From Roseiflexus sp. RS-1 (lineage in GTDB: Bacteria; Chloroflexota; Chloroflexia; Chloroflexales; Roseiflexaceae), in contig NC_009523.1 in the NCBI RefSeq assembly GCF_000016665.1, positions 806,001 through 870,000 of the forward strand: a stretch of DNA of 64,000 nucleotides, given 5' to 3'. The translations under genes and the position numbers were made by a program. Below are positions 1-64,000 of this stretch, piece after piece; the first letter of the stretch is position 1, and the number at the start of each line of letters is the position of its first letter. The notes below the pieces were generated by a model. The model worked only from the letters and a program-made list of their open reading frames with translations, did no database searches and was not told the DNA's origin.

Positions 1-1084
1 TCAGGCGCACACTGCCGCCATCGCCATACAGGGTGCGGAAGAATCGTTCAAGACGGGTAAACATCTGATTACCGGTGGCCATCGTCGGCAGGGCAAAGAA
101 GATCTCATCTATTCCTCGGAGAGCGGCGATACGCCGTGCAAGCGCCAGAGCCGCTTCTGTCTTGCCCTCGCCGGTGGGAGCTTCGATAACGACCAGCGCC
201 GGTTGCCGCAAGTCATTGTCGGACAGGCGGTCTACGACTGCCTGTAACGGACGTGGCGCGATAGCCTGGAAAAGTGCGCGGAAATCCGAGTACTGCGGTT
301 GAGATCGGCTTGCCCGGAGATAATGTGTCGTCAGGGCGTTCTGCGCGCGCTGACGACTGAGCGACAGGTAGCAATGAATGTCCATTCCGGGTGTAGCCGG
401 GAAGTCGTGTTCATTCGAACCGATCCAGTCGCTCCAGACCAGCAGTCCGGTCAGTGCAACGGTCGCAGGGCGTGGTGCGACGGGTGTTCCAATGCGGTGC
501 AGCGGTTTATCTTCAGGCGCCAGCAGATCGCGAAGGAGAACGTAGCCCTGTTTCCGCCAGTCTCGCCAGCGAGATTCGCCACGTTCCACGTAATGCAATT
601 TCTTGCGCAGGTCTTCCATCGACTCGTCAACGAAGCGCCCGTGGTGTCCTCCCGTTGCATCACGGAAAATCCAGACCAGGTCTTGTGCGATCTCTGGTTC
701 ATTCTGAGCGAGATAATCATGAATCCAGAGCGCGCTGATCGCGGCATGGTGCAACTCCGGGGAGTGGGATCGAAATTGCACCCCTGCTCGAGTCAGACGT
801 TCGCGCTGGGCTTCGTCCTGCCCTTGAAAAGCAGCAGAGAGTTTGCCCAGATCGTGAAGCGCAATTAGAAATGGAAGCCAGGAGATCAATGCTTCTGGAT
901 CGGCGCCGCGCCAGGCATGCAGAAGCGCCTGACGCACCCGTTGCGGTCCGTGTCGCAGAAGCGCCTCGGCGACACATGCGACATCGAGCATATGAAAGAT
1001 CGCCGGATGAAATTGGGTAACCGGCGTACCTGGACGGGGGGTTTTTCCCCAGAATTGCAGGAGCAGCGGATCGATGCTTTTCAT
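1..1084 (-). CDS. cas3: CRISPR-associated nuclease/helicase Cas3 (5' part; gene runs off the left edge)
   Basis: Cas3 is the ssDNA nuclease-helicase that degrades targets marked by type I Cascade. The visible 361 codons give an N-terminal HD domain (H26, H31, D34, HDLGK at 77-81, paired His at 112-113, GGHHG at 145-149). The helicase follows, with Walker A APTGEGKT at 302-309 and motif Ia ALPTMAT at 331-337. The remaining helicase motifs lie outside the window. The ATG at 1084 shares one base with the upstream TGA (TGATG), so it is translationally coupled to the WYL regulator. The reading frame is open to the window edge. No CRISPR repeats are in this window; the rest of the locus should lie to the left. 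Confidence 0.93.
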   Translation of the reverse strand, partial: MKSIDPLLLQFWGKTPRPGTPVTQFHPAIFHMLDVACVAEALLRHGPQRVRQALLHAWRGADPEALISWLPFLIALHDLGKLSAAFQGQDEAQRERLTRAGVQFRSHSPELHHAAISALWIHDYLAQNEPEIAQDLVWIFRDATGGHHGRFVDESMEDLRKKLHYVERGESRWRDWRKQGYVLLRDLLAPEDKPLHRIGTPVAPRPATVALTGLLVWSDWIGSNEHDFPATPGMDIHCYLSLSRQRAQNALTTHYLRASRSQPQYSDFRALFQAIAPRPLQAVVDRLSDNDLRQPALVVIEAPTGEGKTEAALALARRIAALRGIDEIFFALPTMATGNQMFTRLERFFRTLYGDGGSVRL

Positions 1085-2082
1085 CAATGCGTTTCCTTGT
1101 GAGGTATGAGACCATACAGGCGAGCCTGTGCACGGACTTCTTCGATCATCTCGGCGCGAAGTTCGTCGGGAGCAAGCACTTCCACGGCAGCGCCCCATTG
1201 ACGGATCCAGGGTTTCATTTCTACGGTGCTCCCTACTCGCACGCTAAACAGGCATGAACCGTCAGGGCAATCCTCCAGACGCTGACTGACGTGCCAGACG
1301 CTTTCTTTGAGGCGTCGTACCACCTGGGGCGCAAACCGCAGGATTACTTCGATGGTTCCTTCATCACGCCAGATGACGCCCCAGGCCGAAGCAAGCAAAC
1401 GGATCGGATCGAACTCTTCAGGGATGGCAAACTGCTCATCAGTCAGGCGTATCGTGCGTATGCGCTCAACTTTGAGGGTCCGCAATTCGCTGCGCAGGTC
1501 ATCAAAGCCGATGACGTAGCATGCGTAGCCGATGCCGGAAGGCTCGATAAAGTAAGGTGCGAAGAGACGCTCGGTCATTTCGTCTTTACTGTAGGAGTGG
1601 TAGGACAGCCGCACCTTGCGCCCGGTCGCCCAACCCTGCGTCAGTACTTCAAGCGCCTCGACGTATTCACGCCGAACCGGTCGCTCACGCACGGCTGCCG
1701 CAGCACGCGCGATATGGTCGGCGATCAGCGGAGATTTGCTGCGCAGTGCGTCGCTCAGTTTGTCGAGGGCGCTTACAACATGCGGGTTATGTTCGTCACT
1801 ATGCCGGGACAACAGGCGAGCAGCCATATACAGCGCCAGCGCTTCGTCGTTGGAAATCTTCATTGTGTGAATGATCCGTCGGTGGTCAAGATGGTAGCGG
1901 CGCCCTTCCTTGATGAGACCTGTTCCACGTGCCTCAAGCAGATCAAGATCGCGCCGGATTGTATCGGGATCGACCCCGAATTCACGTGCCAGCTCAGAAG
2001 TAGTACATCCTCTTTTTTGATGCCTGGCGAGATAACGCTCGATGCCGTCGAGCCTTTCGTAGCGGGTTTCCGTCTTTGACAT
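1084..2082 (-). CDS. WYL-domain transcriptional regulator with N-terminal HTH, coupled to cas3
   Basis: Protein of 332 aa. An N-terminal winged helix-turn-helix (residues about 5-60, with TTSELAREFGVDPDTIRRDL as recognition region) is followed by a WYL-type ligand-sensing domain (about 140-210) and a C-terminal extension (WCX-like). I use the ATG at 2082 because an AAAGG lies 9 bases before it; the upstream alternative at 2130 adds 16 unlikely residues. Proteins of this class often control CRISPR-Cas or other defence operons in response to nucleic-acid or nucleotide ligands. The one-base overlap with cas3 makes Cas regulation the natural inference. An inverted repeat 40-75 bases upstream is a possible autoregulatory site. 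Confidence 0.88.
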   Translation of the reverse strand: MSKTETRYERLDGIERYLARHQKRGCTTSELAREFGVDPDTIRRDLDLLEARGTGLIKEGRRYHLDHRRIIHTMKISNDEALALYMAARLLSRHSDEHNPHVVSALDKLSDALRSKSPLIADHIARAAAAVRERPVRREYVEALEVLTQGWATGRKVRLSYHSYSKDEMTERLFAPYFIEPSGIGYACYVIGFDDLRSELRTLKVERIRTIRLTDEQFAIPEEFDPIRLLASAWGVIWRDEGTIEVILRFAPQVVRRLKESVWHVSQRLEDCPDGSCLFSVRVGSTVEMKPWIRQWGAAVEVLAPDELRAEMIEEVRAQARLYGLIPHKETH

Positions 2083-2124
2083 GCCTGCGCCTTTCCAGTT
2101 GTCTCTGGAATCAGGGTACCATGC

Positions 2125-2157
2125 GATCACCGCATAGTGTGCGGTTTTTTTGTGATC
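2125..2157. promoter_or_regulatory. nested inverted repeat upstream of the WYL gene (operator candidate)
   Basis: Outer arms GATCAC (2125-2130) and GTGATC (2152-2157) enclose an inner stem CCGCA/TGCGG (2130-2134, 2140-2144) and a T7 run. The position just upstream of the WYL start suits an autoregulatory operator. Read on the plus strand, the inner stem plus T-run could instead be a small terminator. Function is inferred. Confidence 0.4.
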
Positions 2158-2225
2158 ACAGGAATATTTTGAGGGAAATGCCGGAGATCATGCGGTTTGG
2201 TGAACGGTAAAGCAGCAGAAGGCTT

Positions 2226-2593
2226 CCCGCACCCTCAATTCCTCCACCCCGCCGCCAGCGTCGCCACCACGGCGCGGTGGTCCGAAACGCCGTCCCACGG
2301 TCCGACCGAGGCATCCAGGCAGACGATCCCGTTTGTGGTGAAGAGATGGTCGATACGCACGAACCAGGGTAGGACCGGAACTCCCCCGATTGTGCGATTG
2401 CCGGGCCATGTGAAGCCGGCGCCGCTGCCGCATTCCTGCCAGACATCCGACAGTGCGCCGTGTTGGAGGATGTGGTAGGCGCGATGAAACGGGGTGGCGT
2501 TCAGATCACCGGCGACGACCACCGGTGTGCGCTGCGCCTGGACGAAGGCGTTGATCGCTTCCGCCTGACGCTCACGTTCACCGATTGCTGCGG
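2226..2593. repeat. 368-bp direct duplication, copy A (EEP gene 3' end)
   Basis: Aligns without gaps to 3984-4351 (constant offset 1758) with only a handful of mismatches. It carries the last ~120 codons of the EEP gene. The two copies bracket a DUF433/DUF5615 pair and IS debris. Confidence 0.93.
2235..2593 (-). pseudogene. truncated duplicate of an EEP-family gene (C-terminal third only)
   Basis: The frame encodes the C-terminal ~120 residues of an endonuclease/exonuclease/phosphatase protein, including the GDLNATPFH and SDHRAV motifs. It is nearly identical to the C-terminus of the intact gene at 3993-5081. The N-terminal membrane segments and the first catalytic motifs are missing, and homology stops abruptly at 2593. 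No promoter or ribosome site is evident, so it is unlikely to be a working enzyme. Most differences between the copies are silent or conservative, suggesting a recent duplication. Confidence 0.85.
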
Positions 2594-2625
2594 CTTCCAC
2601 ATGGAGACCGACCAGGTTTAATGTT

Positions 2626-2700
2626 TCTGAGAACTGCTATATTTCTTCAAAGACCATACGCCCTCGGCTATCCAGGGCGAAGCCAGCCAGCGGCAGGCTA
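2626..2700 (-). repeat. decayed copy of the 116-bp palindromic element
   Basis: Contains the reversed left-end signature TTCTTCAAAGACCAT followed directly by ACGCCCTCGGCTATCCAGGG. The same junction is seen (inverted) at 8560-8580, where one element sits inside another. The rest is degraded. The following bases to 2841 hold no gene; 2727-2755 has a short degenerate repeat of GATCCGT-like words. Confidence 0.6.
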
Positions 2701-2841
2701 TTGCAGACAGAACGTCATCCGTGCCGATCCGTCGTATCCGTGCTGATCCGTGTTCTATTCCGCCGTGGGGCTGATGAAGGCGACCGGTGCGATCATTTGG
2801 AATAGTAGTGTTGTAGGAAGGAGACGATCCAGGCTATAGGC

Positions 2842-3162
2842 TCACACAGGAATTCGCAGGAGATCACCCGGTTGAATTGCTGACAATGCCTGCACAACAT
2901 TCGGCATAAGCAAGCGCAGTGTCTCGAATCGATTGTTAGCCGCCACGATAACAATAATTCCTAACGTTGTTGAACGCAGGTTCTGTTGATATGTCATATT
3001 CTGATCAGCAGTAATAAAGACATCGAAGGCAGTCTCGGCTAAACGCAGCAACTCGCCGTTTTTAGCGCCTGCCCAGCCCATCTCAGAGACAGTCAAGACG
3101 TCGTGGTCCGGCAGTTCATATTTGAGCTTACGCGGCAGGCATTCATCAAGCAAGATCTTCAT
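2842..3162 (-). CDS. DUF5615 PIN-like toxin-type protein (module 1)
   Basis: Protein of 106 aa. The N-terminus ILLDECLPRKL and the central ITADQNM motif carry the acidic residues typical of DUF5615 (PIN-like fold, presumed RNase). It starts at 3162, overlapping the end of the DUF433 gene by four bases. This is the usual antitoxin-first arrangement with translational coupling. It is closely similar to the protein at 35779-36087 and more distantly to 62367-62726. Toxin activity is inferred from family and context. Confidence 0.88.
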   Translation of the reverse strand: MKILLDECLPRKLKYELPDHDVLTVSEMGWAGAKNGELLRLAETAFDVFITADQNMTYQQNLRSTTLGIIVIVAANNRFETLRLLMPNVVQALSAIQPGDLLRIPV

Positions 3163-3374
3163 ACAGGTTGCGTTAACAACATCTGCTTGAGTTGTTCCAG
3201 AACTCCGACCGCCTGATCACGATGCACGGTCGGAAAGTCGTCGAGGAACTCCTGGAGGGAATAACCGCCTTCGAGATAGTCGAACAGCGTCTGCACCGGT
3301 ACCCGTGTGCCAGCAAACACCGGCGTTCCACCGAGAATCTCGTGATCCCGGATAATCAGATTTGGCTGAACCAT
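3159..3374 (-). CDS. DUF433 antitoxin-type DNA-binding protein (module 1)
   Basis: Protein of 71 aa with the DUF433 signature GTPVFAGTRVPVQTLFDYL, a compact helix-turn-helix-like fold found next to DUF5615 toxins. It probably neutralises the downstream partner and represses its own promoter. It shares 13 consecutive residues (GTRVPVQTLFDYL) with the module-2 protein at 35546, so the two modules are recent paralogues. Confidence 0.88.
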   Translation of the reverse strand: MVQPNLIIRDHEILGGTPVFAGTRVPVQTLFDYLEGGYSLQEFLDDFPTVHRDQAVGVLEQLKQMLLTQPV

Positions 3375-3475
3375 AATGCCGTCCTTTCACGCACTGGCTG
3401 TATGATAGCACAACCGGCACGCTTGTGGCGGTCGGGTTATTGTGTGAGGCGGTCTTCAAACAGGGGCAGTGTTTG

Positions 3476-3503
3476 AAGCGTGATCAAAAACCCGGATGTG
3501 TGG
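3476..3503. mobile_element. solitary IS end (same family as the IS5-type element at 36-37 kb)
   Basis: Positions 3476-3503 match the reverse complement of the right end of the IS at 36087-37000. They share the GATCA-N-AAACCCGGAT core followed by TGTGG. No matching transposase body is attached, so this is a deletion remnant. It sits at the edge of a second, different transposase relic. Confidence 0.65.
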
Positions 3504-3539
3504 CATTGATATTGAACATGGCTTTCTGATGAGGAGAAG

Positions 3540-3960
3540 AAGCGTATGCCGAATCGTGCCGCTTTCTGCGCTCCAGCGCCCCGACCGCACCTCAAGCTGC
3601 GCGTCCAGGGAAAAAAACTGCTGCGGCAGCCAGCGCAGCAGGAGTATCCGCGTTCTCTTTCTACCCTATCCGACGTGTGACATTCACCCCGTTCCGCTCT
3701 TTCCATCTCATTGGCGCGCCACTGTTTGGACACACTGGCGCCGCTGCGGGTTGCTGCGCTTCTTGATCTTCCATCGCGCTCGCCGCCAGCGCGCGGCTAA
3801 ACCGCTCATACACGTCCAGAGTCGTATCCTCGATCTGCGTCAGATTCGGTCGTTCGGTCTATTCCTCCCACGCCAGGAACGACTCGATCAATGCTTCATC
3901 CTGCGCCAACGGCGCAGCGCGCTTCTGTTCGCAAGTCCGTTTTATCATCGCACAAGCATC
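3540..3960 (-). pseudogene. degraded transposase fragment, ISKra4-like N-terminal zinc-finger region
   Basis: Read leftward and joined across at least two frameshifts, the region gives CPNSGAPMRW, then a GYSCCAGCRSSFFP stretch followed by LDAQLEV-like residues. This pattern of paired cysteines and 'FFPLD-QL' resembles the N-terminal part of ISKra4-type transposases. No full frame remains and there is a stop near 3850. The family name is a pattern judgement; that it is a broken coding relic is better supported. Confidence 0.5.
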
Positions 3961-3983
3961 GACGTCCCTAGACTGGCGCATTC

Positions 3984-4351
3984 CCCGCACCCTCAATTCC
4001 TCCACCCCGCCGCCAGCGTCGCCACCACGGCGCGGTGGTCCGAAACGCCGTCCCACGGTCCGACCGAGGCATCCAGGCAGACGATCCCGTTTGTGGTGAA
4101 GAGATGGTCGATACGCACGAACCAGGGTAGGACCGGAACTCCCCCGATTGTGCGATTGCCGGGCCATGTGAAGCCAGCGCCGCTGCCGCATTCCCTCCAG
4201 ACATCCGACAGTGCGCCATGTTCGAGGATGTGGTAGGCGCGATGAAACGGGGTCGCGTTCATATCACCGGCGACGACCACCGGTGTGCGCTGCGCCTGGA
4301 CGAAGGCGTTGATCGCTTCCGCCTGACGCTCACGTTCACCGATTGCTGCGG
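3984..4351. repeat. 368-bp direct duplication, copy B (inside the intact EEP gene)
   Basis: Partner of 2226-2593 in the same orientation, lying in the 3' end of the full-length EEP gene. It is the probable source copy because here the sequence continues in frame. Confidence 0.93.
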
Positions 4352-5081
4352 TCATATACTCGGACGGTCCGACCGGCGGGATAGCGTGGAAGTTGAGCAG
4401 GGTGATGGTCTGCCCCGGAGTGTCGATCTCGACCGCCTGCGGTGCGCCGATCCAGCGATCACCCGGCAGGCGTGCGGCGAGCGGGCGGAGCGGGAAGCGA
4501 CTGATAATCCCCATGCCGGTGACGCCCCACTGCGGATCGAGGAGCTGATAGGGGTATTCGTTCTTCAGATCGCGCTCGAGTGCGGCAGCAATCGAGGGGT
4601 TGAGTTCCTGAAGGGCGATAATGTCGGGTTGCGCGGCGCGAATTGCTGCAAGCACGCGATCCGTGCGCTCATTGCCGCCGTTGATGTTGAAGGTCATGAC
4701 CCTGAACGGCGCCCCTTGGGAGCTGAAACCGTAGCGCGCGGTGCTGAGCTGAAACCAGGGATCGATCAGCAGTGGTGCGCTGATGACGAACAGGGGGATG
4801 CTGAGGGCGACGGCGAACCAACGACGGGCGATGATCGCCGGCAGAATGAGCAGCGGAAGCGGCATGAGCAGGTACGGCGTGACGGCGTTCAGGAGGAACA
4901 GCCACCACCAGCGATCACCGAAGAGTGTCCTCGTGATCAGCCAGACGACAAGAAAGAGAAGGTAGACGATGACCGTAGCAAACAGGAGATTGAGCAGGAT
5001 GTGGCGCGTTCGATGTGAGGGTGGTTGCAGTGTGTCCACGAAAGCGATCCTTTCATCGTTGGTTTTGCGATGCATCCACAC
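3993..5081 (-). CDS. membrane-anchored endonuclease/exonuclease/phosphatase (EEP) family protein
   Basis: Protein of 362 aa. Three N-terminal hydrophobic segments (about 27-50, 57-85, 88-108) are followed by an EEP catalytic domain: MTFNINGG, IIALQEL, GDMNATPFH and a terminal SDHRAV. These match the Mg-dependent phosphodiesterase/nuclease fold (exonuclease III, synthetase-like). The substrate cannot be told from sequence. Start is GTG at 5081 or ATG at 5075; neither has a strong ribosome site. The last third is duplicated 1.4 kb downstream as a pseudogene. Confidence 0.88.
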   Translation of the reverse strand: MWMHRKTNDERIAFVDTLQPPSHRTRHILLNLLFATVIVYLLFLVVWLITRTLFGDRWWWLFLLNAVTPYLLMPLPLLILPAIIARRWFAVALSIPLFVISAPLLIDPWFQLSTARYGFSSQGAPFRVMTFNINGGNERTDRVLAAIRAAQPDIIALQELNPSIAAALERDLKNEYPYQLLDPQWGVTGMGIISRFPLRPLAARLPGDRWIGAPQAVEIDTPGQTITLLNFHAIPPVGPSEYMTAAIGERERQAEAINAFVQAQRTPVVVAGDMNATPFHRAYHILEHGALSDVWRECGSGAGFTWPGNRTIGGVPVLPWFVRIDHLFTTNGIVCLDASVGPWDGVSDHRAVVATLAAGWRN

Positions 5082-5218
5082 TGAATCTAACGCCGCTGGT
5101 TGGTGACCAGTTCCAATATTGGGCGTCTGGTGTTATTGCAATTCTCAGATACATTGTCCCGTCCAGGCCTGCCGTGTCGCGCGAGGCGCCTGCTTCCAGC
5201 AAAGTGTAGACCGAAATG

Positions 5219-5334
5219 ATGGTCTTTGAAGAAATAATCCGGTATAGCCCGCGCAGGCGGGCTTTGCCCTGGTTAGCCGAGGGCTTCAGCCCCACGGCTA
5301 GCGCAGTATAGCGGATTTAATTTTCAATCTCCAT
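5219..5334 (+). mobile_element. 116-bp palindromic element inserted at the centre of a GACCGAAAT palindrome
   Basis: Begins ATGGTCTTTGA and ends TCAATCTCCAT, 116 bp. Internally it has a GCCCGC/GCGGGC hairpin and a long GCTAGCCG...CGGCTAGC hairpin with GGGCT-TC-AGCCC at its tip. The flanks are GACCGAAATG and TATTTCGGTC. Together these make a palindrome like the empty 20-bp palindromes at 37521-37619. No coding capacity; it looks like a non-autonomous mobile or REP-like element. The remaining gap (5082-5634) shows no gene, only this element and the promoter below; 5394-5415 is repeated in reverse at about 37470. Confidence 0.8.
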
Positions 5335-5515
5335 TATTTCGGTCATCGCGTGGGGCGCGCCATTTCCAGGAGTGTTCAGCCTCGTCCAATAGATTCAACC
5401 TTTGTGAGAACCGCTGTGGAAAATACGAAGGCGGTTTCGGGCGTAAGCAATTACACTTTTTGCTTGCATGAATGCCCTCTTTGCCTTGTTAGTGCGTTAT
5501 ATCTCAAAAAAGGTG

Positions 5516-5543
5516 TTGACTTTTTTCATGCGTATGGTAGAAT
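5516..5543 (+). promoter_or_regulatory. sigma70-type promoter for the TPR-membrane gene
   Basis: TTGACT (5516-5521), a 16-bp spacer and TAGAAT (5538-5543), in an AT-rich pocket about 90 bases before the start at 5635. It is one of the clearer promoters in the window. Confidence 0.65.
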
Positions 5544-5634
5544 AGCGCCGATTGAGGGGTAACGATGCAAACATGTTCTCCCAACCACCACGGGCACATG
5601 CACAACACCCGCTGCTCAGCAGGAAGGAATACCC

Positions 5635-6942
5635 ATGGCGGAGCCAGAAACTCTTCTGCAGCTAGGGATCGACGCGGCGCGCGAAGGGAACCGTGAGGAA
5701 GCGCGCAATTTGTTCAGTCTGCTCACCCGCCAGGAGCCGGACAATGTCCAGGCGTGGCTCTGGCTTGCCGGTGTCGCCGAAGGACCGGAACAGCGCCGTG
5801 CTGCCCTTGAACGGGTGATCGAACTCGATCCGAACAACGAGATGGCGATCAAGGGGCTACAGGCGATGGGCGTGCCGCTGCCAAAACGCGGCAACGAACG
5901 CGCGCCCGCCGCGCCGCCGCCAACTCCCGCTCCTGCCGCGCCGCCAGCGCCGGAAGCCCCGGCAAAGCCTGCGGCAGCAATGAGCGATGAAGAGCAGTTC
6001 GCCGCAGAACTCGATGCTGCGTTCGAGGATTACGATGCGCTGCCGCGCGCCGCGCCGCCGCCACGCGCCGAACAACCGCCCGAAGAAGCCGGCAAACTGC
6101 CGCCAATGCCGCCGCGCGCCTCGCCTGTCCCGCCGCGCGCTGCGTCATCTTCACCACGGTCTTCCGCCACTCGCGCTGACGATGACGAAGAAGAGCCGCC
6201 GCGTCGGGGTCCCAGTCCACTGCTCTGGGTTCTGCTGGGCATCATTGCGCTGGTGCTGATCGTGTTCCTTGTGATTCAACTCTTCTTCCCGCCAGGTGCG
6301 CCCGCGCCTGTGTCGCCGACACAGGTCGTCGAACAACCAACCGAGCCGGTCACAGCGCCAACTCCTGCGGTCGAGACGACGCCGCCGGCTGCTGAGGCGA
6401 CGCCGCAACCCGGCGATGCAACGCCGGAATCAACGCCGGGTGAGCAACCGACCGCTGCACCGCCTGCGGATCAACCGACTCCGGTTCCAGCGCCGGTCAT
6501 TCCTCCAGAACAGGCGCAACCGGCGCCGGTTCCGATCGGGACGGTTCTCCAGGCGGATGGCTGGAACTACACCTACCCGAACCAGTTGTATGCCCTGGCG
6601 CTCGGTCCGAGTGTCGCCAACTTTACCGCCGAGAAAGGCGCGTTCCTGCACGTGCTGGTGTTTGTTGCCAACAATACCGGAACAGCCCAGCCGTTGCCGC
6701 GCGATTTCTTCGTCCTCAAGGATGCGCAAGGGCGGGTGTACCAGGCACGACCGGAGGTGTCGAGTGCGGCAGTGCGCCCCAGCGTGAATGCGGACGTCGG
6801 GCACGAAACGGCTATTCCGGCAAATGGGTTGACAACCAGCGTCTACCTGGTATTCGATGTCGCTCCCGACGCGACCGACCTGATGCTGTTTGCGCGGAAC
6901 AAGCCGGATCAGGGCTTCCTGGTGATCGGTGCAGTGCGCTGA
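5635..6942 (+). CDS. TPR / Pro-rich / single-pass membrane protein with C-terminal extracellular domain
   Basis: Protein of 435 aa. TPR-like helices occupy residues 1-80, followed by an Ala/Pro-rich linker and one transmembrane helix (about 196-218). A Pro/Thr-rich stalk and a C-terminal beta domain of ~130 residues (DUF4352-like, starting near VLQADGW) complete it. The layout puts the TPRs inside and the beta domain outside. The ribosome site AGGAAGGA is 6 bases before the ATG. The next gene has the same architecture, so the two are likely co-transcribed paralogues. Function unknown; a scaffold or envelope sensor is possible. Confidence 0.85.
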   Translation: MAEPETLLQLGIDAAREGNREEARNLFSLLTRQEPDNVQAWLWLAGVAEGPEQRRAALERVIELDPNNEMAIKGLQAMGVPLPKRGNERAPAAPPPTPAPAAPPAPEAPAKPAAAMSDEEQFAAELDAAFEDYDALPRAAPPPRAEQPPEEAGKLPPMPPRASPVPPRAASSSPRSSATRADDDEEEPPRRGPSPLLWVLLGIIALVLIVFLVIQLFFPPGAPAPVSPTQVVEQPTEPVTAPTPAVETTPPAAEATPQPGDATPESTPGEQPTAAPPADQPTPVPAPVIPPEQAQPAPVPIGTVLQADGWNYTYPNQLYALALGPSVANFTAEKGAFLHVLVFVANNTGTAQPLPRDFFVLKDAQGRVYQARPEVSSAAVRPSVNADVGHETAIPANGLTTSVYLVFDVAPDATDLMLFARNKPDQGFLVIGAVR

Positions 6943-6956
6943 AGTCCCCCGGTTCT

Positions 6957-8273
6957 ATGACCGATACTCAACGCAATCCGCTCTCCGCAGCCGCCGTGCG
7001 TTCGTTGTTGACCGCGGCGGCGCGTTTGCGTCAACAAGGCGACATCCAGCGCGCGCAGGTTCTTCTGCGCGCGCTGGTTGCGCAGCGCCCCGACGATCCG
7101 CGGGTGTGGCGCGCGCTTGCCGATGTCGCAGAGAGTGAGGAAGAACGACGCGCGGCGCTGCGCCGCGTGGTTCTGCTGGTGCGCGCATCGAGCGCGCCTC
7201 CGCCTGCGGGATCGTCGCCATCTGCCGCTGCTCCGCCCGCAACGCCTCCCCCGGTCACGCCGTCCCCGCCACCCGCCGCTGCAGCGCCATCGTCCGGTTC
7301 GCCGCCATCATCCGCTGTTGATCCCCACGTGCAGTCAGCGGTTGCGCCGCCTCCCCTGCCACCTGCCGCCGCTGCGCCGTCGCCTGCAGCATCTCAATCT
7401 GTTCCTTCCGCTCCGGTTGATCAGACGTCAACGGTGCGACCGGAGCGGACAGCACTGCCTTTTCCCAGGCGGTATGCCTGGATCGGAATAGCCATAACCG
7501 GCGCGGCGCTGCTGATCGTTGCGGGGTTGCTGGCGAATGCGCGCTTTCTGGCCACGAATGTTCGCCCTGAACCGACCCCGCCGCTGGCGACGCTGGAAGC
7601 GACCGGTGATGCGGCATCGGCTGCGCCATCGCCCGACGTTCCGCCTCCCTCACCCGTCGTCGCTGCTGCAACGCCGGTTGCACCATCCCCGGTAACGGTG
7701 GCGCCGACCGGCGCACCTGTCACACCAATCGTTCCCTCCCTGCCAGCATCGACACTGGCACCGACTTTTCCGCCACCGCCAGCATCGACACTGGCGCCAA
7801 CTGGCGCACCTGTCACACCAACCGTTTCGCTACCGCCGACATCGACACCGGCGCCAACCCTTCCACCAGGAACCGTTATCCTGCGCGATGTCTGGACCCT
7901 CACCCTGCTGCGACCAGACCATGCCGTTGTGCTGAATGGTCCGATCGGGTCGCGCCAGCCAAATGGGCGCTTCATCCTGGCGCTGGTTGCGGTCGGGAAC
8001 GGCGGTGCAACCGAAGCGGTCGCACCGGAGACGCTGTTCGCCCTGGTTGACCATCGCGGCAACCGTTATCTGCCCGAACCAGCGCTCTCGACACTCTACC
8101 TCGAAACGTTTGGACGTGGCGTCTATGGCGATTTCAGTCTCGGTGAAGCAATCCCTACCGGGATCGGTCAGGTAAGCGTTCCGGTGATCTTCGAGGTGCC
8201 GCTCGATGCACGCGGTTTGTCGTTGCATCTGGGAGACTCGGTTGCAGGATGGCCCGTTCAGGGTCTGCCGTGA
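6957..8273 (+). CDS. TPR / Pro-rich / membrane protein, paralogue of the preceding gene
   Basis: Protein of 438 aa beginning 14 bases after the previous stop. It repeats that layout: an N-terminal TPR-like pair (about 10-85), a Pro/Ala/Ser linker, a membrane helix (about 173-192), and a Pro/Thr stalk with near-repeats of STLAPTGAPVTP. A C-terminal beta domain starts near VILRDVWTLTLL. The stalk sequence is internally repetitive and probably length-variable. No clear ribosome site is visible, so coupling to the upstream gene is likely. Function unknown. Confidence 0.84.
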   Translation: MTDTQRNPLSAAAVRSLLTAAARLRQQGDIQRAQVLLRALVAQRPDDPRVWRALADVAESEEERRAALRRVVLLVRASSAPPPAGSSPSAAAPPATPPPVTPSPPPAAAAPSSGSPPSSAVDPHVQSAVAPPPLPPAAAAPSPAASQSVPSAPVDQTSTVRPERTALPFPRRYAWIGIAITGAALLIVAGLLANARFLATNVRPEPTPPLATLEATGDAASAAPSPDVPPPSPVVAAATPVAPSPVTVAPTGAPVTPIVPSLPASTLAPTFPPPPASTLAPTGAPVTPTVSLPPTSTPAPTLPPGTVILRDVWTLTLLRPDHAVVLNGPIGSRQPNGRFILALVAVGNGGATEAVAPETLFALVDHRGNRYLPEPALSTLYLETFGRGVYGDFSLGEAIPTGIGQVSVPVIFEVPLDARGLSLHLGDSVAGWPVQGLP

Positions 8274-8314
8274 CCGACGTTCCACATCCGGAGATACACA
8301 TCGTTGTCAATCGT

Positions 8315-8344
8315 TGGACGTTCGCCGGAAGAATGTCTATAATG
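8315..8344 (+). promoter_or_regulatory. promoter-like element TTGGAC-N18-TATAAT
   Basis: A perfect -10 hexamer (8339-8344) and a good -35 (8315-8320). It fires into two hairpins rather than directly into a gene; the next ORF begins 545 bases on. Confidence 0.5.
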
Positions 8345-8445
8345 CTCACGGGTTGTGCAGAACGCCAGTGATGCACAACGCAAATGTTCAAGGGTTGTGC
8401 AGAATCTGGTAACGCACAACGCACCATTCTGATGGCTGGTGAGTA
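8345..8445 (+). ncRNA. candidate structured RNA: two tandem GTTGTGC hairpins
   Basis: GTTGTGCA/TGCACAAC (about 8352-8379) and GTTGTGC/GCACAAC (about 8394-8420) form two similar hairpins in a row. An outer CTCAC...GGTGAG pairing could close the pair. It lies immediately after a promoter-like element. It may be a 5' leader of the large downstream gene or a small RNA. No known family is recognised. Confidence 0.35.
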
Positions 8446-8778
8446 ATTACTCCGGTATAGCCCGCGCAGGCGGGCTTCGCCCTGGCTAGCCGAGGGCTTA
8501 TGGTCTTTGAGTAAATAATCCGCTACAGCCCGCGCAGGCGGGCTTCGCCCTGGCTAGCCGAGGGCGTATGGACTTTGAAGAAATAATCCGGTATAGCCCG
8601 CGCAGGCGGGCTTCGCCTCGCATAGCCGGGGGCTTTAGCCCGACGGCTCGTGCGGTATAACGGATTAAATTCTCAATCTCCATCAGCCCGACGGCTAGCG
8701 CGGGATAGCGGATTAAGTTCTCAATCTCCATCAGCCCGACGGCAAGAGGTGCATACCGGATTAAGTTCTCAATCTTCA
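8432..8778 (+). mobile_element. three 116-bp elements nested inside one another (L-L-L-R-R-R)
   Basis: The innermost complete copy is 8568-8683 (116 bp, ATGG...CCAT). The second is split into a left half 8500-8567 and right half 8684-8731. The outer is split into 8432-8499 and 8732-8778. Each split falls between GGGCTT (or GGGCGT) and CAGCCC, the tip of the internal hairpin. This geometry is expected from repeated insertion into the centre of the resident copy. No ORF. The remaining bases to 8888 hold no gene. Confidence 0.8.
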
Positions 8779-8888
8779 CGAGAATAGCAATGCAGCACGC
8801 AACGCAGTTGATTGAACGATTCTATAATGAATGCGCGCGGCGTGCCAATGCAGCCCGCACGATAACGCTTCGACAGGCATAATGTCGC

Positions 8889-11800
8889 ATGAACTCAACC
8901 TCCGCCCCGTCCACTGCCAATAACTCGCCTGCGCCGGTTGCGCATCGCCTCTTCCGGTCTTCCTGGGGCTGGCTGGCAATGATTCTGCTGATCGGCGCAT
9001 TCTTCCGCTCGATGGCGCTGACAACCTGGGACGGCACGTCATACCTTCACCCCGATGAGCGGTTTATTATCTTCACCGCCTACAATCTCCAGGTACCGCG
9101 CAGTTTCAGCGATTACCTGCGCAGCGATTGCGCGGTCAACGGGCGAATCCCTGCGGCGCGCGCCACGACCGATGGCGCCGGCAACCCGCTGCCGCTGAAC
9201 CAGCAGGAGCCGACCCGCGACAGTGGATGCAACACTCTCAACCCGCGGAATTACAACTGGTCGCGGTTCTTCGTGTACGGCACCCTGCCAACCACCGTCA
9301 CACGCCTGGCGGTGGAACTCCAGGCGAACCTGGATGGTCGCCCCAACCGGATTTCGCCGGAAATGGTCCGCGATACCGGGCGCACGCTGTCGATGCTGTA
9401 CGACCTGGGAACGATCTTGATGGTCTTCCTGATCGGGCGGCGATTGTACGATCAGCGCGCCGGGCTGCTTGCGGCGCTGCTGTATGCAACGGCAGCGTTT
9501 CCGATCCAGTTGTCGCATTTCTTCACGGTCGATGCGGCAACGGTTTTCTTCACCACCCTCTCGATCTACTGGGCGGTGCGGCTCGCGCAGGACGGCGGCG
9601 CGGGCAGCGCAATCGCCGCTGGCGTCAGTATCGGTGCGGCAATGGCGTGTCGCGTCACTATGGCAACCCTTGGTCTGGCGGTGGTGGTTGGTGCGCTGGC
9701 GCGCCTGGCGGAAGAAACCAGACGTCAGTATACGGACGCTGAACCGCCGGGCATCCTGGCGCGCATCCTGATGGCGCCTGCGAGCCTCCTGTTTGCCGTC
9801 GCCTGGCGCGTTGCGCTTGCCGGTGTCGTGACCGTGATCGCGTTTCGCGTGTTGCAACCCGATGCCTTCACCGGTCCGTCGTTGTTCGACGTGCGTCCAG
9901 AACCGCGCTTTCTCGACAATATCTCGTCGGTCGGACGGCTGATCAGCGGCGAGGCGGACTTTCCACCATCGCAACAGTGGGCGCAGCGCACCCCGTTTCT
10001 CTTCTCATTGCAAAACATGGTTCTGTGGGGGATGGGGTTGCAGCTCGGCATCGCGGCGTGGGTCGCGTGGGGCTTCGCCGGGTGGCGCATCCTGCGTCGC
10101 GGTGATGTGCGCCTGCTTGTGCCGTGGACGTGGATCGCCTTCTATTTTGCCTGGCAGGGCGGTCAGTTCGTGATGACCATGCGCTACTATGCGCTGCTCT
10201 ATGGTCTGCTGATCGTCCTGGCAGCCGGCGGGTTGCTGGCGCTGTGGGATCGTGCGCGGCAACCGGGCGCATTGCGCTGGCGACGGATCGCCTGGCGCGC
10301 GCCGCTGATTGTCGTCGTAGCGGGAACGGCGCTGTGGGCGTTCGCATTCACCCGCATCTACACGGAACCTCATTCGCGCATTCAGGCGTCACGCTGGATC
10401 TACCAGAACATTCCCCCTGGCGCAGTGATCACCTTCGAACGCTGGGACGATCCATTGCCGCTGCCGATCGATGGGCAGAATCCCGGACAGTACATCGGCA
10501 TCCCTACCGAACCGTATGGCGAGGATGAGCCGCTCAAGTACTATGGGTATGTCGCCAGCGACGGTTCGGCGGTCGAGGGATTGCTGGATCAACTGGATCG
10601 CGCTGATTACCTGATCTTCAGCAGCAATCGGGTGTACGACTCGGCGACGCGCCTGCCAGCGCGCTACCCGGCGTTGACCCGTTACTACTACCATCTGTTC
10701 GAGGGTGATCTGGGCTTTGAACTGGTTGCCGACATCCACTCGTTCCCGAAACTGTTCGGCATCGAAATACCGACGCCAATTCTGGCGGAGGAAGCCTTTA
10801 GTGTCTACGATCACCCGCGCATCCTGATCTTCCGCAAAACATCCGACTATTCGCGCGCCAGGGCGGAGCAGTTGATCCTTGGCGGCGTGGCGTGGGGCGA
10901 AGTCTTCAAAGTGACGACGCTGCGGGTCAACAAGGCGCCAACGGCGCTGCGCCTGACCGATGAGCAGTGGCCCCTCTACCGGGCGGCAGGCGACTGGGCG
11001 CGGATGTTCAATCCGGCAGATGTGGCGAATGCGGTTCCCTGGCTCTTCTGGTTGCTGGCGCTCGAAGCGCTCGGTCTGTCCTGTTTTGCGCTGCTGTTCC
11101 GCGCGCTGCCGGCGCTGCCGGATCGGGGGTATGCGCTGTCGAAAATCCTGGGATTGCTGATTGTGTCATACGTGGCATGGCTGCTGGCATCCGTCGGTCC
11201 GGCTGGTCTCCACGGAACGTTGCGCTCGCCGCTGGTTCCCTTCGGTAAAATCAGTGTCTTCATATGCGCAATTTTGCTGGTTGGCGCGGGCGTGCTGGCA
11301 ATGCGCTGGAACCGTGCGGCGCTCGGCGCCTTCTGGCAGCAACGGCGCACCGCGCTCCTGACCGCCGAGGGAATCTTCCTGGCGTTTTTCTTCGGATTTG
11401 TGCTGCTGCGGGCAATAAACCCGGATCTCTGGCATCCGGCGCGCGGCGGCGAAAAACCGATGGATCTGGCGTTCCTTACCGCTATTGTCAAAAGTCCGGC
11501 TTTTCCGCCCTACGATCCGTGGTTCGCTGGCGGGTACCTGAACTACTACTACTTCGGCTTCGTGCTGGTGGCCACGCTCATCCATCTGACCGGCATCGTT
11601 CCAACGACGGCGTACAATCTGGCTGTGCCGACACTTGCTGCGCTGACGGCGCTCGGCGCATGGGGCGCGGCGTACAACCTGGTGGCGCTGCGAACCAGCA
11701 AAGGTGCGCCTCCCCCGGAAGAGGCGCCACTATCGGGCGCCTTCTGGCGGCGCGTGTTCGCCGCCGTTCCTGTGCGTTCCGCCACCTGGCGACGGTATGA

Positions 11801-14800
11801 GCGACAGGCGCTTGTCGCCGGGGTTGCGGCAGCAATCTTTGCGACGCTGATCGGCAATCTGGCGCAGGCAGTCTGGTTCCTGCCAGGTACCGGCACCGCG
11901 CAGGATCCCGGTCTCCCGGAGACGTGCCGCGCGCTGACGAGTTACGCCGCGCAGCAGGAGTGTCGCGGACGGGCGGAATGGGCGTTCTGGGACGCGACCC
12001 GGCTGGTGGGGATGACGCTGGGAGACGGGACGATCAACGAATTTCCCTTTTTCACCTTCCTGTTCGCCGACCTGCACGCGCATATGATTGCGCTGCCGCT
12101 CATCCTGGCAGCGCTGAACCTGATCGTGGCGATAGCGCGCCTCCGAGGCGGGCAGGCGCAGACGATCCGTTCGTCGATTTCGCCGGCGCTGCTGGCGGCG
12201 CTGGTTCCGCTGGCGCTGGTCATTGGCGCGCTCTATGCGACCAACACCTGGGATTATCCAACTGCAGCAGGATTGGGAGCGCTGGGACTGGCGGCGTGTG
12301 CCTGGACGCGCTACCGGCGCGGTTTGCCGCTGAACCAGGCGGTGCTGCTATGGATCGGGACATCGGTTGCGCTGGTGGCGCTGACACGCCTCCTCTTCCT
12401 GCCATTTATCCAGAAGTTCGCCACCGACTATGCTGGCTTCGAACTGTGGAACGGGTCGCGCACACCCACGTCCGAGTTTTTGCAGATCCACGGTCTCTGG
12501 CTGTTCCTGGCGATGAGCGGCGCGTTGCTCCTGGCGCACCGCACCGGACGCCTCAGCGCACGATGGGCGGCAGCCGTCGGCGGCGGGGTGATCGTTGCGG
12601 CGCTCCTGCTGGCGCTGTTGGGCATTCCGGCGCTGCCGCTCCAGGGATTGTTGCTGGCGGGTGGCAGCCTCCTGTTCATCGATCTGATCCGACGCGGCGT
12701 GGTTGTCGCGCCACGCGCCGCCACAGCCCCCTCCGAACCTGTCGGACCGGTGCAACTGATGCTTCCCGGCATTGCCGATGATCCACCGTCGCAGCGACGG
12801 GATGCAACGCCGCCTGGGATCGGTTCGACAACCCTGCTCACGCTGGTCTGGGGTCTCGCCGCGTTGGGTATCACGCTGCTGATCGAAATCGTGGTGGCGA
12901 AGGGCGACATTGGTCGGATGAACAGTGTGTTCAAGTTCGGCATGCAGGTCTGGTTGCTCTTCGCAGTGGTGAGCGGTGTTGCGCTGACCTGGATGTGGTC
13001 GGTGACTGCCAGACTGCGCGCAGGCGCACTGCGTCCGGTCTGGCGCGGCGCTGCCGTGCTGCTGATCGCCGCTGCCCTGGTCTATCCGCTCACTGCCACG
13101 CCAGCCCGCCTCGCCGACCGCTACGATTCGACGATTGGACCGACCCTTGACGGCATGGCGTTTATGCGCTCGCCACGCAGTGGTTGGGCGGAAAACGACC
13201 GCTCCTTCACCTTCGCCGAAGACGCGGACGCTATCGCCTGGTTGCGCGCCAATGTCGGCGGCACGCCAATTGTGCTGGAGGCGCATCTGGAAGCGTACCG
13301 CTGGGGGGGACGCATATCGGTCTACACCGGGCTGCCAACGTTGCTCGGCTGGCCCTGGCACATGACCCAGCAGCGCAGCGTCGCCGATGTCGGTCCGGTG
13401 CGCGATGCGCGCCAGGCGCTGATCCGCGACCTCTACAACGATCCGAATGCCCGCGAAGCGCTCCGCTTGCTGCGTCTCTATGGCGTTGAGTATGTTGTCG
13501 TCGGGCAACTTGAACGCGCCCTCTACGATCCGGCAGGGCTGGCGAAGTTCGATGCGCTTGCCGCTGCCGGTCAGATCGAGACGGTCTTCACCACAGGCGC
13601 AACGCGCATCTACCGTGTGCCGCCAGCAGACCATCCGCCCGCCGTGCTCACCACCTCGCTGCCAGTGCGCGCGCCGGCGCCAGTTCCGCGCAAAGACCTG
13701 ATGCTGCCGATACGGGTTGGCGATCTTCCGCCGGTGGACATGCACGGCTGGAATCGGCTGGCGGAGAATCCGGGCATTGCCGTGGCGCTCTGGTTGCTGG
13801 TATGGTACGCACTGGCGCTGATCGGGCTGCCGCTGGCAGCGCTGGTCTTCAGCGCGCGCGCACTGGACGGCGGATGGCTCTGGGCGCGCATGATCGGATT
13901 GATCGCGTTCGGCTACGCAATCTGGTTGCCGGTCAGCGCACGCCTGTGGCAGTACGATGGGTGGGGTATGATCGCCGGTCTGATGCTGACCCTGGCGCTC
14001 AGCGCAGCGGCGCTGGTTGCGCATGGCAGACGGCGTATCGCTGCCGATGGTGAAACGGCGCATCACGCAACGCTGGCGTTTGAATTGCACCAGGGCTTCC
14101 TGGCGCTGCGCGCGATGCTGCATGAACGCTGGCGCTGGATCGTCGGCGGCGAGGCGCTATTCCTGGCAGCGTTTGCGTTCCTGTTGACGCTGCGCTGGTT
14201 GAACCCTGATCTGTGGCAACCGATCTGGGGCGGTGAAAAACCGTTCGAGTTCGGCTTCCTCAACGCCCTGATCCGCACCCCCGTGCTGCCGCCGTACAAC
14301 CCGTTCTTCAGTGATGGCATCATCAACTACTACTACTACGGCTTCTTCCTGATGTCGATCCCGGTGCGCCTGACCGGCATCCCGCCGTCGGTCGCCTACA
14401 ATCTGATCGTGCCCACGCTGTTCGCGCTGATGCTGTCTGCCGTGTTTGCGCTGATTGTTCGCATTCGCGGTTCATGGCAGTGGGGGGTGGTTGGCGCGCT
14501 CCTGGTCGGCGTGGTCGGGAATCTGGCTGCCGTCTTCCCGGCGAACTGGGCGCGCGGTCTCGCACCGGTCTTCAGTGCGCTGAACGAAGGTCTTGCCGGT
14601 TTTGGCGAACGCCTCGGCGACTGGTTCGTCGGTCCGACACGGGTGATTCCATCGACCATCAACGAGTTCCCGTACTTCAGTTTTCTCTTTGCCGACCTGC
14701 ATCCCCACACGATTGCGCTGCCGCTGACGGTGCTGATGATTGCGCTGGTCTTCGAGGCGTTCGTTGCGCGCCCGACCGGGTGGACGGATCGTGCGGCGCG

Positions 14801-16934
14801 CTGGGGGGTGACAGCGTTGACGCTCGGCGCACTGGCGGTCACCAACTCGTGGGACTTCCCAACCTATGGATTGCTGCTGGGTGGTGCGCTGCTGGGGCGC
14901 GCCTGGCGCACGATGCGGCGCATTGATCGGCATCTGGCGATGAGTCTGATCGGTGCAGCGCTTGGCGGCGCGGCGCTCGGCGGCGCAGCACTGGCGCTCT
15001 ATCTGCCGTTCTTCCAGAACTTTCAGGCAATGGTCGGCGGCGTGGGTCTGGTGCGCGATGCCACGCATTTGAGCGACTACCTGCTGCTCTATGGCGTTTT
15101 TCTGACGCCGCTGATCGTGGCGCTGTTCGGAGCAGCGTGGCGCACGCTCCGTATGGTTGGGCGTCGAACGTACCATTTCAACCTCTCGACCGCCAGCACA
15201 TCGCCGGAAGCGACCGGTTTTGTGGCAGGAATATCGGGGATGCCCGGTGCAGGGCGTGTGTCGCTGGCGCTCCTGGCAATTGTCGTGGCGCTGACCGGCG
15301 CGCTGGCGATGCTGCCGAACCTTTTGCTGGCGCTCAATCTCGACGGTGCTGCAACGCTCCTTCAGACTCCGTCAGAAGCCCTTGCGCCGTTCACATTGCG
15401 CATCTGGCTCGCAACCCTGTTGACCATTACGGTGGGAACGCTGCTGGTGCGCAGTCTGCGTCCGGAAACCTGGTTTGCGTTCTGGACGACCGGTGTGGCG
15501 CTGATCGTCACACTGATCTGCGAAATCATCTATGTGCGCGACCATCTCGACGGCGGTGAATGGTACCGCATGAACACGGTTTTCAAGTTCGGTCTGCAGG
15601 CGTGGGTGTTGCTGGCGATTGCAACGACGCTTCTGCTGCCGTCGTTGCTCCGTTCGCTCCAGCGGCGCAGCGCTGTCGTGCAGACGATCGGGCTTGCTGT
15701 GCTGATCGTTCTCTTCGCGCTGGCATCCGTCTACCCGCTGGTCGGTACGGTAAGCCGCACGGCGTACCGCTTCCCCGGTAATACGACCGGTCCAACGCTC
15801 GATGGGCTGGCATTCATGGAACGCGAGTCGTTCCCGCTTCCTGCGTATCTGCAACCGTCCGGCGCACCGCCGACGACGATTGTGCTGCGCTACGACTACG
15901 AGGCGATTCGCTGGCTCGAACAGAACATCCACGGAACGCCGGTCGTGTTGCAATCGAGCCTTGAGTTTTACCGCGCCTATGGGGTGCGTATCGCTGCCAA
16001 CACCGGCTTCCCCACGATTGTCAGTCCATTGCACGAGAGCGAACAGCGCAATCCGCAGGACGTTTACCGGCGCGATCTGGACGTTGCGCAGATCTACCGC
16101 ACGACCGACACCCGGGAGGCGCTGCGCCTTCTCTCACGCTACCGTGTCGGGTATGTGTATGTCGGTCCGATCGAACGCGCCGTTTATGGCGAGGCAGGGT
16201 TGTTCAAGTTTCAGCAGATGACCGGCTCGTTCCTGGATGTGGTGTTCCGCAACGATCAGGTGACGATTTATAAGGTGAACGACACGGTTCATACCCTGCC
16301 CATGCTTCCGCCGCTCGACCGACCGGCGCCGGCGCCGGTTGCGCCGCTGCCCGTGCCAGAAGAGGATGCCGGTGAACCAGAACCGGTTGCGCCTGTGGCG
16401 CCGCCAGACAATGACCTGCGAAATCCCGCCGTGATCGAGGCGCTGGAGCGGCAGCATCAGGAAAATCCCGGCGATGCCGGTCCGGCATATGCGCTCGCGG
16501 AGCGGTACCGGGCGCTGGGGCGGTTTGAAGAGGCGGTAGAGGTGCTCCGACCCGCAGCGCGCGCCAACCCGAACGATGTCGCACTGCATCATCTGTTTGG
16601 TGATATTCTGATCGATGCAGGGCGCTTCGACGAAGCCATCGAGGCGTATCGCGCCGCCGTTCGCGCCAGCCCGGTGGCGGGCAACTACAACAAACTGGGG
16701 GTCGGCTTGTTGACGATTGGACGACCGGGAGATGCCGAGCAGGCATTTTTGCAGGCGATCCAGATCGATCCGACGCTCCCTGAGCCGTACTTCCGTCTGG
16801 GAACGCTCTACGAGCAACTCGGCGACGAGCGCCAGGCAATCGAGCGGTACCGCGCGTATCTCGATCTGGCGCCCGACGGTTACCTTGCGCCCCTGGCGCG
16901 CGAGGCGCTGGAGCGGCTCGGAGCGTCACCGTGA
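8889..16934 (+). CDS. giant multidomain membrane protein: glycosyltransferase-like + two DUF2298 units + TPR
   Basis: Protein of 2681 aa. Residues 1-620 resemble a polytopic dolichol-phosphate-mannose-dependent (GT39/PMT-like) transferase with an early acidic loop (HPDERF at about 56-61). Two successive DUF2298 ('YYY') membrane units follow, marked by NYYYFGFVL near 884 and NYYYYGFFLM near 1813. Each has a NEFPFF/NEFPYF-SFLFADLH segment and an MNSVFKFG/MNTVFKFG motif. The C-terminus (about 2520-2681) has four TPRs. DUF2298 proteins are normally 700-1000 aa, so this is a fusion of at least three polytopic units. Likely role: glycan or lipid-linked sugar transfer at the envelope; substrate unknown. 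Confidence 0.88.
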   Translation: MNSTSAPSTANNSPAPVAHRLFRSSWGWLAMILLIGAFFRSMALTTWDGTSYLHPDERFIIFTAYNLQVPRSFSDYLRSDCAVNGRIPAARATTDGAGNPLPLNQQEPTRDSGCNTLNPRNYNWSRFFVYGTLPTTVTRLAVELQANLDGRPNRISPEMVRDTGRTLSMLYDLGTILMVFLIGRRLYDQRAGLLAALLYATAAFPIQLSHFFTVDAATVFFTTLSIYWAVRLAQDGGAGSAIAAGVSIGAAMACRVTMATLGLAVVVGALARLAEETRRQYTDAEPPGILARILMAPASLLFAVAWRVALAGVVTVIAFRVLQPDAFTGPSLFDVRPEPRFLDNISSVGRLISGEADFPPSQQWAQRTPFLFSLQNMVLWGMGLQLGIAAWVAWGFAGWRILRRGDVRLLVPWTWIAFYFAWQGGQFVMTMRYYALLYGLLIVLAAGGLLALWDRARQPGALRWRRIAWRAPLIVVVAGTALWAFAFTRIYTEPHSRIQASRWIYQNIPPGAVITFERWDDPLPLPIDGQNPGQYIGIPTEPYGEDEPLKYYGYVASDGSAVEGLLDQLDRADYLIFSSNRVYDSATRLPARYPALTRYYYHLFEGDLGFELVADIHSFPKLFGIEIPTPILAEEAFSVYDHPRILIFRKTSDYSRARAEQLILGGVAWGEVFKVTTLRVNKAPTALRLTDEQWPLYRAAGDWARMFNPADVANAVPWLFWLLALEALGLSCFALLFRALPALPDRGYALSKILGLLIVSYVAWLLASVGPAGLHGTLRSPLVPFGKISVFICAILLVGAGVLAMRWNRAALGAFWQQRRTALLTAEGIFLAFFFGFVLLRAINPDLWHPARGGEKPMDLAFLTAIVKSPAFPPYDPWFAGGYLNYYYFGFVLVATLIHLTGIVPTTAYNLAVPTLAALTALGAWGAAYNLVALRTSKGAPPPEEAPLSGAFWRRVFAAVPVRSATWRRYERQALVAGVAAAIFATLIGNLAQAVWFLPGTGTAQDPGLPETCRALTSYAAQQECRGRAEWAFWDATRLVGMTLGDGTINEFPFFTFLFADLHAHMIALPLILAALNLIVAIARLRGGQAQTIRSSISPALLAALVPLALVIGALYATNTWDYPTAAGLGALGLAACAWTRYRRGLPLNQAVLLWIGTSVALVALTRLLFLPFIQKFATDYAGFELWNGSRTPTSEFLQIHGLWLFLAMSGALLLAHRTGRLSARWAAAVGGGVIVAALLLALLGIPALPLQGLLLAGGSLLFIDLIRRGVVVAPRAATAPSEPVGPVQLMLPGIADDPPSQRRDATPPGIGSTTLLTLVWGLAALGITLLIEIVVAKGDIGRMNSVFKFGMQVWLLFAVVSGVALTWMWSVTARLRAGALRPVWRGAAVLLIAAALVYPLTATPARLADRYDSTIGPTLDGMAFMRSPRSGWAENDRSFTFAEDADAIAWLRANVGGTPIVLEAHLEAYRWGGRISVYTGLPTLLGWPWHMTQQRSVADVGPVRDARQALIRDLYNDPNAREALRLLRLYGVEYVVVGQLERALYDPAGLAKFDALAAAGQIETVFTTGATRIYRVPPADHPPAVLTTSLPVRAPAPVPRKDLMLPIRVGDLPPVDMHGWNRLAENPGIAVALWLLVWYALALIGLPLAALVFSARALDGGWLWARMIGLIAFGYAIWLPVSARLWQYDGWGMIAGLMLTLALSAAALVAHGRRRIAADGETAHHATLAFELHQGFLALRAMLHERWRWIVGGEALFLAAFAFLLTLRWLNPDLWQPIWGGEKPFEFGFLNALIRTPVLPPYNPFFSDGIINYYYYGFFLMSIPVRLTGIPPSVAYNLIVPTLFALMLSAVFALIVRIRGSWQWGVVGALLVGVVGNLAAVFPANWARGLAPVFSALNEGLAGFGERLGDWFVGPTRVIPSTINEFPYFSFLFADLHPHTIALPLTVLMIALVFEAFVARPTGWTDRAARWGVTALTLGALAVTNSWDFPTYGLLLGGALLGRAWRTMRRIDRHLAMSLIGAALGGAALGGAALALYLPFFQNFQAMVGGVGLVRDATHLSDYLLLYGVFLTPLIVALFGAAWRTLRMVGRRTYHFNLSTASTSPEATGFVAGISGMPGAGRVSLALLAIVVALTGALAMLPNLLLALNLDGAATLLQTPSEALAPFTLRIWLATLLTITVGTLLVRSLRPETWFAFWTTGVALIVTLICEIIYVRDHLDGGEWYRMNTVFKFGLQAWVLLAIATTLLLPSLLRSLQRRSAVVQTIGLAVLIVLFALASVYPLVGTVSRTAYRFPGNTTGPTLDGLAFMERESFPLPAYLQPSGAPPTTIVLRYDYEAIRWLEQNIHGTPVVLQSSLEFYRAYGVRIAANTGFPTIVSPLHESEQRNPQDVYRRDLDVAQIYRTTDTREALRLLSRYRVGYVYVGPIERAVYGEAGLFKFQQMTGSFLDVVFRNDQVTIYKVNDTVHTLPMLPPLDRPAPAPVAPLPVPEEDAGEPEPVAPVAPPDNDLRNPAVIEALERQHQENPGDAGPAYALAERYRALGRFEEAVEVLRPAARANPNDVALHHLFGDILIDAGRFDEAIEAYRAAVRASPVAGNYNKLGVGLLTIGRPGDAEQAFLQAIQIDPTLPEPYFRLGTLYEQLGDERQAIERYRAYLDLAPDGYLAPLAREALERLGASP

Positions 16935-16975
16935 GCTGCTCAGAAGGCGAGAGGGTTGAAGGTTGAAGGTTGAAC

Positions 16976-17147
16976 CCGGTTCCTGGTTCTCGGTTCCTGG
17001 TTCCTGGTTCTCGGTTCTCAGTTCGTGGTTCTCGGTTCCTGGTTCCTGGTTCTCGGTTCTCAGTTCGTGGTTCTCGGTTCTCAGTTCGTGGTTCTCGGTT
17101 CCTGGTTCTCGGTTCTCGGTTCTCGGTTCTCAGTTCTCAGTTCTCAA
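16976..17147. repeat. heptanucleotide tandem repeat (about 24 units of the GGTTCTC type)
   Basis: A degenerate 7-bp unit (CGGTTCT, TGGTTCC, CAGTTCG and similar) runs without a break from the previous gene's stop to the ATG at 17150. Because 3 x 7 = 21 bases, it is open in several frames and makes artificial SRF/VPG peptides. The same heptamer occurs at 23751-23780. It resembles the short tandemly repeated repetitive sequences known from cyanobacteria. Confidence 0.9.
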
Positions 17148-17149
17148 TC

Positions 17150-19936
17150 ATGCTCACCGACATCCTCACATACTGGTTAGCAGCTCAGGCGCTCGGCATT
17201 GTCGGGCTGCCCGCGGCGCGCCTGTTGCTGGGTGCGCTGCCAGATCGCGGCTACGCTTTTGCCAGATCGCTGGGTCTGCTGCTGACCGGATATGTGGCGT
17301 GGCTGGCGGCCATGTTCGGGCTGGCGCCATTCGGCGCACCACTGATCGTGGCGGCGGGGGGTGCGGTATTCATCGGCGGTATGCTGGCGCTACGCCATTC
17401 AGACGCAACTGAACCGGCGCAGTTGTTCGGCTGGATGCGCACCAACTGGCGCGTTGTCATCTTTTACGAGGCGCTGTTCGCGGCTGCGCTCGTCTTTCTG
17501 GCGTTGCTGCGCGCGCAAGAGTATGGCTTCGTCGGTCCGCACCCCTGGGGTACCGAGCGACCGATGGATTACGCTTTCTTCAATGCGATCCGCGCCAGCA
17601 CCGTCTTTCCACCGCACGATCCCTGGATGTCGGGCTACAGCATCAATTATTACTACTTTGGCTATCTGCTCATGGCGGCAGTGTCGCTGGTCACCGGGGT
17701 GCATCCGGCAGTCGGGTACAACCTGTCGCTGGCGCTGATCTTTGCGCTCACGGCGCTCGGCGTGGCAGGCATGGTGTGCAACCTGGCGGCGATGGCGGAG
17801 CGGTTGAGTGACTCGCGTTCGTCTGCCGTCTCCGATGCTGGTGCTGATGCAACGCGCATTCGAGCGCCAGACTACGAGGGTGACGCTGCTGTGGCGATGC
17901 TGCGCCCGGCGCCGGCGATCCACCCTGCTTCCGGCGGAGTGGCGCATGCCGCCGTTGTGCACCGTCACCTGAACATTATGCGCATGCAACGCAGTGCGCT
18001 GGTCACGAATCCACTTCAGTCGCCGCCCGAAGTAGCAGCGGAAGACGTGTCAACGGAAACCGATGCGGATCGTGAACAACCACAGATCCCTGATGCTTCG
18101 CCAGATGCGCGGCGCCGGATGCCCTGGCAGGTCTGGATCGCTGCGCTGCTCACCGTGGTTGCGGTGCTGCTGGCGGGGAATCAGGCTGGCACATTGCAAA
18201 TCATCGTTGGTGATGAACGCATTGTGGCGCTTGACGGGGTGCAACTGAGCGCGGCGATTGCGCAGGCGCTGAGCGGTGCGGAAACGATCACACTCCCCTA
18301 TCCTGCGCGCACCGGCGCCGGTGATTTCGGCGAGATAACGACCCTGAAGCGGAGCGACCGGATTGCCGATTTTAACTGGTGGTGGCCCTCGCGCGTCGTG
18401 TGGGACGAACGCCCCGGCTGGAATCCGGCAACACAGCAGATCGAGAAGGTACGCGGCTACGCGATCACCGAGTTTCCCTTCTTCTCGTTCTGGCTCGGCG
18501 ATATGCATCCGCACGTTATGGCGCTGCCATTCGGCGTGCTGGCGCTGGCGCTGGCGCTGAACATCGTTGCGCGCCCGACGCCGTTGCATTTGTGGCGCAG
18601 TCGGGTCACATTGATCCTCGCTGGCATCGTTCTCGGCAGTCTGTACATGATCAACAGTTGGGATTTGCCGACGTATCTGCTGATCTTCCTGGGAGCGCTG
18701 GCGTTCAAGACTGCCACACAGCCCGACATGGCTCTTGCAGGCGCAGCATTCTCCAACATGCCGCTCATCACCCGCCTGACACCGCCCTGGCGCAGTTACC
18801 TGGCGAATGCGCTGCTCATCATTGTGGCGAGCGTTCTGCTGATCGCGCCATTTCTGCTGACATTCACCTCGCTGGTTGGCGGGCGCGCGCCGCTCATCGA
18901 TCTCCCGCTGATTGGCGGGATCACCCGCTTCCTGGGGTTCGTCACCGACAGGACAGACCTGCACAGTTTCCTGATCATCTTCGGCGTCTTTCTGACGCCG
19001 CTTATCGGTCTGACGGTTGCGCTGGCGCGCGACATGGAGCGCACCCTTCTCATCGGATCCGGCATTGCAGTCGTGGTGGGGGCGTTCATCGGCTTCCCGC
19101 TGGCGGCGCTGCTCCCGCTCGGTCTGGCGGCAGTCCTGATCGCCCGGCGACATTCCGACCATCCGGCGGATGCGTTTGTGTTCGTCATGTTCGCCCTGGG
19201 ATGCGCGATCTGTCTCGGCGTCGAGGTGGTGTACATCCGTGATGTCTTCGAGAATCGGATGAATACGGTGTTCAAGTTCTACTACCAGATCTGGTTGATC
19301 TGGGGAGTGACCGGAGGATATGCCGCCTGGCGGTTGGTGCAGCGTGCGGTGACGTTGCAGCGAACGCAACCGCTCAGGTTGATCGGAGGTCTGGTGGCGC
19401 CGGTGATCGCACTCGTGTTGCTGGCGAGCGGACTGACCTACCCGTGGCTGACAGCGGGGAAAGCATTCACCGAAGGCAGGCACGTCGGGCTGGAGGGGCG
19501 CACGCCACGGGAACGCACGTCGGCTGGTGCTGAAGCGATTGCCTGGATTCGCGCCAATACCCCTGGTGATGCCGTCATTCTCGAAGCCGTCGGACCGTCC
19601 TACGATACCGCCGGCATGGGGTACGGCGGCGTTTCATCGAGCACCGGGCGGTCAACGGTGATGGGATGGGAAGGGCATCAACAGCAGTGGCGCGGCGGCG
19701 ACCCGACGTTGCTTGCAGAGATTGCGCCGCGCGCCGCCGATGTGGCAACGATCTACAGCACAACCGATGTCGCGCAGGCGCGCGCGTTGCTGGCGACCTA
19801 CGGCGTGGATTACATCTACCTCGGTGAAACCGAACGCCAGACCTACCCGGCGGAAGGGCTGGCGAAATTGCCGGAGTTGGGCGAAGTTGTCTTCCAGAAT
19901 GAGGAAGTGACCATCTACCGCGTCAGAACGTCATAG
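17150..19936 (+). CDS. DUF2298 ('YYY') polytopic membrane protein
   Basis: Protein of 928 aa with NYYYFGYLLM near residue 166, EFPFFSFWLGDMHPH near 440, an internal soluble loop (about 220-320) and MNTVFKFYYQ near 703. It is the third DUF2298 unit in a row and shares the terminal region TTDVAQARALLATYGVDYIY with the fusion protein's repeats. I start at ATG 17150 (MLTDILTYWL), where membrane homology begins. A TTG at 16970 in frame would add 60 residues translated from the heptamer repeat. No Shine-Dalgarno precedes 17150, so the start is less certain than the frame. Confidence 0.85.
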   Translation: MLTDILTYWLAAQALGIVGLPAARLLLGALPDRGYAFARSLGLLLTGYVAWLAAMFGLAPFGAPLIVAAGGAVFIGGMLALRHSDATEPAQLFGWMRTNWRVVIFYEALFAAALVFLALLRAQEYGFVGPHPWGTERPMDYAFFNAIRASTVFPPHDPWMSGYSINYYYFGYLLMAAVSLVTGVHPAVGYNLSLALIFALTALGVAGMVCNLAAMAERLSDSRSSAVSDAGADATRIRAPDYEGDAAVAMLRPAPAIHPASGGVAHAAVVHRHLNIMRMQRSALVTNPLQSPPEVAAEDVSTETDADREQPQIPDASPDARRRMPWQVWIAALLTVVAVLLAGNQAGTLQIIVGDERIVALDGVQLSAAIAQALSGAETITLPYPARTGAGDFGEITTLKRSDRIADFNWWWPSRVVWDERPGWNPATQQIEKVRGYAITEFPFFSFWLGDMHPHVMALPFGVLALALALNIVARPTPLHLWRSRVTLILAGIVLGSLYMINSWDLPTYLLIFLGALAFKTATQPDMALAGAAFSNMPLITRLTPPWRSYLANALLIIVASVLLIAPFLLTFTSLVGGRAPLIDLPLIGGITRFLGFVTDRTDLHSFLIIFGVFLTPLIGLTVALARDMERTLLIGSGIAVVVGAFIGFPLAALLPLGLAAVLIARRHSDHPADAFVFVMFALGCAICLGVEVVYIRDVFENRMNTVFKFYYQIWLIWGVTGGYAAWRLVQRAVTLQRTQPLRLIGGLVAPVIALVLLASGLTYPWLTAGKAFTEGRHVGLEGRTPRERTSAGAEAIAWIRANTPGDAVILEAVGPSYDTAGMGYGGVSSSTGRSTVMGWEGHQQQWRGGDPTLLAEIAPRAADVATIYSTTDVAQARALLATYGVDYIYLGETERQTYPAEGLAKLPELGEVVFQNEEVTIYRVRTS

Positions 19937-19938
19937 GT

Positions 19939-21828
19939 TCAGCGATACCCTTCCGCCTGCATCTCGAACAGGCGGGCATACGTTCCGCCCTGCCGCAGCA
20001 ATTCAGCGTGCGAACCGATCTCGGTAATGCACCCGTTCTCAATCACCGCGATCCGGTCTGCCATGCGCACTGTTGAGAAGCGATGCGAGATCAACACCGC
20101 AATCTTGCCGGCGGTCAATTCACGGAAGCGCTGGAAGATCTCATACTCCCGTTCAGCATCGAGCGCTGCGGTCGGTTCATCGAGCACGAGCACCTCGCCC
20201 TCGCGCATAAAGGCGCGGCTCAGCGCAATTTTCTGCCACTGCCCGCCCGACAACTCAAACCCGTTCTCGAACCAGCGCCCCAACATCGTCTCCATCCCGG
20301 CGGGCAGTTCGGCGATAATGTCGTCGGCGCCGCCGCGTTGCGCCGCCTCACGGACCCGTGACTCATCGTCGAGACGATCGATCTGACCGAAGCCGATATT
20401 CTCGCGCGCACTCAACTGGTACTTCACGAAATCCTGGAAAATCACCCCAATGCGACGACGCACCTCGTCGATGTCATAATCGCGCAGATCCACGCCGTCG
20501 AGCAGAATCTCCCCTTCGGTTGGATCGTAGAGGCGGGTGAGGAGTTTGATCAGCGTTGTCTTACCGGCGCCGTTCGGTCCGACGAGCGCCAGTTTTTCGC
20601 CGGGTGCAATCGTCAGGTTGATGTTGCGCAGCGCCCAATCATCGCGTCCAGGATAACGGAACGATACGTTACGAAACTCAAGACCGCGTTGCAGGCGGGG
20701 AGGAACAGCGACCGGTTGCGTGGCGCGGCTCATATGCGGTTGAAGACTCAGAAAACTGAACAGGTTATCCATGAACAGACCGTTTTCATACAGCCTGGTG
20801 ACGTTGCTGAACAGACTCTGAAAGGCGCTCTGACTCTGCCGGAAGAGGGTCAGGTAGAGGGTCATGCTTCCCAGCGTGATCGTGCCGGCAATGGTCACGA
20901 ACACAATCCAGGCGTATGCGCCGTAGTAACTGAGGTTGGCGATCACTCCCCATCCGACGCTGATGAGCGAACGACGCCGCGCCAGATCGACATCCTCGCA
21001 AAAGAAGACCTGAAAGGTATCGCTGTAGCGCTTCAACAGCGGCTCACCCAGGCCGAACAGTTTCACTTCTTTGACGCTGCTATCGACGGTCAGCACATGT
21101 TCGAGGTACTGCATCCGGCGAAACTCCGGCGCGTGCCAGGTCAGCAAGCGAAAGTAGAGATGGCTGTACCGTCCCTGCGCCACAAATGCCGGGATCGTCG
21201 CCCCGAACAGCACCAGCGTGATCCACGGATTGAATGCCAGCAGCAGCACCGCAAATGAGAGGAGGGTCAGGAGGTTCTGTACCACGCTATACGAACCATT
21301 GATAATGCCGAGCGCGCGGAAATCGGCTTCACGCCGCGCATTCTGCAACTTATCGTAGAAACTGGCATCCTCGAAGTAGGAGAGATCGAGCGAGAGCGCT
21401 TTTCGGATAATATCAACATTGATCGCGTGCCCCAGACGGGCGTTGAGCACGTGCTCGTAGAACATGCGCATCTGAGCCGCAGCAGCGCCGATCAGCAGCA
21501 GTGCCAGTTCAAATCCCAGGTATGGCAGAGTGCGCTCCAGCCCCGCCAGTGGATCGACGCGCGCAGTAAACGAATCGACGACCGTGTCGACAATCAAAGC
21601 GCCAGCCCATGCCTGCGCCGCAGGCAGTGCAGCGGCAACCAGCGTCAGCGCCGCCATCACCAGCGTTGATCGCCGGTCGGCGCGCCATACCAGACGAAAC
21701 GCTCCGGGAATGTTGCCGAACGCAGTACGCACCTGCGCCAGGCGTTCAGACCACGTCCGGGCAGGTTCAGGCTCGAACGGACGGCGCCCCCGTCGTCCTC
21801 CAGAAACTTCCAGCATCGTCATCCTCAT
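19939..21828 (-). CDS. ABC transporter, fused permease-ATPase (exporter type)
   Basis: Protein of 629 aa: an N-terminal six-helix exporter domain (about 50-350), then an ATPase with Walker A GPNGAGKTT, Q-loop VIFQDFVKYQ, signature ELSGGQ, Walker B VLVLDEPTAALD and H-loop LISHRFS. It works as a dimer; substrate unknown. The start could be any of three close ATGs at the N-terminus. Its stop lies two bases from the convergent DUF2298 stop, leaving no room for a terminator. Confidence 0.9.
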   Translation of the reverse strand: MRMTMLEVSGGRRGRRPFEPEPARTWSERLAQVRTAFGNIPGAFRLVWRADRRSTLVMAALTLVAAALPAAQAWAGALIVDTVVDSFTARVDPLAGLERTLPYLGFELALLLIGAAAAQMRMFYEHVLNARLGHAINVDIIRKALSLDLSYFEDASFYDKLQNARREADFRALGIINGSYSVVQNLLTLLSFAVLLLAFNPWITLVLFGATIPAFVAQGRYSHLYFRLLTWHAPEFRRMQYLEHVLTVDSSVKEVKLFGLGEPLLKRYSDTFQVFFCEDVDLARRRSLISVGWGVIANLSYYGAYAWIVFVTIAGTITLGSMTLYLTLFRQSQSAFQSLFSNVTRLYENGLFMDNLFSFLSLQPHMSRATQPVAVPPRLQRGLEFRNVSFRYPGRDDWALRNINLTIAPGEKLALVGPNGAGKTTLIKLLTRLYDPTEGEILLDGVDLRDYDIDEVRRRIGVIFQDFVKYQLSARENIGFGQIDRLDDESRVREAAQRGGADDIIAELPAGMETMLGRWFENGFELSGGQWQKIALSRAFMREGEVLVLDEPTAALDAEREYEIFQRFRELTAGKIAVLISHRFSTVRMADRIAVIENGCITEIGSHAELLRQGGTYARLFEMQAEGYR

Positions 21829-21963
21829 CGAGACAGCAACGCGCCCGGCGAAGCGCCAGGCGCGTCCGAAGGCGATCCCGATCTCATGATAGCACGCGGA
21901 TGATCGAGTATGACCTGGAAAAACGGGTAGGAACGGTGAGGCGGGCAGGGTAGCGACTCTTCC

Positions 21964-22494
21964 TCACCGCTTCAGCATCAACTGCACATACTCTTCAGCT
22001 GAGATCGGCTCGAAGTTCCCGCCGCGATTCAGATAGACGATCGCTTCATTCTTAATCATCACCCGCATATCGAGGGCGCCGTCGTTGTTGAGATCGACGA
22101 AATCGAGCAACACTGGCGTCTTGTCCTCACCGGCGCCGAAAAGATACGGACCGGTGATCACGCGCGTTTTGGCGCTGTCGCCGCCGGGGATGTGAAAAAT
22201 AACCACCTGACGGTTGAGGTTCATCGCCACGAAGCGACTTGGCGTCACCGGACTGTCGTCGCTCCCGACGACCGCCTGGGCGTGGAAGGTGCGCGTTGTA
22301 CCGTACCGCAGGTCGTCAAGACGTTCCCGCCCCCAACTCACGACGTTCCCCATGACCGCATACAGCGCCAGCAGCGCCAGAAGCCCGGTGATCAGGTACA
22401 TCATACTGTTGACGCCCACCCGCGGTGGAACCGGTAACGGGCGACCGGACGACAGGCGAGTATTGTTCCGCAGATCCTTACTTGTGACAGCCAT
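21964..22494 (-). CDS. single-pass membrane protein with EF-hand-like calcium motif, function unknown
   Basis: Protein of 176 aa starting at ATG 22494 (MAVTSKDL), which has AGGGGG just upstream. The longer frame to 22635 lacks support. One transmembrane helix (about 31-52) is followed by an extracytoplasmic domain containing DLNNDGALDMRV, an EF-hand or VCBS-like calcium loop. Upstream of the ABC exporter on the same strand and possibly co-transcribed (135-bp gap). Not recognised as a named family. Confidence 0.75.
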   Translation of the reverse strand: MAVTSKDLRNNTRLSSGRPLPVPPRVGVNSMMYLITGLLALLALYAVMGNVVSWGRERLDDLRYGTTRTFHAQAVVGSDDSPVTPSRFVAMNLNRQVVIFHIPGGDSAKTRVITGPYLFGAGEDKTPVLLDFVDLNNDGALDMRVMIKNEAIVYLNRGGNFEPISAEEYVQLMLKR

Positions 22495-22815
22495 CGTTCG
22501 CCCCCTTGATTTCAGAACTGACACCTCGCGCCGCTGTGGGCGTTTTTCATGACCGACGTTCCTGCAAAAACGCACCGCCGAGACGCCGAGAGCACAGAGA
22601 ACTCCAAAAACGAAGCACGATTCTATGCGTAGCACGGCATGCGTTTGAGCGACTCGCTATGGAATCTTCCTCTGCGAACGCTGCGCCTCTGCGTCGAAAT
22701 AACCTTTTTGCAGCGACCCATGACTTAAATAAAAACGTATGTGCTACTGTTACAGGCATGATACCAGAACATGCTTGCTACGTCAAGGGGGATTTGAAGG
22801 TTCAGGGAGGACGAA
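22495..22815. other. intergenic, no gene seen
   Basis: About 320 bp between a leftward membrane gene and a leftward deacetylase. It holds degenerate words such as GCCGAGACGCCGAGAG and GCGCCTCTGCGTCG but no supported ORF, RNA or terminator. An AT-rich tract near 22725-22740 may hold a promoter. Confidence 0.5.
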
Positions 22816-23745
22816 TCAGTGATTGGGAGGGAACAGATCGCGTTCGATCACTTCCCCATTCCAGGGCGGCGCGACGCGGGTAAAGCGTTCGACCGCATTG
22901 AGGCGACGCTGGAGCGGTTTCGGCAGGCGACGGATCCAGCCGATGCCGCCACCCTGACTGTGGTGACATTCCCGCGCCCGGATCGCCTGCTCGAAATATG
23001 CAGCCGTGTCGATTTTTGTCGTTGCTGGCGTCGCTTCACGCGCAGCACGGACCAGATCGACATCGCCGTTTCGCCCGAAACGACTCGGGTCTTTCCCCAG
23101 CAGACGCATCATGAATACGACTGTCGATAAAAAGCGGGTTCCAAACGTCGAGTAGTAGAGACGCTGCGGTTGCCACGGCGCCAGACCATCGGCGATCTGT
23201 TCAGGATAGAGGGTCGGATTGCCAGCCGCTTCGAATGCCGCCGTCGTCACCTGGTGACAGAACACGTGATCAGGGTGCCCGTAGCCGCCGTACGGTCCGA
23301 ATGTGACGACGACCTGTGGGCGTATGGCGCGGATCAGGGCAACGATCTGCCCTGCGACGAGTGCTGGCGGTTGCCGGATAAGCGCGTCAGGATGCTGGTT
23401 ATCCGGCGAGCCGGGCATGCCCGAGTCGCGGTGCCCCAGAAAGTGCACGCCTGTCAGCCCGAGCACTTCGGCTGCCCGCATCTGCTCCACGGTTCGCAGT
23501 GCACCGACATCGGCATACCCTGCCAGCAGTTCGGGCGAAACATCTCCCGCTTCGCCACGCGTTGCGCATGCGTAGTGGACGGCCACGCCATCGCTGCTGT
23601 AGCGCAGGATCGTCCCCGCATTCCCAAAACTTTCGTCATCTGGATGAGCATAGACGAAGAGCAGACGCCGATCAGCATCGTTGCTGCGCAACCAGCGCGA
23701 GTCAATACCCCAGGCAGTCAGTGTATGAGTATCCCGTACCGACAT
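22816..23745 (-). CDS. LmbE / PIG-L family zinc deacetylase
   Basis: Protein of 309 aa. The AHPDDES motif (residues about 34-40) and GHPDH (about 156-160) supply the zinc ligands and catalytic Asp of N-acetylglucosaminyl de-N-acetylases such as MshB, BshB and PIG-L. It probably removes an acetyl group from an amino-sugar conjugate. The specific substrate (thiol cofactor, glycolipid or antibiotic) is not determinable. Upstream of the ATG is a heptamer repeat and no ribosome site. Confidence 0.9.
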   Translation of the reverse strand: MSVRDTHTLTAWGIDSRWLRSNDADRRLLFVYAHPDDESFGNAGTILRYSSDGVAVHYACATRGEAGDVSPELLAGYADVGALRTVEQMRAAEVLGLTGVHFLGHRDSGMPGSPDNQHPDALIRQPPALVAGQIVALIRAIRPQVVVTFGPYGGYGHPDHVFCHQVTTAAFEAAGNPTLYPEQIADGLAPWQPQRLYYSTFGTRFLSTVVFMMRLLGKDPSRFGRNGDVDLVRAAREATPATTKIDTAAYFEQAIRARECHHSQGGGIGWIRRLPKPLQRRLNAVERFTRVAPPWNGEVIERDLFPPNH

Positions 23746-23750
23746 AGTCC

Positions 23751-23780
23751 AGTTCTCGGTTCTCGGTTCTCAGTTCTCAG
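23751..23780. repeat. short heptanucleotide repeat next to the deacetylase start
   Basis: Four units of the same 7-bp family as at 16976-17147 (AGTTCTC/GGTTCTC), within six bases of the ATG at 23745. It may shape the leader of that gene. Confidence 0.8.
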
Positions 23781-23893
23781 AACGGAAGGCAAATTATACC
23801 ACTTTCTCTCACGAAGAATTAACGGCGGCACACACCCCCATCCGCCATCTCAGCGGGTATAATGCATTCTGCGTCTAGAGAGGCACGAATCGC

Positions 23894-25963
23894 ATGCATC
23901 GCTGTTTGTTCATTCTCTTCGTTCTGGCGCTGGCAACGCTGTTTCCCGCCCCTGTTTCCGCCAGCCAGGTTGCCGATGAAATCGTTCTGCACCTCGCCGG
24001 AGGTTGGTCGCTGACCACCAGGGCGCGCATTCACGGTCCGAATGCCGCACGTCTCGATGCAGCGCTGGCGCAGGCTGGCGCTCAGCGGGCATACGCGCTT
24101 GGCGGTGATGCGTATCTGCTGAAACTCGTCCGCCCGCTCGACCCGCGCGTTCTGAGCGCGCGTCTCTCCGACGTGCCCGGTGTTGTGTATGCCGAGCCAA
24201 ACTATGAGCGTCGGTCGTTTCTTGTTCCCAACGATGAAGGCATCGACCGTCAGTGGTCGCTAACCGTTCTTCAGGCATTCGATGCATGGTCGATCACAAC
24301 CGGCAGCGACATCGTGATTGCCGTACTCGACACCGGCGTTTCGCCGACACATCCAGAACTACGCGGACGGGTGCTTCCCGGTTTTGATTTCGTGAACAAC
24401 GATGACGATCCCCGCGACGATGACGGGCACGGAACATTTACTGCCGGCGTCGCTGCCGCCGAGGGCAACAATGGGATTGGCGCAGCCGGGATGTGCTGGC
24501 AGTGTCGCATTCTTCCGGTAAAAGTGCTCAACCGGCGCGGTCGCGGGAACGATGCCGCCATCGCCGCCGGCATCCGCTTCGCCGTTGATCGCGGTGCACG
24601 AATTATTACGATGAGTTTCGGCGGACCGGATGACTCGCGTGTTTTGCGGGAAGCGGTGACATATGCGCTGGAACGCAATGTTTTGCTCGTCGCGGCATCG
24701 GGCAATGGTCAGGCGGAGGGCAATGTTCCGAATTACCCTGCTGCGTATCCCGGCGTTCTCGCCGTCTCGGCGACCGGACCGGACGATGCGATCACCAGTT
24801 TCTCGACGACCGGCGATTTTGTTGATCTTGCTGCACCGGGCGCCGGTGTCTGGAGCACATTGTGGCGGCGCACAACGGGTGATACGTATGGATTTGCCGA
24901 TGGAACATCAGCAGCCTGCCCGCACGTTGCTGGCGCCGCCGCGCTGGTATGGACGGTGCGACCGGAGTTATCCGCCCGCCAGGTCGCGGAGGTGCTGATG
25001 CTTGGCGCCGATGATCGCGGTACGCCGGGAAAGGACCCGGCATACGGCTACGGTCGGTTGAACCTGCTGCGCGCGTTGCAGGTTGCGCTGGATCCCAATC
25101 TTCTAGCGCGTTCGCGCATCGAGGGCGTGGTGCACAGCGTCGATCCTGTCCAGACGACGGTGGCGTTGAACATCGGGCAGGAAACCCGCCCCGACGCGAC
25201 CGGTTTCTTCCGTTTCGACAATCTTCCACCCGGTCAGTACACCGTCATTGTGCGCAGTCCATCGGGTGAGTCATTGCAGCAACAGGTTTCGCTCACCGGA
25301 ACCGCGCTGAGCGTGGCGCGCATCGATTTTGCTCTCGACCGTCAGGCGGCGATCAGCACCGCATTTACGCCAGTTCAACCGCAGCGCGGGGCGGTCTACT
25401 TCCCCGAAACGGGGCACACCCTGCGCGGCGTGTTCCTGTCGTACTGGCGCGCCCACGGCGGATTGCCGGTGTTCGGCTACCCGATCAGCGAGGAGTTCAT
25501 CGAACGCAGCGACGACGGGCGCGAGGCGCTGGTTCAGTATTTCGAGCGGCACCGCTTCGAGTTGCGCCCTGAGAATCGCCCGCCCTACAACGTTCAGTTG
25601 ACCCGTCTGGGCGATGTGATCCTGCGCGCGCGCGGGGTCGATTGGTTCACCTTGCCGAAAGGCGCGCCACAACCCGGATGCCGCTATTTTCCCGAAACCG
25701 GTCACAGCCTGTGCGAACCGTTCCTGAGCGCCTGGCGATCCAGCGGACTGGAGTTCGACCGACGACGCGGCAAGTCGGAGGCGGAGAACCTGGCGCTGTT
25801 CGGCATGCCGATTTCGGAACCGCAGGTCGAGACGCTGCCGGATGGGCGTCTGATTCTGGTGCAGTGGTTCGAGCGCGCGCGCTTCGAGGATCACGGACCG
25901 GATGGGGTGCTCTTCGGGCTGCTCGGCAACGAACTGGCGCGACTGAAAGGGTGGAAACCGTAA
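23894..25963 (+). CDS. secreted subtilisin-like serine protease with C-terminal repeat modules
   Basis: Protein of 689 aa with a signal peptide (1-23) and an inhibitor-like propeptide (about 25-105). The S8 domain has a catalytic Asp in VLDTGVSPTH (~146), His in GHGTFTAG (~179) and Ser in GTSAACPHVAG. A carboxypeptidase-regulatory-like beta domain (~415-480) follows. Two copies of a ~75-residue module beginning YFPETGHTL/YFPETGHSL with GYPIS/GMPIS close the protein; these are presumed wall or adhesion modules. Ribosome site GAGAGG precedes the ATG. Confidence 0.92.
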   Translation: MHRCLFILFVLALATLFPAPVSASQVADEIVLHLAGGWSLTTRARIHGPNAARLDAALAQAGAQRAYALGGDAYLLKLVRPLDPRVLSARLSDVPGVVYAEPNYERRSFLVPNDEGIDRQWSLTVLQAFDAWSITTGSDIVIAVLDTGVSPTHPELRGRVLPGFDFVNNDDDPRDDDGHGTFTAGVAAAEGNNGIGAAGMCWQCRILPVKVLNRRGRGNDAAIAAGIRFAVDRGARIITMSFGGPDDSRVLREAVTYALERNVLLVAASGNGQAEGNVPNYPAAYPGVLAVSATGPDDAITSFSTTGDFVDLAAPGAGVWSTLWRRTTGDTYGFADGTSAACPHVAGAAALVWTVRPELSARQVAEVLMLGADDRGTPGKDPAYGYGRLNLLRALQVALDPNLLARSRIEGVVHSVDPVQTTVALNIGQETRPDATGFFRFDNLPPGQYTVIVRSPSGESLQQQVSLTGTALSVARIDFALDRQAAISTAFTPVQPQRGAVYFPETGHTLRGVFLSYWRAHGGLPVFGYPISEEFIERSDDGREALVQYFERHRFELRPENRPPYNVQLTRLGDVILRARGVDWFTLPKGAPQPGCRYFPETGHSLCEPFLSAWRSSGLEFDRRRGKSEAENLALFGMPISEPQVETLPDGRLILVQWFERARFEDHGPDGVLFGLLGNELARLKGWKP

Positions 25964-26515
25964 TCAGACGCAAGCGGATTGCCAGCATCTGACGGTGCCG
26001 CCGTTCCGCCCCACCTGCTGCACCATCCAGCCGAACGTGACGGTGCTGAGACCCCAACCGACCGCTCCCCAGACCCGCTGTGATCCATAGCGTTCGCGCG
26101 CATTGCCGAGCGCTGCCAGAGTTGCGCTATCCGCCAGCGGCGCAACCGGCGCCGCAAACAGGCTCATGATCACCACCAGGGCGAAGATGAACCAGAAATC
26201 GGTCACGCGGCCGAGCACGATGGCCGGAAGGATTGCACCGACAATGACGATGGGGAGCAGCACACGCCGTATTCGCAGGGCGTCGGCAAGCAACCCCCAC
26301 AACGGGCTGGCAATCTGTAAGATTCCCGCCAGCGACAGCAGCACCCCGATCTGCGCCAGGTCCAGCCCGATATTCCGATAGTGCAGCGTAATGAACGGCA
26401 TGAATGAGCCAAGCGCCACAAACCAGAAGAAGTAGAACACTTTCGGCGCGATCAGGAAGTGTGTCGCGTAAGCGCGAAGCGAGGAGCGAATAGTCATGGG
26501 GAGAGTCCGATCCAT
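25964..26515 (-). pseudogene. truncated MFS-type transporter (N-terminal ~40%)
   Basis: 183 aa with about five membrane helices matching the N-terminal half of MFS permeases of the LacY/nucleoside symporter-like group (FMPFITLHYRNIGLDLAQIG, PLWGLLADALRIRR). Homology ends near residue 165. A short unrelated tail (VRCWQSACV) follows, and its stop touches the stop of the convergent protease gene. A full family member has about 390-400 residues, so the rest was lost, probably by deletion. Function is unlikely. Confidence 0.75.
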
Positions 26516-26831
26516 CGACAGGACGATACCCGCACATTATAGGGCACAATCCCGTGGTATCATACATAAAGGATGCGCAATCAGCGATGTGATTGCGTTC
26601 TTCCTGATAGAAGCATTGTTGTCGGACTACGGTGCAGGGGCGACGGGCCTCCGCCGCCTTCGCCGCCTGTCAGCCAAGGCAGGAACATGGGAGCAACGCT
26701 TCCCGGCGGCACAGTTCAGGAAGTCCGCAGCAGGAGAAGCGAACACACAGAAACGTTAGGGACGACGCAAGCGTATCTCTTCCAGAGACCCTCTCTGGTT
26801 GCCAGATGATCTGTGAGCGAAAGAGACATCC
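26516..26831. other. intergenic divergent promoter region
   Basis: 316 bp between the leftward MFS remnant and the rightward kinase. A TATCAT word at 26557-26562 and AT-rich bases around 26535-26575 could hold promoters for both directions. No ORF or hairpin stands out. Confidence 0.4.
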
Positions 26832-29501
26832 ATGCCCGAGTTGAATCTGATCGGTCGAACGATAGGACGCTTTGAGATCCTCAGCGAACTGGGACGCGGC
26901 GGCATGGCTGTGGTCTACAAGGCGCGCCAGACGTCGCCCAATCGAATCGTTGCGCTCAAGGTGCTGCCGCCGGAGTTGAGTCTCGACCGTACCTACATTG
27001 CTCGCTTTCGCCAGGAAGCTGACAGTGCAGCCGCTCTCGAGCATCCCAACATCGTTCCAATCTATGTGGTGGACGAGGCTGAGGGTCTGCACTATATTGC
27101 GATGAAATTCATCGATGGACGCACGCTGAAGGAGATCATCCACGAACGCGGCTCGCTGCCTCTCGATGAGACGATCAGGCTGGTCGAACAGGTTGCCAGC
27201 GCTCTCGACTATGCCCACAGCCGGGGCGTCATCCACCGCGACATCAAACCTTCCAATATGATGCTTGATCGCAACGGCTGGGTCTACCTGACCGACTTTG
27301 GACTGGCACGCGGCACGGGTGGAGGCGGCGGGTTGACCATCGCCGGAACGGTGATGGGAACGCCGGAATATATGTCGCCTGAACAGGCGCAGGGGTTGCC
27401 GAACGTTGGACCGCCGACCGACATCTACGCGCTCGGCGTAGTGGTCTACGAGATGCTCACCGGTCGCATGCCGTTCAAAGCCGATACGCCGATGGCGATG
27501 CTGGTTGCGCGTCTCCAGCACGCGCCCATTCCGCCGCGCGATTTCCGTAGCGATCTGCCGCTGCCGGTCGAGGATGTTATCATGCGCGCGCTGGCGCGCA
27601 AACCGGAGGCGCGCTATCAGAGCGCCGGTGAACTGGTTGCTGCGCTGAAGCAGGCTGCCGGTTTCGGCACAGGTCCGATGCATAGCGCCTCGCCGCCCGT
27701 TTCGCCGCCAGCCGGAACGCCGCTGCCCTACGTGCGCACCGTACCGCCGTCGCCTCCTGCCGGAACGACAGCACCCCGCCCGCCCGAATCTCCTGTTTCC
27801 CCGGTCTACGGGCTGCCGACACAACAGGCTTCACCGCCGTCCGGCGCTCCGACGATGCATGCCACGTCGCCTTCGTATGGAACTCCGGCACAACCCCCTG
27901 CTGGCGCGCCGACAATGCAGGCGATGCCTCCTGGAACCCTGCCGCCGCAGCCTGCCGCGCCGTCTGTGCCGCAAGCGCCGGCGAAGCCGAAGAAAAGCGG
28001 CGGTATGGGGTTGATCGTCGGCGGGATCGCGGCAGTCGTGCTGCTGGCGCTGGTTGCCCTGTTCGCGCTTCGCCCTGCGACGGATGGACAGAACCGACAG
28101 GTCGACGCTGCCCTCGCTCAGGCTCACGAACTGTTCAACCAGCGCGGGAAACTGGATCAGGCTATCGAAGCCTATCAGGAAGTGCTCAGGATCGATAGCG
28201 CCAATGCCGAAGCGCGCACGCGCCTGGCGTTGATCTATCAGATGCGCGCGCGCTATAGCGATGCCGAAGCGGAAGCGCGCGCCGCAATCGATGCCGATAA
28301 CCGTGCGATTCTGGCGCACGCCGTACTCGCTGAGTCGCTGCATAGCCAGGGCAGGTACAACGAGGCGCTCGACGCGGCTGATCGCGCGGTTGCCGCTGAT
28401 CCCGACCATCCGACAGGGTATGGATCACGCGCCATTATCAAGGCAGCCCGCGCCCTCGACGACGCCGATGCGACCATGCTCGCCGAAGCGATCGATGATG
28501 CCGAAATCGCGCTCGAAAAAGCAGCCGGACGGGACAATCTGATCCAGGCGCTGGCGCACAATGCACGCGGCGTTGTCTACTGGTATCAGTATCTGTTCAG
28601 TAACGATGCAGCGATGGTTGCACGCGGCGGCGATGAATTTAATCGCGCTATCGGTCTCCAGGGGCAGATCGCTGTCTTCCACTCTAACCTCGGCTACTTC
28701 TACAACGACCAGGGCGCGAGTGCGCTGCAGCGCGGCAACCGTCAGGAAGCCGTGTCGCTGCTCGATCTGGCGCGGCAACAGTTCGAGCGTGCCCAGGATA
28801 TCGATCCGGTCAATGGGCATGCGCACGCCGGGCTTGGCTGGAACCTCTATTTTTTGGAGGATTATACCGGCGCTGTGGCAGAGTTCGATAAAGCGATCGA
28901 ACTGAACCCGCAGGATACCGATGCACATATTGGCAAGAGTTACGCGCTGCTGGGACTCTCGCCGCCCGACTTCGACGGCGCTATCGCCACCCTGGAGCAG
29001 GCGACCACTGTGGCGCCGTATGTCCCTGAACTCTTCGCGCGCCTTGGATGGACGCATCTGAGCAAGGCGTTCGCAGCAGAAAGCGGCAGCGCAGCGCAGA
29101 CGGCGCTCTTTCAGCGCGCAGAGGATCGTTTCCGCGAAGCGCTGGACCGCAATGATCGTTTCGTCAACGCGATTACCGGTCTTGGATGGGCGCAGTCGGC
29201 GTTGGGGCAGTACGATCAGGCGCTCGACACGCTTCAGCGGTCGCTGGCGATTAAGGAAGACCAGGGAGATGCGCATTTTGGCATTGGCTGGACGTACTAC
29301 AACATGGGGCGCTTCACCGATGCCGAGAGCAGTTTTCGTCGCGCCATCGAGATTCAGCCACTCGATGGCAGCAATTACTACTGGCTCGGATTGACGCTCG
29401 AACAGTTGGGGCGTGTGGAGGAGGCGAAGCAGGCATATCGCACCGCTGTCGAAAAAGGAAACAGTTTCGCACAACAGGAACTGGAACGCCTGGGGCAGTG
29501 A
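26832..29501 (+). CDS. Ser/Thr protein kinase with transmembrane helix and TPR domain
   Basis: Protein of 889 aa. The kinase domain (about 12-275) has Gly loop LGRGGMAVVYKA, catalytic HRDIKPSN, DFGLA and MSPEQAQG. A Pro/Ser/Thr-rich linker (about 280-385), one membrane helix (about 394-416) and at least ten TPRs to the end follow. A Hanks-type kinase whose TPRs would lie outside the membrane is unusual compared with PASTA kinases; they may bind envelope partners. Ribosome site AAAGAGA precedes ATG 26832. Confidence 0.92.
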   Translation: MPELNLIGRTIGRFEILSELGRGGMAVVYKARQTSPNRIVALKVLPPELSLDRTYIARFRQEADSAAALEHPNIVPIYVVDEAEGLHYIAMKFIDGRTLKEIIHERGSLPLDETIRLVEQVASALDYAHSRGVIHRDIKPSNMMLDRNGWVYLTDFGLARGTGGGGGLTIAGTVMGTPEYMSPEQAQGLPNVGPPTDIYALGVVVYEMLTGRMPFKADTPMAMLVARLQHAPIPPRDFRSDLPLPVEDVIMRALARKPEARYQSAGELVAALKQAAGFGTGPMHSASPPVSPPAGTPLPYVRTVPPSPPAGTTAPRPPESPVSPVYGLPTQQASPPSGAPTMHATSPSYGTPAQPPAGAPTMQAMPPGTLPPQPAAPSVPQAPAKPKKSGGMGLIVGGIAAVVLLALVALFALRPATDGQNRQVDAALAQAHELFNQRGKLDQAIEAYQEVLRIDSANAEARTRLALIYQMRARYSDAEAEARAAIDADNRAILAHAVLAESLHSQGRYNEALDAADRAVAADPDHPTGYGSRAIIKAARALDDADATMLAEAIDDAEIALEKAAGRDNLIQALAHNARGVVYWYQYLFSNDAAMVARGGDEFNRAIGLQGQIAVFHSNLGYFYNDQGASALQRGNRQEAVSLLDLARQQFERAQDIDPVNGHAHAGLGWNLYFLEDYTGAVAEFDKAIELNPQDTDAHIGKSYALLGLSPPDFDGAIATLEQATTVAPYVPELFARLGWTHLSKAFAAESGSAAQTALFQRAEDRFREALDRNDRFVNAITGLGWAQSALGQYDQALDTLQRSLAIKEDQGDAHFGIGWTYYNMGRFTDAESSFRRAIEIQPLDGSNYYWLGLTLEQLGRVEEAKQAYRTAVEKGNSFAQQELERLGQ

Positions 29502-29525
29502 ACTGCACGTTATTCGGGAATCGCC

Positions 29526-30488
29526 GTGCCATACGCTTCGCTGCCCGTCACCTATGATCCTCGCGCCCGTCATGTCACGTTCTTCAGCCCGGCGCTCGGT
29601 ATTTCGCGCAGTTTCTTCATCTACATTCCGCCCGATGTCGATGAACGCTGTCCGGCGCCGGCGATCTATCTGCTCCGCGGGCATGAGCGCGAATGGATCA
29701 ACCCTTTCGAGGATCGATCCCGCGACGGCAGGAATGTGATCGATGTCTATGAAGACCTGCGCGCCGCGGGGCGCGTTGGTCCGTTGGCGCTTGTCTTTCC
29801 CGGAACCTCCAGCGATGATAACCGCATCCCCGGCATGCTGGTCAACATGCGCGCGCCGCACCTGGCGAACGGCGCGACCGGCATCGGCAGCGGGCGCTTC
29901 GCCGATTTCTTCTTCGATGATCTGATCCCGTATGTGGATCGACACTTCCCGGTCATTCCCGAAGGAAGGGCGCGGGGCATCGTCGGCTTTTCGCTCGGCG
30001 GCGCTATGGCGCTGTCGGTTGCGGCGCGGCGACCCGATCTGTTTGCCTGCGCTGGCGCGTATGATGGCACATTCCTGTACGCCTGCGACCGGGGGCGGCG
30101 TGTGCGTCGCCGTGACCGGGTGATCGCCAATCCGATGTTCGACGCCGCCTACGGTGTGCCGCGCGATCTGACATTCATCGCCCAACACAACGCCGCCAAT
30201 CTGATCCTGCGCGGTGATGCCGCCGCCCTCGCGCGCGTCGTCTGGGTGGTGGCATATGGTCCGGAATCACAGGAGCCATGGCAGTCGAACTACTATCGCG
30301 GTGAGCATCTGCTGGCATGCCTGCGCGCGCGTGGTCTTGCCAATGCGTTGGAAGACCCGGTGATTCTGGATGGCGATCATACCTGGCGCACCGCTGATCG
30401 TTTTATTGCCCTGACCCTGCCGCTGTACGACCGCGCCCTCCGCCATGAATCATCGAAGGCGCCCGACCGTGTCGAACGCCCTCGATGA
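29526..30488 (+). CDS. alpha/beta-hydrolase, putative esterase (enterochelin-esterase/esterase D-like)
   Basis: Protein of 320 aa with nucleophile elbow GFSLGGAMAL (Ser about 156) and a likely acid/His pair near the C-terminus (DGDHTWRT). No signal peptide. It begins with GTG 24 bases after the kinase stop, so the two may be co-transcribed. Substrate unknown; the family hydrolyses small esters or thioesters. Confidence 0.85.
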   Translation: MPYASLPVTYDPRARHVTFFSPALGISRSFFIYIPPDVDERCPAPAIYLLRGHEREWINPFEDRSRDGRNVIDVYEDLRAAGRVGPLALVFPGTSSDDNRIPGMLVNMRAPHLANGATGIGSGRFADFFFDDLIPYVDRHFPVIPEGRARGIVGFSLGGAMALSVAARRPDLFACAGAYDGTFLYACDRGRRVRRRDRVIANPMFDAAYGVPRDLTFIAQHNAANLILRGDAAALARVVWVVAYGPESQEPWQSNYYRGEHLLACLRARGLANALEDPVILDGDHTWRTADRFIALTLPLYDRALRHESSKAPDRVERPR

Positions 30489-30564
30489 GAGAAGAGAGGA
30501 GAAGGAGATAACAGAATGTTAGCACAAACTTAACATGGATGCAAGAGCCTTTTTGACGTTCTAT

Positions 30565-30593
30565 TTGACACGACCCGCAGATTATCGTACCAT
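30565..30593 (+). promoter_or_regulatory. sigma70-type promoter of the thiamine riboswitch operon
   Basis: TTGACA (30565-30570), 17-bp spacer, TACCAT (30588-30593). It lies about 30 bases before the riboswitch aptamer. Confidence 0.7.
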
Positions 30594-30625
30594 TATGCTT
30601 AACAATCGATAGCGCCGCGCACGGC

Positions 30626-30727
30626 GCAGCTAGGGGAGCCAGGAGAGCCTGGCTGAGAGTGCGGCCCCCACAATGCCGCTGACCCTTTGAACCTGACCTG
30701 GGTCATACCAGCGTAGGGAATGCAACC
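30626..30727 (+). promoter_or_regulatory. TPP riboswitch (THI element)
   Basis: Classic thi-box order: GCTAGGGGAGCC, then GGCTGAGAGTGCGG, then ACCCTTTGAACCTGACCTGG, then GTCATACCAGCGTAGGGAA. It binds thiamine pyrophosphate. The terminator directly downstream indicates control by premature termination when TPP is abundant. Confidence 0.96.
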
Positions 30728-30741
30728 GGTGTACTGATGAA

Positions 30742-30775
30742 CCGCCGCTCCCTACTTCTGGGGGCGGCGGTTTTT
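30742..30775 (+). terminator. Rho-independent terminator, expression platform of the TPP riboswitch
   Basis: An 11-bp stem (CCGCCGCTCCC with GGGGGCGGCGG, one G-T pair) with a 7-base loop and a TTTTT tail. It precedes the first coding region by about 75 bases. Confidence 0.9.
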
Positions 30776-30849
30776 GCATCAGGGGGCAGCGCTCTTCTCT
30801 TCGCTCACAAGAGGACGAAGATGGATTGAACGCTCACAGGGAGGCGACA

Positions 30850-31146
30850 GTGGCGACGATAACCGTCAGTTTCGAGGTGTTGCCGGGCGGATTGCCGGAT
30901 AAAGCCGCAACCTATGCGGCAGTGGACGCAGCCATCGCGGTGGTTGCCGAAAGCGGTCTGACGTACCGGGTGGGTCCGATGGAGACGACCATCGAGGGAG
31001 AGTACGACGACATTATGACGGTGATCAAGCGCGCACAGGAGGCGGTGCTGGCTGCCGGCGCAACACGGGTGTTCACACTGATCAAGGTGGATTACGACCC
31101 GCGCGGTTCGACAATCGCTGAGAAACTGGCGAAGTATGAGGAGTGA
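30850..31146 (+). CDS. MTH1187/YkoF-type thiamine-binding protein (DUF77)
   Basis: Protein of 98 aa from GTG 30850, chosen because GGGAGG lies 5 bases before it; the in-frame TTG at 30826 has no such site. Family hallmarks are the beta strand ITVSFEVLPGG, the GLTYRVGPMETTIEGEYDDIM core and a C-terminal DYDPRGSTI. These small proteins bind thiamine or its pyrimidine precursors and are frequent first genes in TPP-controlled operons. It overlaps the permease start by 11 bases. Confidence 0.9.
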   Translation: MATITVSFEVLPGGLPDKAATYAAVDAAIAVVAESGLTYRVGPMETTIEGEYDDIMTVIKRAQEAVLAAGATRVFTLIKVDYDPRGSTIAEKLAKYEE

Positions 31147-31954
31147 GCAGGCGCAACGGATCGCGCCGGAAACGGCGATCGGGCGGCGCGTCGGCGAGGT
31201 GCGGCGACGCCTGGCGCAGGCGTTCCCGCCGTTCGTTCTGCTGAGCGCGCTGGTAGCGGCATGGGAACTCATCGTATGGCAACTGGCGCTGCCAGCCTGG
31301 TTGCTGCCGCCGCCATCGCGCATCCTGACCACCCTGTTCAGCAATCTGCCGATCCTGGGTGAGCACGTCGCGGCGACGCTGACTGTCACCATTCCCGGCT
31401 TTGGGCTGGCGCTGGTGACCGGCTTTGCGCTGGGAGTGCTGATCGATGCTTCGCCACTGCTGCGGCGCGCCGTCTATCCACTGCTGGTCACATCGCAGAC
31501 GGTGCCGATCGTGGCGATTGCGCCGCTCCTGGTGGTAGGGTTCGGGTTCGGCATGCTCCCCAAGGTGCTGGTCGTCGCGCTGGTGACCTTCTTTCCGATC
31601 GTGGTTAACACTGCCGATGGGCTTCAGGCGGCAGATCGCGATCAGCGGCGATTGCTGGAGGCAATGGGCGCGAATTACTGGCAATTGTTGCGTCTGTTGC
31701 GCCTGCCGGCCGCCCTGCCGTCGATTTTCACCGGTATCAAAGTCGCTATCACCTACAGCGTTATTGGGGCGGTGCTGGCTGAATGGATCGGTGCGAGCGC
31801 CGGGCTTGGCGTCTACATCGCGCGTTCGCTGCGCGCTTTTCGCACCGATCAGGTCTTCGTCGCGGCACTCGTGACATCGCTGCTGACGATAGTCCTGTTC
31901 GCCCTGGTGACGCTGCTGGAGCGCTGGATAGTATCGTGGAGGGACGAACCATGA
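31136..31954 (+). CDS. thiX: ABC transporter permease, thiamine-precursor uptake (ThiX-like)
   Basis: Protein of 272 aa with about six membrane helices and the permease coupling loop EAMGANYWQLLRLLRLPAALP typical of the SsuC/TauC/ThiX group. Its place under a TPP riboswitch with ThiY- and ThiZ-like partners indicates import of a thiamine precursor such as hydroxymethylpyrimidine or formylaminopyrimidine. The stop overlaps the next start by ATGA. Confidence 0.88.
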   Translation: MRSEQAQRIAPETAIGRRVGEVRRRLAQAFPPFVLLSALVAAWELIVWQLALPAWLLPPPSRILTTLFSNLPILGEHVAATLTVTIPGFGLALVTGFALGVLIDASPLLRRAVYPLLVTSQTVPIVAIAPLLVVGFGFGMLPKVLVVALVTFFPIVVNTADGLQAADRDQRRLLEAMGANYWQLLRLLRLPAALPSIFTGIKVAITYSVIGAVLAEWIGASAGLGVYIARSLRAFRTDQVFVAALVTSLLTIVLFALVTLLERWIVSWRDEP

Positions 31955-32937
31955 AACGAACAGGGATCGTGGTGCTGGCGGCGCTGGTGCTGGCGGCGTG
32001 CAGCGCGGCGCCGGCGAGTCCGACGAAGGAGTTGACCCCCGTGCGCGTGGGGCTGGACTGGACGCCGAATACCAACCATACCGGATTGTACGTTGCACGC
32101 GACAAGGGGTACTACCAGGAACAGGGGCTGGATGTCGAGATCCTCGGCGCGCAGGAGGGGGGCACGGTTGAGCAACTTGTGGCGACCGGCAAACTCGACT
32201 TTGGCATTTCGTTCCAGGAAGCGGTGACCCACGCGCGCGTCGAAGGCGTGCCGGTCGTGTCGATTGCGGCGATCATTCAGCACAACACCAGCGGCTTCGC
32301 CAGTCGCGCCGACGAGGGGATTACGCGACCGCGCGATTTCGCGGGCAAGAAATACGGCGCCTTCGGCTCCCCCATCGAGCAGGCGACGATCAAGGGGTTG
32401 ATGGAGTGCGATGGCGCCGGTGATCGCTTCAACGAGGTCGAATTCGTCGATATCGGCAGCACCGATTTCTTTGTCGCCACCGAGCGCGGCGATGTCGATT
32501 TTGTCTGGATTTTCAAGGGCTGGACCGGTATCGAGGCGGAGGTGCGCGGGACGCCGCTCACGATCCTGATGATGAACGACCTCAAGTGCATCCCGGATTA
32601 CTACACCCCCGTGTTGATCACCAGCGAGAAGATGATCGCCGAAAAACCCGATCTGGTGCGCCAGTTCCTGACTGCCACCAGTGCGGGGTATCGCTTTGCC
32701 ATCGAGAACCCCGACGCAGCTGCCGACATTCTGCTGAAGGCGGCGCCTGAACTCGATGCAACCCTGGTCAAACGCAGCCAGCAGTACCTTGCCGGGCAGT
32801 ACCAGGCGGAAGCGCCGCGCTGGGGCGAGCAGAAACTCGATGTCTGGCGCGATTATGCGCAGTGGATGGCGGATCGCGGGCTGATCGCCAGGATGATCGA
32901 GCCGGAGAAAGCCTTTACAAACCAGTTCCTGCCGTAG
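31951..32937 (+). CDS. thiY: ABC substrate-binding lipoprotein, NMT1/THI5-like (ThiY-like)
   Basis: Protein of 328 aa starting at ATG 31951, with GGAGGG 6 bases upstream and a four-base overlap with the permease. A lipoprotein signal ends in LVLAACS (Cys about 17). The body is NMT1/THI5-like (VGLDWTPNTNHTGLYVARDKGYY, later FGSPIEQATIKGL), the fold that binds pyrimidine precursors of thiamine. A longer frame from 31783 is only an in-frame extension. Confidence 0.9.
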   Translation: MKRTGIVVLAALVLAACSAAPASPTKELTPVRVGLDWTPNTNHTGLYVARDKGYYQEQGLDVEILGAQEGGTVEQLVATGKLDFGISFQEAVTHARVEGVPVVSIAAIIQHNTSGFASRADEGITRPRDFAGKKYGAFGSPIEQATIKGLMECDGAGDRFNEVEFVDIGSTDFFVATERGDVDFVWIFKGWTGIEAEVRGTPLTILMMNDLKCIPDYYTPVLITSEKMIAEKPDLVRQFLTATSAGYRFAIENPDAAADILLKAAPELDATLVKRSQQYLAGQYQAEAPRWGEQKLDVWRDYAQWMADRGLIARMIEPEKAFTNQFLP

Positions 32938-32968
32938 GTGCGGTCTGGCGGATGGGCGAAGGACGGGT

Positions 32969-33736
32969 ATGGCAACACTTGAACTGCGCAGCATCAACAA
33001 ATCGTTTCGCGGCGCCGACGGCGCGGTGATGGTGATCGAGCGGTTGAGCATGCAGGCAAACGCCGGTGAATTCGTTGCGATCATCGGTCCAAGCGGCAGC
33101 GGCAAGAGCACCCTGTTCAACATCATCGCCGGGCTGGAAATGCCCGATTCAGGCGCCGTGATCATCGACGGCGTCGATGTCACCGGGCGGCGTGGGCAGG
33201 TGGCGTACATGCCGCAGCGCGACGCGCTCCTCCCATGGCGCAGCGTGATCGAGAACGCGGTGCTGGCGACGATTGTGCAGCGCGGCGATGTGGCCGCCGC
33301 CACCCGCGAAGCACGCGCGCTGCTCGACGACTTTGGACTGACAGGATGGGGCGATGCCCGCCCTGCAATGCTCTCCGGCGGCATGCGGCAACGCGCCGCC
33401 CTGCTGCGCACTGTCCTCTGGCATCGCCCGATCATGCTGCTCGATGAACCCTTTGGCGCACTCGACGCCCTGACCCGCGCCCAACTCCAGCAGTGGCTGC
33501 TCGGCCTGTGGCACCGGCTCGACCGGACGATCCTGCTGGTGACTCACGACATTGATGAAGCGCTGCTGCTGGCAGACCGCGTATACGCGCTGACGCCGCG
33601 CCCGGCGCGAATTGCGCTCGAAGTGGCGGTCGATCTCCCGCGCCCCCGGTCGTATGCAGTCGTTGCCGACCCCGCCTTCGCCCGGCTCAAACTCCGCTTG
33701 CAGCAGGTGCTCATGGTAGAAAAGACTGCGGCCTGA
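32969..33736 (+). CDS. thiZ: ABC transporter ATPase (ThiZ-like)
   Basis: Protein of 255 aa with Walker A GPSGSGKST, signature LSGGMRQR, Walker B IMLLDEPFGALD and H-loop LLVTHDIDEA. It energises the ThiX/ThiY importer. The stop TGA at 33734-33736 uses as its last base the first base of a 116-bp element, so the element may have set the present C-terminus. Confidence 0.9.
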   Translation: MATLELRSINKSFRGADGAVMVIERLSMQANAGEFVAIIGPSGSGKSTLFNIIAGLEMPDSGAVIIDGVDVTGRRGQVAYMPQRDALLPWRSVIENAVLATIVQRGDVAAATREARALLDDFGLTGWGDARPAMLSGGMRQRAALLRTVLWHRPIMLLDEPFGALDALTRAQLQQWLLGLWHRLDRTILLVTHDIDEALLLADRVYALTPRPARIALEVAVDLPRPRSYAVVADPAFARLKLRLQQVLMVEKTAA

Positions 33737-33851
33737 TGGAGATTGAGAATGTATTCCGCTCTACCGCGCTAGCCGTGGGGCTGAAGCCCTCGGCTAGCCA
33801 GGGCGAAGCCCGCCTGCGCGGGCTATAGCGGATTATTTACTCAAAGACCAT
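33736..33851 (-). mobile_element. 116-bp palindromic element, complete copy, inverted
   Basis: Runs from ATGGAGATTGAG to CTCAAAGACCAT, exactly 116 bp, the same length as 5219-5334 and 8568-8683. It abuts the thiZ-like stop codon on the left and the first 154-bp tandem repeat on the right. Confidence 0.8.
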
Positions 33852-34340
33852 AAGCCCTCGCTGAGCGCCTGGAAGCCCCAGCGGGGCCAGGGCGTAGAGT
33901 CCTGGGTGCGCGGGCGCCCCCGCCCGCATGCGCGCCGGAGGCGCGCGCACCTATGAACTTGAATGGGGCGCGGGCGTCTCGCCCGCATGCGGAGACGGCG
34001 AGCGGAAGCCCTCGCTGAGCGCCTGGAAGCCCCGGCGGGGCCAGGGCGTAGAGTCCTGGGTGCGCGGGCGTCCCCGCCCGCATGCGCGCCGGAGGCGCGC
34101 GCACCTATGAACTTGAATGGGGCGCGGGCGTCTCGCCTGCGTGCGGAGACTGCGGGCGGAAGCCCTCGCTGAGCGCCTGGAAGCCCCGGCGGGGCCAGGG
34201 CGTAGAGTCCTGGGTGCGCGGGCGTCCCCGCCCGCATGCGCGCCGGAGGCGCGCGCACCTATGAACTTGAATGGGGCGCGGGCGTCTCGCCCGCATGCGG
34301 AGACGGCGAGCGGAAGCCCTCGCTGAGCGCCTGGAAGCCC
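33852..34340. repeat. 154-bp tandem repeat, three full units plus a partial fourth
   Basis: Units start at 33852, 34006, 34160 and 34314, each opening AAGCCCTCGCTGAGCGCC, with very few differences. Each contains GC-rich palindromes (GCGGGCG/CGCCCGC and GCGCGCC/GGCGCGC). The units are contiguous with no spacers, so this is not a CRISPR array. Frames through it are open only because the unit is GC-rich; none looks like a gene. Confidence 0.92.
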
Positions 34341-34649
34341 CTACGGGGCTTGGGCATCGAGCGCCGGGCAGCATGACGCCGGGCAGCATGAGTGCACCAC
34401 GCGCCTCCTGGGAGCGCGGGCGTCCCACCCGCATGCCCGGCACCTGCGAGCGCGGGCGTCCCGCCGCACGCCCTGAGCCTGGGAGCGTGAGCGTCCCGCT
34501 CGGATGCCCTGAAGAATAAACCACGGATGGGAACGGATGGTACGGATGGACACGAATGGCGGGCAACCGGTCTGCCTCTCGCTGATGAGTCTTATGCCGA
34601 AATGATGGTTGTTGAGCAATTACTCCGCCATAGCTCGCACAGGCGGGGG
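34341..34649. other. GC-rich repeat debris; no gene seen
   Basis: Holds further diverged GGGAGCGCGGGCGTCCC words, a short GGATGG/ACGGATGG repeat (34525-34560), and at about 34604-34649 a decayed left half of the 116-bp element (TGAGCAATTACTCCGCCATAG). Confidence 0.6.
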
Positions 34650-35318
34650 CTAGAGATAGTGCCAGCCCCATTCCCTGCTGACATTGGGATATTTTTGCTT
34701 TAGGGCGTCAGGCAGGTAGATGGCGCCGTAGTCGCGGGCCAGATCCTGATCGGGCAGAGCTTTCATCCGGTATAGGTGTTTCCAGAGTGGCGGAATGAGG
34801 CTGTCGGGTAGTACGGTCACCCGGTCTTGTTCTCTTTTGCCATTGTGCACGGTGATAGTGCGCTGGCGAAATCCACATCCTCAACACGCTGGCGGAGGCA
34901 TTCCATCAGCTGCAGGCCGCTGCCATAGAGGAGTCTGGCCATCAGCTGGTATATACCCGACATCTGAACGACAACACGTTGCACCTCGTCCCGAATCAGA
35001 ACCGTGAAGGCGTTTGGGTTGTTGGGCGCGCAGGGCGTCAATGGAGCTCAGGTCCTGGCAGAGCGCCTCACAATAGAGAAAGAGGAGGGCGGAGAGAGTC
35101 TGAGTCCGGGTAGAGACGGCAACCCGCTCTTCCACAGCCAGACGGGTGAGGAAGGCTTCGCCCCCGGCTGCGCCTATATCGGCGCGGTGGCGTTTGTAGT
35201 GGAACAGGATGGGGTGTCGGATCCAGTCCACGTAAGTGTTCTCGGTGCGGATGGAATAGTGTTTGAGGCGCAGCGTATCCTGAACCTGGTCTTGCAGTTT
35301 CTTGGGTTTTGGTTCCAT
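34650..35318 (-). pseudogene. broken integron-type tyrosine recombinase (IntI/XerC-like)
   Basis: Read leftward from ATG 35318, three overlapping frames together rebuild an integrase. The N-terminal SAM-like domain has LRLKHYSIRTENTYVDWIRH; the central part has [20 protein letters not shown]; then comes [14 protein letters not shown]. Two frameshifts (about 35030 and 34845) separate them. The gene stops at WGWHYL, where a 116-bp-element fragment takes over, so the C-terminal H-x-x-R and Tyr region is gone. Inactive. No convincing attC array is seen. Confidence 0.8.
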
Positions 35319-35401
35319 CACAATTCTCGTGTTACAATAAGGCGGCGGTTGTGCGTAGAGAGGAGCAGAGCGGTTGACAGGGTTATGATACATCTCCCCA
35401 C

Positions 35402-35476
35402 ATGCAACCCCGGGGGCGGATGATACGGAATCTGTATAAGACACATTGGAGAGGAGGAAAGCGGAATCCGTATAAC
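35402..35476 (+). promoter_or_regulatory. 75-bp leader shared by two DUF433/DUF5615 modules (copy 1)
   Basis: Aligns without gaps to 62021-62095 at about 75-80% identity. It has two GGA-TC-GTATAA words 36 bp apart (GTATAA at 35434 and 35470). It ends about 70 bases before the DUF433 start. It could hold two -10 elements or an operator pair. Confidence 0.55.
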
Positions 35477-35545
35477 CAATAGTTAGGCGCATCACAGCGT
35501 GAGCGCCATTGAGAAGAAAGATTTGACTATAGTTAAGGAGGCGCT

Positions 35546-35782
35546 ATGCATATCCCAACACTTGACAAGAATTTGCCAATTACAGTTGATCCAAACATTG
35601 TAAGCGGCACCCCTGTTTTTCGGGGTACGCGTGTTCCTGTTCAGACCTTGTTCGACTACCTCGCAGATGGATACACGCTTGAGGAATTTCTCGATAATTT
35701 TCCCACGGTCAAACGTGAAGACGCGATTCAAATTCTTGAACAAGCCACACAGTATCTTCGTGTCGGAGCGGTGCAATCGTGA
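35546..35782 (+). CDS. DUF433 antitoxin-type protein (module 2)
   Basis: Protein of 78 aa with the DUF433 core GTPVFRGTRVPVQTLFDYL and a strong AAGGAGG ribosome site. It overlaps the following toxin gene by GTGA. Close paralogue of the protein at 3159-3374. It probably neutralises the DUF5615 partner and autorepresses via the shared upstream leader. Confidence 0.88.
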   Translation: MHIPTLDKNLPITVDPNIVSGTPVFRGTRVPVQTLFDYLADGYTLEEFLDNFPTVKREDAIQILEQATQYLRVGAVQS

Positions 35783-36087
35783 GGATTCTCATTGACGAGA
35801 GTTTGCCTCGCTACTTGAAACAGGTACTGGCGGAACATTCCGCCTTCACCGTACAAGAAATGGGTTGGGCAGGCATCAGAAACAGCGAATTGTTGGCAAA
35901 AGCCGAGTCCAACTTTGATGTGCTACTCACCGCCGACAAGAATTTGCGTTATCAGCAGAATTTGAGTGGTCTTGCGCTTGCCATCATCGTATTTCCTTCG
36001 AATAGGTTGAGTGTTGTCAAGACTTTAGCCCCGCAAGTAAAAGACGCATTGTCAGTTATCAGACAAGGGGAGATCATAGAACTCTAA
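35779..36087 (+). CDS. DUF5615 PIN-like toxin-type protein (module 2)
   Basis: Protein of 102 aa starting with GTG inside the antitoxin stop. It has ILIDESLPRYL and LLTADKNLRYQQN, the acidic PIN-like motifs, and NSELLAKAESNFDVL. Its TAA stop is formed by a TA target dinucleotide plus the first base of the IS at 36087, so the C-terminus may be shortened or altered; it is four residues shorter than the module-1 paralogue. Toxin activity is inferred. Confidence 0.85.
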   Translation: MRILIDESLPRYLKQVLAEHSAFTVQEMGWAGIRNSELLAKAESNFDVLLTADKNLRYQQNLSGLALAIIVFPSNRLSVVKTLAPQVKDALSVIRQGEIIEL

Positions 36088-36927
36088 GAGCGTGATCACA
36101 AACGAACATCTCGGATAGAGCCGATTCAGGAGCATTGCGATAGAATCGAGATAAAGGAAGGCCTCGCTTGATTCTGGGTTGCGGTTGTTGCGGCGAATAA
36201 TTATTCGCCGCAACAACCGATTGCGTCCCGCCCACGCAATCGAGCGTTCCACCACCCATCGCTTCGGAATAACGGCACATACCTTTTGTCCGGGCGGTTT
36301 TTCAATGACATTCAGGCGTATCGCCGTGTTCTTTTGCATCCATTCATCTCATCCTTGTTTCTACCCTTCATCCACACGAATCTCGTGCATCCGAGGAAAT
36401 GAGTGATGATGCGCGGCCAAAAGCCATTCCGCGCCTTCGTCATCCGAGATGTCTGCTGGATGCACGAGCACGCGCAGCAAGAACCCATTCGTATCAACCC
36501 AGAATTGCCGTTTGCGCCCGTTGACCTTTTTTCCCCCATCGTCGCCGTGCTCTCCGCCTGCTTCGGTCGTTTTGACTGATTGGAAGTCCAGGACGCTGAT
36601 GGATGGCTCCGGGTCGCGATCCAGCGCTTGTCGCGCCAGTTTCCGCAACGTATCATTGATGTTGACGAATGTTCCGTCACGATTCCATGGGTCGAAATAG
36701 GAGCGAACGGAACTCATCGGCGGAAAATCAGCCGGAAGCAGGCGCCATTGGCAGCCCCTGCGATGTTTGTACAGCAGTGCGTTGACGATTGCTCGCAGAT
36801 CGATGTCGGTCGGACGTCCACCCTTTGGCGACGTGACGGTGACGAGCGGCGCGATGGCGTCTCAGTGCGCATCGGTCAGATCGGTCGCATCATTTGTTGG
36901 AGAGAATCGACGCTCACGTTTCGGCAT
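36088..36927 (-). pseudogene. IS5-family DDE transposase with in-frame stops
   Basis: From ATG 36927 the frame gives MPKRERRFSPTND, then a stop where W is expected (TDAH-stop-DAI). It continues with KGGRPTDIDLRAIVNALLYK, LDFQSVKTTEAGGEHGDDGG (catalytic Asp region), and two more stops at about 36349-36363 (VDEG-stop-KQG-stop-DEW). It ends with IPKRWVVERSIAWAGRNR (catalytic Glu region). A 38-bp palindrome interrupts the C-terminal region. At least three nonsense codons make it inactive unless complemented in trans. Confidence 0.85.
36182..36219. repeat. 38-bp perfect palindrome inside the transposase gene
   Basis: Perfect dyad centred between 36200 and 36201, core GGCGAATAATTATTCGCC. It replaces the residues that normally follow AWAGRNR in this transposase group and keeps frame (LLRRIIIRRNN). 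The related IS fragment has the same dyad reduced to 22 bp (61372-61393). Confidence 0.85.
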
Positions 36928-37002
36928 GACAGATTACTCCCCATCAAAACGCCATGTTCGCTGTTATGATACCACAAATCCGGGTTTCTGATCGCCCTCT
37001 TA

Positions 37003-37038
37003 GATAGCCGAGGGCTTCAGCCCCACGGCTCGTTCGGT
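37003..37038 (+). repeat. central fragment of the 116-bp element at the IS boundary
   Basis: TAGCCGAGGGCTTCAGCCCC followed by ACGGCTCGT matches the middle of the 116-bp element and lies directly beside the IS right end. Confidence 0.65.
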
Positions 37039-37049
37039 ACACCGGCAGG

Positions 37050-37349
37050 CGACGGACACAATAGCCCCGCAGGGGCTTCCACGTGCTCAGGGAGGGCTTT
37101 AGCCCGCACGATCTCCCAGGCGAGCGACGGACACAATAGCCCCGCAGGGGCTTCCACGTGCTCAGGGAGGGCTTTAGCCCGCACGATCTCCCAGGCAGGC
37201 GACGGACACGATAGCCCCGCAGGGGCTTCCACGTGCTCAGGGAGGGCTTTAGCCCGCACGATCTCCCAGGCAGGCGACGGACACAATAGCCCCGCAGGGG
37301 CTTTCACGTGCTCAGGGAGGGCTTCAGCCCGCACGATCTCTGCTGGAAG
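37050..37349. repeat. 75-bp tandem repeat, four units
   Basis: Units begin CGACGGACAC at 37050, 37125, 37200 and 37275. They include AGCCCCGCAGGGGCT and GAGGGCTTTAGCCCGC hairpins. The period is 25 codons, so a leftward frame (EIVRAKALPEHVEAPAGL repeated) stays open by arithmetic. Nothing else supports a gene. Bases 37350-37721 hold no gene apart from the palindromes below. Confidence 0.92.
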
Positions 37350-37520
37350 CAGACGCCTCGTGCAACATCCCTCCGCATGCTCCGCGTCTCCGCGTGCATC
37401 AGACCGGCTCATGCGGAGACGCGGAGGCATGGAGATGGGGAAATGACCATGCGCCGTGAGGGTGTTATAGCGGTTCTCACAAAGGTTGAACCCAATGGAC
37501 AAGGTTGCACACTCTACGGC

Positions 37521-37619
37521 GACCGAAATGAATTTCGGTCTACGAGCGGCGACTGAAATCAATTTCGGTCTACAAGAAGAATCGCGCGCCCCACGCGGTG
37601 ACCGAAATAAATTTTGGTC
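37521..37619. repeat. three 20-bp palindromes of the GACCGAAAT-NN-ATTTCGGTC type
   Basis: At 37521-37540 (GACCGAAATGAATTTCGGTC), 37551-37570 and 37600-37619, the last two with one or two changes, each followed by TAC. They look like empty versions of the site that the 116-bp element occupies at 5209-5344. Confidence 0.85.
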
Positions 37620-37721
37620 TACGCTCCGCCGGAAACGGGCGCCGCACGCGACACGGCGGATAGGAACGATGGTCAATGTTGCAGCAGACCGATACAGACG
37701 GCGAGGAGCGTGTATCCCGCG

Positions 37722-38075
37722 CTACGCCCGGCTATCGAACGTCTTCCGATACGGAATGTCGTTTGCGTCGAGCCAGCGCTGCACATCGTGGTAATCGCGG
37801 AACCGGTCGCGCAGAAGCGCCAGCAGTTCGGCGTTGCCACCGTCGCCGTGGGTGGCTGCGGGATCGCGGAGGAGCGTCAGCATCTGCGCCTTGTGTTCCG
37901 GTGCGACGTGCAGCAGGAATGCGACCTCGTTCCCGAAATGTTTCTCCGCCTGCGGGCTGTGGTCGTACAGTTCGATGATCAGGCTGCCGTCTGCCCCGGT
38001 GTACAGAAACGTCGCCGTTCCCGGCAGCCCGCCGCGCAGCGTGACTCGCTCTGGGTCTGGTGGTTGGGTGCGCAT
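37722..38075 (-). CDS. hypothetical protein, 117 aa
   Basis: No family recognised. The sequence has a beta-rich start (TATFLYTGADGSLIIELYDH) and a helical C-terminal half ending DVQRWLDANDIPYRKTF. I start at ATG 38075 because AGGAG lies 9 bases before it. An alternative ATG at 38156, overlapping the subtilase-FHA stop as TGATG, would give 27 more residues and translational coupling. It is the last gene of a five-gene leftward group. Confidence 0.65.
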   Translation of the reverse strand: MRTQPPDPERVTLRGGLPGTATFLYTGADGSLIIELYDHSPQAEKHFGNEVAFLLHVAPEHKAQMLTLLRDPAATHGDGGNAELLALLRDRFRDYHDVQRWLDANDIPYRKTFDSRA

Positions 38076-38155
38076 GTGCGCCATCTCCTGCGTGTGGAAG
38101 TCGGCTGATCCCCTGACGCATCCATTGGAAGCCACGAGGGGGTCATGCTCCGGCA

Positions 38156-39688
38156 TCACCCAAACCGCAATTGCGTCTGACCAACCTGGAGCACATCACC
38201 GCGACGCACCGGTGTTGGTTGGGTGATGCGAACGCCGTTGAGGTACGTACCGTGACTGCTGCCGGCGTCCGCCACCGTTACCTGGCGTCCATCGTTGCGC
38301 ACGATGGCGTGGCGCCGCGAAACGCTGCCGTCGCCGATCAGCACGATCTGACACTCTTCGCTGCGCCCGATCAGCATCTCTGCGCCGGCAAGCGAATAGG
38401 TGCGCGGTTGCGCAGCGCCCGCGATCACCATGAGTGTTCCCCAGGCGCCGGTTGGCGGTTGCGGTGCAGCAACGGGCGGCGGTCGGTAGGGTTGCGGCGG
38501 CGTGGGCGCAGGCGGCGGCGTATAGACCGGCACAGACGCCGGCACCGGAGCAGGAGTCGGCGCACGTCGCCGCCCCCCCCGGATAAACGTGAGTGTCATT
38601 ATCACCAATGCCAGCACAATGCCACATATGCAGAGCGCCAGAAGACCAAGGATCGACTCGCTGCGCACCGTTGATGGAGATGGCGCTGGCTGCGGCGCGG
38701 ATTCCGCTGGCGGACCGCCAAACGACTTGCAGGCATCGATCCGTCCCGTCCCCAGTTCAAATCGAGGATTCAGGTCGCGGATGTTCGTAGCGTTTGAGCG
38801 GATGGTTTCGGCAACCTGCGCTGGGCTCCAATCGGGATTCGCCGAAAAGAGGAGCGCCGCCAGCGCCGCCACATACGGCGTTGCCTGCGAGGTGCCGCTC
38901 ATATAGTCGTAGTTACGCTGAAAACGTTCATCAGGCGGCAACCGATCGCTGGTCAGAAACACCTCGTAGGTTGGCATGGTGGAGAGGATATAGACCCCCG
39001 GCGCGCTGACCGCCACCCACGGACCGGAGTTGGAGAAGGGCGCCTTGCGGTCACGCTCATCGGTCGCAGCAACCACCAGCACGTCCGGGTTATCGACCGC
39101 AATTGCGTTCGGCAGAGGCACAGCATCATTCCCTGCCGCAACAACTACCAGCGCCCCTTGCTGCTGCGCATAGATGATGGCGTCATTAACAAGCGCCGAC
39201 GGTTCATCGGCGTTGAGGGTAAGGGTCGCGCCCAGGCTGAGATTGATCACTTTTGCGCCTTTATCGGCGGAAAAGCGGATACCACGGGCAATCGCGCGAT
39301 CCGAACCTCGACCACGTGCATCCATCACGCGCACTGGCAGAATGGTCACCCCTGGCGCCAGTCCCGCCACACCTTCATTGTTGTTGAGAACGGCGGCAAC
39401 AATACCCGCGACGTGCGTTCCGTGCCCGTGTTCATCACGCGGGTCGCTGTCATTATCGACAAAATCGTAGCCATCTGTGCGCAGTCGATCCACCAGATCG
39501 GGGTGTGTCGGATCAACCCCGCTATCCACAACGGCGACAATCACCTCCGCGCTTCCGGTCGTGCGATCCCAGGCGCAGAGTGCGCCGACTTTTCTCAGCG
39601 CCCACTGCCTGTCGAAACTCGGATCGTTGGGAGCAGATGGGGCGGCGAGCAGGATGATCGCCAGGGCAAGCAGAATGCGAAGCGACAT
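38156..39688 (-). CDS. membrane subtilase with C-terminal FHA domain
   Basis: Protein of 510 aa. Signal-like N-terminus (1-19). S8 protease with Asp55 (VVDSGVDPTH), His89 (GHGTHVAG) and Ser267 (SGTSQATPYVAA), all present. A membrane helix (about 344-368) and a Pro-rich linker (about 375-415) lead to a forkhead-associated domain (LIGRSEECQIVL, SVSRRHAIV, SHGTYLNG; about 425-510). FHA domains bind phosphothreonine, so an external protease is tied to a presumably cytoplasmic phosphopeptide reader. The Ser/Thr kinase at 26.8 kb is a candidate partner. No propeptide is obvious. Confidence 0.9.
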   Translation of the reverse strand: MSLRILLALAIILLAAPSAPNDPSFDRQWALRKVGALCAWDRTTGSAEVIVAVVDSGVDPTHPDLVDRLRTDGYDFVDNDSDPRDEHGHGTHVAGIVAAVLNNNEGVAGLAPGVTILPVRVMDARGRGSDRAIARGIRFSADKGAKVINLSLGATLTLNADEPSALVNDAIIYAQQQGALVVVAAGNDAVPLPNAIAVDNPDVLVVAATDERDRKAPFSNSGPWVAVSAPGVYILSTMPTYEVFLTSDRLPPDERFQRNYDYMSGTSQATPYVAALAALLFSANPDWSPAQVAETIRSNATNIRDLNPRFELGTGRIDACKSFGGPPAESAPQPAPSPSTVRSESILGLLALCICGIVLALVIMTLTFIRGGRRRAPTPAPVPASVPVYTPPPAPTPPQPYRPPPVAAPQPPTGAWGTLMVIAGAAQPRTYSLAGAEMLIGRSEECQIVLIGDGSVSRRHAIVRNDGRQVTVADAGSSHGTYLNGVRITQPTPVRRGDVLQVGQTQLRFG

Positions 39689-39691
39689 GAT

Positions 39692-40234
39692 CTATTGCTG
39701 TTCCGTTGCCGGCAGTTGCAGGCTGCGCAGATACCACGCCCCCTCCAGCAACACCAGTTCGAAAACGGTATCAAAAGGACGTTCACCCGAATACACCGTA
39801 CCGTAATCAACGGTGTAGCGCACAGTACCGGTCAACCGGACGTGCGCAATCGAGCCGTTATTGTCAAGCAGCGTATAGGTCTCATCATCGAATTGAAGGT
39901 CGGTGATGTACTCCATGTACGAGCGCAGTTCCGGGCTGATCTGTCGTTTGATATCGGTTGGCTCGATGTAGGAGAGCATCCGCGATACATCGCGCGCTTC
40001 AAGGGCAGCAACAAAGTTCTGCACTACCTGCACCGGTCGCGGGTCGCTCATCGGGTCAGGCGGACGGGTCAACCACCAGATCGCAAGCCCCGTCACAACC
40101 AGCGCAACCGCTCCGAGTGCAATGACATTCCACTGCGGTGCACGGCGACGCGGCGGCGGCGGCTCCGGCAGGGGCGGCAGCGGCGGCAGCGGACCGGTAT
40201 CAACTTTCTGGGATGATGTTTGTTCCTGGGTCAT
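39692..40234 (-). CDS. Pro-rich single-pass membrane protein with NTF2/DUF4878-like domain
   Basis: Protein of 180 aa. A cytoplasmic Pro-rich N-terminus (residues 14-32), a membrane helix (about 37-56) and an outer domain beginning PVQVVQNFVAALEARDVSRM, the helix typical of NTF2-like/DUF4878 folds. It overlaps the metallophosphoesterase gene by four bases and ends three bases before the subtilase-FHA start, so it is in the same operon. Function unknown. Confidence 0.8.
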   Translation of the reverse strand: MTQEQTSSQKVDTGPLPPLPPLPEPPPPRRRAPQWNVIALGAVALVVTGLAIWWLTRPPDPMSDPRPVQVVQNFVAALEARDVSRMLSYIEPTDIKRQISPELRSYMEYITDLQFDDETYTLLDNNGSIAHVRLTGTVRYTVDYGTVYSGERPFDTVFELVLLEGAWYLRSLQLPATEQQ

Positions 40235-41070
40235 ACGGCAGAGGGGTCATTGCTGCACTGACGAGCGGGTAAGCGCTCGCCGCGCCGCTGAAACTCATAC
40301 CTGGCGAACGGCTCAAACCTGCCGGTTGCCTCGACATAACCGCGTTGACTGATGTGAATGGTCGAGTCCTCGATGATAAGAACGTTGTAAGCGTTCTTTC
40401 CTCGCGTACCTTCCCGAATGCGCCGTGACGCGCTTGTGCCGCTCTGACAGACGATGAATTTCCTGGCAGTGCCGGCGACATCGACATACGCGACATGATG
40501 ATGCCCGCAGAGTAATACGTCCACCCCGCTGCGCTCAAGCATCTGCGTCACCTCGTCGGCGTTGCGAACGATACTGCGCTGCTCGCACCCCGGCGGGCGC
40601 ACCACACCATGGTGCAGCACAGCGATCTTGCAGACATCGTCAGGGTAACGGGCAAACCGGCGCTCCATCGCCTGCTGTTGGTCTGGATCGACGTATCCTC
40701 CGTCGATGGTCCAGCCGTAGGCGCTGTTGCCGCCGACAACTACCAGACCGGGGCGCTCGAACACCGGATTGAGATCGGATGAAATGTACCGCCGGTACCG
40801 GTCGAGCGGGCGGAAGAAGCGCTCGAAGAGGTGAAACAGGGGTACATCATGGTTGCCGGGAATGATCAGGCGCGGCTCAGGCAGACGTTGGAGGTACTGA
40901 ACGATCTGCTCCCACTGCGACGTAAAATCGGCGCGCTGCACCAGATCGCCGGAAACGATCACCAGATCGGGACGCAGGTCGTGTGCTTCGCGGGCAAGTT
41001 GCTCCGCTACCTGCGGATGAAACGTTCGCCCGGCATGCAGGTCGGAGATGTGCATCAGGACGGATCGCAC
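40231..41070 (-). CDS. calcineurin-like metallophosphoesterase
   Basis: Protein of 279 aa with the full metal-site series: ISDLHAG, VSGDLVQ, IPGNHDVPLF and LCGHHHVAY. This resembles the cyclic-nucleotide phosphodiesterase (CpdA/Icc) branch, but the substrate is open. Starts with GTG 41070, six bases after the 45-aa gene stop. Confidence 0.9.
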   Translation of the reverse strand: MRSVLMHISDLHAGRTFHPQVAEQLAREAHDLRPDLVIVSGDLVQRADFTSQWEQIVQYLQRLPEPRLIIPGNHDVPLFHLFERFFRPLDRYRRYISSDLNPVFERPGLVVVGGNSAYGWTIDGGYVDPDQQQAMERRFARYPDDVCKIAVLHHGVVRPPGCEQRSIVRNADEVTQMLERSGVDVLLCGHHHVAYVDVAGTARKFIVCQSGTSASRRIREGTRGKNAYNVLIIEDSTIHISQRGYVEATGRFEPFARYEFQRRGERLPARQCSNDPSAV

Positions 41071-41076
41071 GGAACG

Positions 41077-41214
41077 TTACTCTTTTGCAGGAGCGGTCTG
41101 TGCAGCGCGCGCTTTTTCCAGCGCCACATTGATAATCGCACGCGCGATCAGCGCCAGCTCGACGACCAGCGCGGCAATGAAGCCATACTTCACAATGTAG
41201 ACGACAGTCTCCAT
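41077..41214 (-). CDS. 45-aa small membrane protein
   Basis: METVVYIVKY, then GFIAALVVELALIARAIINV and a charged tail ending APAKE. One hydrophobic helix (about 5-32), ATG at 41214 with AGGAGG 7 bases upstream, stop TAA at 41077. It heads the operon with the metallophosphoesterase. Below usual length cut-offs but with strong ribosome site and composition. Family unknown. Confidence 0.72.
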   Translation of the reverse strand: METVVYIVKYGFIAALVVELALIARAIINVALEKARAAQTAPAKE

Positions 41215-41254
41215 GGCAACCTCCTGCTCATTCGTCTCATCCGGTTGGCTGGGA

Positions 41255-41293
41255 TTGTAGCATAAAATGTGCCGTTTGTGCCGGTGCTATAAT
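41255..41293. promoter_or_regulatory. divergent promoter region between the small-protein operon and the Nudix operon
   Basis: A perfect TATAAT on the plus strand (41288-41293) lies about 70 bases before the Nudix start. A TACAAT on the minus strand (41260-41255) lies about 40 bases before the 45-aa gene. The -35 words are weak in both directions. Confidence 0.45.
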
Positions 41294-41361
41294 GGCATCC
41301 TGGTTATTTTGCGTTATTGTCTCCGTACCAAACAGCGGGCGTCGTAAGGTGAGGGAGAGGT

Positions 41362-41832
41362 ATGACGATCAATTACACCGCCTGGCTGCGCAGTTATGTT
41401 GGTCATCAACGCCTGTTGCAACTTGCTGCGAGCGCGTTTATTCGAAATGATCGAGGGTACGTGCTGCTTGGGCAACGTTCTGACGTGATGCTCTGGGCGC
41501 CGCCGTCGGGCGTGGTGCAACTGGGGGAAACGCCGGCGCGCACGCTGGTGCGCGAAGTGCTGGAAGAAACCGGCTTGCACATTGTCGTTGAGCGCCTGAT
41601 CGGGTTGTATACCGGGCGCGATTTTGAGTGGACCTATCCCAACGGCGATCAGGCGCAGATCGTCAGCGCCTTCTTCGCATGCCGCGTCGTTGGCGGCATG
41701 CTGCAACCAGACCACGCCGAATTTGTGTCGCTCGACTATTACCCGCCTGACCGGTTGCCGCCGTTGATGCCGCGCTATGTGCGTATGCTGCGCGATGCGT
41801 TTGCCGGGCATACTGAGGCGATGTTCGATTAA
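41362..41832 (+). CDS. Nudix hydrolase
   Basis: Protein of 156 aa with a complete Nudix box (GVVQLGETPARTLVREVLEE followed by TGL, residues about 52-74). It hydrolyses a nucleoside diphosphate linked to another moiety, or a similar pyrophosphate; the substrate cannot be called. It lies four bases before a glycosyltransferase gene, which suggests a nucleotide-sugar link. Confidence 0.92.
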   Translation: MTINYTAWLRSYVGHQRLLQLAASAFIRNDRGYVLLGQRSDVMLWAPPSGVVQLGETPARTLVREVLEETGLHIVVERLIGLYTGRDFEWTYPNGDQAQIVSAFFACRVVGGMLQPDHAEFVSLDYYPPDRLPPLMPRYVRMLRDAFAGHTEAMFD

Positions 41833-41835
41833 ACG

Positions 41836-43284
41836 ATGAAACGTCTCGCTTACGCTTCGCCGGTCAATCCCGCACCGTCGGGCATTTCCGATTACAGCGA
41901 AGAGTTGCTGCCGTACCTCGGCATGTATGTTGACATCACGCTCTATGTCGAGGATGGGCTGCGCCCGACAAACCCACACCTTGCCCGGCATATCGAGATC
42001 CGCCCGGTCAGCCGCCTGGAACGCGACCATCGTCGCCGTCCGTTTGATGCAATCGTGTATCACATGGGCAACAGCCCGGCGCATGTCGGTATCTGGCGCG
42101 CATTGCAGCGCACCCCTGGCTTTGTCGTCCTGCACGATTTTGTGCTGCACCATTTTATGCTTCAGGAGATGGTGGCGTTGCGCGGGCAGATCGATCGCTA
42201 CCGCGCGGAAATGCGGCGACGGTACGGTGTAGAGGGGGCGCACGTGGCGGAACTGATGCTGCGTGGGCGCTTTCCTGCCGCAGCGTTCGATTTCCCGTTC
42301 TGCGAAGATGTGCTGGAACGCGCCATGGGCGTTCTGGCGCATAGCCGGTATGTGCTGGATCGAGTTGCGGCACTCAAGCCGGGGCTGCCGACCGTTCTCG
42401 TGTCGATGGGGATTCCGTTGCCGCCGTTCATCCCACGCAACGAAGCGCGCGCGCGGCTCGGTCTGCCGCACGATGATCTCATTCTGGCGTCGTTCGGGCA
42501 TATCAACCCGTATAAACGGCTGGAACCGGCGCTGCGCGCGTTGCGCGACCTGCGTGACATCCGCCCGGACGTGCGCTATCTGCTGGTCGGCAGCATCTCG
42601 CCGAACTACGATGCGCGGAGCGTTGTGGAACGTCTGGGGTTGACCGAAGCCGTTACTATCACCGGCTATGTGTCACGGACCGCATTCGAGGATTATGTTG
42701 CTGCCGCCGACATCTGCCTGAACCTGCGCCACCCGACGGCAGGCGAAACGTCTGCCAGCCTGCTGCGGTTGCTCGGCGCCGGACGACCCACCCTGGTGAC
42801 CGCTACCGGCGCCTTCACCGAATTGCCGCCAGGGGTCGCGGCGCAGGTCGATCCGGATGAATCGGAGAGTGACCTGATCCTGGCGTACTGTCGCCTGCTG
42901 GCGGAACGACCGGATATTGCCGCAGCGATGGGCGCTGCGGCGCGCGCGTATGTGGCGCGCTACCATACGCTCGAAGGCGCAGCACGCGGATATGCGATGT
43001 TTCTGGCGCATCAGTGCGGGTGGGGCGATGTGCGCCCGTTGCGCGCGACGCCGCTGTGGGACGTGGAAGCGCGCCACGTCGCCGAAGTGCGCACTGGCGA
43101 TCGGTCCGCTTCTCATCGGTTCGCCGATCATCCGCCGGTGCAGCAACCGGCGTCTGCATCCACGCCGTCGTCGCCGGTGCAGACTGTCGCCGGGGCGCTG
43201 GCGGAACTGGGGTTGACCGAGGACGACCGCGACGTTCTCGCAACGGTCGCGCGCGCCATGCACGAGACAGGAATGGTTCCTTAA
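41836..43284 (+). CDS. GT4-type glycosyltransferase
   Basis: Protein of 482 aa with two Rossmann-like halves. The N-terminus carries NPAPSGISDYSEELLPYL; the donor half carries LASFGHINPYKRLEPALRAL, LVGSISPNY, and an ADICLNLRHPTAGETSASLL segment that includes the GT4 acidic E. The C-terminal 50 residues are low-complexity. It transfers a sugar from a nucleotide donor; acceptor unknown. No signal peptide or membrane helix. Confidence 0.88.
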   Translation: MKRLAYASPVNPAPSGISDYSEELLPYLGMYVDITLYVEDGLRPTNPHLARHIEIRPVSRLERDHRRRPFDAIVYHMGNSPAHVGIWRALQRTPGFVVLHDFVLHHFMLQEMVALRGQIDRYRAEMRRRYGVEGAHVAELMLRGRFPAAAFDFPFCEDVLERAMGVLAHSRYVLDRVAALKPGLPTVLVSMGIPLPPFIPRNEARARLGLPHDDLILASFGHINPYKRLEPALRALRDLRDIRPDVRYLLVGSISPNYDARSVVERLGLTEAVTITGYVSRTAFEDYVAAADICLNLRHPTAGETSASLLRLLGAGRPTLVTATGAFTELPPGVAAQVDPDESESDLILAYCRLLAERPDIAAAMGAAARAYVARYHTLEGAARGYAMFLAHQCGWGDVRPLRATPLWDVEARHVAEVRTGDRSASHRFADHPPVQQPASASTPSSPVQTVAGALAELGLTEDDRDVLATVARAMHETGMVP

Positions 43285-43369
43285 CGCAACCTGTGCTACA
43301 CTATTTTGACAGACCTGCCAGAATCACGTACATCGACGTCGGATTGCCGATACGCTGGAGAAGAAGCTC

Positions 43370-43987
43370 ATGACCGTAGCCGCATACACGCCTCCAATGC
43401 GCCTGGTGATCGCGGGGGAAATGACCGATATCGACCTGAGCGTGATCCAGGGGATGTGGAGCGTTGAACAGTATGTGCGCCTGACCGATCACACGAACCG
43501 TCTCATCGAGTATTCGGATGGATGGATTGAGATCCTGCCCATGCCAACCGAACGACATCAGGCAATACTCGAGTGTTTGTTTCTCTTCTTTCGTGCATAT
43601 GCGGACAGTCATGGCGGGAAAGTGCGCTTTGCACCGCTGCGTCTGCTTGTGCGCGATGGGAAGTTTCGTGAACCGGATATCCTTCTGTTGCGCGACGCGC
43701 GTGATCCCCGCCGCCAGGACCGCTTCTGGCGCGGCGCCGATCTGGTCGCCGAAGTGGTCAGTGAAGACGACCCTGAGCGGGATACGCAGATCAAGCGGAT
43801 CGACTACGCCGAAGCTGGCATTCCTGAGTACTGGATCGTCAACCCGCTGGATGAAACGGTGACGGTGCTCACCCTGACCGATGGGTCCTACGTGGAATAT
43901 GGCGTCTTCCGGCGGGGCGACGAAGCGCGCTCGAAACTGCTCGACGGCTTTGCAGTACGCGTCGATGCGATCTTTGATGCGCAGTAA
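43370..43987 (+). CDS. Uma2-family (DUF820) PD-(D/E)XK-like protein, copy 1
   Basis: Protein of 205 aa. Motifs YSDGWIEILPMPT, FREPDILLL, DLVAEVVSEDD and YAEAGIPEYWIVNP are those of Uma2/DUF820, a restriction-endonuclease-like family expanded in cyanobacteria and Chloroflexota. Biological role unsettled. The neighbouring gene is a paralogue whose C-terminal 50 codons are almost identical in DNA. Confidence 0.9.
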   Translation: MTVAAYTPPMRLVIAGEMTDIDLSVIQGMWSVEQYVRLTDHTNRLIEYSDGWIEILPMPTERHQAILECLFLFFRAYADSHGGKVRFAPLRLLVRDGKFREPDILLLRDARDPRRQDRFWRGADLVAEVVSEDDPERDTQIKRIDYAEAGIPEYWIVNPLDETVTVLTLTDGSYVEYGVFRRGDEARSKLLDGFAVRVDAIFDAQ

Positions 43988-44086
43988 CCCGGTTCTGCGG
44001 CTGGCGGATGCCGATCAATTCCCTTTCCTTTCCAGCGCAGGCATACCGTGCACAGCCCGTATGAGCGGCATATGGAAGGAACGCCT

Positions 44087-44704
44087 ATGACAGTGACGGC
44101 ATACAGCCATCCGATGCGGATCGCCCTGGCAGATGAAATAACCGATATCGATCTCGCCGTTCTGCAAGGAATGTGGAGCGTTGAACAGTACCTTGCGCTG
44201 ACGGCGCAGACGAATCGCCTGCTTGAGTACACCGATGGCGTGATCGAGGTCTTACCGATACCAACCGATAAGCATCAGTCCATTTCGCTATTCCTGTTGC
44301 TCTGTTTCCTGGCATTTGTGCGACCACGCGGCGGTGTGGCATTCTATGCGCCGTTGCGTCTCGAAATTCGTCCCGGGAAGTTCCGCGAACCCGATCTGTT
44401 GATCCTCACGCGAAGCGACGATCCGCGGCGACAGAATGACTACTGGCGCGGTGCAGATCTGGTGGTGGAAATCGTCAGTCCCGACAATCCGGCGCGCGAC
44501 CTGGAGGAAAAACCGCGCGACTACGCCGAAGCTGGCATTCCTGAGTACTGGATCGTCAACCCGCTGGATGAAACGGTGACGGTGCTCACCCTGAGCGCCG
44601 GGTCCTACGTGGAATATGGCGTCTTCCGGCGTGGCGACGAAGCGCGCTCGAAACTGCTCGACGGTTTGACGGTTCGTGTCGATCAGATCTTCGATGCACG
44701 TTAG
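44087..44704 (+). CDS. Uma2-family (DUF820) protein, copy 2
   Basis: Protein of 205 aa from ATG 44087 (GGAA upstream), giving the same length as copy 1; an in-frame ATG at 44048 would add 13 residues. Same motif set: YTDGVIEVLPIPT, FREPDLLIL, DLVVEIVSPDN, YAEAGIPEYWIVNP. The N-terminal two thirds have diverged from copy 1 but the last 147 bp hardly at all. Confidence 0.9.
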   Translation: MTVTAYSHPMRIALADEITDIDLAVLQGMWSVEQYLALTAQTNRLLEYTDGVIEVLPIPTDKHQSISLFLLLCFLAFVRPRGGVAFYAPLRLEIRPGKFREPDLLILTRSDDPRRQNDYWRGADLVVEIVSPDNPARDLEEKPRDYAEAGIPEYWIVNPLDETVTVLTLSAGSYVEYGVFRRGDEARSKLLDGLTVRVDQIFDAR

Positions 44705-44772
44705 CGCAATCTCTTTCTCTGGTTTCTTTCTGCGTTTCGATGCGCTTTTGCCCCTCATCCCTCCTGCCTTCG

Positions 44773-47352
44773 CTATCGTGTCAGTGCAACTTTCACCACC
44801 GCCTGACCGCTGATGGTGATATGTGCCGTGTGCGCCAGGGAGCATCCATCGACGGTGGGCAGGTTCTCGCGTGCGCTGAAGACCAGGTCGCGCTCAGGAT
44901 CGCTTTTGCGCTGACGACGTGGATTGAGTTGCGCCGTGATTCGCAATGGCAGGGCGCCGCCACGGGGAAACACCCGTCGCAGTACGTCGCGCGCACGCTG
45001 GAGTGCATCGCGCGGCGCTTCCGCTTCGTTGAGCACCACACGCGCGCGTGGCTTTGGCATGCGTTCCAGCGCTGCAATCGTCCGGTCAGCATGCCAGGGT
45101 TTCGGCGCAATGTCTGCATCGTAGAGTGCGCCCCATGGATCGCCCAGCAGCACAAACCCGATGAGCGTTTTGATGTCAACATCATCGAGAAACCCCTGAC
45201 GGCGGTACATGTCTTGCGCGAAATCCAGCCGCGCCTGATGCAGCGCGCGACCGATCGGTTCACCGCGCGCCAGGTGCGCCATCATCCGCTGAAAGAGGAG
45301 ATCGGCGCCGATCACCTGATCGGTCAGGCTACCATATGCGTTGACAGTTGCGCCAACCACTGCCAGCGCACCATGCGCCAGTGCGCGCAACGGAATAGAG
45401 TTGTCCACGGTTCGCCCGACAAGCTCAGCGCCATAGCATGCCTCGCTGAGGAGCAGCGCGCCATCCGCCATACTGGCGTCCACCTGATCGGGACGCAGCG
45501 CCACCGGCAGGCGCGTTGCTGCACCGGGCCAGACGGCATCCGGTTGACCGTAGAAATTGGGCAGTCCCGATGCACCGTGGAGGTTGAAGTAGAGCAACCG
45601 TCTGTCGCGGAACACCCTCAGATCGAGGCGTTCGGCGAGATGCGGCGGGCATGTGTTCAGCGGCACGCCAGACGCCAGCGCATCGAGAACGGCGCGTGAG
45701 GCGTCTTTCCAGATTTCGGCACAGTACCCCGCACTCAACGCACTCAGGTCGATCTCGTCGCGCTCCTGGCGTCGTCCCGATGTACGCGGCATCCTGCGCG
45801 AGTGCGGACGACTACCGTAGTGGTACGCTGTCAGTCGGTCGAGTTGCGTGAACAGGAGCGAGGGATCGTTGGTATTGCCGTCGGGCAGCCGCGCAACCAT
45901 GCGTTGCGGCGCTATGTATGCCGGATCGTCAGTGGCATACGGATTATCGGAGAGCACGGTCATATCGTCGTCGGGGAGGGGATTGGGCAGACGATGGAAC
46001 GGCACAATCTCATCACCGCCGACCAGGAGCACCGCGCCCAACTCGCGCCCGTGATCGGACAATGCGCCGGAAAGGGTGCGCAGCATATCGCGCAATGCAT
46101 CCGCCCCGGCAGCAACCGGCGCAGCAGCAATGCCATCGTCGAGTTGCAGCGTTGCGGGGTCATCGCAGTAGCAGACATGCGCTGCCACGCCGCGTCGCCG
46201 CAGCGCGGCGGCGTACTGCTGCAATCGTCGATCCACGGCTGCGAATCCGTCCGCGCCGAAGCGTCGCCGGAGCGCCTCACGCGACGACAGCACAACCTGA
46301 GTGAATGTCCGCCCATCGGCATACGGGAGGAGCGGACGCGGAGCCACGCCGATCGTGGTCAGGCGCTGACGCACACGCTCCGCCGTGGCGATGAGATTTT
46401 TGACTTCCGGATCGGTGGTCGGCTCTGATCGGATCGCGCTGTGATCATCAGCAACCGGCAGGGATGATGAGCCGTTCGCAGCCTCAACCTGTGCCTCCTG
46501 CTGATCGCTGCGATCCGGGAAACGTTTTACCGCCGGCAGAGGTTGCGTTGCATGACCGTTCGTTGCTGGCTGGACGAGTTGTTGCACGGAAGTCTCAAGA
46601 TAGGGCAACAGCGGCTCGAACTCTTCATTCCAGCCGACCACGGGGGCAGGCGGCAGCGTCCAGGGTGGCGCTTCTGGCGCGAAAAAGCGCCGGGTCAGGC
46701 GCCCGTCCGGGTCGTACTCTGCGCAACGCATTCGCGCAGCCTGATCATGCGTGTAGAGCGCTGCACGCGCAAGGAGCGCCGGTAGATGATCGGCGTTGCA
46801 CTGAGCAAAGATGCGCCGCGCGCTGGCAAGATCGCCACTGCGCCGCAGCGCCTCGACATAGTAGAGGCGCAGGTCGGTGCGGCGGGGATGCCGCGCCAGG
46901 GCAGTCGCCAGTTCATCGGCAGCCAGTTCGGCGAGTCCACGCCGGAGATACTCGATGCCCTTCCCGGCAGAAGACGGTTCGGGAGCGATACCAGGGGTGA
47001 GGGCGCTGGCGCCCAGCGGATCGTGGAGCGCAGCGCGGCTCAATGCTGCCGCAGCCGCCCCTTCCTGCCCGGTGCGCGCCAGCGCGCCTGCCAGACCCGC
47101 CCAGGCAGCGGCATCGAGCGGATTGATGCGGAGTGCGCGACGAAAATAATCGATGGCGACCATGGCATTACCGGCATCGAGCAACGCCTGCCCCAGCCAG
47201 ACCTGCGGCATGATCGCTGCCGGAAAGGCGCGCCACAGCGCGTGCGCTGCACGCCAGGCTGCGCCGGAGTCGCCCAGGCGCAGCGCCAGCTCGATGGCGC
47301 GCACAAGATGGTGCATCTCGATCATGTCCTGCGAAAACGGGTGATCGGTCAT
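44773..47352 (-). CDS. TPR protein with caspase-like (clan CD, C25/CHAT-type) protease domain
   Basis: Protein of 859 aa. The N-terminal TPR-rich region (about 1-210) and a linker lead to a C-terminal caspase-hemoglobinase fold domain: LYFNLHGASG with His592, and LLLSEACYGAEL with Cys639, the catalytic dyad of clan CD peptidases. Flanking strands VVLSSREALRRRFG and AVLLVGGDEIVPFHR fit the C25/CHAT pattern. It is the last gene of a leftward operon, 27 bases after a 28-aa ORF and downstream of a NACHT-TPR ATPase. Likely the executing protease of that system. Its targets are unknown. Confidence 0.85.
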   Translation of the reverse strand: MTDHPFSQDMIEMHHLVRAIELALRLGDSGAAWRAAHALWRAFPAAIMPQVWLGQALLDAGNAMVAIDYFRRALRINPLDAAAWAGLAGALARTGQEGAAAAALSRAALHDPLGASALTPGIAPEPSSAGKGIEYLRRGLAELAADELATALARHPRRTDLRLYYVEALRRSGDLASARRIFAQCNADHLPALLARAALYTHDQAARMRCAEYDPDGRLTRRFFAPEAPPWTLPPAPVVGWNEEFEPLLPYLETSVQQLVQPATNGHATQPLPAVKRFPDRSDQQEAQVEAANGSSSLPVADDHSAIRSEPTTDPEVKNLIATAERVRQRLTTIGVAPRPLLPYADGRTFTQVVLSSREALRRRFGADGFAAVDRRLQQYAAALRRRGVAAHVCYCDDPATLQLDDGIAAAPVAAGADALRDMLRTLSGALSDHGRELGAVLLVGGDEIVPFHRLPNPLPDDDMTVLSDNPYATDDPAYIAPQRMVARLPDGNTNDPSLLFTQLDRLTAYHYGSRPHSRRMPRTSGRRQERDEIDLSALSAGYCAEIWKDASRAVLDALASGVPLNTCPPHLAERLDLRVFRDRRLLYFNLHGASGLPNFYGQPDAVWPGAATRLPVALRPDQVDASMADGALLLSEACYGAELVGRTVDNSIPLRALAHGALAVVGATVNAYGSLTDQVIGADLLFQRMMAHLARGEPIGRALHQARLDFAQDMYRRQGFLDDVDIKTLIGFVLLGDPWGALYDADIAPKPWHADRTIAALERMPKPRARVVLNEAEAPRDALQRARDVLRRVFPRGGALPLRITAQLNPRRQRKSDPERDLVFSARENLPTVDGCSLAHTAHITISGQAVVKVALTR

Positions 47353-47379
47353 TGTAGAACGAGTCCTTTCACCGTATGG

Positions 47380-47466
47380 TCAGATGTTCCAATCCGGCGG
47401 CGGGTCGGGTTCGGGATCGGGGGGATGCGGATTGGGAAATGGGACGTCGTGGATGTGCGTTTGCAT
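47380..47466 (-). CDS. 28-aa Pro/Asp-rich peptide between the NACHT-TPR and caspase-like genes
   Basis: MQTHIHDVPF followed by a PNPHPPDPEPDPPP tract and a DWNI end. ATG at 47466 with AAGGAGAG 6-7 bases upstream, the best ribosome site in the operon; stop TGA at 47380. It fits exactly between the flanking genes (24- and 27-base gaps). Translation is inferred. It could be a cleavage substrate, an inhibitor or a coupling leader. Confidence 0.55.
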   Translation of the reverse strand: MQTHIHDVPFPNPHPPDPEPDPPPDWNI

Positions 47467-47490
47467 ATTTGTCTCTCCTTTCTGCGGTGT

Positions 47491-50400
47491 TCAAGCAGCG
47501 TCGCTCTCGCCACGCAAGTGTTGAGCAACGAATGCCAGCGGTCCGAGGGTGCTCAGTTCAATAACCGCCTCGCTGTAGCCAGGACGCAGTTTGACCGCGC
47601 GGCGGAACCGTTCGATCGCCCGACTGTACTGCTTCAATCGACGATGTACCCGCCCTGCCAGGAAGTGGTAGCGCGGCTCATCGGGTCGTTGGGCGATAGC
47701 GCGCTCAAATGCGCTGAGCGCTTCGTGGTACAAACCGACTGTCAATGCCATCTCGCCGTAGCGCGCCAGCAATTCCGGGTTGTCGGGAATGCGTTGCAAT
47801 GCGCGTTCAAGCGCCTGCCGCGCTTCGTCGAAGCGCCGGAGATGTGTGAGCGCCTCTGCGAGTTGTATCTGGAACGCCGGTTCATCGGGACGCAGTTCGG
47901 CAGCGCGCTGGCTGTGGATCAGCGCAGCGCGGCTATCGTTGGTGTGTGCGAAGAAGCGCGCTATTGCCGCGTGCGCGTCTGCCGAATCGGGGTCAAGCGC
48001 CAGCGCGCGTTCGAGCAACTCACGCGCGGCATCCAGCCTGCCCAGTTCGAGTTGGGCGCGTCCGAACCGCCAGCAATTCCCGGCGTTCTGCGGGTCACGC
48101 TCGAATGCGCGCCCGTAGTGCCACGCCGCGCGCTCGATGTCGCCCTGCGCTTCGTAGATCGCACCTGCGGCGCTGTGCAGCGCCGGATTATCGCCGAAAC
48201 GCAGCAGCGCCCGCTCGACGGTTTCGCGGGCAGCGTCGCGTTCATGACGCGCGATCAACCCTTCCACCAGCCCCAGCCAGTGACGTGGCTCGTCGGGCGC
48301 CAGTTGCACGGCGGCGGCGTAGTGTTCGATCGCGGTGAGATCACCCTGCTGACGGAGTAGTTCCGCCAGTTCATAGCGCCAGGCGCCCTGGTGCGGTTCG
48401 CGTTTCACCGCTTCCTCGAAGACCTGACGCGCCTCGGCGGTACGCCCCTGCCGGATCAGCAGACGCGCCTGGGCATGGCGATAGTCGGCGTTGTCAGGCG
48501 CCAGCTGGATTGCGCGCGCATACGCGCTACGTGCAGCATCGATCAGTCCCATCTGCTGACAGATCTCGCCCATTTGCGCATGCCAGGCGGCGACATCGGG
48601 TTGCAGGGTCAGTGCGTTGATCAGTGCGGCGCGCGCTTCCTGGAACCGTCCGCTGGCGGCGTAGAGCGTCGCCAGCACCTGATGATGCGCGCCGACCGAG
48701 GAATCGAGCCGAACGGCGCGTTGCGCAGCGGCGATCGCACGTTCACGCCGACCGGCAGCAGCATACGCCAGACTGAGTGCGGCAGCGGTCGGCGCGTGAT
48801 CGGGGCGCAGTTCGACAGCCTGTTCGAGGGCTTCGATTGCTGGGTGCGGCTCATTTAGCGCCAGGCAGGCGCGTCCGAGGAACAGTCGCGCCTGGACATG
48901 CGCAGGATCGACCAGTGCGGCGGTCAGTTCCGCGCGTGCGGCAGCCGTTTCGCCCTGATCGAGAAGGATGCGCCCCAGCAGGTAGTGATCGGCGGGAAGC
49001 GCCGCCTCGTGTGCAATCAGGGCTTCAAGATCGGCGCGCGCATCGTTGAGACGATCAATCAGGTAGAGTGAGCGTGCACGACTGCGCCGGATCGCCGTTT
49101 GATCGATGGTTTTGGGCGGCGGGTAGATGCCGGGCGCACAACCAGCAGTTTCGCTGCCAGCGCAGGTGAACGCCCGATCAAACGCCTCGACGGCGGCGGC
49201 ATGGCTTGCCGATTGCTGGATGGCGAGACCGAGTTCATACCACCAGAGTGCGCAGTGTGGATCGATGGTGATCGCCCGGTGCAATGATCGCCGGGCAACC
49301 GTCAACGTTGCGCGCCGGCTGGCAGACGCGGCGCGCAGTTCATCCGGCTCGGTGATCAGCGCAACCGTCATGCGATGCGCAATGCCGAGATACCCGTGAT
49401 GCGCGGCTTCCTCCGGCGCGGCGGCGGCAGCGGCGGTAAGCGGCGCAACCGCTGCAGTCGCCTGTCCCTGTTCGAGCAGGGTCAGTCCGAGCAGAAAAGC
49501 GACCGGCGCCGACTCTGGATCGAGTTCGTGGGCGCGGCGCAGTGCATCGACCGCTTCTGCATGCGCCCCCTGTGCGCGCAGCACCATGCCGAGGACGCGC
49601 CAGTGATCGGCGCACTGCCCCTCCAGCGCCACGGCGAGTCGCGCTGCTTCGACAGCGGACTCAAGATTCTCCCTACAACCATCGTTGCAGGCGATCAGCG
49701 CCTCTGCCAGGCGGGCGTGTGCGGCAGCGTAATCGGGGCGGCGTGCAATAGCGACGCGCAATTCGGCAGCGGCGGCATCCGGCTCACCGATCCGCATGAG
49801 CACGTTACCGAGCCGGAAGCGAACGACGGCATTGTCCGGCGCGGCGGCGACTGCACGTTCAAGTGCGGCGCGCGCTGCGGCGAGATGATTGAGCGCCAGA
49901 TGATCATCGGCAAGTTCCGCCCACCACTCCGCCGGGCTGGTATCGTTCACCACGCTGCTGAGCTGTTCGATAGCTTCGGCACGTTGACCGATGGCGCGCA
50001 ACGCACGCGCCAGCAGACGTCGGTGCTGCGGTTCAGCGGGTTGCAGGGCAACCGCGCGTTGGGCGCTCTCCAGCGCATGCGTCGCATGTCCCAGATGAAG
50101 CAGGGTTTCGGCGAGCAGTGTGTAACTTTCGGCGTCGCGCGGGTCGCGGCGCAGCGCTTCAACCAGATCGGCGCGCGCCTTCTCGTGCTGACCGATCGCC
50201 AGCAATGCGTGGGCGCGCGCGCGCCACGCACCCGGAAGATCCGGCGTGGTTGCGATCACCTGGTTGAGTTCGGCGAGCGCTTCACCGTGCCAGCCGCGCG
50301 CCAGATGCACCAGCGCCAGGTCGATCCGCCAGGCGGCTGCATCGGGTCGCAGATGCAGCGCATGTTCGAGCGCCTCGGCGGCGGCGGGCAGATTGTCGAG

Positions 50401-53400
50401 CGCGCGCAGGCACAGACCAAGCGCGTGATAATCATCGGCGGCGCCAGACCCCGCCGCTGCACGGCGCAACGCATTCAGCGCCGCTGCATAGTTGCCAGTG
50501 CGGTAGAAGAAACGCCCCAAACGCTGCTGCCAGTCGATGCGTTCCGGCTCAGCAGCCGCAGCGCCTTCCAGTTCTGCAATCGCCGCCGCCAGATCGCCCT
50601 TCCCTTCCAGTGCATCGGCGAGCAGGGCACGATATTCGCTGTTTCCAGGTGCACGATCAATACTGGCGCGCGCATACGTGATAGCCTGTTCCCAATCGGC
50701 AGCGCGAGCGCGCACACGACTGAGCAATGCGTAGATGTGGGCAACAGCGCGGTCTGACTGTTCCCCGGCATTGGCGCGATCGCTCAGGCGAAGAGCATGG
50801 TGCAGCGCCTGCTCCGCCTGTATCAGATCATCCGTCGCCAGCGACAGTTCACCGAGCCGGACAAGATGCGCCACATCGTCGGGAGCGAGCGCAACCGCAC
50901 GCTGCGCCCACGTGACGGCAGCGGCAAGGTCGCCGGTGCGCGCCAGGAGATCGCGCAGCGCAACGCAGGCGGGGAGCAATGTCGCATCGAGCGCCAGCGC
51001 CTGTTCCAGCAACGGGCGCGCTTCGTCATCACGTTGCAGTGCTATCAGAGCTTCGGCTGCCAGCGCCAGCGGTTCTGGCAGATCGGGGGCGAGGGCATGC
51101 GCCTGATTCGCGGCAGCCAGCGCAGCCCCGGCGCGCCCGGAAGCCAGGAGCGCCCGGCTTCGCTCACTATGCGCTGGCACGAGCCGTGAGTCGAGCGCCA
51201 CGGCGTGGTCGAGCAGTTCCAGCGCCTCGTTCACACGCCCCAGTCGCAGCGCGATACTCCCGGCACGCTGCTGGATCACGGCATTCCCCGGCGCCAGACG
51301 AGCGACGCGCCGCCCGACGGTGTACGCCGCTTCGAGACGACCGCACGCCTCCAGCGCTTCCCGGTAGGTGTCGAGCGTCTCGACATCATCAGGATTCGTA
51401 TGGAGCGCGCGTTCGAGTGCGGCGCATGCGTCTTCCGCCCTGCCGAGGCGCAGGTATGCCCTGCCCAGTGCGCTTTCGTACCGCGCTCCGCCGCTCAACC
51501 GCACGGCGCGCTGAAAGGATCGCGCCGCCAGATGCCACGCGCCAGCGGCGACGTGCAACAAACCGGTCTGAAACAGGGTTTCGGGGTCACGACGCGCGCG
51601 GCGCAGCGCTCCAGCCAGCAGTGTCCGCGCGCGTTTGAGTTCGCCGCGGCGCAGGAGCAGTGCGCCAGCAGCACGGGCATAGTCGGCGCGCTGCGGAGCG
51701 AGCATCGCCGCCCGTTCATAGGCGGCGAGTGCAGCGTCCCACTGTTCGATGCTTTCAGCCACCATGCCATAGTCGAAGTGCAGATCGGCGCGATCAGGCG
51801 CAAGCGCAAGCGCATCGCGCAGGGTGCGTTCGGCGTCGCGCGCCCGTCCGACCCGGTGGTATGCCAGTCCCAGCGCGCGCGCGTGATCGGGGGACGTGGG
51901 CGCCAGCGCATACGCGCGTCGGCAGGCGTCGAGCGCCTTCTCGCTCTCGCCGGATCGCCAGAGCAGTTCCGCCAGTTCACCATAGGTCTCGGCGCTATCG
52001 GGGCGCAGTTCGAGCGCGGTGCGCAATGCTGCCGCTGCGCCGTCGTCATCGCCACAATCGCGCAACAGTGCGCCGAGACGACGGTGGTAAGCGTCGCACT
52101 GCGGGTCGAGCGAGACCGCAGCGCGGTAGGCTGCCAGCGCATTGCCGGTTTCGCCGCACGCCTCGAAGATCTGTCCCAACTCATCGTGCAGCCCGGCATC
52201 CGAGGGATCGAGTTCGACGGCGCGTTGCAGCGCGGCGCGCGCACCGGGCAGATCGCCAGCGCTGTGGCGTAACTGTCCCAACCGCGCATACAGCGATGGA
52301 TCGTCGGAGCGCAGGGCGACGGCGCGCGCATAACTCTCGATCGCTTCAACGCAACGCCCGGCATCAGCGTACACCTCGCCGAGTTCCGCATATGTCGCCG
52401 CGTCGCCGCCAGACTCGGCGATCAGGCTGCGTAACTGCGCTTCCGCCTCATCGATGCGTTTCAGACGACGCAGCGCTGTTGCCACGCTGCGCCGGTATGC
52501 CGGGTCGCCGGGTTGCTGTTGCGCCGCGTGTCGGTACGCTTCCAGCGCGTGGACGAAGCGCCCCTGTTGCAGATACACATGTCCCAGTTCGTGGGCTGCC
52601 GCTGCCAGACGCTTTTGCTGCGTGTCGAGCACCGCTTCCAGCGCCGCTGCCGCCTGATCCAGTTCTCCCATTCGGCTGCACACGACGCCGAGTTGCTGGC
52701 GGTAGCGCAGGTCATCGGCTTCCCGCGCCAGCGCCTGTTCGTAGGCGATGCGCGCCAAGCGCCACTGACCGGAGCGACTGTAGAGATCACCCAGGCGACC
52801 GAACAGCCCTGCTTCGTCGTACCCTTCGGCGCCAGCGCGCTCCAGCTGCTCGAGCGCGGCGCGTTCCAGCCCTTCGGCGGCGAATGCGTCGGCAATCATC
52901 ACACGCAGCGGCGGCGTCAGTGTGCCGCTGCGTTCGAGCAGTTCATCGTAATGGACGGGCGCTTCTGCATCGATCAGGCAGCGCGCCGTCAATCCGACCG
53001 CGCCGACCGCCAGCAGGCGCCGCAACACAGCTTCACGATCATCGGACAGGCTGTAGGCGAAGATGACCGCATCCATCCAGGCGCGACTCAGAGTTGCGGG
53101 AGACCACTGATCCGGGTTGGTGCGCGCCAGCAACATTGCCTGCGCGAAGGAGCGCAGAATGGGATGCCGGAAGCTGACCGTGCGTCGCTCGGCGTCGAAG
53201 ACGAGAATACCGGCATCGATTAACGTCTGAAGAGCCGCTTCACCTGTCGTTGCACGCAACGTTCGCCCGTTCACAGGCGCCGATTGATGCGCCATACGAG
53301 TCGTGAGGTGAGCATCAGGGACGTAAGCGCTGACTTCGATGGCGGCGATGGCAGCGTCGATGGCGAGAGTCTCCTGGGTCTGTTGATCGAGCATGCGCGC

Positions 53401-54279
53401 GATCTCGATCAGCGCATGCACTGCCTGGGTCGACGAGATCATCCGGGGATGCGCCAGCAGTGCAGCCGCTGCCACTGCCGGAATCCAGGTTGCCAGCAGC
53501 TGCCCGCGACTCTGGATCGGCGCATTCAGGACGTCGCGCGCTTCGATCAGCGCCGTGAGCCAGCGTGGACGGGTCGCCAGGTGCACGATATCGTCGTTGC
53601 GCTGGATCCAGGCGGCAGCCACGTCGCCTGCCTGACGTTGCACCTGCGCGATGACATCGCGTGGACGGAGCGGTTGCAGCGTGCGCACTTCGGCGCCGTT
53701 CAACCACGGACGGAACAACCCCAGAAACTCGCTGCGACACGTGCTGATCCAGCGGGTCTGGGCGCCGGTTGCGACCAGAGCGTGGGACAGCGCAGCCAGG
53801 CTGGCGAGTTGGGTCGCAGGCGGCAGTTCGTCCAGTCCGTCGAGCAGAAAAAGGAGCGGGCGCTCGCGCGCAAGTTCTTCGAGCGGCGGTGGATCGCCGA
53901 CGCCAAACTCAGTTGCCAGGGTTGCCTCGACACTCCCCTGAAACCGCGCCAGTTCGATGTACAACGGCAGCGGCGCGTTCGCGTTCCCCCATGCCGCGCG
54001 ACTATTCCCGGAAAGGAATGCTTCTGCCAGCCCGATCGCCAGGGCGCGCAGCGTCGTCGTTTTGCCGGCGCCCGCCGGACCGATCAGCGCCAGACGGGGA
54101 AAAATCTCCGCCGCCATCTGAATGGTCAACGGCGCAGCGATGGGCGCTCCGGGTTCCGCAGGAAGACCGGAGTCGGTCGCCAGCCAGAGTGGTGCGACCG
54201 TCCGCGCTGCACTGAAATGGGGCTGCGCGCAAAGCGCCTCAAGATACCGATGCGCCCAACCAGCCAGTTGTGCTGCCAT
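47491..54279 (-). CDS. NACHT-like STAND NTPase with about fifty TPRs (2262 aa)
   Basis: Walker A GPAGAGKT (67-74) and Walker B LLFLLDGLDE (142-151, the double-acidic NACHT form). A winged-helix/arm region spans about 200-460; from about 470 to the C-terminus runs an almost unbroken TPR superhelix. STAND ATPases of this plan act as signal-gated switches: the repeats sense, ATP-driven oligomerisation activates a partner. There is no effector domain of its own, which fits the separate caspase-like protease two ORFs downstream. AAGGA lies 9 bases before ATG 54279. It is the longest TPR array in the window and may be length-variable. Confidence 0.88.
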   Translation of the reverse strand: MAAQLAGWAHRYLEALCAQPHFSAARTVAPLWLATDSGLPAEPGAPIAAPLTIQMAAEIFPRLALIGPAGAGKTTTLRALAIGLAEAFLSGNSRAAWGNANAPLPLYIELARFQGSVEATLATEFGVGDPPPLEELARERPLLFLLDGLDELPPATQLASLAALSHALVATGAQTRWISTCRSEFLGLFRPWLNGAEVRTLQPLRPRDVIAQVQRQAGDVAAAWIQRNDDIVHLATRPRWLTALIEARDVLNAPIQSRGQLLATWIPAVAAAALLAHPRMISSTQAVHALIEIARMLDQQTQETLAIDAAIAAIEVSAYVPDAHLTTRMAHQSAPVNGRTLRATTGEAALQTLIDAGILVFDAERRTVSFRHPILRSFAQAMLLARTNPDQWSPATLSRAWMDAVIFAYSLSDDREAVLRRLLAVGAVGLTARCLIDAEAPVHYDELLERSGTLTPPLRVMIADAFAAEGLERAALEQLERAGAEGYDEAGLFGRLGDLYSRSGQWRLARIAYEQALAREADDLRYRQQLGVVCSRMGELDQAAAALEAVLDTQQKRLAAAAHELGHVYLQQGRFVHALEAYRHAAQQQPGDPAYRRSVATALRRLKRIDEAEAQLRSLIAESGGDAATYAELGEVYADAGRCVEAIESYARAVALRSDDPSLYARLGQLRHSAGDLPGARAALQRAVELDPSDAGLHDELGQIFEACGETGNALAAYRAAVSLDPQCDAYHRRLGALLRDCGDDDGAAAALRTALELRPDSAETYGELAELLWRSGESEKALDACRRAYALAPTSPDHARALGLAYHRVGRARDAERTLRDALALAPDRADLHFDYGMVAESIEQWDAALAAYERAAMLAPQRADYARAAGALLLRRGELKRARTLLAGALRRARRDPETLFQTGLLHVAAGAWHLAARSFQRAVRLSGGARYESALGRAYLRLGRAEDACAALERALHTNPDDVETLDTYREALEACGRLEAAYTVGRRVARLAPGNAVIQQRAGSIALRLGRVNEALELLDHAVALDSRLVPAHSERSRALLASGRAGAALAAANQAHALAPDLPEPLALAAEALIALQRDDEARPLLEQALALDATLLPACVALRDLLARTGDLAAAVTWAQRAVALAPDDVAHLVRLGELSLATDDLIQAEQALHHALRLSDRANAGEQSDRAVAHIYALLSRVRARAADWEQAITYARASIDRAPGNSEYRALLADALEGKGDLAAAIAELEGAAAAEPERIDWQQRLGRFFYRTGNYAAALNALRRAAAGSGAADDYHALGLCLRALDNLPAAAEALEHALHLRPDAAAWRIDLALVHLARGWHGEALAELNQVIATTPDLPGAWRARAHALLAIGQHEKARADLVEALRRDPRDAESYTLLAETLLHLGHATHALESAQRAVALQPAEPQHRRLLARALRAIGQRAEAIEQLSSVVNDTSPAEWWAELADDHLALNHLAAARAALERAVAAAPDNAVVRFRLGNVLMRIGEPDAAAAELRVAIARRPDYAAAHARLAEALIACNDGCRENLESAVEAARLAVALEGQCADHWRVLGMVLRAQGAHAEAVDALRRAHELDPESAPVAFLLGLTLLEQGQATAAVAPLTAAAAAAPEEAAHHGYLGIAHRMTVALITEPDELRAASASRRATLTVARRSLHRAITIDPHCALWWYELGLAIQQSASHAAAVEAFDRAFTCAGSETAGCAPGIYPPPKTIDQTAIRRSRARSLYLIDRLNDARADLEALIAHEAALPADHYLLGRILLDQGETAAARAELTAALVDPAHVQARLFLGRACLALNEPHPAIEALEQAVELRPDHAPTAAALSLAYAAAGRRERAIAAAQRAVRLDSSVGAHHQVLATLYAASGRFQEARAALINALTLQPDVAAWHAQMGEICQQMGLIDAARSAYARAIQLAPDNADYRHAQARLLIRQGRTAEARQVFEEAVKREPHQGAWRYELAELLRQQGDLTAIEHYAAAVQLAPDEPRHWLGLVEGLIARHERDAARETVERALLRFGDNPALHSAAGAIYEAQGDIERAAWHYGRAFERDPQNAGNCWRFGRAQLELGRLDAARELLERALALDPDSADAHAAIARFFAHTNDSRAALIHSQRAAELRPDEPAFQIQLAEALTHLRRFDEARQALERALQRIPDNPELLARYGEMALTVGLYHEALSAFERAIAQRPDEPRYHFLAGRVHRRLKQYSRAIERFRRAVKLRPGYSEAVIELSTLGPLAFVAQHLRGESDAA

Positions 54280-54336
54280 ACGCTTTCGTCCTTCGCCGCC
54301 CCATCCGAAGGCGGCGGCATACCGTTCCAGATGTGA

Positions 54337-54432
54337 TCAGGGTGTGCCCCGGTCGCCGATCAGCAGCATCATCCAGAACGCAAGTCCGCAAATGATCGTT
54401 CCCAGCACGCAGAGAAATGCGCTGGCGCCAGG
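54337..54432 (-). pseudogene. duplicated 3' tail of the small membrane protein gene
   Basis: Copy of 54462-54557 at a 125-bp offset. It repeats the last ~31 codons (AFLCVLGTIICGLAFWMMLL, then IGDRGTP and stop) with a few changes. It has no start of its own and lies between the real gene's stop and the NACHT-TPR start. Confidence 0.85.
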
Positions 54433-54461
54433 GGAGCGCAGCGCCGCTGCGCCCGTACGGG

Positions 54462-54800
54462 TCAGGGTGTGCCCCGGTCGCCGATCAGCAGCATCATCCA
54501 GAACGCAAGTCCGCAAATGATCGTTCCCAGCACACAGAGAAATGCGCCGGTGCCGATTGCCGTCTGCACCAGGCGGGTGATGGCTTCGAGCAGGTGGGCA
54601 GCGCCTTCGAGCGTCGCCTGCACGCCGATGTCCGCCAGCGCTTTGCTGCTCAGCCGCGATGATTGCCCCGCCAGTGAGCGCATCGCCTCCTGGTACTCAC
54701 GGGTCATGATGATCACCAGTCCGCAGATCAGCATCCCGATGCCGGTGATGAACAGGGTGATCGCCATGCCGGTCTGAATGGTTGCGGTCATCGACTCCAT
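54462..54800 (-). CDS. small two-helix membrane protein
   Basis: 112 aa from ATG 54800 (or 109 from ATG 54789-54791, which has GGAG close by). Two strongly hydrophobic segments (about 13-35 and 85-107) flank an amphipathic stretch with SSRLSSKALADIGVQATLEG. Not a recognised family. Its place in the NACHT/caspase operon suggests a membrane partner, for example a pore-forming or anchoring subunit. Its 3' tail is tandemly duplicated downstream. Confidence 0.7.
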   Translation of the reverse strand: MESMTATIQTGMAITLFITGIGMLICGLVIIMTREYQEAMRSLAGQSSRLSSKALADIGVQATLEGAAHLLEAITRLVQTAIGTGAFLCVLGTIICGLAFWMMLLIGDRGTP

Positions 54801-54852
54801 GTCATTCTCGCTGTTTGATGCACTGGTGCGACTGTTGCGTTCGTTCTCACTG

Positions 54853-56205
54853 TCAACATTCGACACGTGCCAACCGCTCGGCAACCAGGTCGCCGAACAA
54901 TAAGAGCAGCGCTTGCAGCGCGGCATCATCAACGGCGCCCCGCGCTGCCAGCACAAGCGACGTTTCACCCGCCACACGCACCGGCAGAAATGCCAGTGTC
55001 TGCCCCTGCTCGATGCGCACCAGCGCTCTCCCGCCACGTAGCGCTTCGGCTGCCAGGCGGATATGTACAGGTTGCAACCGGAGCGATGGTCCCTGCCCGT
55101 TCCCGCGTGCGAACAGGAATGGCGCCGGCATCTGGCGTTCGTCGAGACCGATCAGCGCCAGCCACTCCAGATCGAGCGCGGCGGCGATCCGTTGACAGAC
55201 ATCCGACAGTGTGGCGCGCAGATCGAGAGTGGCGCGCAGCAGTCCCGCCCCTTCCCAGAGCGCTGTCAGCGCCTGGTGGTGACGGTGTAGCACCGTGATC
55301 GACCGTAACGCGGCAGCCCGTTGCGACGCGATCTCGATCAGATGGTCGAGCGAGTCGCGCTGCGATCGGCTGAGTTCTGCGGAAGCGCGACGAATGACCA
55401 GACGCCCCACACCCGCGATGGTAAGGGTATGGCATGCGGGCGCCCCAGGCATGGTTGCGTCGTCCAGCGACACGGGGGCATCGACGATCAGTGCGGCGCG
55501 CTCAACGGCACAACGCCTGAGTTCATCGAACGAATCGCATGCGCCAAACGCCTTCAGATTCTGACGCTGCCACTCCAGGGCGCGGCGCAACTCAACACGC
55601 TCCTGATCCGCCTGCGCACGCTTCGCGATGTCTTCCCGCAGACGGGTCAGCGTCAGGCGAATCTGGCGCGATCCCCAGAGCGCAGCGATGCTCACGATCA
55701 CATGCACTGCCACGATTTCGGTCAGCAGGTTGGTCGTGCGCACCGGATCAAGCACCGCAACGAGCAACAGCAGCGTGATGCCGATACCGGCGCCGACAAG
55801 CGCATCCCGTTCTTCGGCAAACAGACTTCCCTGAACCACCAGCGCCGGAACGAGCAGCAGCAGGGGGCTTGCAGAGCTGCCCGTCGCCAGAATGAGTGCG
55901 CCAACCGCAGCGCCGTCGGCGACCAGGAGCATCCACGCCGGCATGGCGAATGTTCCCCCTGCGATCAGCGCACCAGACGCTATGACCAGTGCAACCATCA
56001 GAAACGGTTGTTCGAGCGGCGTCGTTTGAGATGCAAGCATTTCGATCCCGCAGATCAGCAGCAGCACTGCACGAAAAACGACCGCCCCGTAATCGCCGAT
56101 GCGATGGATGCGCGTGTCCATCGTGGCGTCGCGCGCCCGACGCAGCACACGCAGGTCTGGGGATGGGATGGTCTCTGCCTGATTGTGGGGAACTGGAATG
56201 AACAT
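54853..56205 (-). CDS. polytopic membrane sensor with GAF-like cytoplasmic domain
   Basis: Protein of 450 aa from ATG 56205 with GGAGGAG just upstream; the longer frame to 56301 is unsupported. About six N-terminal membrane helices (35-185), a coiled coil (about 190-225), then one or two GAF-like domains (LRRCAVERAALIVDAPVSLD; later LSDVCQRIAAALDLEWLALI). No histidine-kinase or cyclase output domain follows. It would therefore signal through protein contact, perhaps to the TPR proteins of the same operon. Confidence 0.8.
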   Translation of the reverse strand: MFIPVPHNQAETIPSPDLRVLRRARDATMDTRIHRIGDYGAVVFRAVLLLICGIEMLASQTTPLEQPFLMVALVIASGALIAGGTFAMPAWMLLVADGAAVGALILATGSSASPLLLLVPALVVQGSLFAEERDALVGAGIGITLLLLVAVLDPVRTTNLLTEIVAVHVIVSIAALWGSRQIRLTLTRLREDIAKRAQADQERVELRRALEWQRQNLKAFGACDSFDELRRCAVERAALIVDAPVSLDDATMPGAPACHTLTIAGVGRLVIRRASAELSRSQRDSLDHLIEIASQRAAALRSITVLHRHHQALTALWEGAGLLRATLDLRATLSDVCQRIAAALDLEWLALIGLDERQMPAPFLFARGNGQGPSLRLQPVHIRLAAEALRGGRALVRIEQGQTLAFLPVRVAGETSLVLAARGAVDDAALQALLLLFGDLVAERLARVEC

Positions 56206-56249
56206 CGCGCTCCTCCGTCGGCTGGTCCGGTTGATACAGGTTCCTGTCG

Positions 56250-57509
56250 TTACACAATCTCGCTCAAACGCTGGACATTGTCCCACTCCCCGATAGCGCA
56301 AAAGAGCACATCAAGAGCAAACGCCTCTGCCACATAGTCGCGTCCATCGAACGACACGCGAAAACTGCGACCAAGCGGCGCTCCGGGCTGGCAGCGAAGT
56401 GCGTGTTGGTGCAGCGACCAGTTTGGGCGCCACTGGCTGCCAGCGTGTTCATACAGACGTTCGATCAACGCCATCGCCAGCGGATCACGCTCGCCCTGCG
56501 ACGCGATCAGGTCGCTGAGGCGACTGATCGCCCTCCAGCGATTGACCGGGCAATAGATGACATCGAGTGCATAGATTGCCGCCACCCACTCGTCGTCATC
56601 GATGCGGATGCGGAAACCTGGACTCAGCGGCGGACCGATCGGCGTATGCTGCGCATACTGATGAAATGCCCAATCCGGGCGATACGTCTCGCCCGCCTGC
56701 GCATAGATTGCGCGCAGGAGCGCCTCACGTAGCGGTTGATGTTCCGGCGCTGTCAGCATACTCAGCCGATCAACCCGTTTCCACTCGGCGATGGGGCTGA
56801 CCAGCGTCTCACGACCAAACGACTGCCCGATATAACTGCGCCCGGCGACCGTCACCTCGAACGAGGGTGCAACTGGCAAACCCAGCCCGGCTGCACGCGC
56901 AGTGCGAAACATCGTCCAGTCGGACCATTCGACTGCGCCGACCTGACGGTACGCTTCGTGCAGCAGCATCTGGCTGAGTGTGGCATACCTGACCGGCGGA
57001 ATGGGATGCTCCGGCAGCGCGTCGATCGGCTCTGCGAAAACCTGGCGCAGGAAATCGTTCCACGGAAAACCGGCTGGATCGCTCTTGCGCCCGCGAGGAA
57101 TGGCGATATCCAGGTGGCGCACGACCATATCGGGGGCAATGCGGTACTGTGCAACCTTGTCGCGGGTGAGTTGAACGAGCGATTCCATCTGCGTCGCCGG
57201 GTAGGGATCACGTCCATTATTGGCGTTCTCGAGTTCGATGCCTAGCGATATGTCGTTAATTGCCGTCTCACCGCGCCACGCTGCCCGACCGGCATGCCAG
57301 GCGGCGTATTCATCCGGCACCAGCCGGTAGATCTGACCGGCTTTGTCGATCAGGTAATGCGCCGACACCCGCGATGCCGGATTGGTCAGCCATGCCAGTG
57401 CGCTGCGCACTGTTCCTGCTGTGGCATGGATCACGATCATCGAAATTGATCGCCCATTGCGCGATCCGTAGTTGGGAGAGCGAATCGACGTATTGATTGC
57501 GCCTGTCAT
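56250..57509 (-). CDS. N-acetylmuramoyl-L-alanine amidase (Amidase_2) with three C-terminal repeats
   Basis: Protein of 419 aa. Amidase_2 zinc ligands His28 (MIVIHATAG), His132 (VRHLDIA) and Asp144 (GRKSDPAGFPW), with WHAG at 71-74. Three ~95-residue repeats follow, each containing a sequence like YVAEAFALDVLFCAIGEW, and may bind wall or partner proteins. There is no signal peptide, as in phage endolysins, so the enzyme would stay inside until a membrane breach. First gene of the six-gene leftward operon (44-base gap to the sensor). Confidence 0.88.
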   Translation of the reverse strand: MTGAINTSIRSPNYGSRNGRSISMIVIHATAGTVRSALAWLTNPASRVSAHYLIDKAGQIYRLVPDEYAAWHAGRAAWRGETAINDISLGIELENANNGRDPYPATQMESLVQLTRDKVAQYRIAPDMVVRHLDIAIPRGRKSDPAGFPWNDFLRQVFAEPIDALPEHPIPPVRYATLSQMLLHEAYRQVGAVEWSDWTMFRTARAAGLGLPVAPSFEVTVAGRSYIGQSFGRETLVSPIAEWKRVDRLSMLTAPEHQPLREALLRAIYAQAGETYRPDWAFHQYAQHTPIGPPLSPGFRIRIDDDEWVAAIYALDVIYCPVNRWRAISRLSDLIASQGERDPLAMALIERLYEHAGSQWRPNWSLHQHALRCQPGAPLGRSFRVSFDGRDYVAEAFALDVLFCAIGEWDNVQRLSEIV

Positions 57510-57543
57510 TGCGTTGAAATCTCGTTAAAACCTGCGTATGCAC

Positions 57544-57573
57544 CATAGCACGCCTGCGGTTCGGTGTGCTATG
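57544..57573. promoter_or_regulatory. inverted repeat CATAGCAC-N14-GTGCTATG in the divergent region
   Basis: Perfect 8-bp arms at 57544-57551 and 57566-57573, about 35-65 bases upstream of the amidase start. A third half-site (GTGTGCTAT) occurs near 57675. A good candidate operator for the operon. Confidence 0.5.
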
Positions 57574-57734
57574 ATGGATTTGTGTATTTTTTCTTCCAGA
57601 AACAGGGAAGATGGGCATTACTGATTTCAGGTACCCGGAAACTGAGAGATCGAGGGGTGACGGTAAGGGGGATGGTGTGCTATTTCTCTTTAGGGAATAC
57701 CGGTACGATCATGCAGGCGCGAGTACGCTGGGGA

Positions 57735-57752
57735 GGGTAGATCGATCTACCC
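57735..57752. promoter_or_regulatory. 18-bp perfect palindrome GGGTAGATCGATCTACCC
   Basis: Centred 86 bases before the response-regulator start in the amidase/regulator divergent region. The size and symmetry suit a dimeric LuxR-type DNA-binding protein, possibly the product of the adjacent gene. Confidence 0.5.
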
Positions 57753-57829
57753 GAGTCCAGTGAAGAGTCTCTGCCTGGTGTATCGAGCACGGTGACGGGC
57801 GGCACTGTTGAAGACGTTGAGGACGCACC

Positions 57830-58513
57830 ATGGCTTCGCGGCGCGCGCGGATTGTGCTTGCCGACCAGCAGCATCTGTTTCGACAGAGCCTGGTGCAACA
57901 CCTTCGCAGCGGAGGGCATGCCGTCGTCGGCGAGGCGGACTCGCTCGACGGTCTTGACCGTTGCCTGATCGATACCGAACCGGAAATCATCATGCTGGAT
58001 CGGTATCTTCCCGGCGGCGATGTCTTCGAATACATTCACATGCTCAACACGCTACAACCGCAAACTGCCGTCCTGCTGCTGGTGGCATACGAACACGAAG
58101 CGTCCGGTTTGCAGGGGCAGGCGTTCCTGGCAGGCGCGTCGGGGTGCATGTCGAAAGAATTGCCGGCAATCGCCTACCTGAATGCAATCCGGCGTCTCCA
58201 GGAGGGGCAACTGCTCTTTCCGGCAGAGGTGTTGCGTCGGGCCGCTCGACCGCCATCGATCAGCGGACCGGTGGCGAGTTTGAGCGAACTGACATCACGC
58301 GAACTGGAGATTCTGCAACTGATCGCCGAGGGGCTGGGGAATCGCGAGATCGCTGCGCGGCTCGACATCACCTACAACACGGCGATGAAGCATGTGAGCA
58401 ACATTCTGGCGAAACTGAAGGTGAGCAACCGCATGGAAGCGGGGTTGCTGTTTCTCCGCCATGCATCGGACGGAACGCTCCCGGATGTGGCGCGTCAGCA
58501 GCGATTCAGGTAG
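57830..58513 (+). CDS. NarL/FixJ-type response regulator with LuxR HTH
   Basis: Protein of 227 aa. Receiver domain (about 7-125) with phospho-acceptor Asp57 (IIMLDRYLPGG) and only one of the usual two N-terminal acidic residues (D12; next is Gln). LuxR-type HTH at about 150-210 (LTSRELEILQLIAEGLGNRE, then ITYNTAMKHVSNIL). No histidine kinase is adjacent. Divergent from the amidase/NACHT/caspase operon and so a likely regulator of it. Confidence 0.9.
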   Translation: MASRRARIVLADQQHLFRQSLVQHLRSGGHAVVGEADSLDGLDRCLIDTEPEIIMLDRYLPGGDVFEYIHMLNTLQPQTAVLLLVAYEHEASGLQGQAFLAGASGCMSKELPAIAYLNAIRRLQEGQLLFPAEVLRRAARPPSISGPVASLSELTSRELEILQLIAEGLGNREIAARLDITYNTAMKHVSNILAKLKVSNRMEAGLLFLRHASDGTLPDVARQQRFR

Positions 58514-58515
58514 CG

Positions 58516-59487
58516 TTAGCGAGCAACACGCTCGAATCGACGTCCGGCGCGCGCCCCCGGCACCGCCACTGCCTTCAACACATCCGCGATGACTTCTGCC
58601 GCACTGATGTTCCGAATGCGCGCCGAAGGGCTGATAATCAGGCGATGCGCCAGCACCGGCGCCGCCAGCGCCTTGACATCATCGGGGATGACATAGTCGC
58701 GCCCGGTGATGGCTGCGAGCGCCTGCGCCGCCCGGTAGAGCGCCAGTGATCCGCGCGTGCTGGCGCCGAGATACACATCTTCGTGGTTGCGGGTCGCCGT
58801 CACGATGGAGACGATATACTCCTCGATCAGTTCATCGACATACACCGATTTGATGCGTTCCTGCAGATCGACCAGTTCTTCGGCTGCGGCAACCTGCGTC
58901 AGGGTGTCGATTGGGTGCGCCTCGCGCTGGCGACGCAGGATGGCGATCTCATCGTTTCTCGCCGGGTAACCCAGGTGCACGCGCATAAAGAAGCGATCAA
59001 GTTGCGCTTCAGGCAGGGGAAATGTTCCTTCGTACTCGATCGGGTTCTGCGTCGCCAGCACCAGAAACGGCGTCGGCAGCGGGTAGGTGACGCCGTCCAC
59101 CGTGATCTGGCGTTCTTCCATCGCTTCGAGGAGCGCACTCTGGGTTTTGGGTGTTGCGCGGTTGATCTCATCCGCCAGGACGATCTGCGCGATGACCGGA
59201 CCGGGGCGGAACTCGAACTCATGGGTGCGCTGGTTGAAGATCGAGATGCCGGTCACATCCGATGGCAGCAGGTCGGGGGTGAACTGGATGCGCTTGAAAC
59301 TGCATCCGATCGAACGCGCGATAGCTTTTGCGAGCATGGTTTTGCCTGTGCCCGGCACGTCTTCGAGGAGTACGTGCCCTTTGCACAACAGAGCAGTGAG
59401 CACCTGCTCGACGGCATGCCGCTTCCCGACGATAACCCGCTCGACATTGGCGGCGATGCGTTCAATCGTGGCTTTGATGTCGTCCAT
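58516..59487 (-). CDS. MoxR-family AAA ATPase
   Basis: Protein of 323 aa from ATG 59487 (CAGGA upstream; a TTG at 59505 is the alternative). Walker [10 protein letters not shown], Walker [15 protein letters not shown], sensor [20 protein letters not shown] and the MoxR lid region. MoxR ATPases assist assembly of protein complexes, often with VWA-domain partners; none is in view. Convergent with the response regulator, two bases apart. Confidence 0.93.
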
Positions 59488-59555
59488 TCCGGCATTCCTG
59501 TACAAATGTTCACCCTCCGGTAGTATACCACGCTGCCCGGAAGTGGGCGAACGTA

Positions 59556-59775
59556 CAGGGGCAGATTTTTTGAAGTCCCCGCGTTCCTTCTCTCGTTTCA
59601 GGCATCAGGACACCCAGACTCTCCCTTCTCCCCTTGTGCGAGAAGGGGGTCAGGGGGATCTCTCAGGGGTAGATGTTTTGGCAAGCCCCTGCGTTCCTTC
59701 TCCCGTTTCAGGCATCGGGACGCCCAGACTCCCCCTTCTCCCCGTGTGGGAGAAGGGGGTCGGGGGGATGAGGGG
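59556..59775. repeat. tandem duplication of about 110 bp with terminator-like hairpins
   Basis: Two units (GCGTTCCTTCTC at 59581 and 59691) share CAGGGG-AGAT, the GTTTCAGGCATC word and a CCTTCTCCCC/GGAGAAGG hairpin. The gap 59488-59865 contains no gene. The hairpins lack a good T-tract but could end transcription from the sugar-kinase side. Confidence 0.7.
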
Positions 59776-59865
59776 CAAAAGCGCATGGGAATGCAGAAAA
59801 CCGCTTATCTTTGAACTCTCCCCTTGAGATGAGCGGGCGAAGGCGCCCCCTTCAACCACCCCTGC

Positions 59866-60798
59866 CTATGAGATAACTTCCAGTTCAGTCGCTGCGTGCA
59901 ACCGCGTCACATCATCGAGGTGCAGACGCCCGGCGCCGACCGTCAGCGTATTGGCGCCGCCGCACGCAACCCCCATGCGCAGCGCGTCGGCGAGCGCGCC
60001 GCCGTTGTGCAGTACGACGATGATTCCTGCCAGAGCAGCATCGCCGCTGCCCACCGGACTGATCGGTTCAACCGGCGGCGTGCGTGCTCTCCATGCGCCG
60101 TGTGCATCAACAGCGACGGCGCCCTGAGCGCCAAGCGTGACCACCACCCGCCGCGGACCGCGTTGCAGCACAGCGACGGCAGCGGCGCGCGCCTGATCGG
60201 GGGTTGTGATCGGCTGTCCAAGCGCGGCGCTCAGTTCGTGCATGTTGATCTTCAGCAGGTCGAGCGGCAGATCAAGCGCTGCCGCCAGCGTCGGTCCGCT
60301 CGTATCGATGCACACGAAGGCGTCCAAAGGCAGACCGCGAATCAGTTCCACATACTGCTGCGGCGCGACGCCGGGCGGAACGCTGCCAGAAACAGCGACG
60401 AACGTTGCAGCGCGCGCCTGCTGCCAGACCAGTTCCATGAATCCGTGCCAGTCGCTGGCGTTGACCGTCGGACCGGTCTCGTTGATCGTCAGATGGTCGC
60501 GCGCTTCGGGGTCGGTGATCAGCAGGCAGATGCGCGATTCGCCCTGCGCAATCCAGCTCCACGCGCCATCGATGCCTTCATCTTCAGCCAGCCGCGCTAT
60601 CCGCCTGCCGTTCTCACCGCCGAGCAGCGCGCAGGCGCGCACCGGCAGACTCAGGGTGCGCGCCACCCGTGTGACATTGAACCCCTTGCCGCCAGCCGAG
60701 TCGATCCGTGTGATGACGCGACAGACATCTGCGTGGCGAAATCCGGGAACGATCAGAACGCGGTCGATGGCAGGGTTGGGAGTGACTGTGAGTAACAT
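59866..60798 (-). CDS. PfkB-family sugar kinase, 1-phosphofructokinase type
   Basis: Protein of 310 aa from ATG 60798 (AGGAA upstream); the in-frame extension to 60909 lacks support. PNPAIDR at 7-13, the SAGGKGFNVTRVARTL signature and C-terminal PVGSGDAALAGI (catalytic Asp in GSGD) match the FruK/LacC/PfkB subgroup that phosphorylates fructose-1-P or tagatose-6-P. No PTS genes are nearby, so the sugar is uncertain. Confidence 0.88.
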   Translation of the reverse strand: MLLTVTPNPAIDRVLIVPGFRHADVCRVITRIDSAGGKGFNVTRVARTLSLPVRACALLGGENGRRIARLAEDEGIDGAWSWIAQGESRICLLITDPEARDHLTINETGPTVNASDWHGFMELVWQQARAATFVAVSGSVPPGVAPQQYVELIRGLPLDAFVCIDTSGPTLAAALDLPLDLLKINMHELSAALGQPITTPDQARAAAVAVLQRGPRRVVVTLGAQGAVAVDAHGAWRARTPPVEPISPVGSGDAALAGIIVVLHNGGALADALRMGVACGGANTLTVGAGRLHLDDVTRLHAATELEVIS

Positions 60799-60968
60799 GA
60801 GGTTCCTGTTCGTATTTGGGGTAACACACGAGCCTGGAAGCGAGGGCATCTCGCTCTCGTCGAGTCTATGAGGGTGAGATGCTCTCGCCTCCAGGAGAAA
60901 TGTGAACACTTACTACCACGAGTTCCTCTTGACGATTCTACCAGACATGATTAGAATCAAAGCGCAGT

Positions 60969-61042
60969 GCGGGAGTGGCGTAGTGGTAACGCGAGAGCCT
61001 TCCAAGCTCAAGTCACGGGTTCGATTCCCGTCTCCCGTACCA
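60969..61042 (+). tRNA. tRNA-Gly (anticodon UCC)
   Basis: 74 nt with encoded CCA. Acceptor GCGGGAG pairs with CTCCCGT (one G-U), discriminator A. Anticodon loop CTTCCAA reads UCC, decoding GGA. T arm CGGGTTCGATTCCCG. It is followed directly by IS debris, a common insertion neighbourhood. Confidence 0.95.
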
Positions 61043-61268
61043 ACCCTTTCTTTACATACATAGCTGCCTTTTTCAAACCCCGAGACTATACCCTACCGTT
61101 CGCTCATTTTTCTGACGGATGGCTTCCTGATGCGATCCGCAACTTGACAAATAACAACCTGGCTGCGAGAACGCCCCCGTTCTATGGCATCAGGAAGCCT
61201 TGCATGAAAACAAGCGAACCGAGGGTATACAGGACAATTTCCGTCCATGCAACCCCAGGGCGTTTTAT

Positions 61269-61681
61269 AGAGCGTGATCAAAAACGAACACCTCGGATAG
61301 AGCCGATTCAGGAGCATTGCGATAGAACCGAGATAAAGGAAGGCTTCGCTTGATTCTGGGTTGCGGTTGTTGCGGCGAATAATTATTCGCCGCTCCCAGC
61401 GATTGCGTCCTGCCCATGCAATCGAGCGTTCCACCACCCATCGCTTCGGAATGACGGCACATCCCGTTTGTCCAGGCGGTTTTTCAATGACATTCAGGCG
61501 TATCGCCGTGTTCTGTTGCAGCCATGCATCTCACTCTTTTTTTACCCCTCATCCACGCGAATCTCGCGCATCCGGGGAAATGATTGATGATGCGCGGCGA
61601 AAAGCCACCCGGCGCCTTCTGCATCTGAAATGTCCGCCGGATGGACGAGCACGCGCAACAAGAACCCATTCACGTCAACCC
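61269..61681 (-). mobile_element. truncated IS5-type element, relative of the one at 36-37 kb
   Basis: Begins AGAGCGTGATCAAAAACGAA like the other copy's left end and is collinear with it through the transposase C-terminus (PKRWVVERSIAWAGRNR) and the VNGFLLRVLVHPADIS region. It then stops at about 61681 within the 'WVD' codons. The N-terminal half and right end are missing. It retains a 22-bp palindrome (61372-61393). Bases 61043-61268 between tRNA and element hold no gene. Confidence 0.82.
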
Positions 61682-61682
61682 A

Positions 61683-61834
61683 ATCGCCGACGACATGCAC
61701 GGGTAACCCCTGCACCTGCGGACGAGGGGCATGGCCGCGCGCAGCACGATGGCAAGGAGGCTGACGAGCGGACAGCGGCGTCCGTGGCGACGGCGCGGGT
61801 CGGGGATCGCCTTGAGCGCCTGGATGACATGCAT
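61683..61834 (-). pseudogene. N-terminal fragment of an ISAs1-family transposase
   Basis: Starts at ATG 61834 (AGGAGG upstream): MHVIQALKAIPDPRRRHGRR, then CPLVSLLAIVLRAA, the DDE_Tnp_1-associated N-terminal domain of ISAs1 transposases. It breaks off at the junction with the IS5 fragment, having lost the whole catalytic domain. The following 61835-62020 shows no gene. Confidence 0.7.
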
Positions 61835-62020
61835 CGTCACGTCCCTCCTGATCGTTGCAGCGAAGCGGCGCTCACGATACCAAAAGATGAAAACCCTGAA
61901 AAGCCCTGGAATATTGAACAATCACCTTGACAGATAGCGATTCTTGTGTTATGCATAGCGAGTGGGCTATGCGTATAGAGTAGCACCGCAGTCGCTAATG
62001 ATGCAGGATGATTTCCGCAA

Positions 62021-62095
62021 ATGCAACTCCATGGTGGTATGATATGGAATCTGTATAAGACGCCCTGGAGGGGAGAAAAGCGGAGTCTGTATAAT
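62021..62095 (+). promoter_or_regulatory. 75-bp leader shared by two DUF433/DUF5615 modules (copy 2)
   Basis: Gap-free match to 35402-35476; GTATAA words at 62053 and 62089, again 36 bp apart. It ends within ten bases of the DUF433 frame's first possible start, closer than in copy 1. Confidence 0.55.
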
Positions 62096-62103
62096 CAGAC
62101 GTA

Positions 62104-62366
<263 letters not shown>

Positions 62367-62370
<4 letters not shown>

Positions 62371-62726
62371 ACTTTGTAGCTGACGAGAGCGTTGACCGTC
62401 TTATTGTCGAACGTTTGCGGCGAGAGGGGTATCAGGTTTCGTATGTGGCTGAACTGGAGCCAGGGATGCTCGATGAGGCTGTCTTGAACCTGGCGAATCA
62501 GGAGACAGCGCTGTTGCTGACAGCAGACAAGGACTTTGGGGAGATGGTGATTCGTCAGCGTCTCCACATGCATGGAGTGGCGCTGCGTCGTCTGGCAGGC
62601 TTGACTCCCGCTCGCAAAGCGGAGATTGTGGCTCTGGCAATTAAGGAGCATTTGATAGAACTTCCACGTTCCTTTGCCGTTATCATGCCAGGGATATTTC
62701 GCATTCGTCGTGTCAGCGCAATGTGA
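62367..62726 (+). CDS. DUF5615 PIN-like toxin-type protein (module 3)
   Basis: Protein of 119 aa: FVADESVDRLIVERLRREGY and LLLTADKDFGEMV carry the family acidic residues. Longer than modules 1 and 2 and of a different subgroup. Coupled to the DUF433 gene by a four-base overlap. Toxin activity is inferred. Confidence 0.87.
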
Positions 62727-62838
62727 ACATTCCACTACTCTCGACGTTTGACGATCCCCCACCCGGTGAGTATACTACTCCCCATGGTATCGACATACAA
62801 CGTTACCGCCATACACTTCGCCCACCTCATGCACATGA

Positions 62839-64000
<1,162 letters not shown>

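Follow-up and report, generated by a model that had tools for sequence, protein, structure and literature searches.

Insertion sequences of the IS630 family duplicate TA on insertion. Small mobile hairpins that can nest mutually are familiar as the double-hairpin elements of fungal mitochondria; these are organellar and are not known to have a transposase. The described target of IS630 is 5'-NTAN (PMC5678879). Two members of the IS1182 family, IS1272 and TnSha1, enter hairpin targets that share no primary sequence, bluntly and with no duplication, and a cruciform model has been proposed for them; both delete or replace part or all of the target stem-loop (PMC5678879, PMC4923244). IS1397, ISKpn1 and IS621 are reported to be specific for particular REP/PU palindromic repeats (titles cited in PMC2817692).

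Here we describe a 116-bp miniature inverted-repeat element (MITE) in a window of 64,000 bp from Roseiflexus sp. RS-1 (G000:C1:806001-870000, part of a single contig of 5,801,598 bp), together with the insertion sequence (IS) that shares its ends. The pair resembles the IS630 family and its MITEs (Correia, RUP) in its transposase family (NF033545, DDE_3), in having terminal inverted repeats and a length of about 1.1-1.3 kb, and in the existence of short non-autonomous derivatives; it differs in that any palindrome can serve as target, insertion being at its centre and free of duplication, rather than into TA (NTAN, often CTAG) with duplication of TA, and even the 2-bp repeats found at non-dyad sites are not TA. 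The MITE is short and non-coding and has ends in common with an autonomous element, but lacks the target-site duplication usual for a MITE. The closest precedent is IS1272 (IS1182 family), which deletes the stem-loop: the hairpin target with no consensus and the lack of duplication recur here, whereas an IS1182-family transposase and deletion of the stem-loop do not. IS1397, ISKpn1 and IS621 likewise enter palindromic repeats, but the palindromes used here are unrelated to one another. In REP/RAYT elements a lone hairpin is accompanied by a GTAG or CGTC tag, and mobilisation depends on a Y1 (HUH) transposase; here the ends are ATGG...CCAT, two hairpins lie within a terminal-repeat stem, and the transposase of the IS with these ends is of the DDE type. 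In the open-access literature, including that on Roseiflexus repeats and Chloroflexus MITEs, we found no earlier report of palindrome-centre insertion by IS630-family elements; prior notice elsewhere is possible. From sequence comparison, we consider it likely (a probability of roughly 0.8) that this IS630 clade inserts at dyad centres with zero duplication.

The MITE in the window and its probable autonomous partner

The MITE has two halves, a left one of 68 bp (L) and a right one of 48 bp (R), joined at the tip of a GGGCT-TC-AGCCC hairpin; imperfect terminal inverted repeats of about 26 bp enclose two hairpins, and the single-stranded fold of each copy is a long terminal stem bearing both (z about -5). 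The copies, fragments and targets in the window are collected in Table 1, where ^ marks an insertion point. The three complete copies of a preliminary description were recovered with the length and the ATGG...CCAT ends it had given. Its L-L-L-R-R-R nest has that order, and every split in it does fall between the two tip bases of the hairpin, as had been claimed; the end of the array is at 8779 and not at 8778. The copy at 5219 sits between palindrome arms as described, but the arms are 9 bp (GACCGAAAT/ATTTCGGTC, tip bases G^T) rather than 10 bp. Empty versions of that palindrome, placed earlier at 37521-37619, start at 37521, 37551 and 37600, each with a 2-base centre. Two further dyads had been missed: the outer ends of the 8432-8779 array themselves lie in the 5-bp dyad ATTCT-G^G-AGAAT, and the copy at 33736 sits inside GGCCT-G^A-AGCCC, a dyad with one mismatch.

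Table 1. Positions in the window of the 116-bp MITE, its fragments and its target palindromes
Feature	Coordinates	Strand	Remarks
MITE left half, truncated	2640..2692	-	
Left arm GACCGAAAT + tip base G, split palindrome	5209..5218	+	
Complete 116-bp MITE; long stem bearing two hairpins when folded	5219..5334	+	z = -4.9
Tip base T + right arm ATTTCGGTC	5335..5344	+	
Left arm + tip base of outer target dyad of nested array (ATTCT-G)	8426..8431	.	ATTCTG^ATGG...^GAGAAT
L (68 bp), outermost MITE copy	8432..8499	+	
L of second MITE copy, placed inside tip of first	8500..8567	+	
Innermost complete 116-bp MITE	8568..8683	+	L 8568-8635 + R 8636-8683
R (48 bp) of second copy	8684..8731	+	
R of outermost copy	8732..8779	+	degraded end TTCAC
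Tip base + right arm of outer target dyad of nested array (G-AGAAT)	8780..8785	.	
Complete 116-bp MITE within GGCCTG^AAGCCC	33736..33851	-	z = -5.5
MITE hairpin-2 remnant (GGGCTTCAGCCC landing pad + flanks)	37005..37045	+	
Three empty target palindromes GAC(C/T)GAAAT-NN-ATTT(C/T)GGTC	37521..37619	.	

Other repeats occur in the window. Three 154-bp tandem repeats (33852-34368, 95-97% identical) begin exactly at the end of the 33736 MITE, and four 75-bp tandem units with GC-rich hairpins of the GGGCTTTAGCCC type (37044-37415) adjoin the hairpin remnant. The GACCGAAATNNATTTCGGTC palindrome is found in the middle of a second dispersed repeat (5140-5420 and 37460-37620) with ends like TATAGCAGTTCTCA...TGAGAACTGCTATA, which is apparently another MITE and a target for the first. 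A dispersed repeat of about 410 bp (36087-36501 and 61269-61682, 85-92% identical) holds the perfect palindrome GCGGCGAATAATTATTCGCCGC; a 300-bp direct repeat (2226-2525 and 3984-4283, 98% identical) has one copy inside an Exo_endo_phos fragment; and a fragment at 34881-35495 carries the N-terminal SAM-like domain of a phage-type integrase (Phage_int_SAM_4). The Rfam family CRISPR-DR28 (RF01356) scored above its gathering score on the first hairpin of the MITE (5245-5268, 8458-8617 and 33802-33825); we judged these matches spurious, the alternative being that the Rfam family includes such elements.

A longer autonomous element with the same ends, envisaged in the preliminary description, was located by following unpaired terminal repeats: a 1256-bp IS with 12 copies in the genome (1256-1258 bp, ends ATGGAC.../...GACCAT). 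None of the 12 is in the window, from which the mobilising enzyme was correctly said to be missing; the enzyme exists elsewhere in the genome. Each of the 12 interrupts a 116-bp MITE at its GGGCTT^CAGCCC tip, with both orientations represented (9:3). MITE and IS have a common ATGG(T/A)CTTTGAATAAATAATCCG end, and their right ends have diverged. The IS carries two overlapping open reading frames, ORFA and ORFB, that meet at a TTTTTCCCCC run and are probably fused through a frameshift. ORFB is an IS630-family transposase (NCBIfam NF033545, 120.2 bits against a cut-off of 100; Pfam DDE_3, 60.4 bits), and the IS630 model was its only NCBIfam match; the sequence contains the DDE motifs YLDE, DNWPVH and NPIEKLW, and Pfam places helix-turn-helix domains in ORFA and at the start of ORFB. 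A PDB sequence search returned no solved structure of a relative. The shared ends and the shared target suggest that this transposase moves the MITE in trans.

Target sites before and after insertion

The flanks of balanced arrays are complementary from the second base outward, the innermost base of either flank being usually unpaired, which puts the insertion point between two unpaired tip bases. Many of these sites (58 of 82) are in three repeat families, whose intact copies show the target before insertion: in empty GACCGAAAT-N{k}-ATTTCGGTC k is 2 in 31 of 33 cases, and in intact GCCGAGGGCT-N{k}-AGCCCSACGGC it is 2 in 134 of 134. Since empty centres have 2 bases and filled sites one tip base per side, the duplication is 0. 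Neither arm and neither tip base is lost, so that palindromes with empty counterparts show no duplication and no deletion; the 12 autonomous copies likewise have zero duplication and one tip base on each side. A hidden TA duplication, as might be read into CTA^TAG cases, fails on the many non-complementary tip bases and on the 2-base empty centres, and coupling sequences (donor bases carried along) were rejected because empty sites already have the 2-base centre.

Comparable empty sites exist for relatives of the IS. The Komarekiella atlantica IS occupies one of two palindromic repeats that stand in tandem, so that its intact neighbour serves as a built-in empty-site control, and the sequence of this neighbour, GTAGAGACGCGATTAATCGCGTC, is the same as that of the flanks once joined (GACGCGATT^AATCGCGTC). 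For Nostoc the control comes from other genomes, where uninterrupted copies of the target repeat can be aligned across the joined flanks AGTCCACTG^AAGTGGACT, mostly with no gap.

The claim of dyad-centre targeting with no duplication stood as the dominant mode but not as an absolute rule. At five non-repeat sites the dyad is weak or absent, and a 2-bp direct repeat (AA, AT, GT, AT) occurs at four of them, against 2 of 19 dyad sites in the non-repeat set; one of the former, at 4684273, has a related empty site that is two bases shorter. These repeats fit a transposase that has the 2-bp stagger of its superfamily but acts in another way on palindromes. For unique insertions, the orthologous empty sites (about 85% identity) gave a mixed picture, with 2 extra bases at 4684273 and 4772896, 1 at 4536890 and 0 at the diverged 2403789.

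Could the palindrome be a product of insertion, one flank being copied in inverted form during repair, rather than a target that was there before? At 1462258 the filled site (...GGGCGTT^AACGCCC..GCGTCAT) does look like such an inverted copy when set against ATGACGCGACCGGGCGTCATCAC in a related genome, its right flank resembling the inverted left, and this palindrome could have been altered in the course of insertion or later; that at 4519649 is likewise unseen in other species. We nevertheless regard this explanation as unlikely, because the target repeats of the three families, of Nostoc and of Komarekiella exist intact and empty at the same length as the joined flanks, and because a small loop between short arms is already present in the orthologous empty sites of 4684273, 4772896 and 4536890.

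Targeting might also be specific for the sequence of a few abundant palindromic repeats, as with IS1397 or IS621 and REP/PU, all other symmetry being incidental; the concentration of balanced arrays in three repeat families and the strong preference for T beside the tip speak for this. We therefore scored separately the 24 arrays outside the three families, which avoids counting a repeat family many times. Their flanks were complementary at 4.21 of 6 positions, as against 1.80 (sd 0.26) when left flanks were paired with right flanks of different sites, a shuffle that abolishes the match (best of 5000, 2.83). At least 4 of 5 pairs were found at 16 of the 24 sites, compared with 2.0% of random genomic junctions (p = 3e-22). 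Each of these sites has its own sequence, e.g., the split dyads CACAGGATG^CATCCTGTG, GGGCGTT^AACGCCC and AACTATTG^CGATAGTT, and the only consensus across them is a T (or A) beside the tip, so that recognition of sequence by a symmetric dimer fails as an explanation. With the use of many unrelated palindromes across the clade, this makes targeting of a few repeats quite improbable, even though some sequence preference does exist (T strongly favoured next to the tip, and C beyond it in relatives). Reverse-complement flanks, which the preliminary description had predicted from its few examples, are thus far above chance genome-wide, both at repeat-family and at non-repeat sites. The terminal-repeat pattern itself (up to 2 mismatches) has 322 + 319 = 641 matches in the genome and none when reversed, and together with flank symmetry far beyond the shuffles this shows that the observation is not due to chance.

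The clade and the nested arrays

To collect relatives, we searched GTDB genomes with three aligned members as the query and obtained 75 loci. Among members at 31-57% identity, the inverted repeat around the gene extends past the ATGA/ATGG/TTGA ends into the flanks. The match over flank positions 4-10 is 4.15 of 7 at 27 such clade loci and 2.15 in shuffles, none of 10000 of which scored as high; the same procedure, used to find and score 13 distant canonical IS630 elements with CTAG ends, gave 1.62 and 1.75. Calling the ends of relatives by eye is a weakness of these scores, for which the canonical set serves as the control. The preference of the clade next to the tip is CT, and CTA^TAG is present in only part of the relatives. 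In a maximum-likelihood tree one branch with 100/100 support parts all dyad-flanked members from all canonical ones, so that the clade is separate from the members that target CTAG. Its hosts belong to Chloroflexota, Cyanobacteriota, Bacteroidota and Abditibacteriota and to bins labelled Pseudomonadota and Latescibacterota, several of the host genomes being metagenome bins that are possibly misassigned. A search of plasmid and phage collections gave no clade members, and plasmids yielded only distant canonical IS630.

This distribution bears on whether the transposase only excises the element, the palindrome tip being opened by an SbcCD-like nuclease and the excised element captured by end joining. 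Breaks at palindrome tips by such nucleases are known and would form no duplication, but the junctions are exact, with no bases lost or added, over many copies and several phyla, and the occurrence of this kind of insertion tracks the transposase tree, which points to the transposase itself; we hold nuclease capture to be very improbable.

Profile searches for L and R over 2.52 Mb of the host genome gave 279 clusters: 79 with L only, 34 with R only and 166 with both halves, and all of the last follow the order L^nR^m, with no LRLR or other mixed order among the 279. The MITE's own palindrome, GGGCT-TC-AGCCC, makes it its own target, and self-insertion at that palindrome gives L^nR^n nests. MITE nesting and dyad flanks recur in three other genomes of the same taxonomic order. 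When LLRR arrays are compared with one another, the inner elements differ by a median of 14.5 positions and the outer by 28, which indicates that the inner insertions are younger. Tandem slippage or unequal recombination, to which unbalanced arrays (e.g., six L, three R) and one 310-bp periodic duplication might be ascribed, is an extremely remote explanation of the nests, since slippage, which the preliminary description had named as the way in which its reading could fall, would yield LRLR, and since the tip^ATGG and CCAT^tip junctions are both exact and free of microhomology and the inner copies are younger.

Arrays at 2403789 and 4182358, which lie at unrelated palindromes, differ by just 11 of 232 bases across the four halves, so that the LLRR composite also appears to transpose as a unit; because composites keep the same outer ends, they would be mobile in this way. 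MITE-in-MITE junctions are in the same orientation in 133 cases and inverted in 1 (the array at 3851049), while the tips of dyad sites as a whole show no preferred polarity (G^A 19, T^C 18). Composite transposition lowers the count of independent events, probably without removing the 133:1 bias. With respect to the replication strand, MITE orientations are mixed and GC skew is weak.

A possible route to insertion at palindrome tips

We propose that the target is an extruded hairpin or cruciform and that each 3' end of the transposon is joined to the tip of a different cruciform arm. These two points of attack would face each other across the strands, so that the flanks stay paired and only nicks remain, with no gap filling and hence zero duplication; on ordinary duplex the enzyme would revert to a 2-bp staggered attack and leave a 2-bp duplication. 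In the strand-transfer complex of Mos1, target adenines are flipped out and thymines unpaired, and a weak T:A pair favours integration (PMC5481204), which makes an unpaired-dinucleotide tip a plausible substrate. A general cruciform scheme has been drawn for IS1272, with attack at other hairpin positions (PMC5678879). Two points weigh on the cruciform step: in a long cruciform the two tips would be widely separated for a single transpososome, and certain dyad arms, at 4-6 bp, offer little length for a cruciform to be stable. The substrate may instead be a single-stranded hairpin at the replication fork, and we give the cruciform-tip step, taken by itself, about an even chance.

That relatives in several bacterial phyla also insert at dyad centres suggests that one branch of this very common family of transposons reads the shape of DNA rather than its sequence. 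Structure-directed targeting by DDE enzymes was known from IS1182 relatives, where the hairpin is damaged; here it would belong to IS630/Tc1-mariner, a superfamily with well-understood integration structures (Mos1), and the target is left intact. Because arms and tip bases are retained, which is not the case for IS1272 and TnSha1, insertion looks formally reversible. As a wider reading, for which the odds seem to us evenly balanced, a whole Tc1/mariner clade may have swapped TA targeting for shape recognition, placing each end at the tip of a cruciform arm in an exact and reversible way, and in one lineage the MITE hairpin may have become a self-renewing landing pad that draws MITE and autonomous copies alike into harmless nests. 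The element would moreover report sites of palindrome extrusion in living cells, and the self-nesting MITE is a clear case of an element that bears its own safe landing site.
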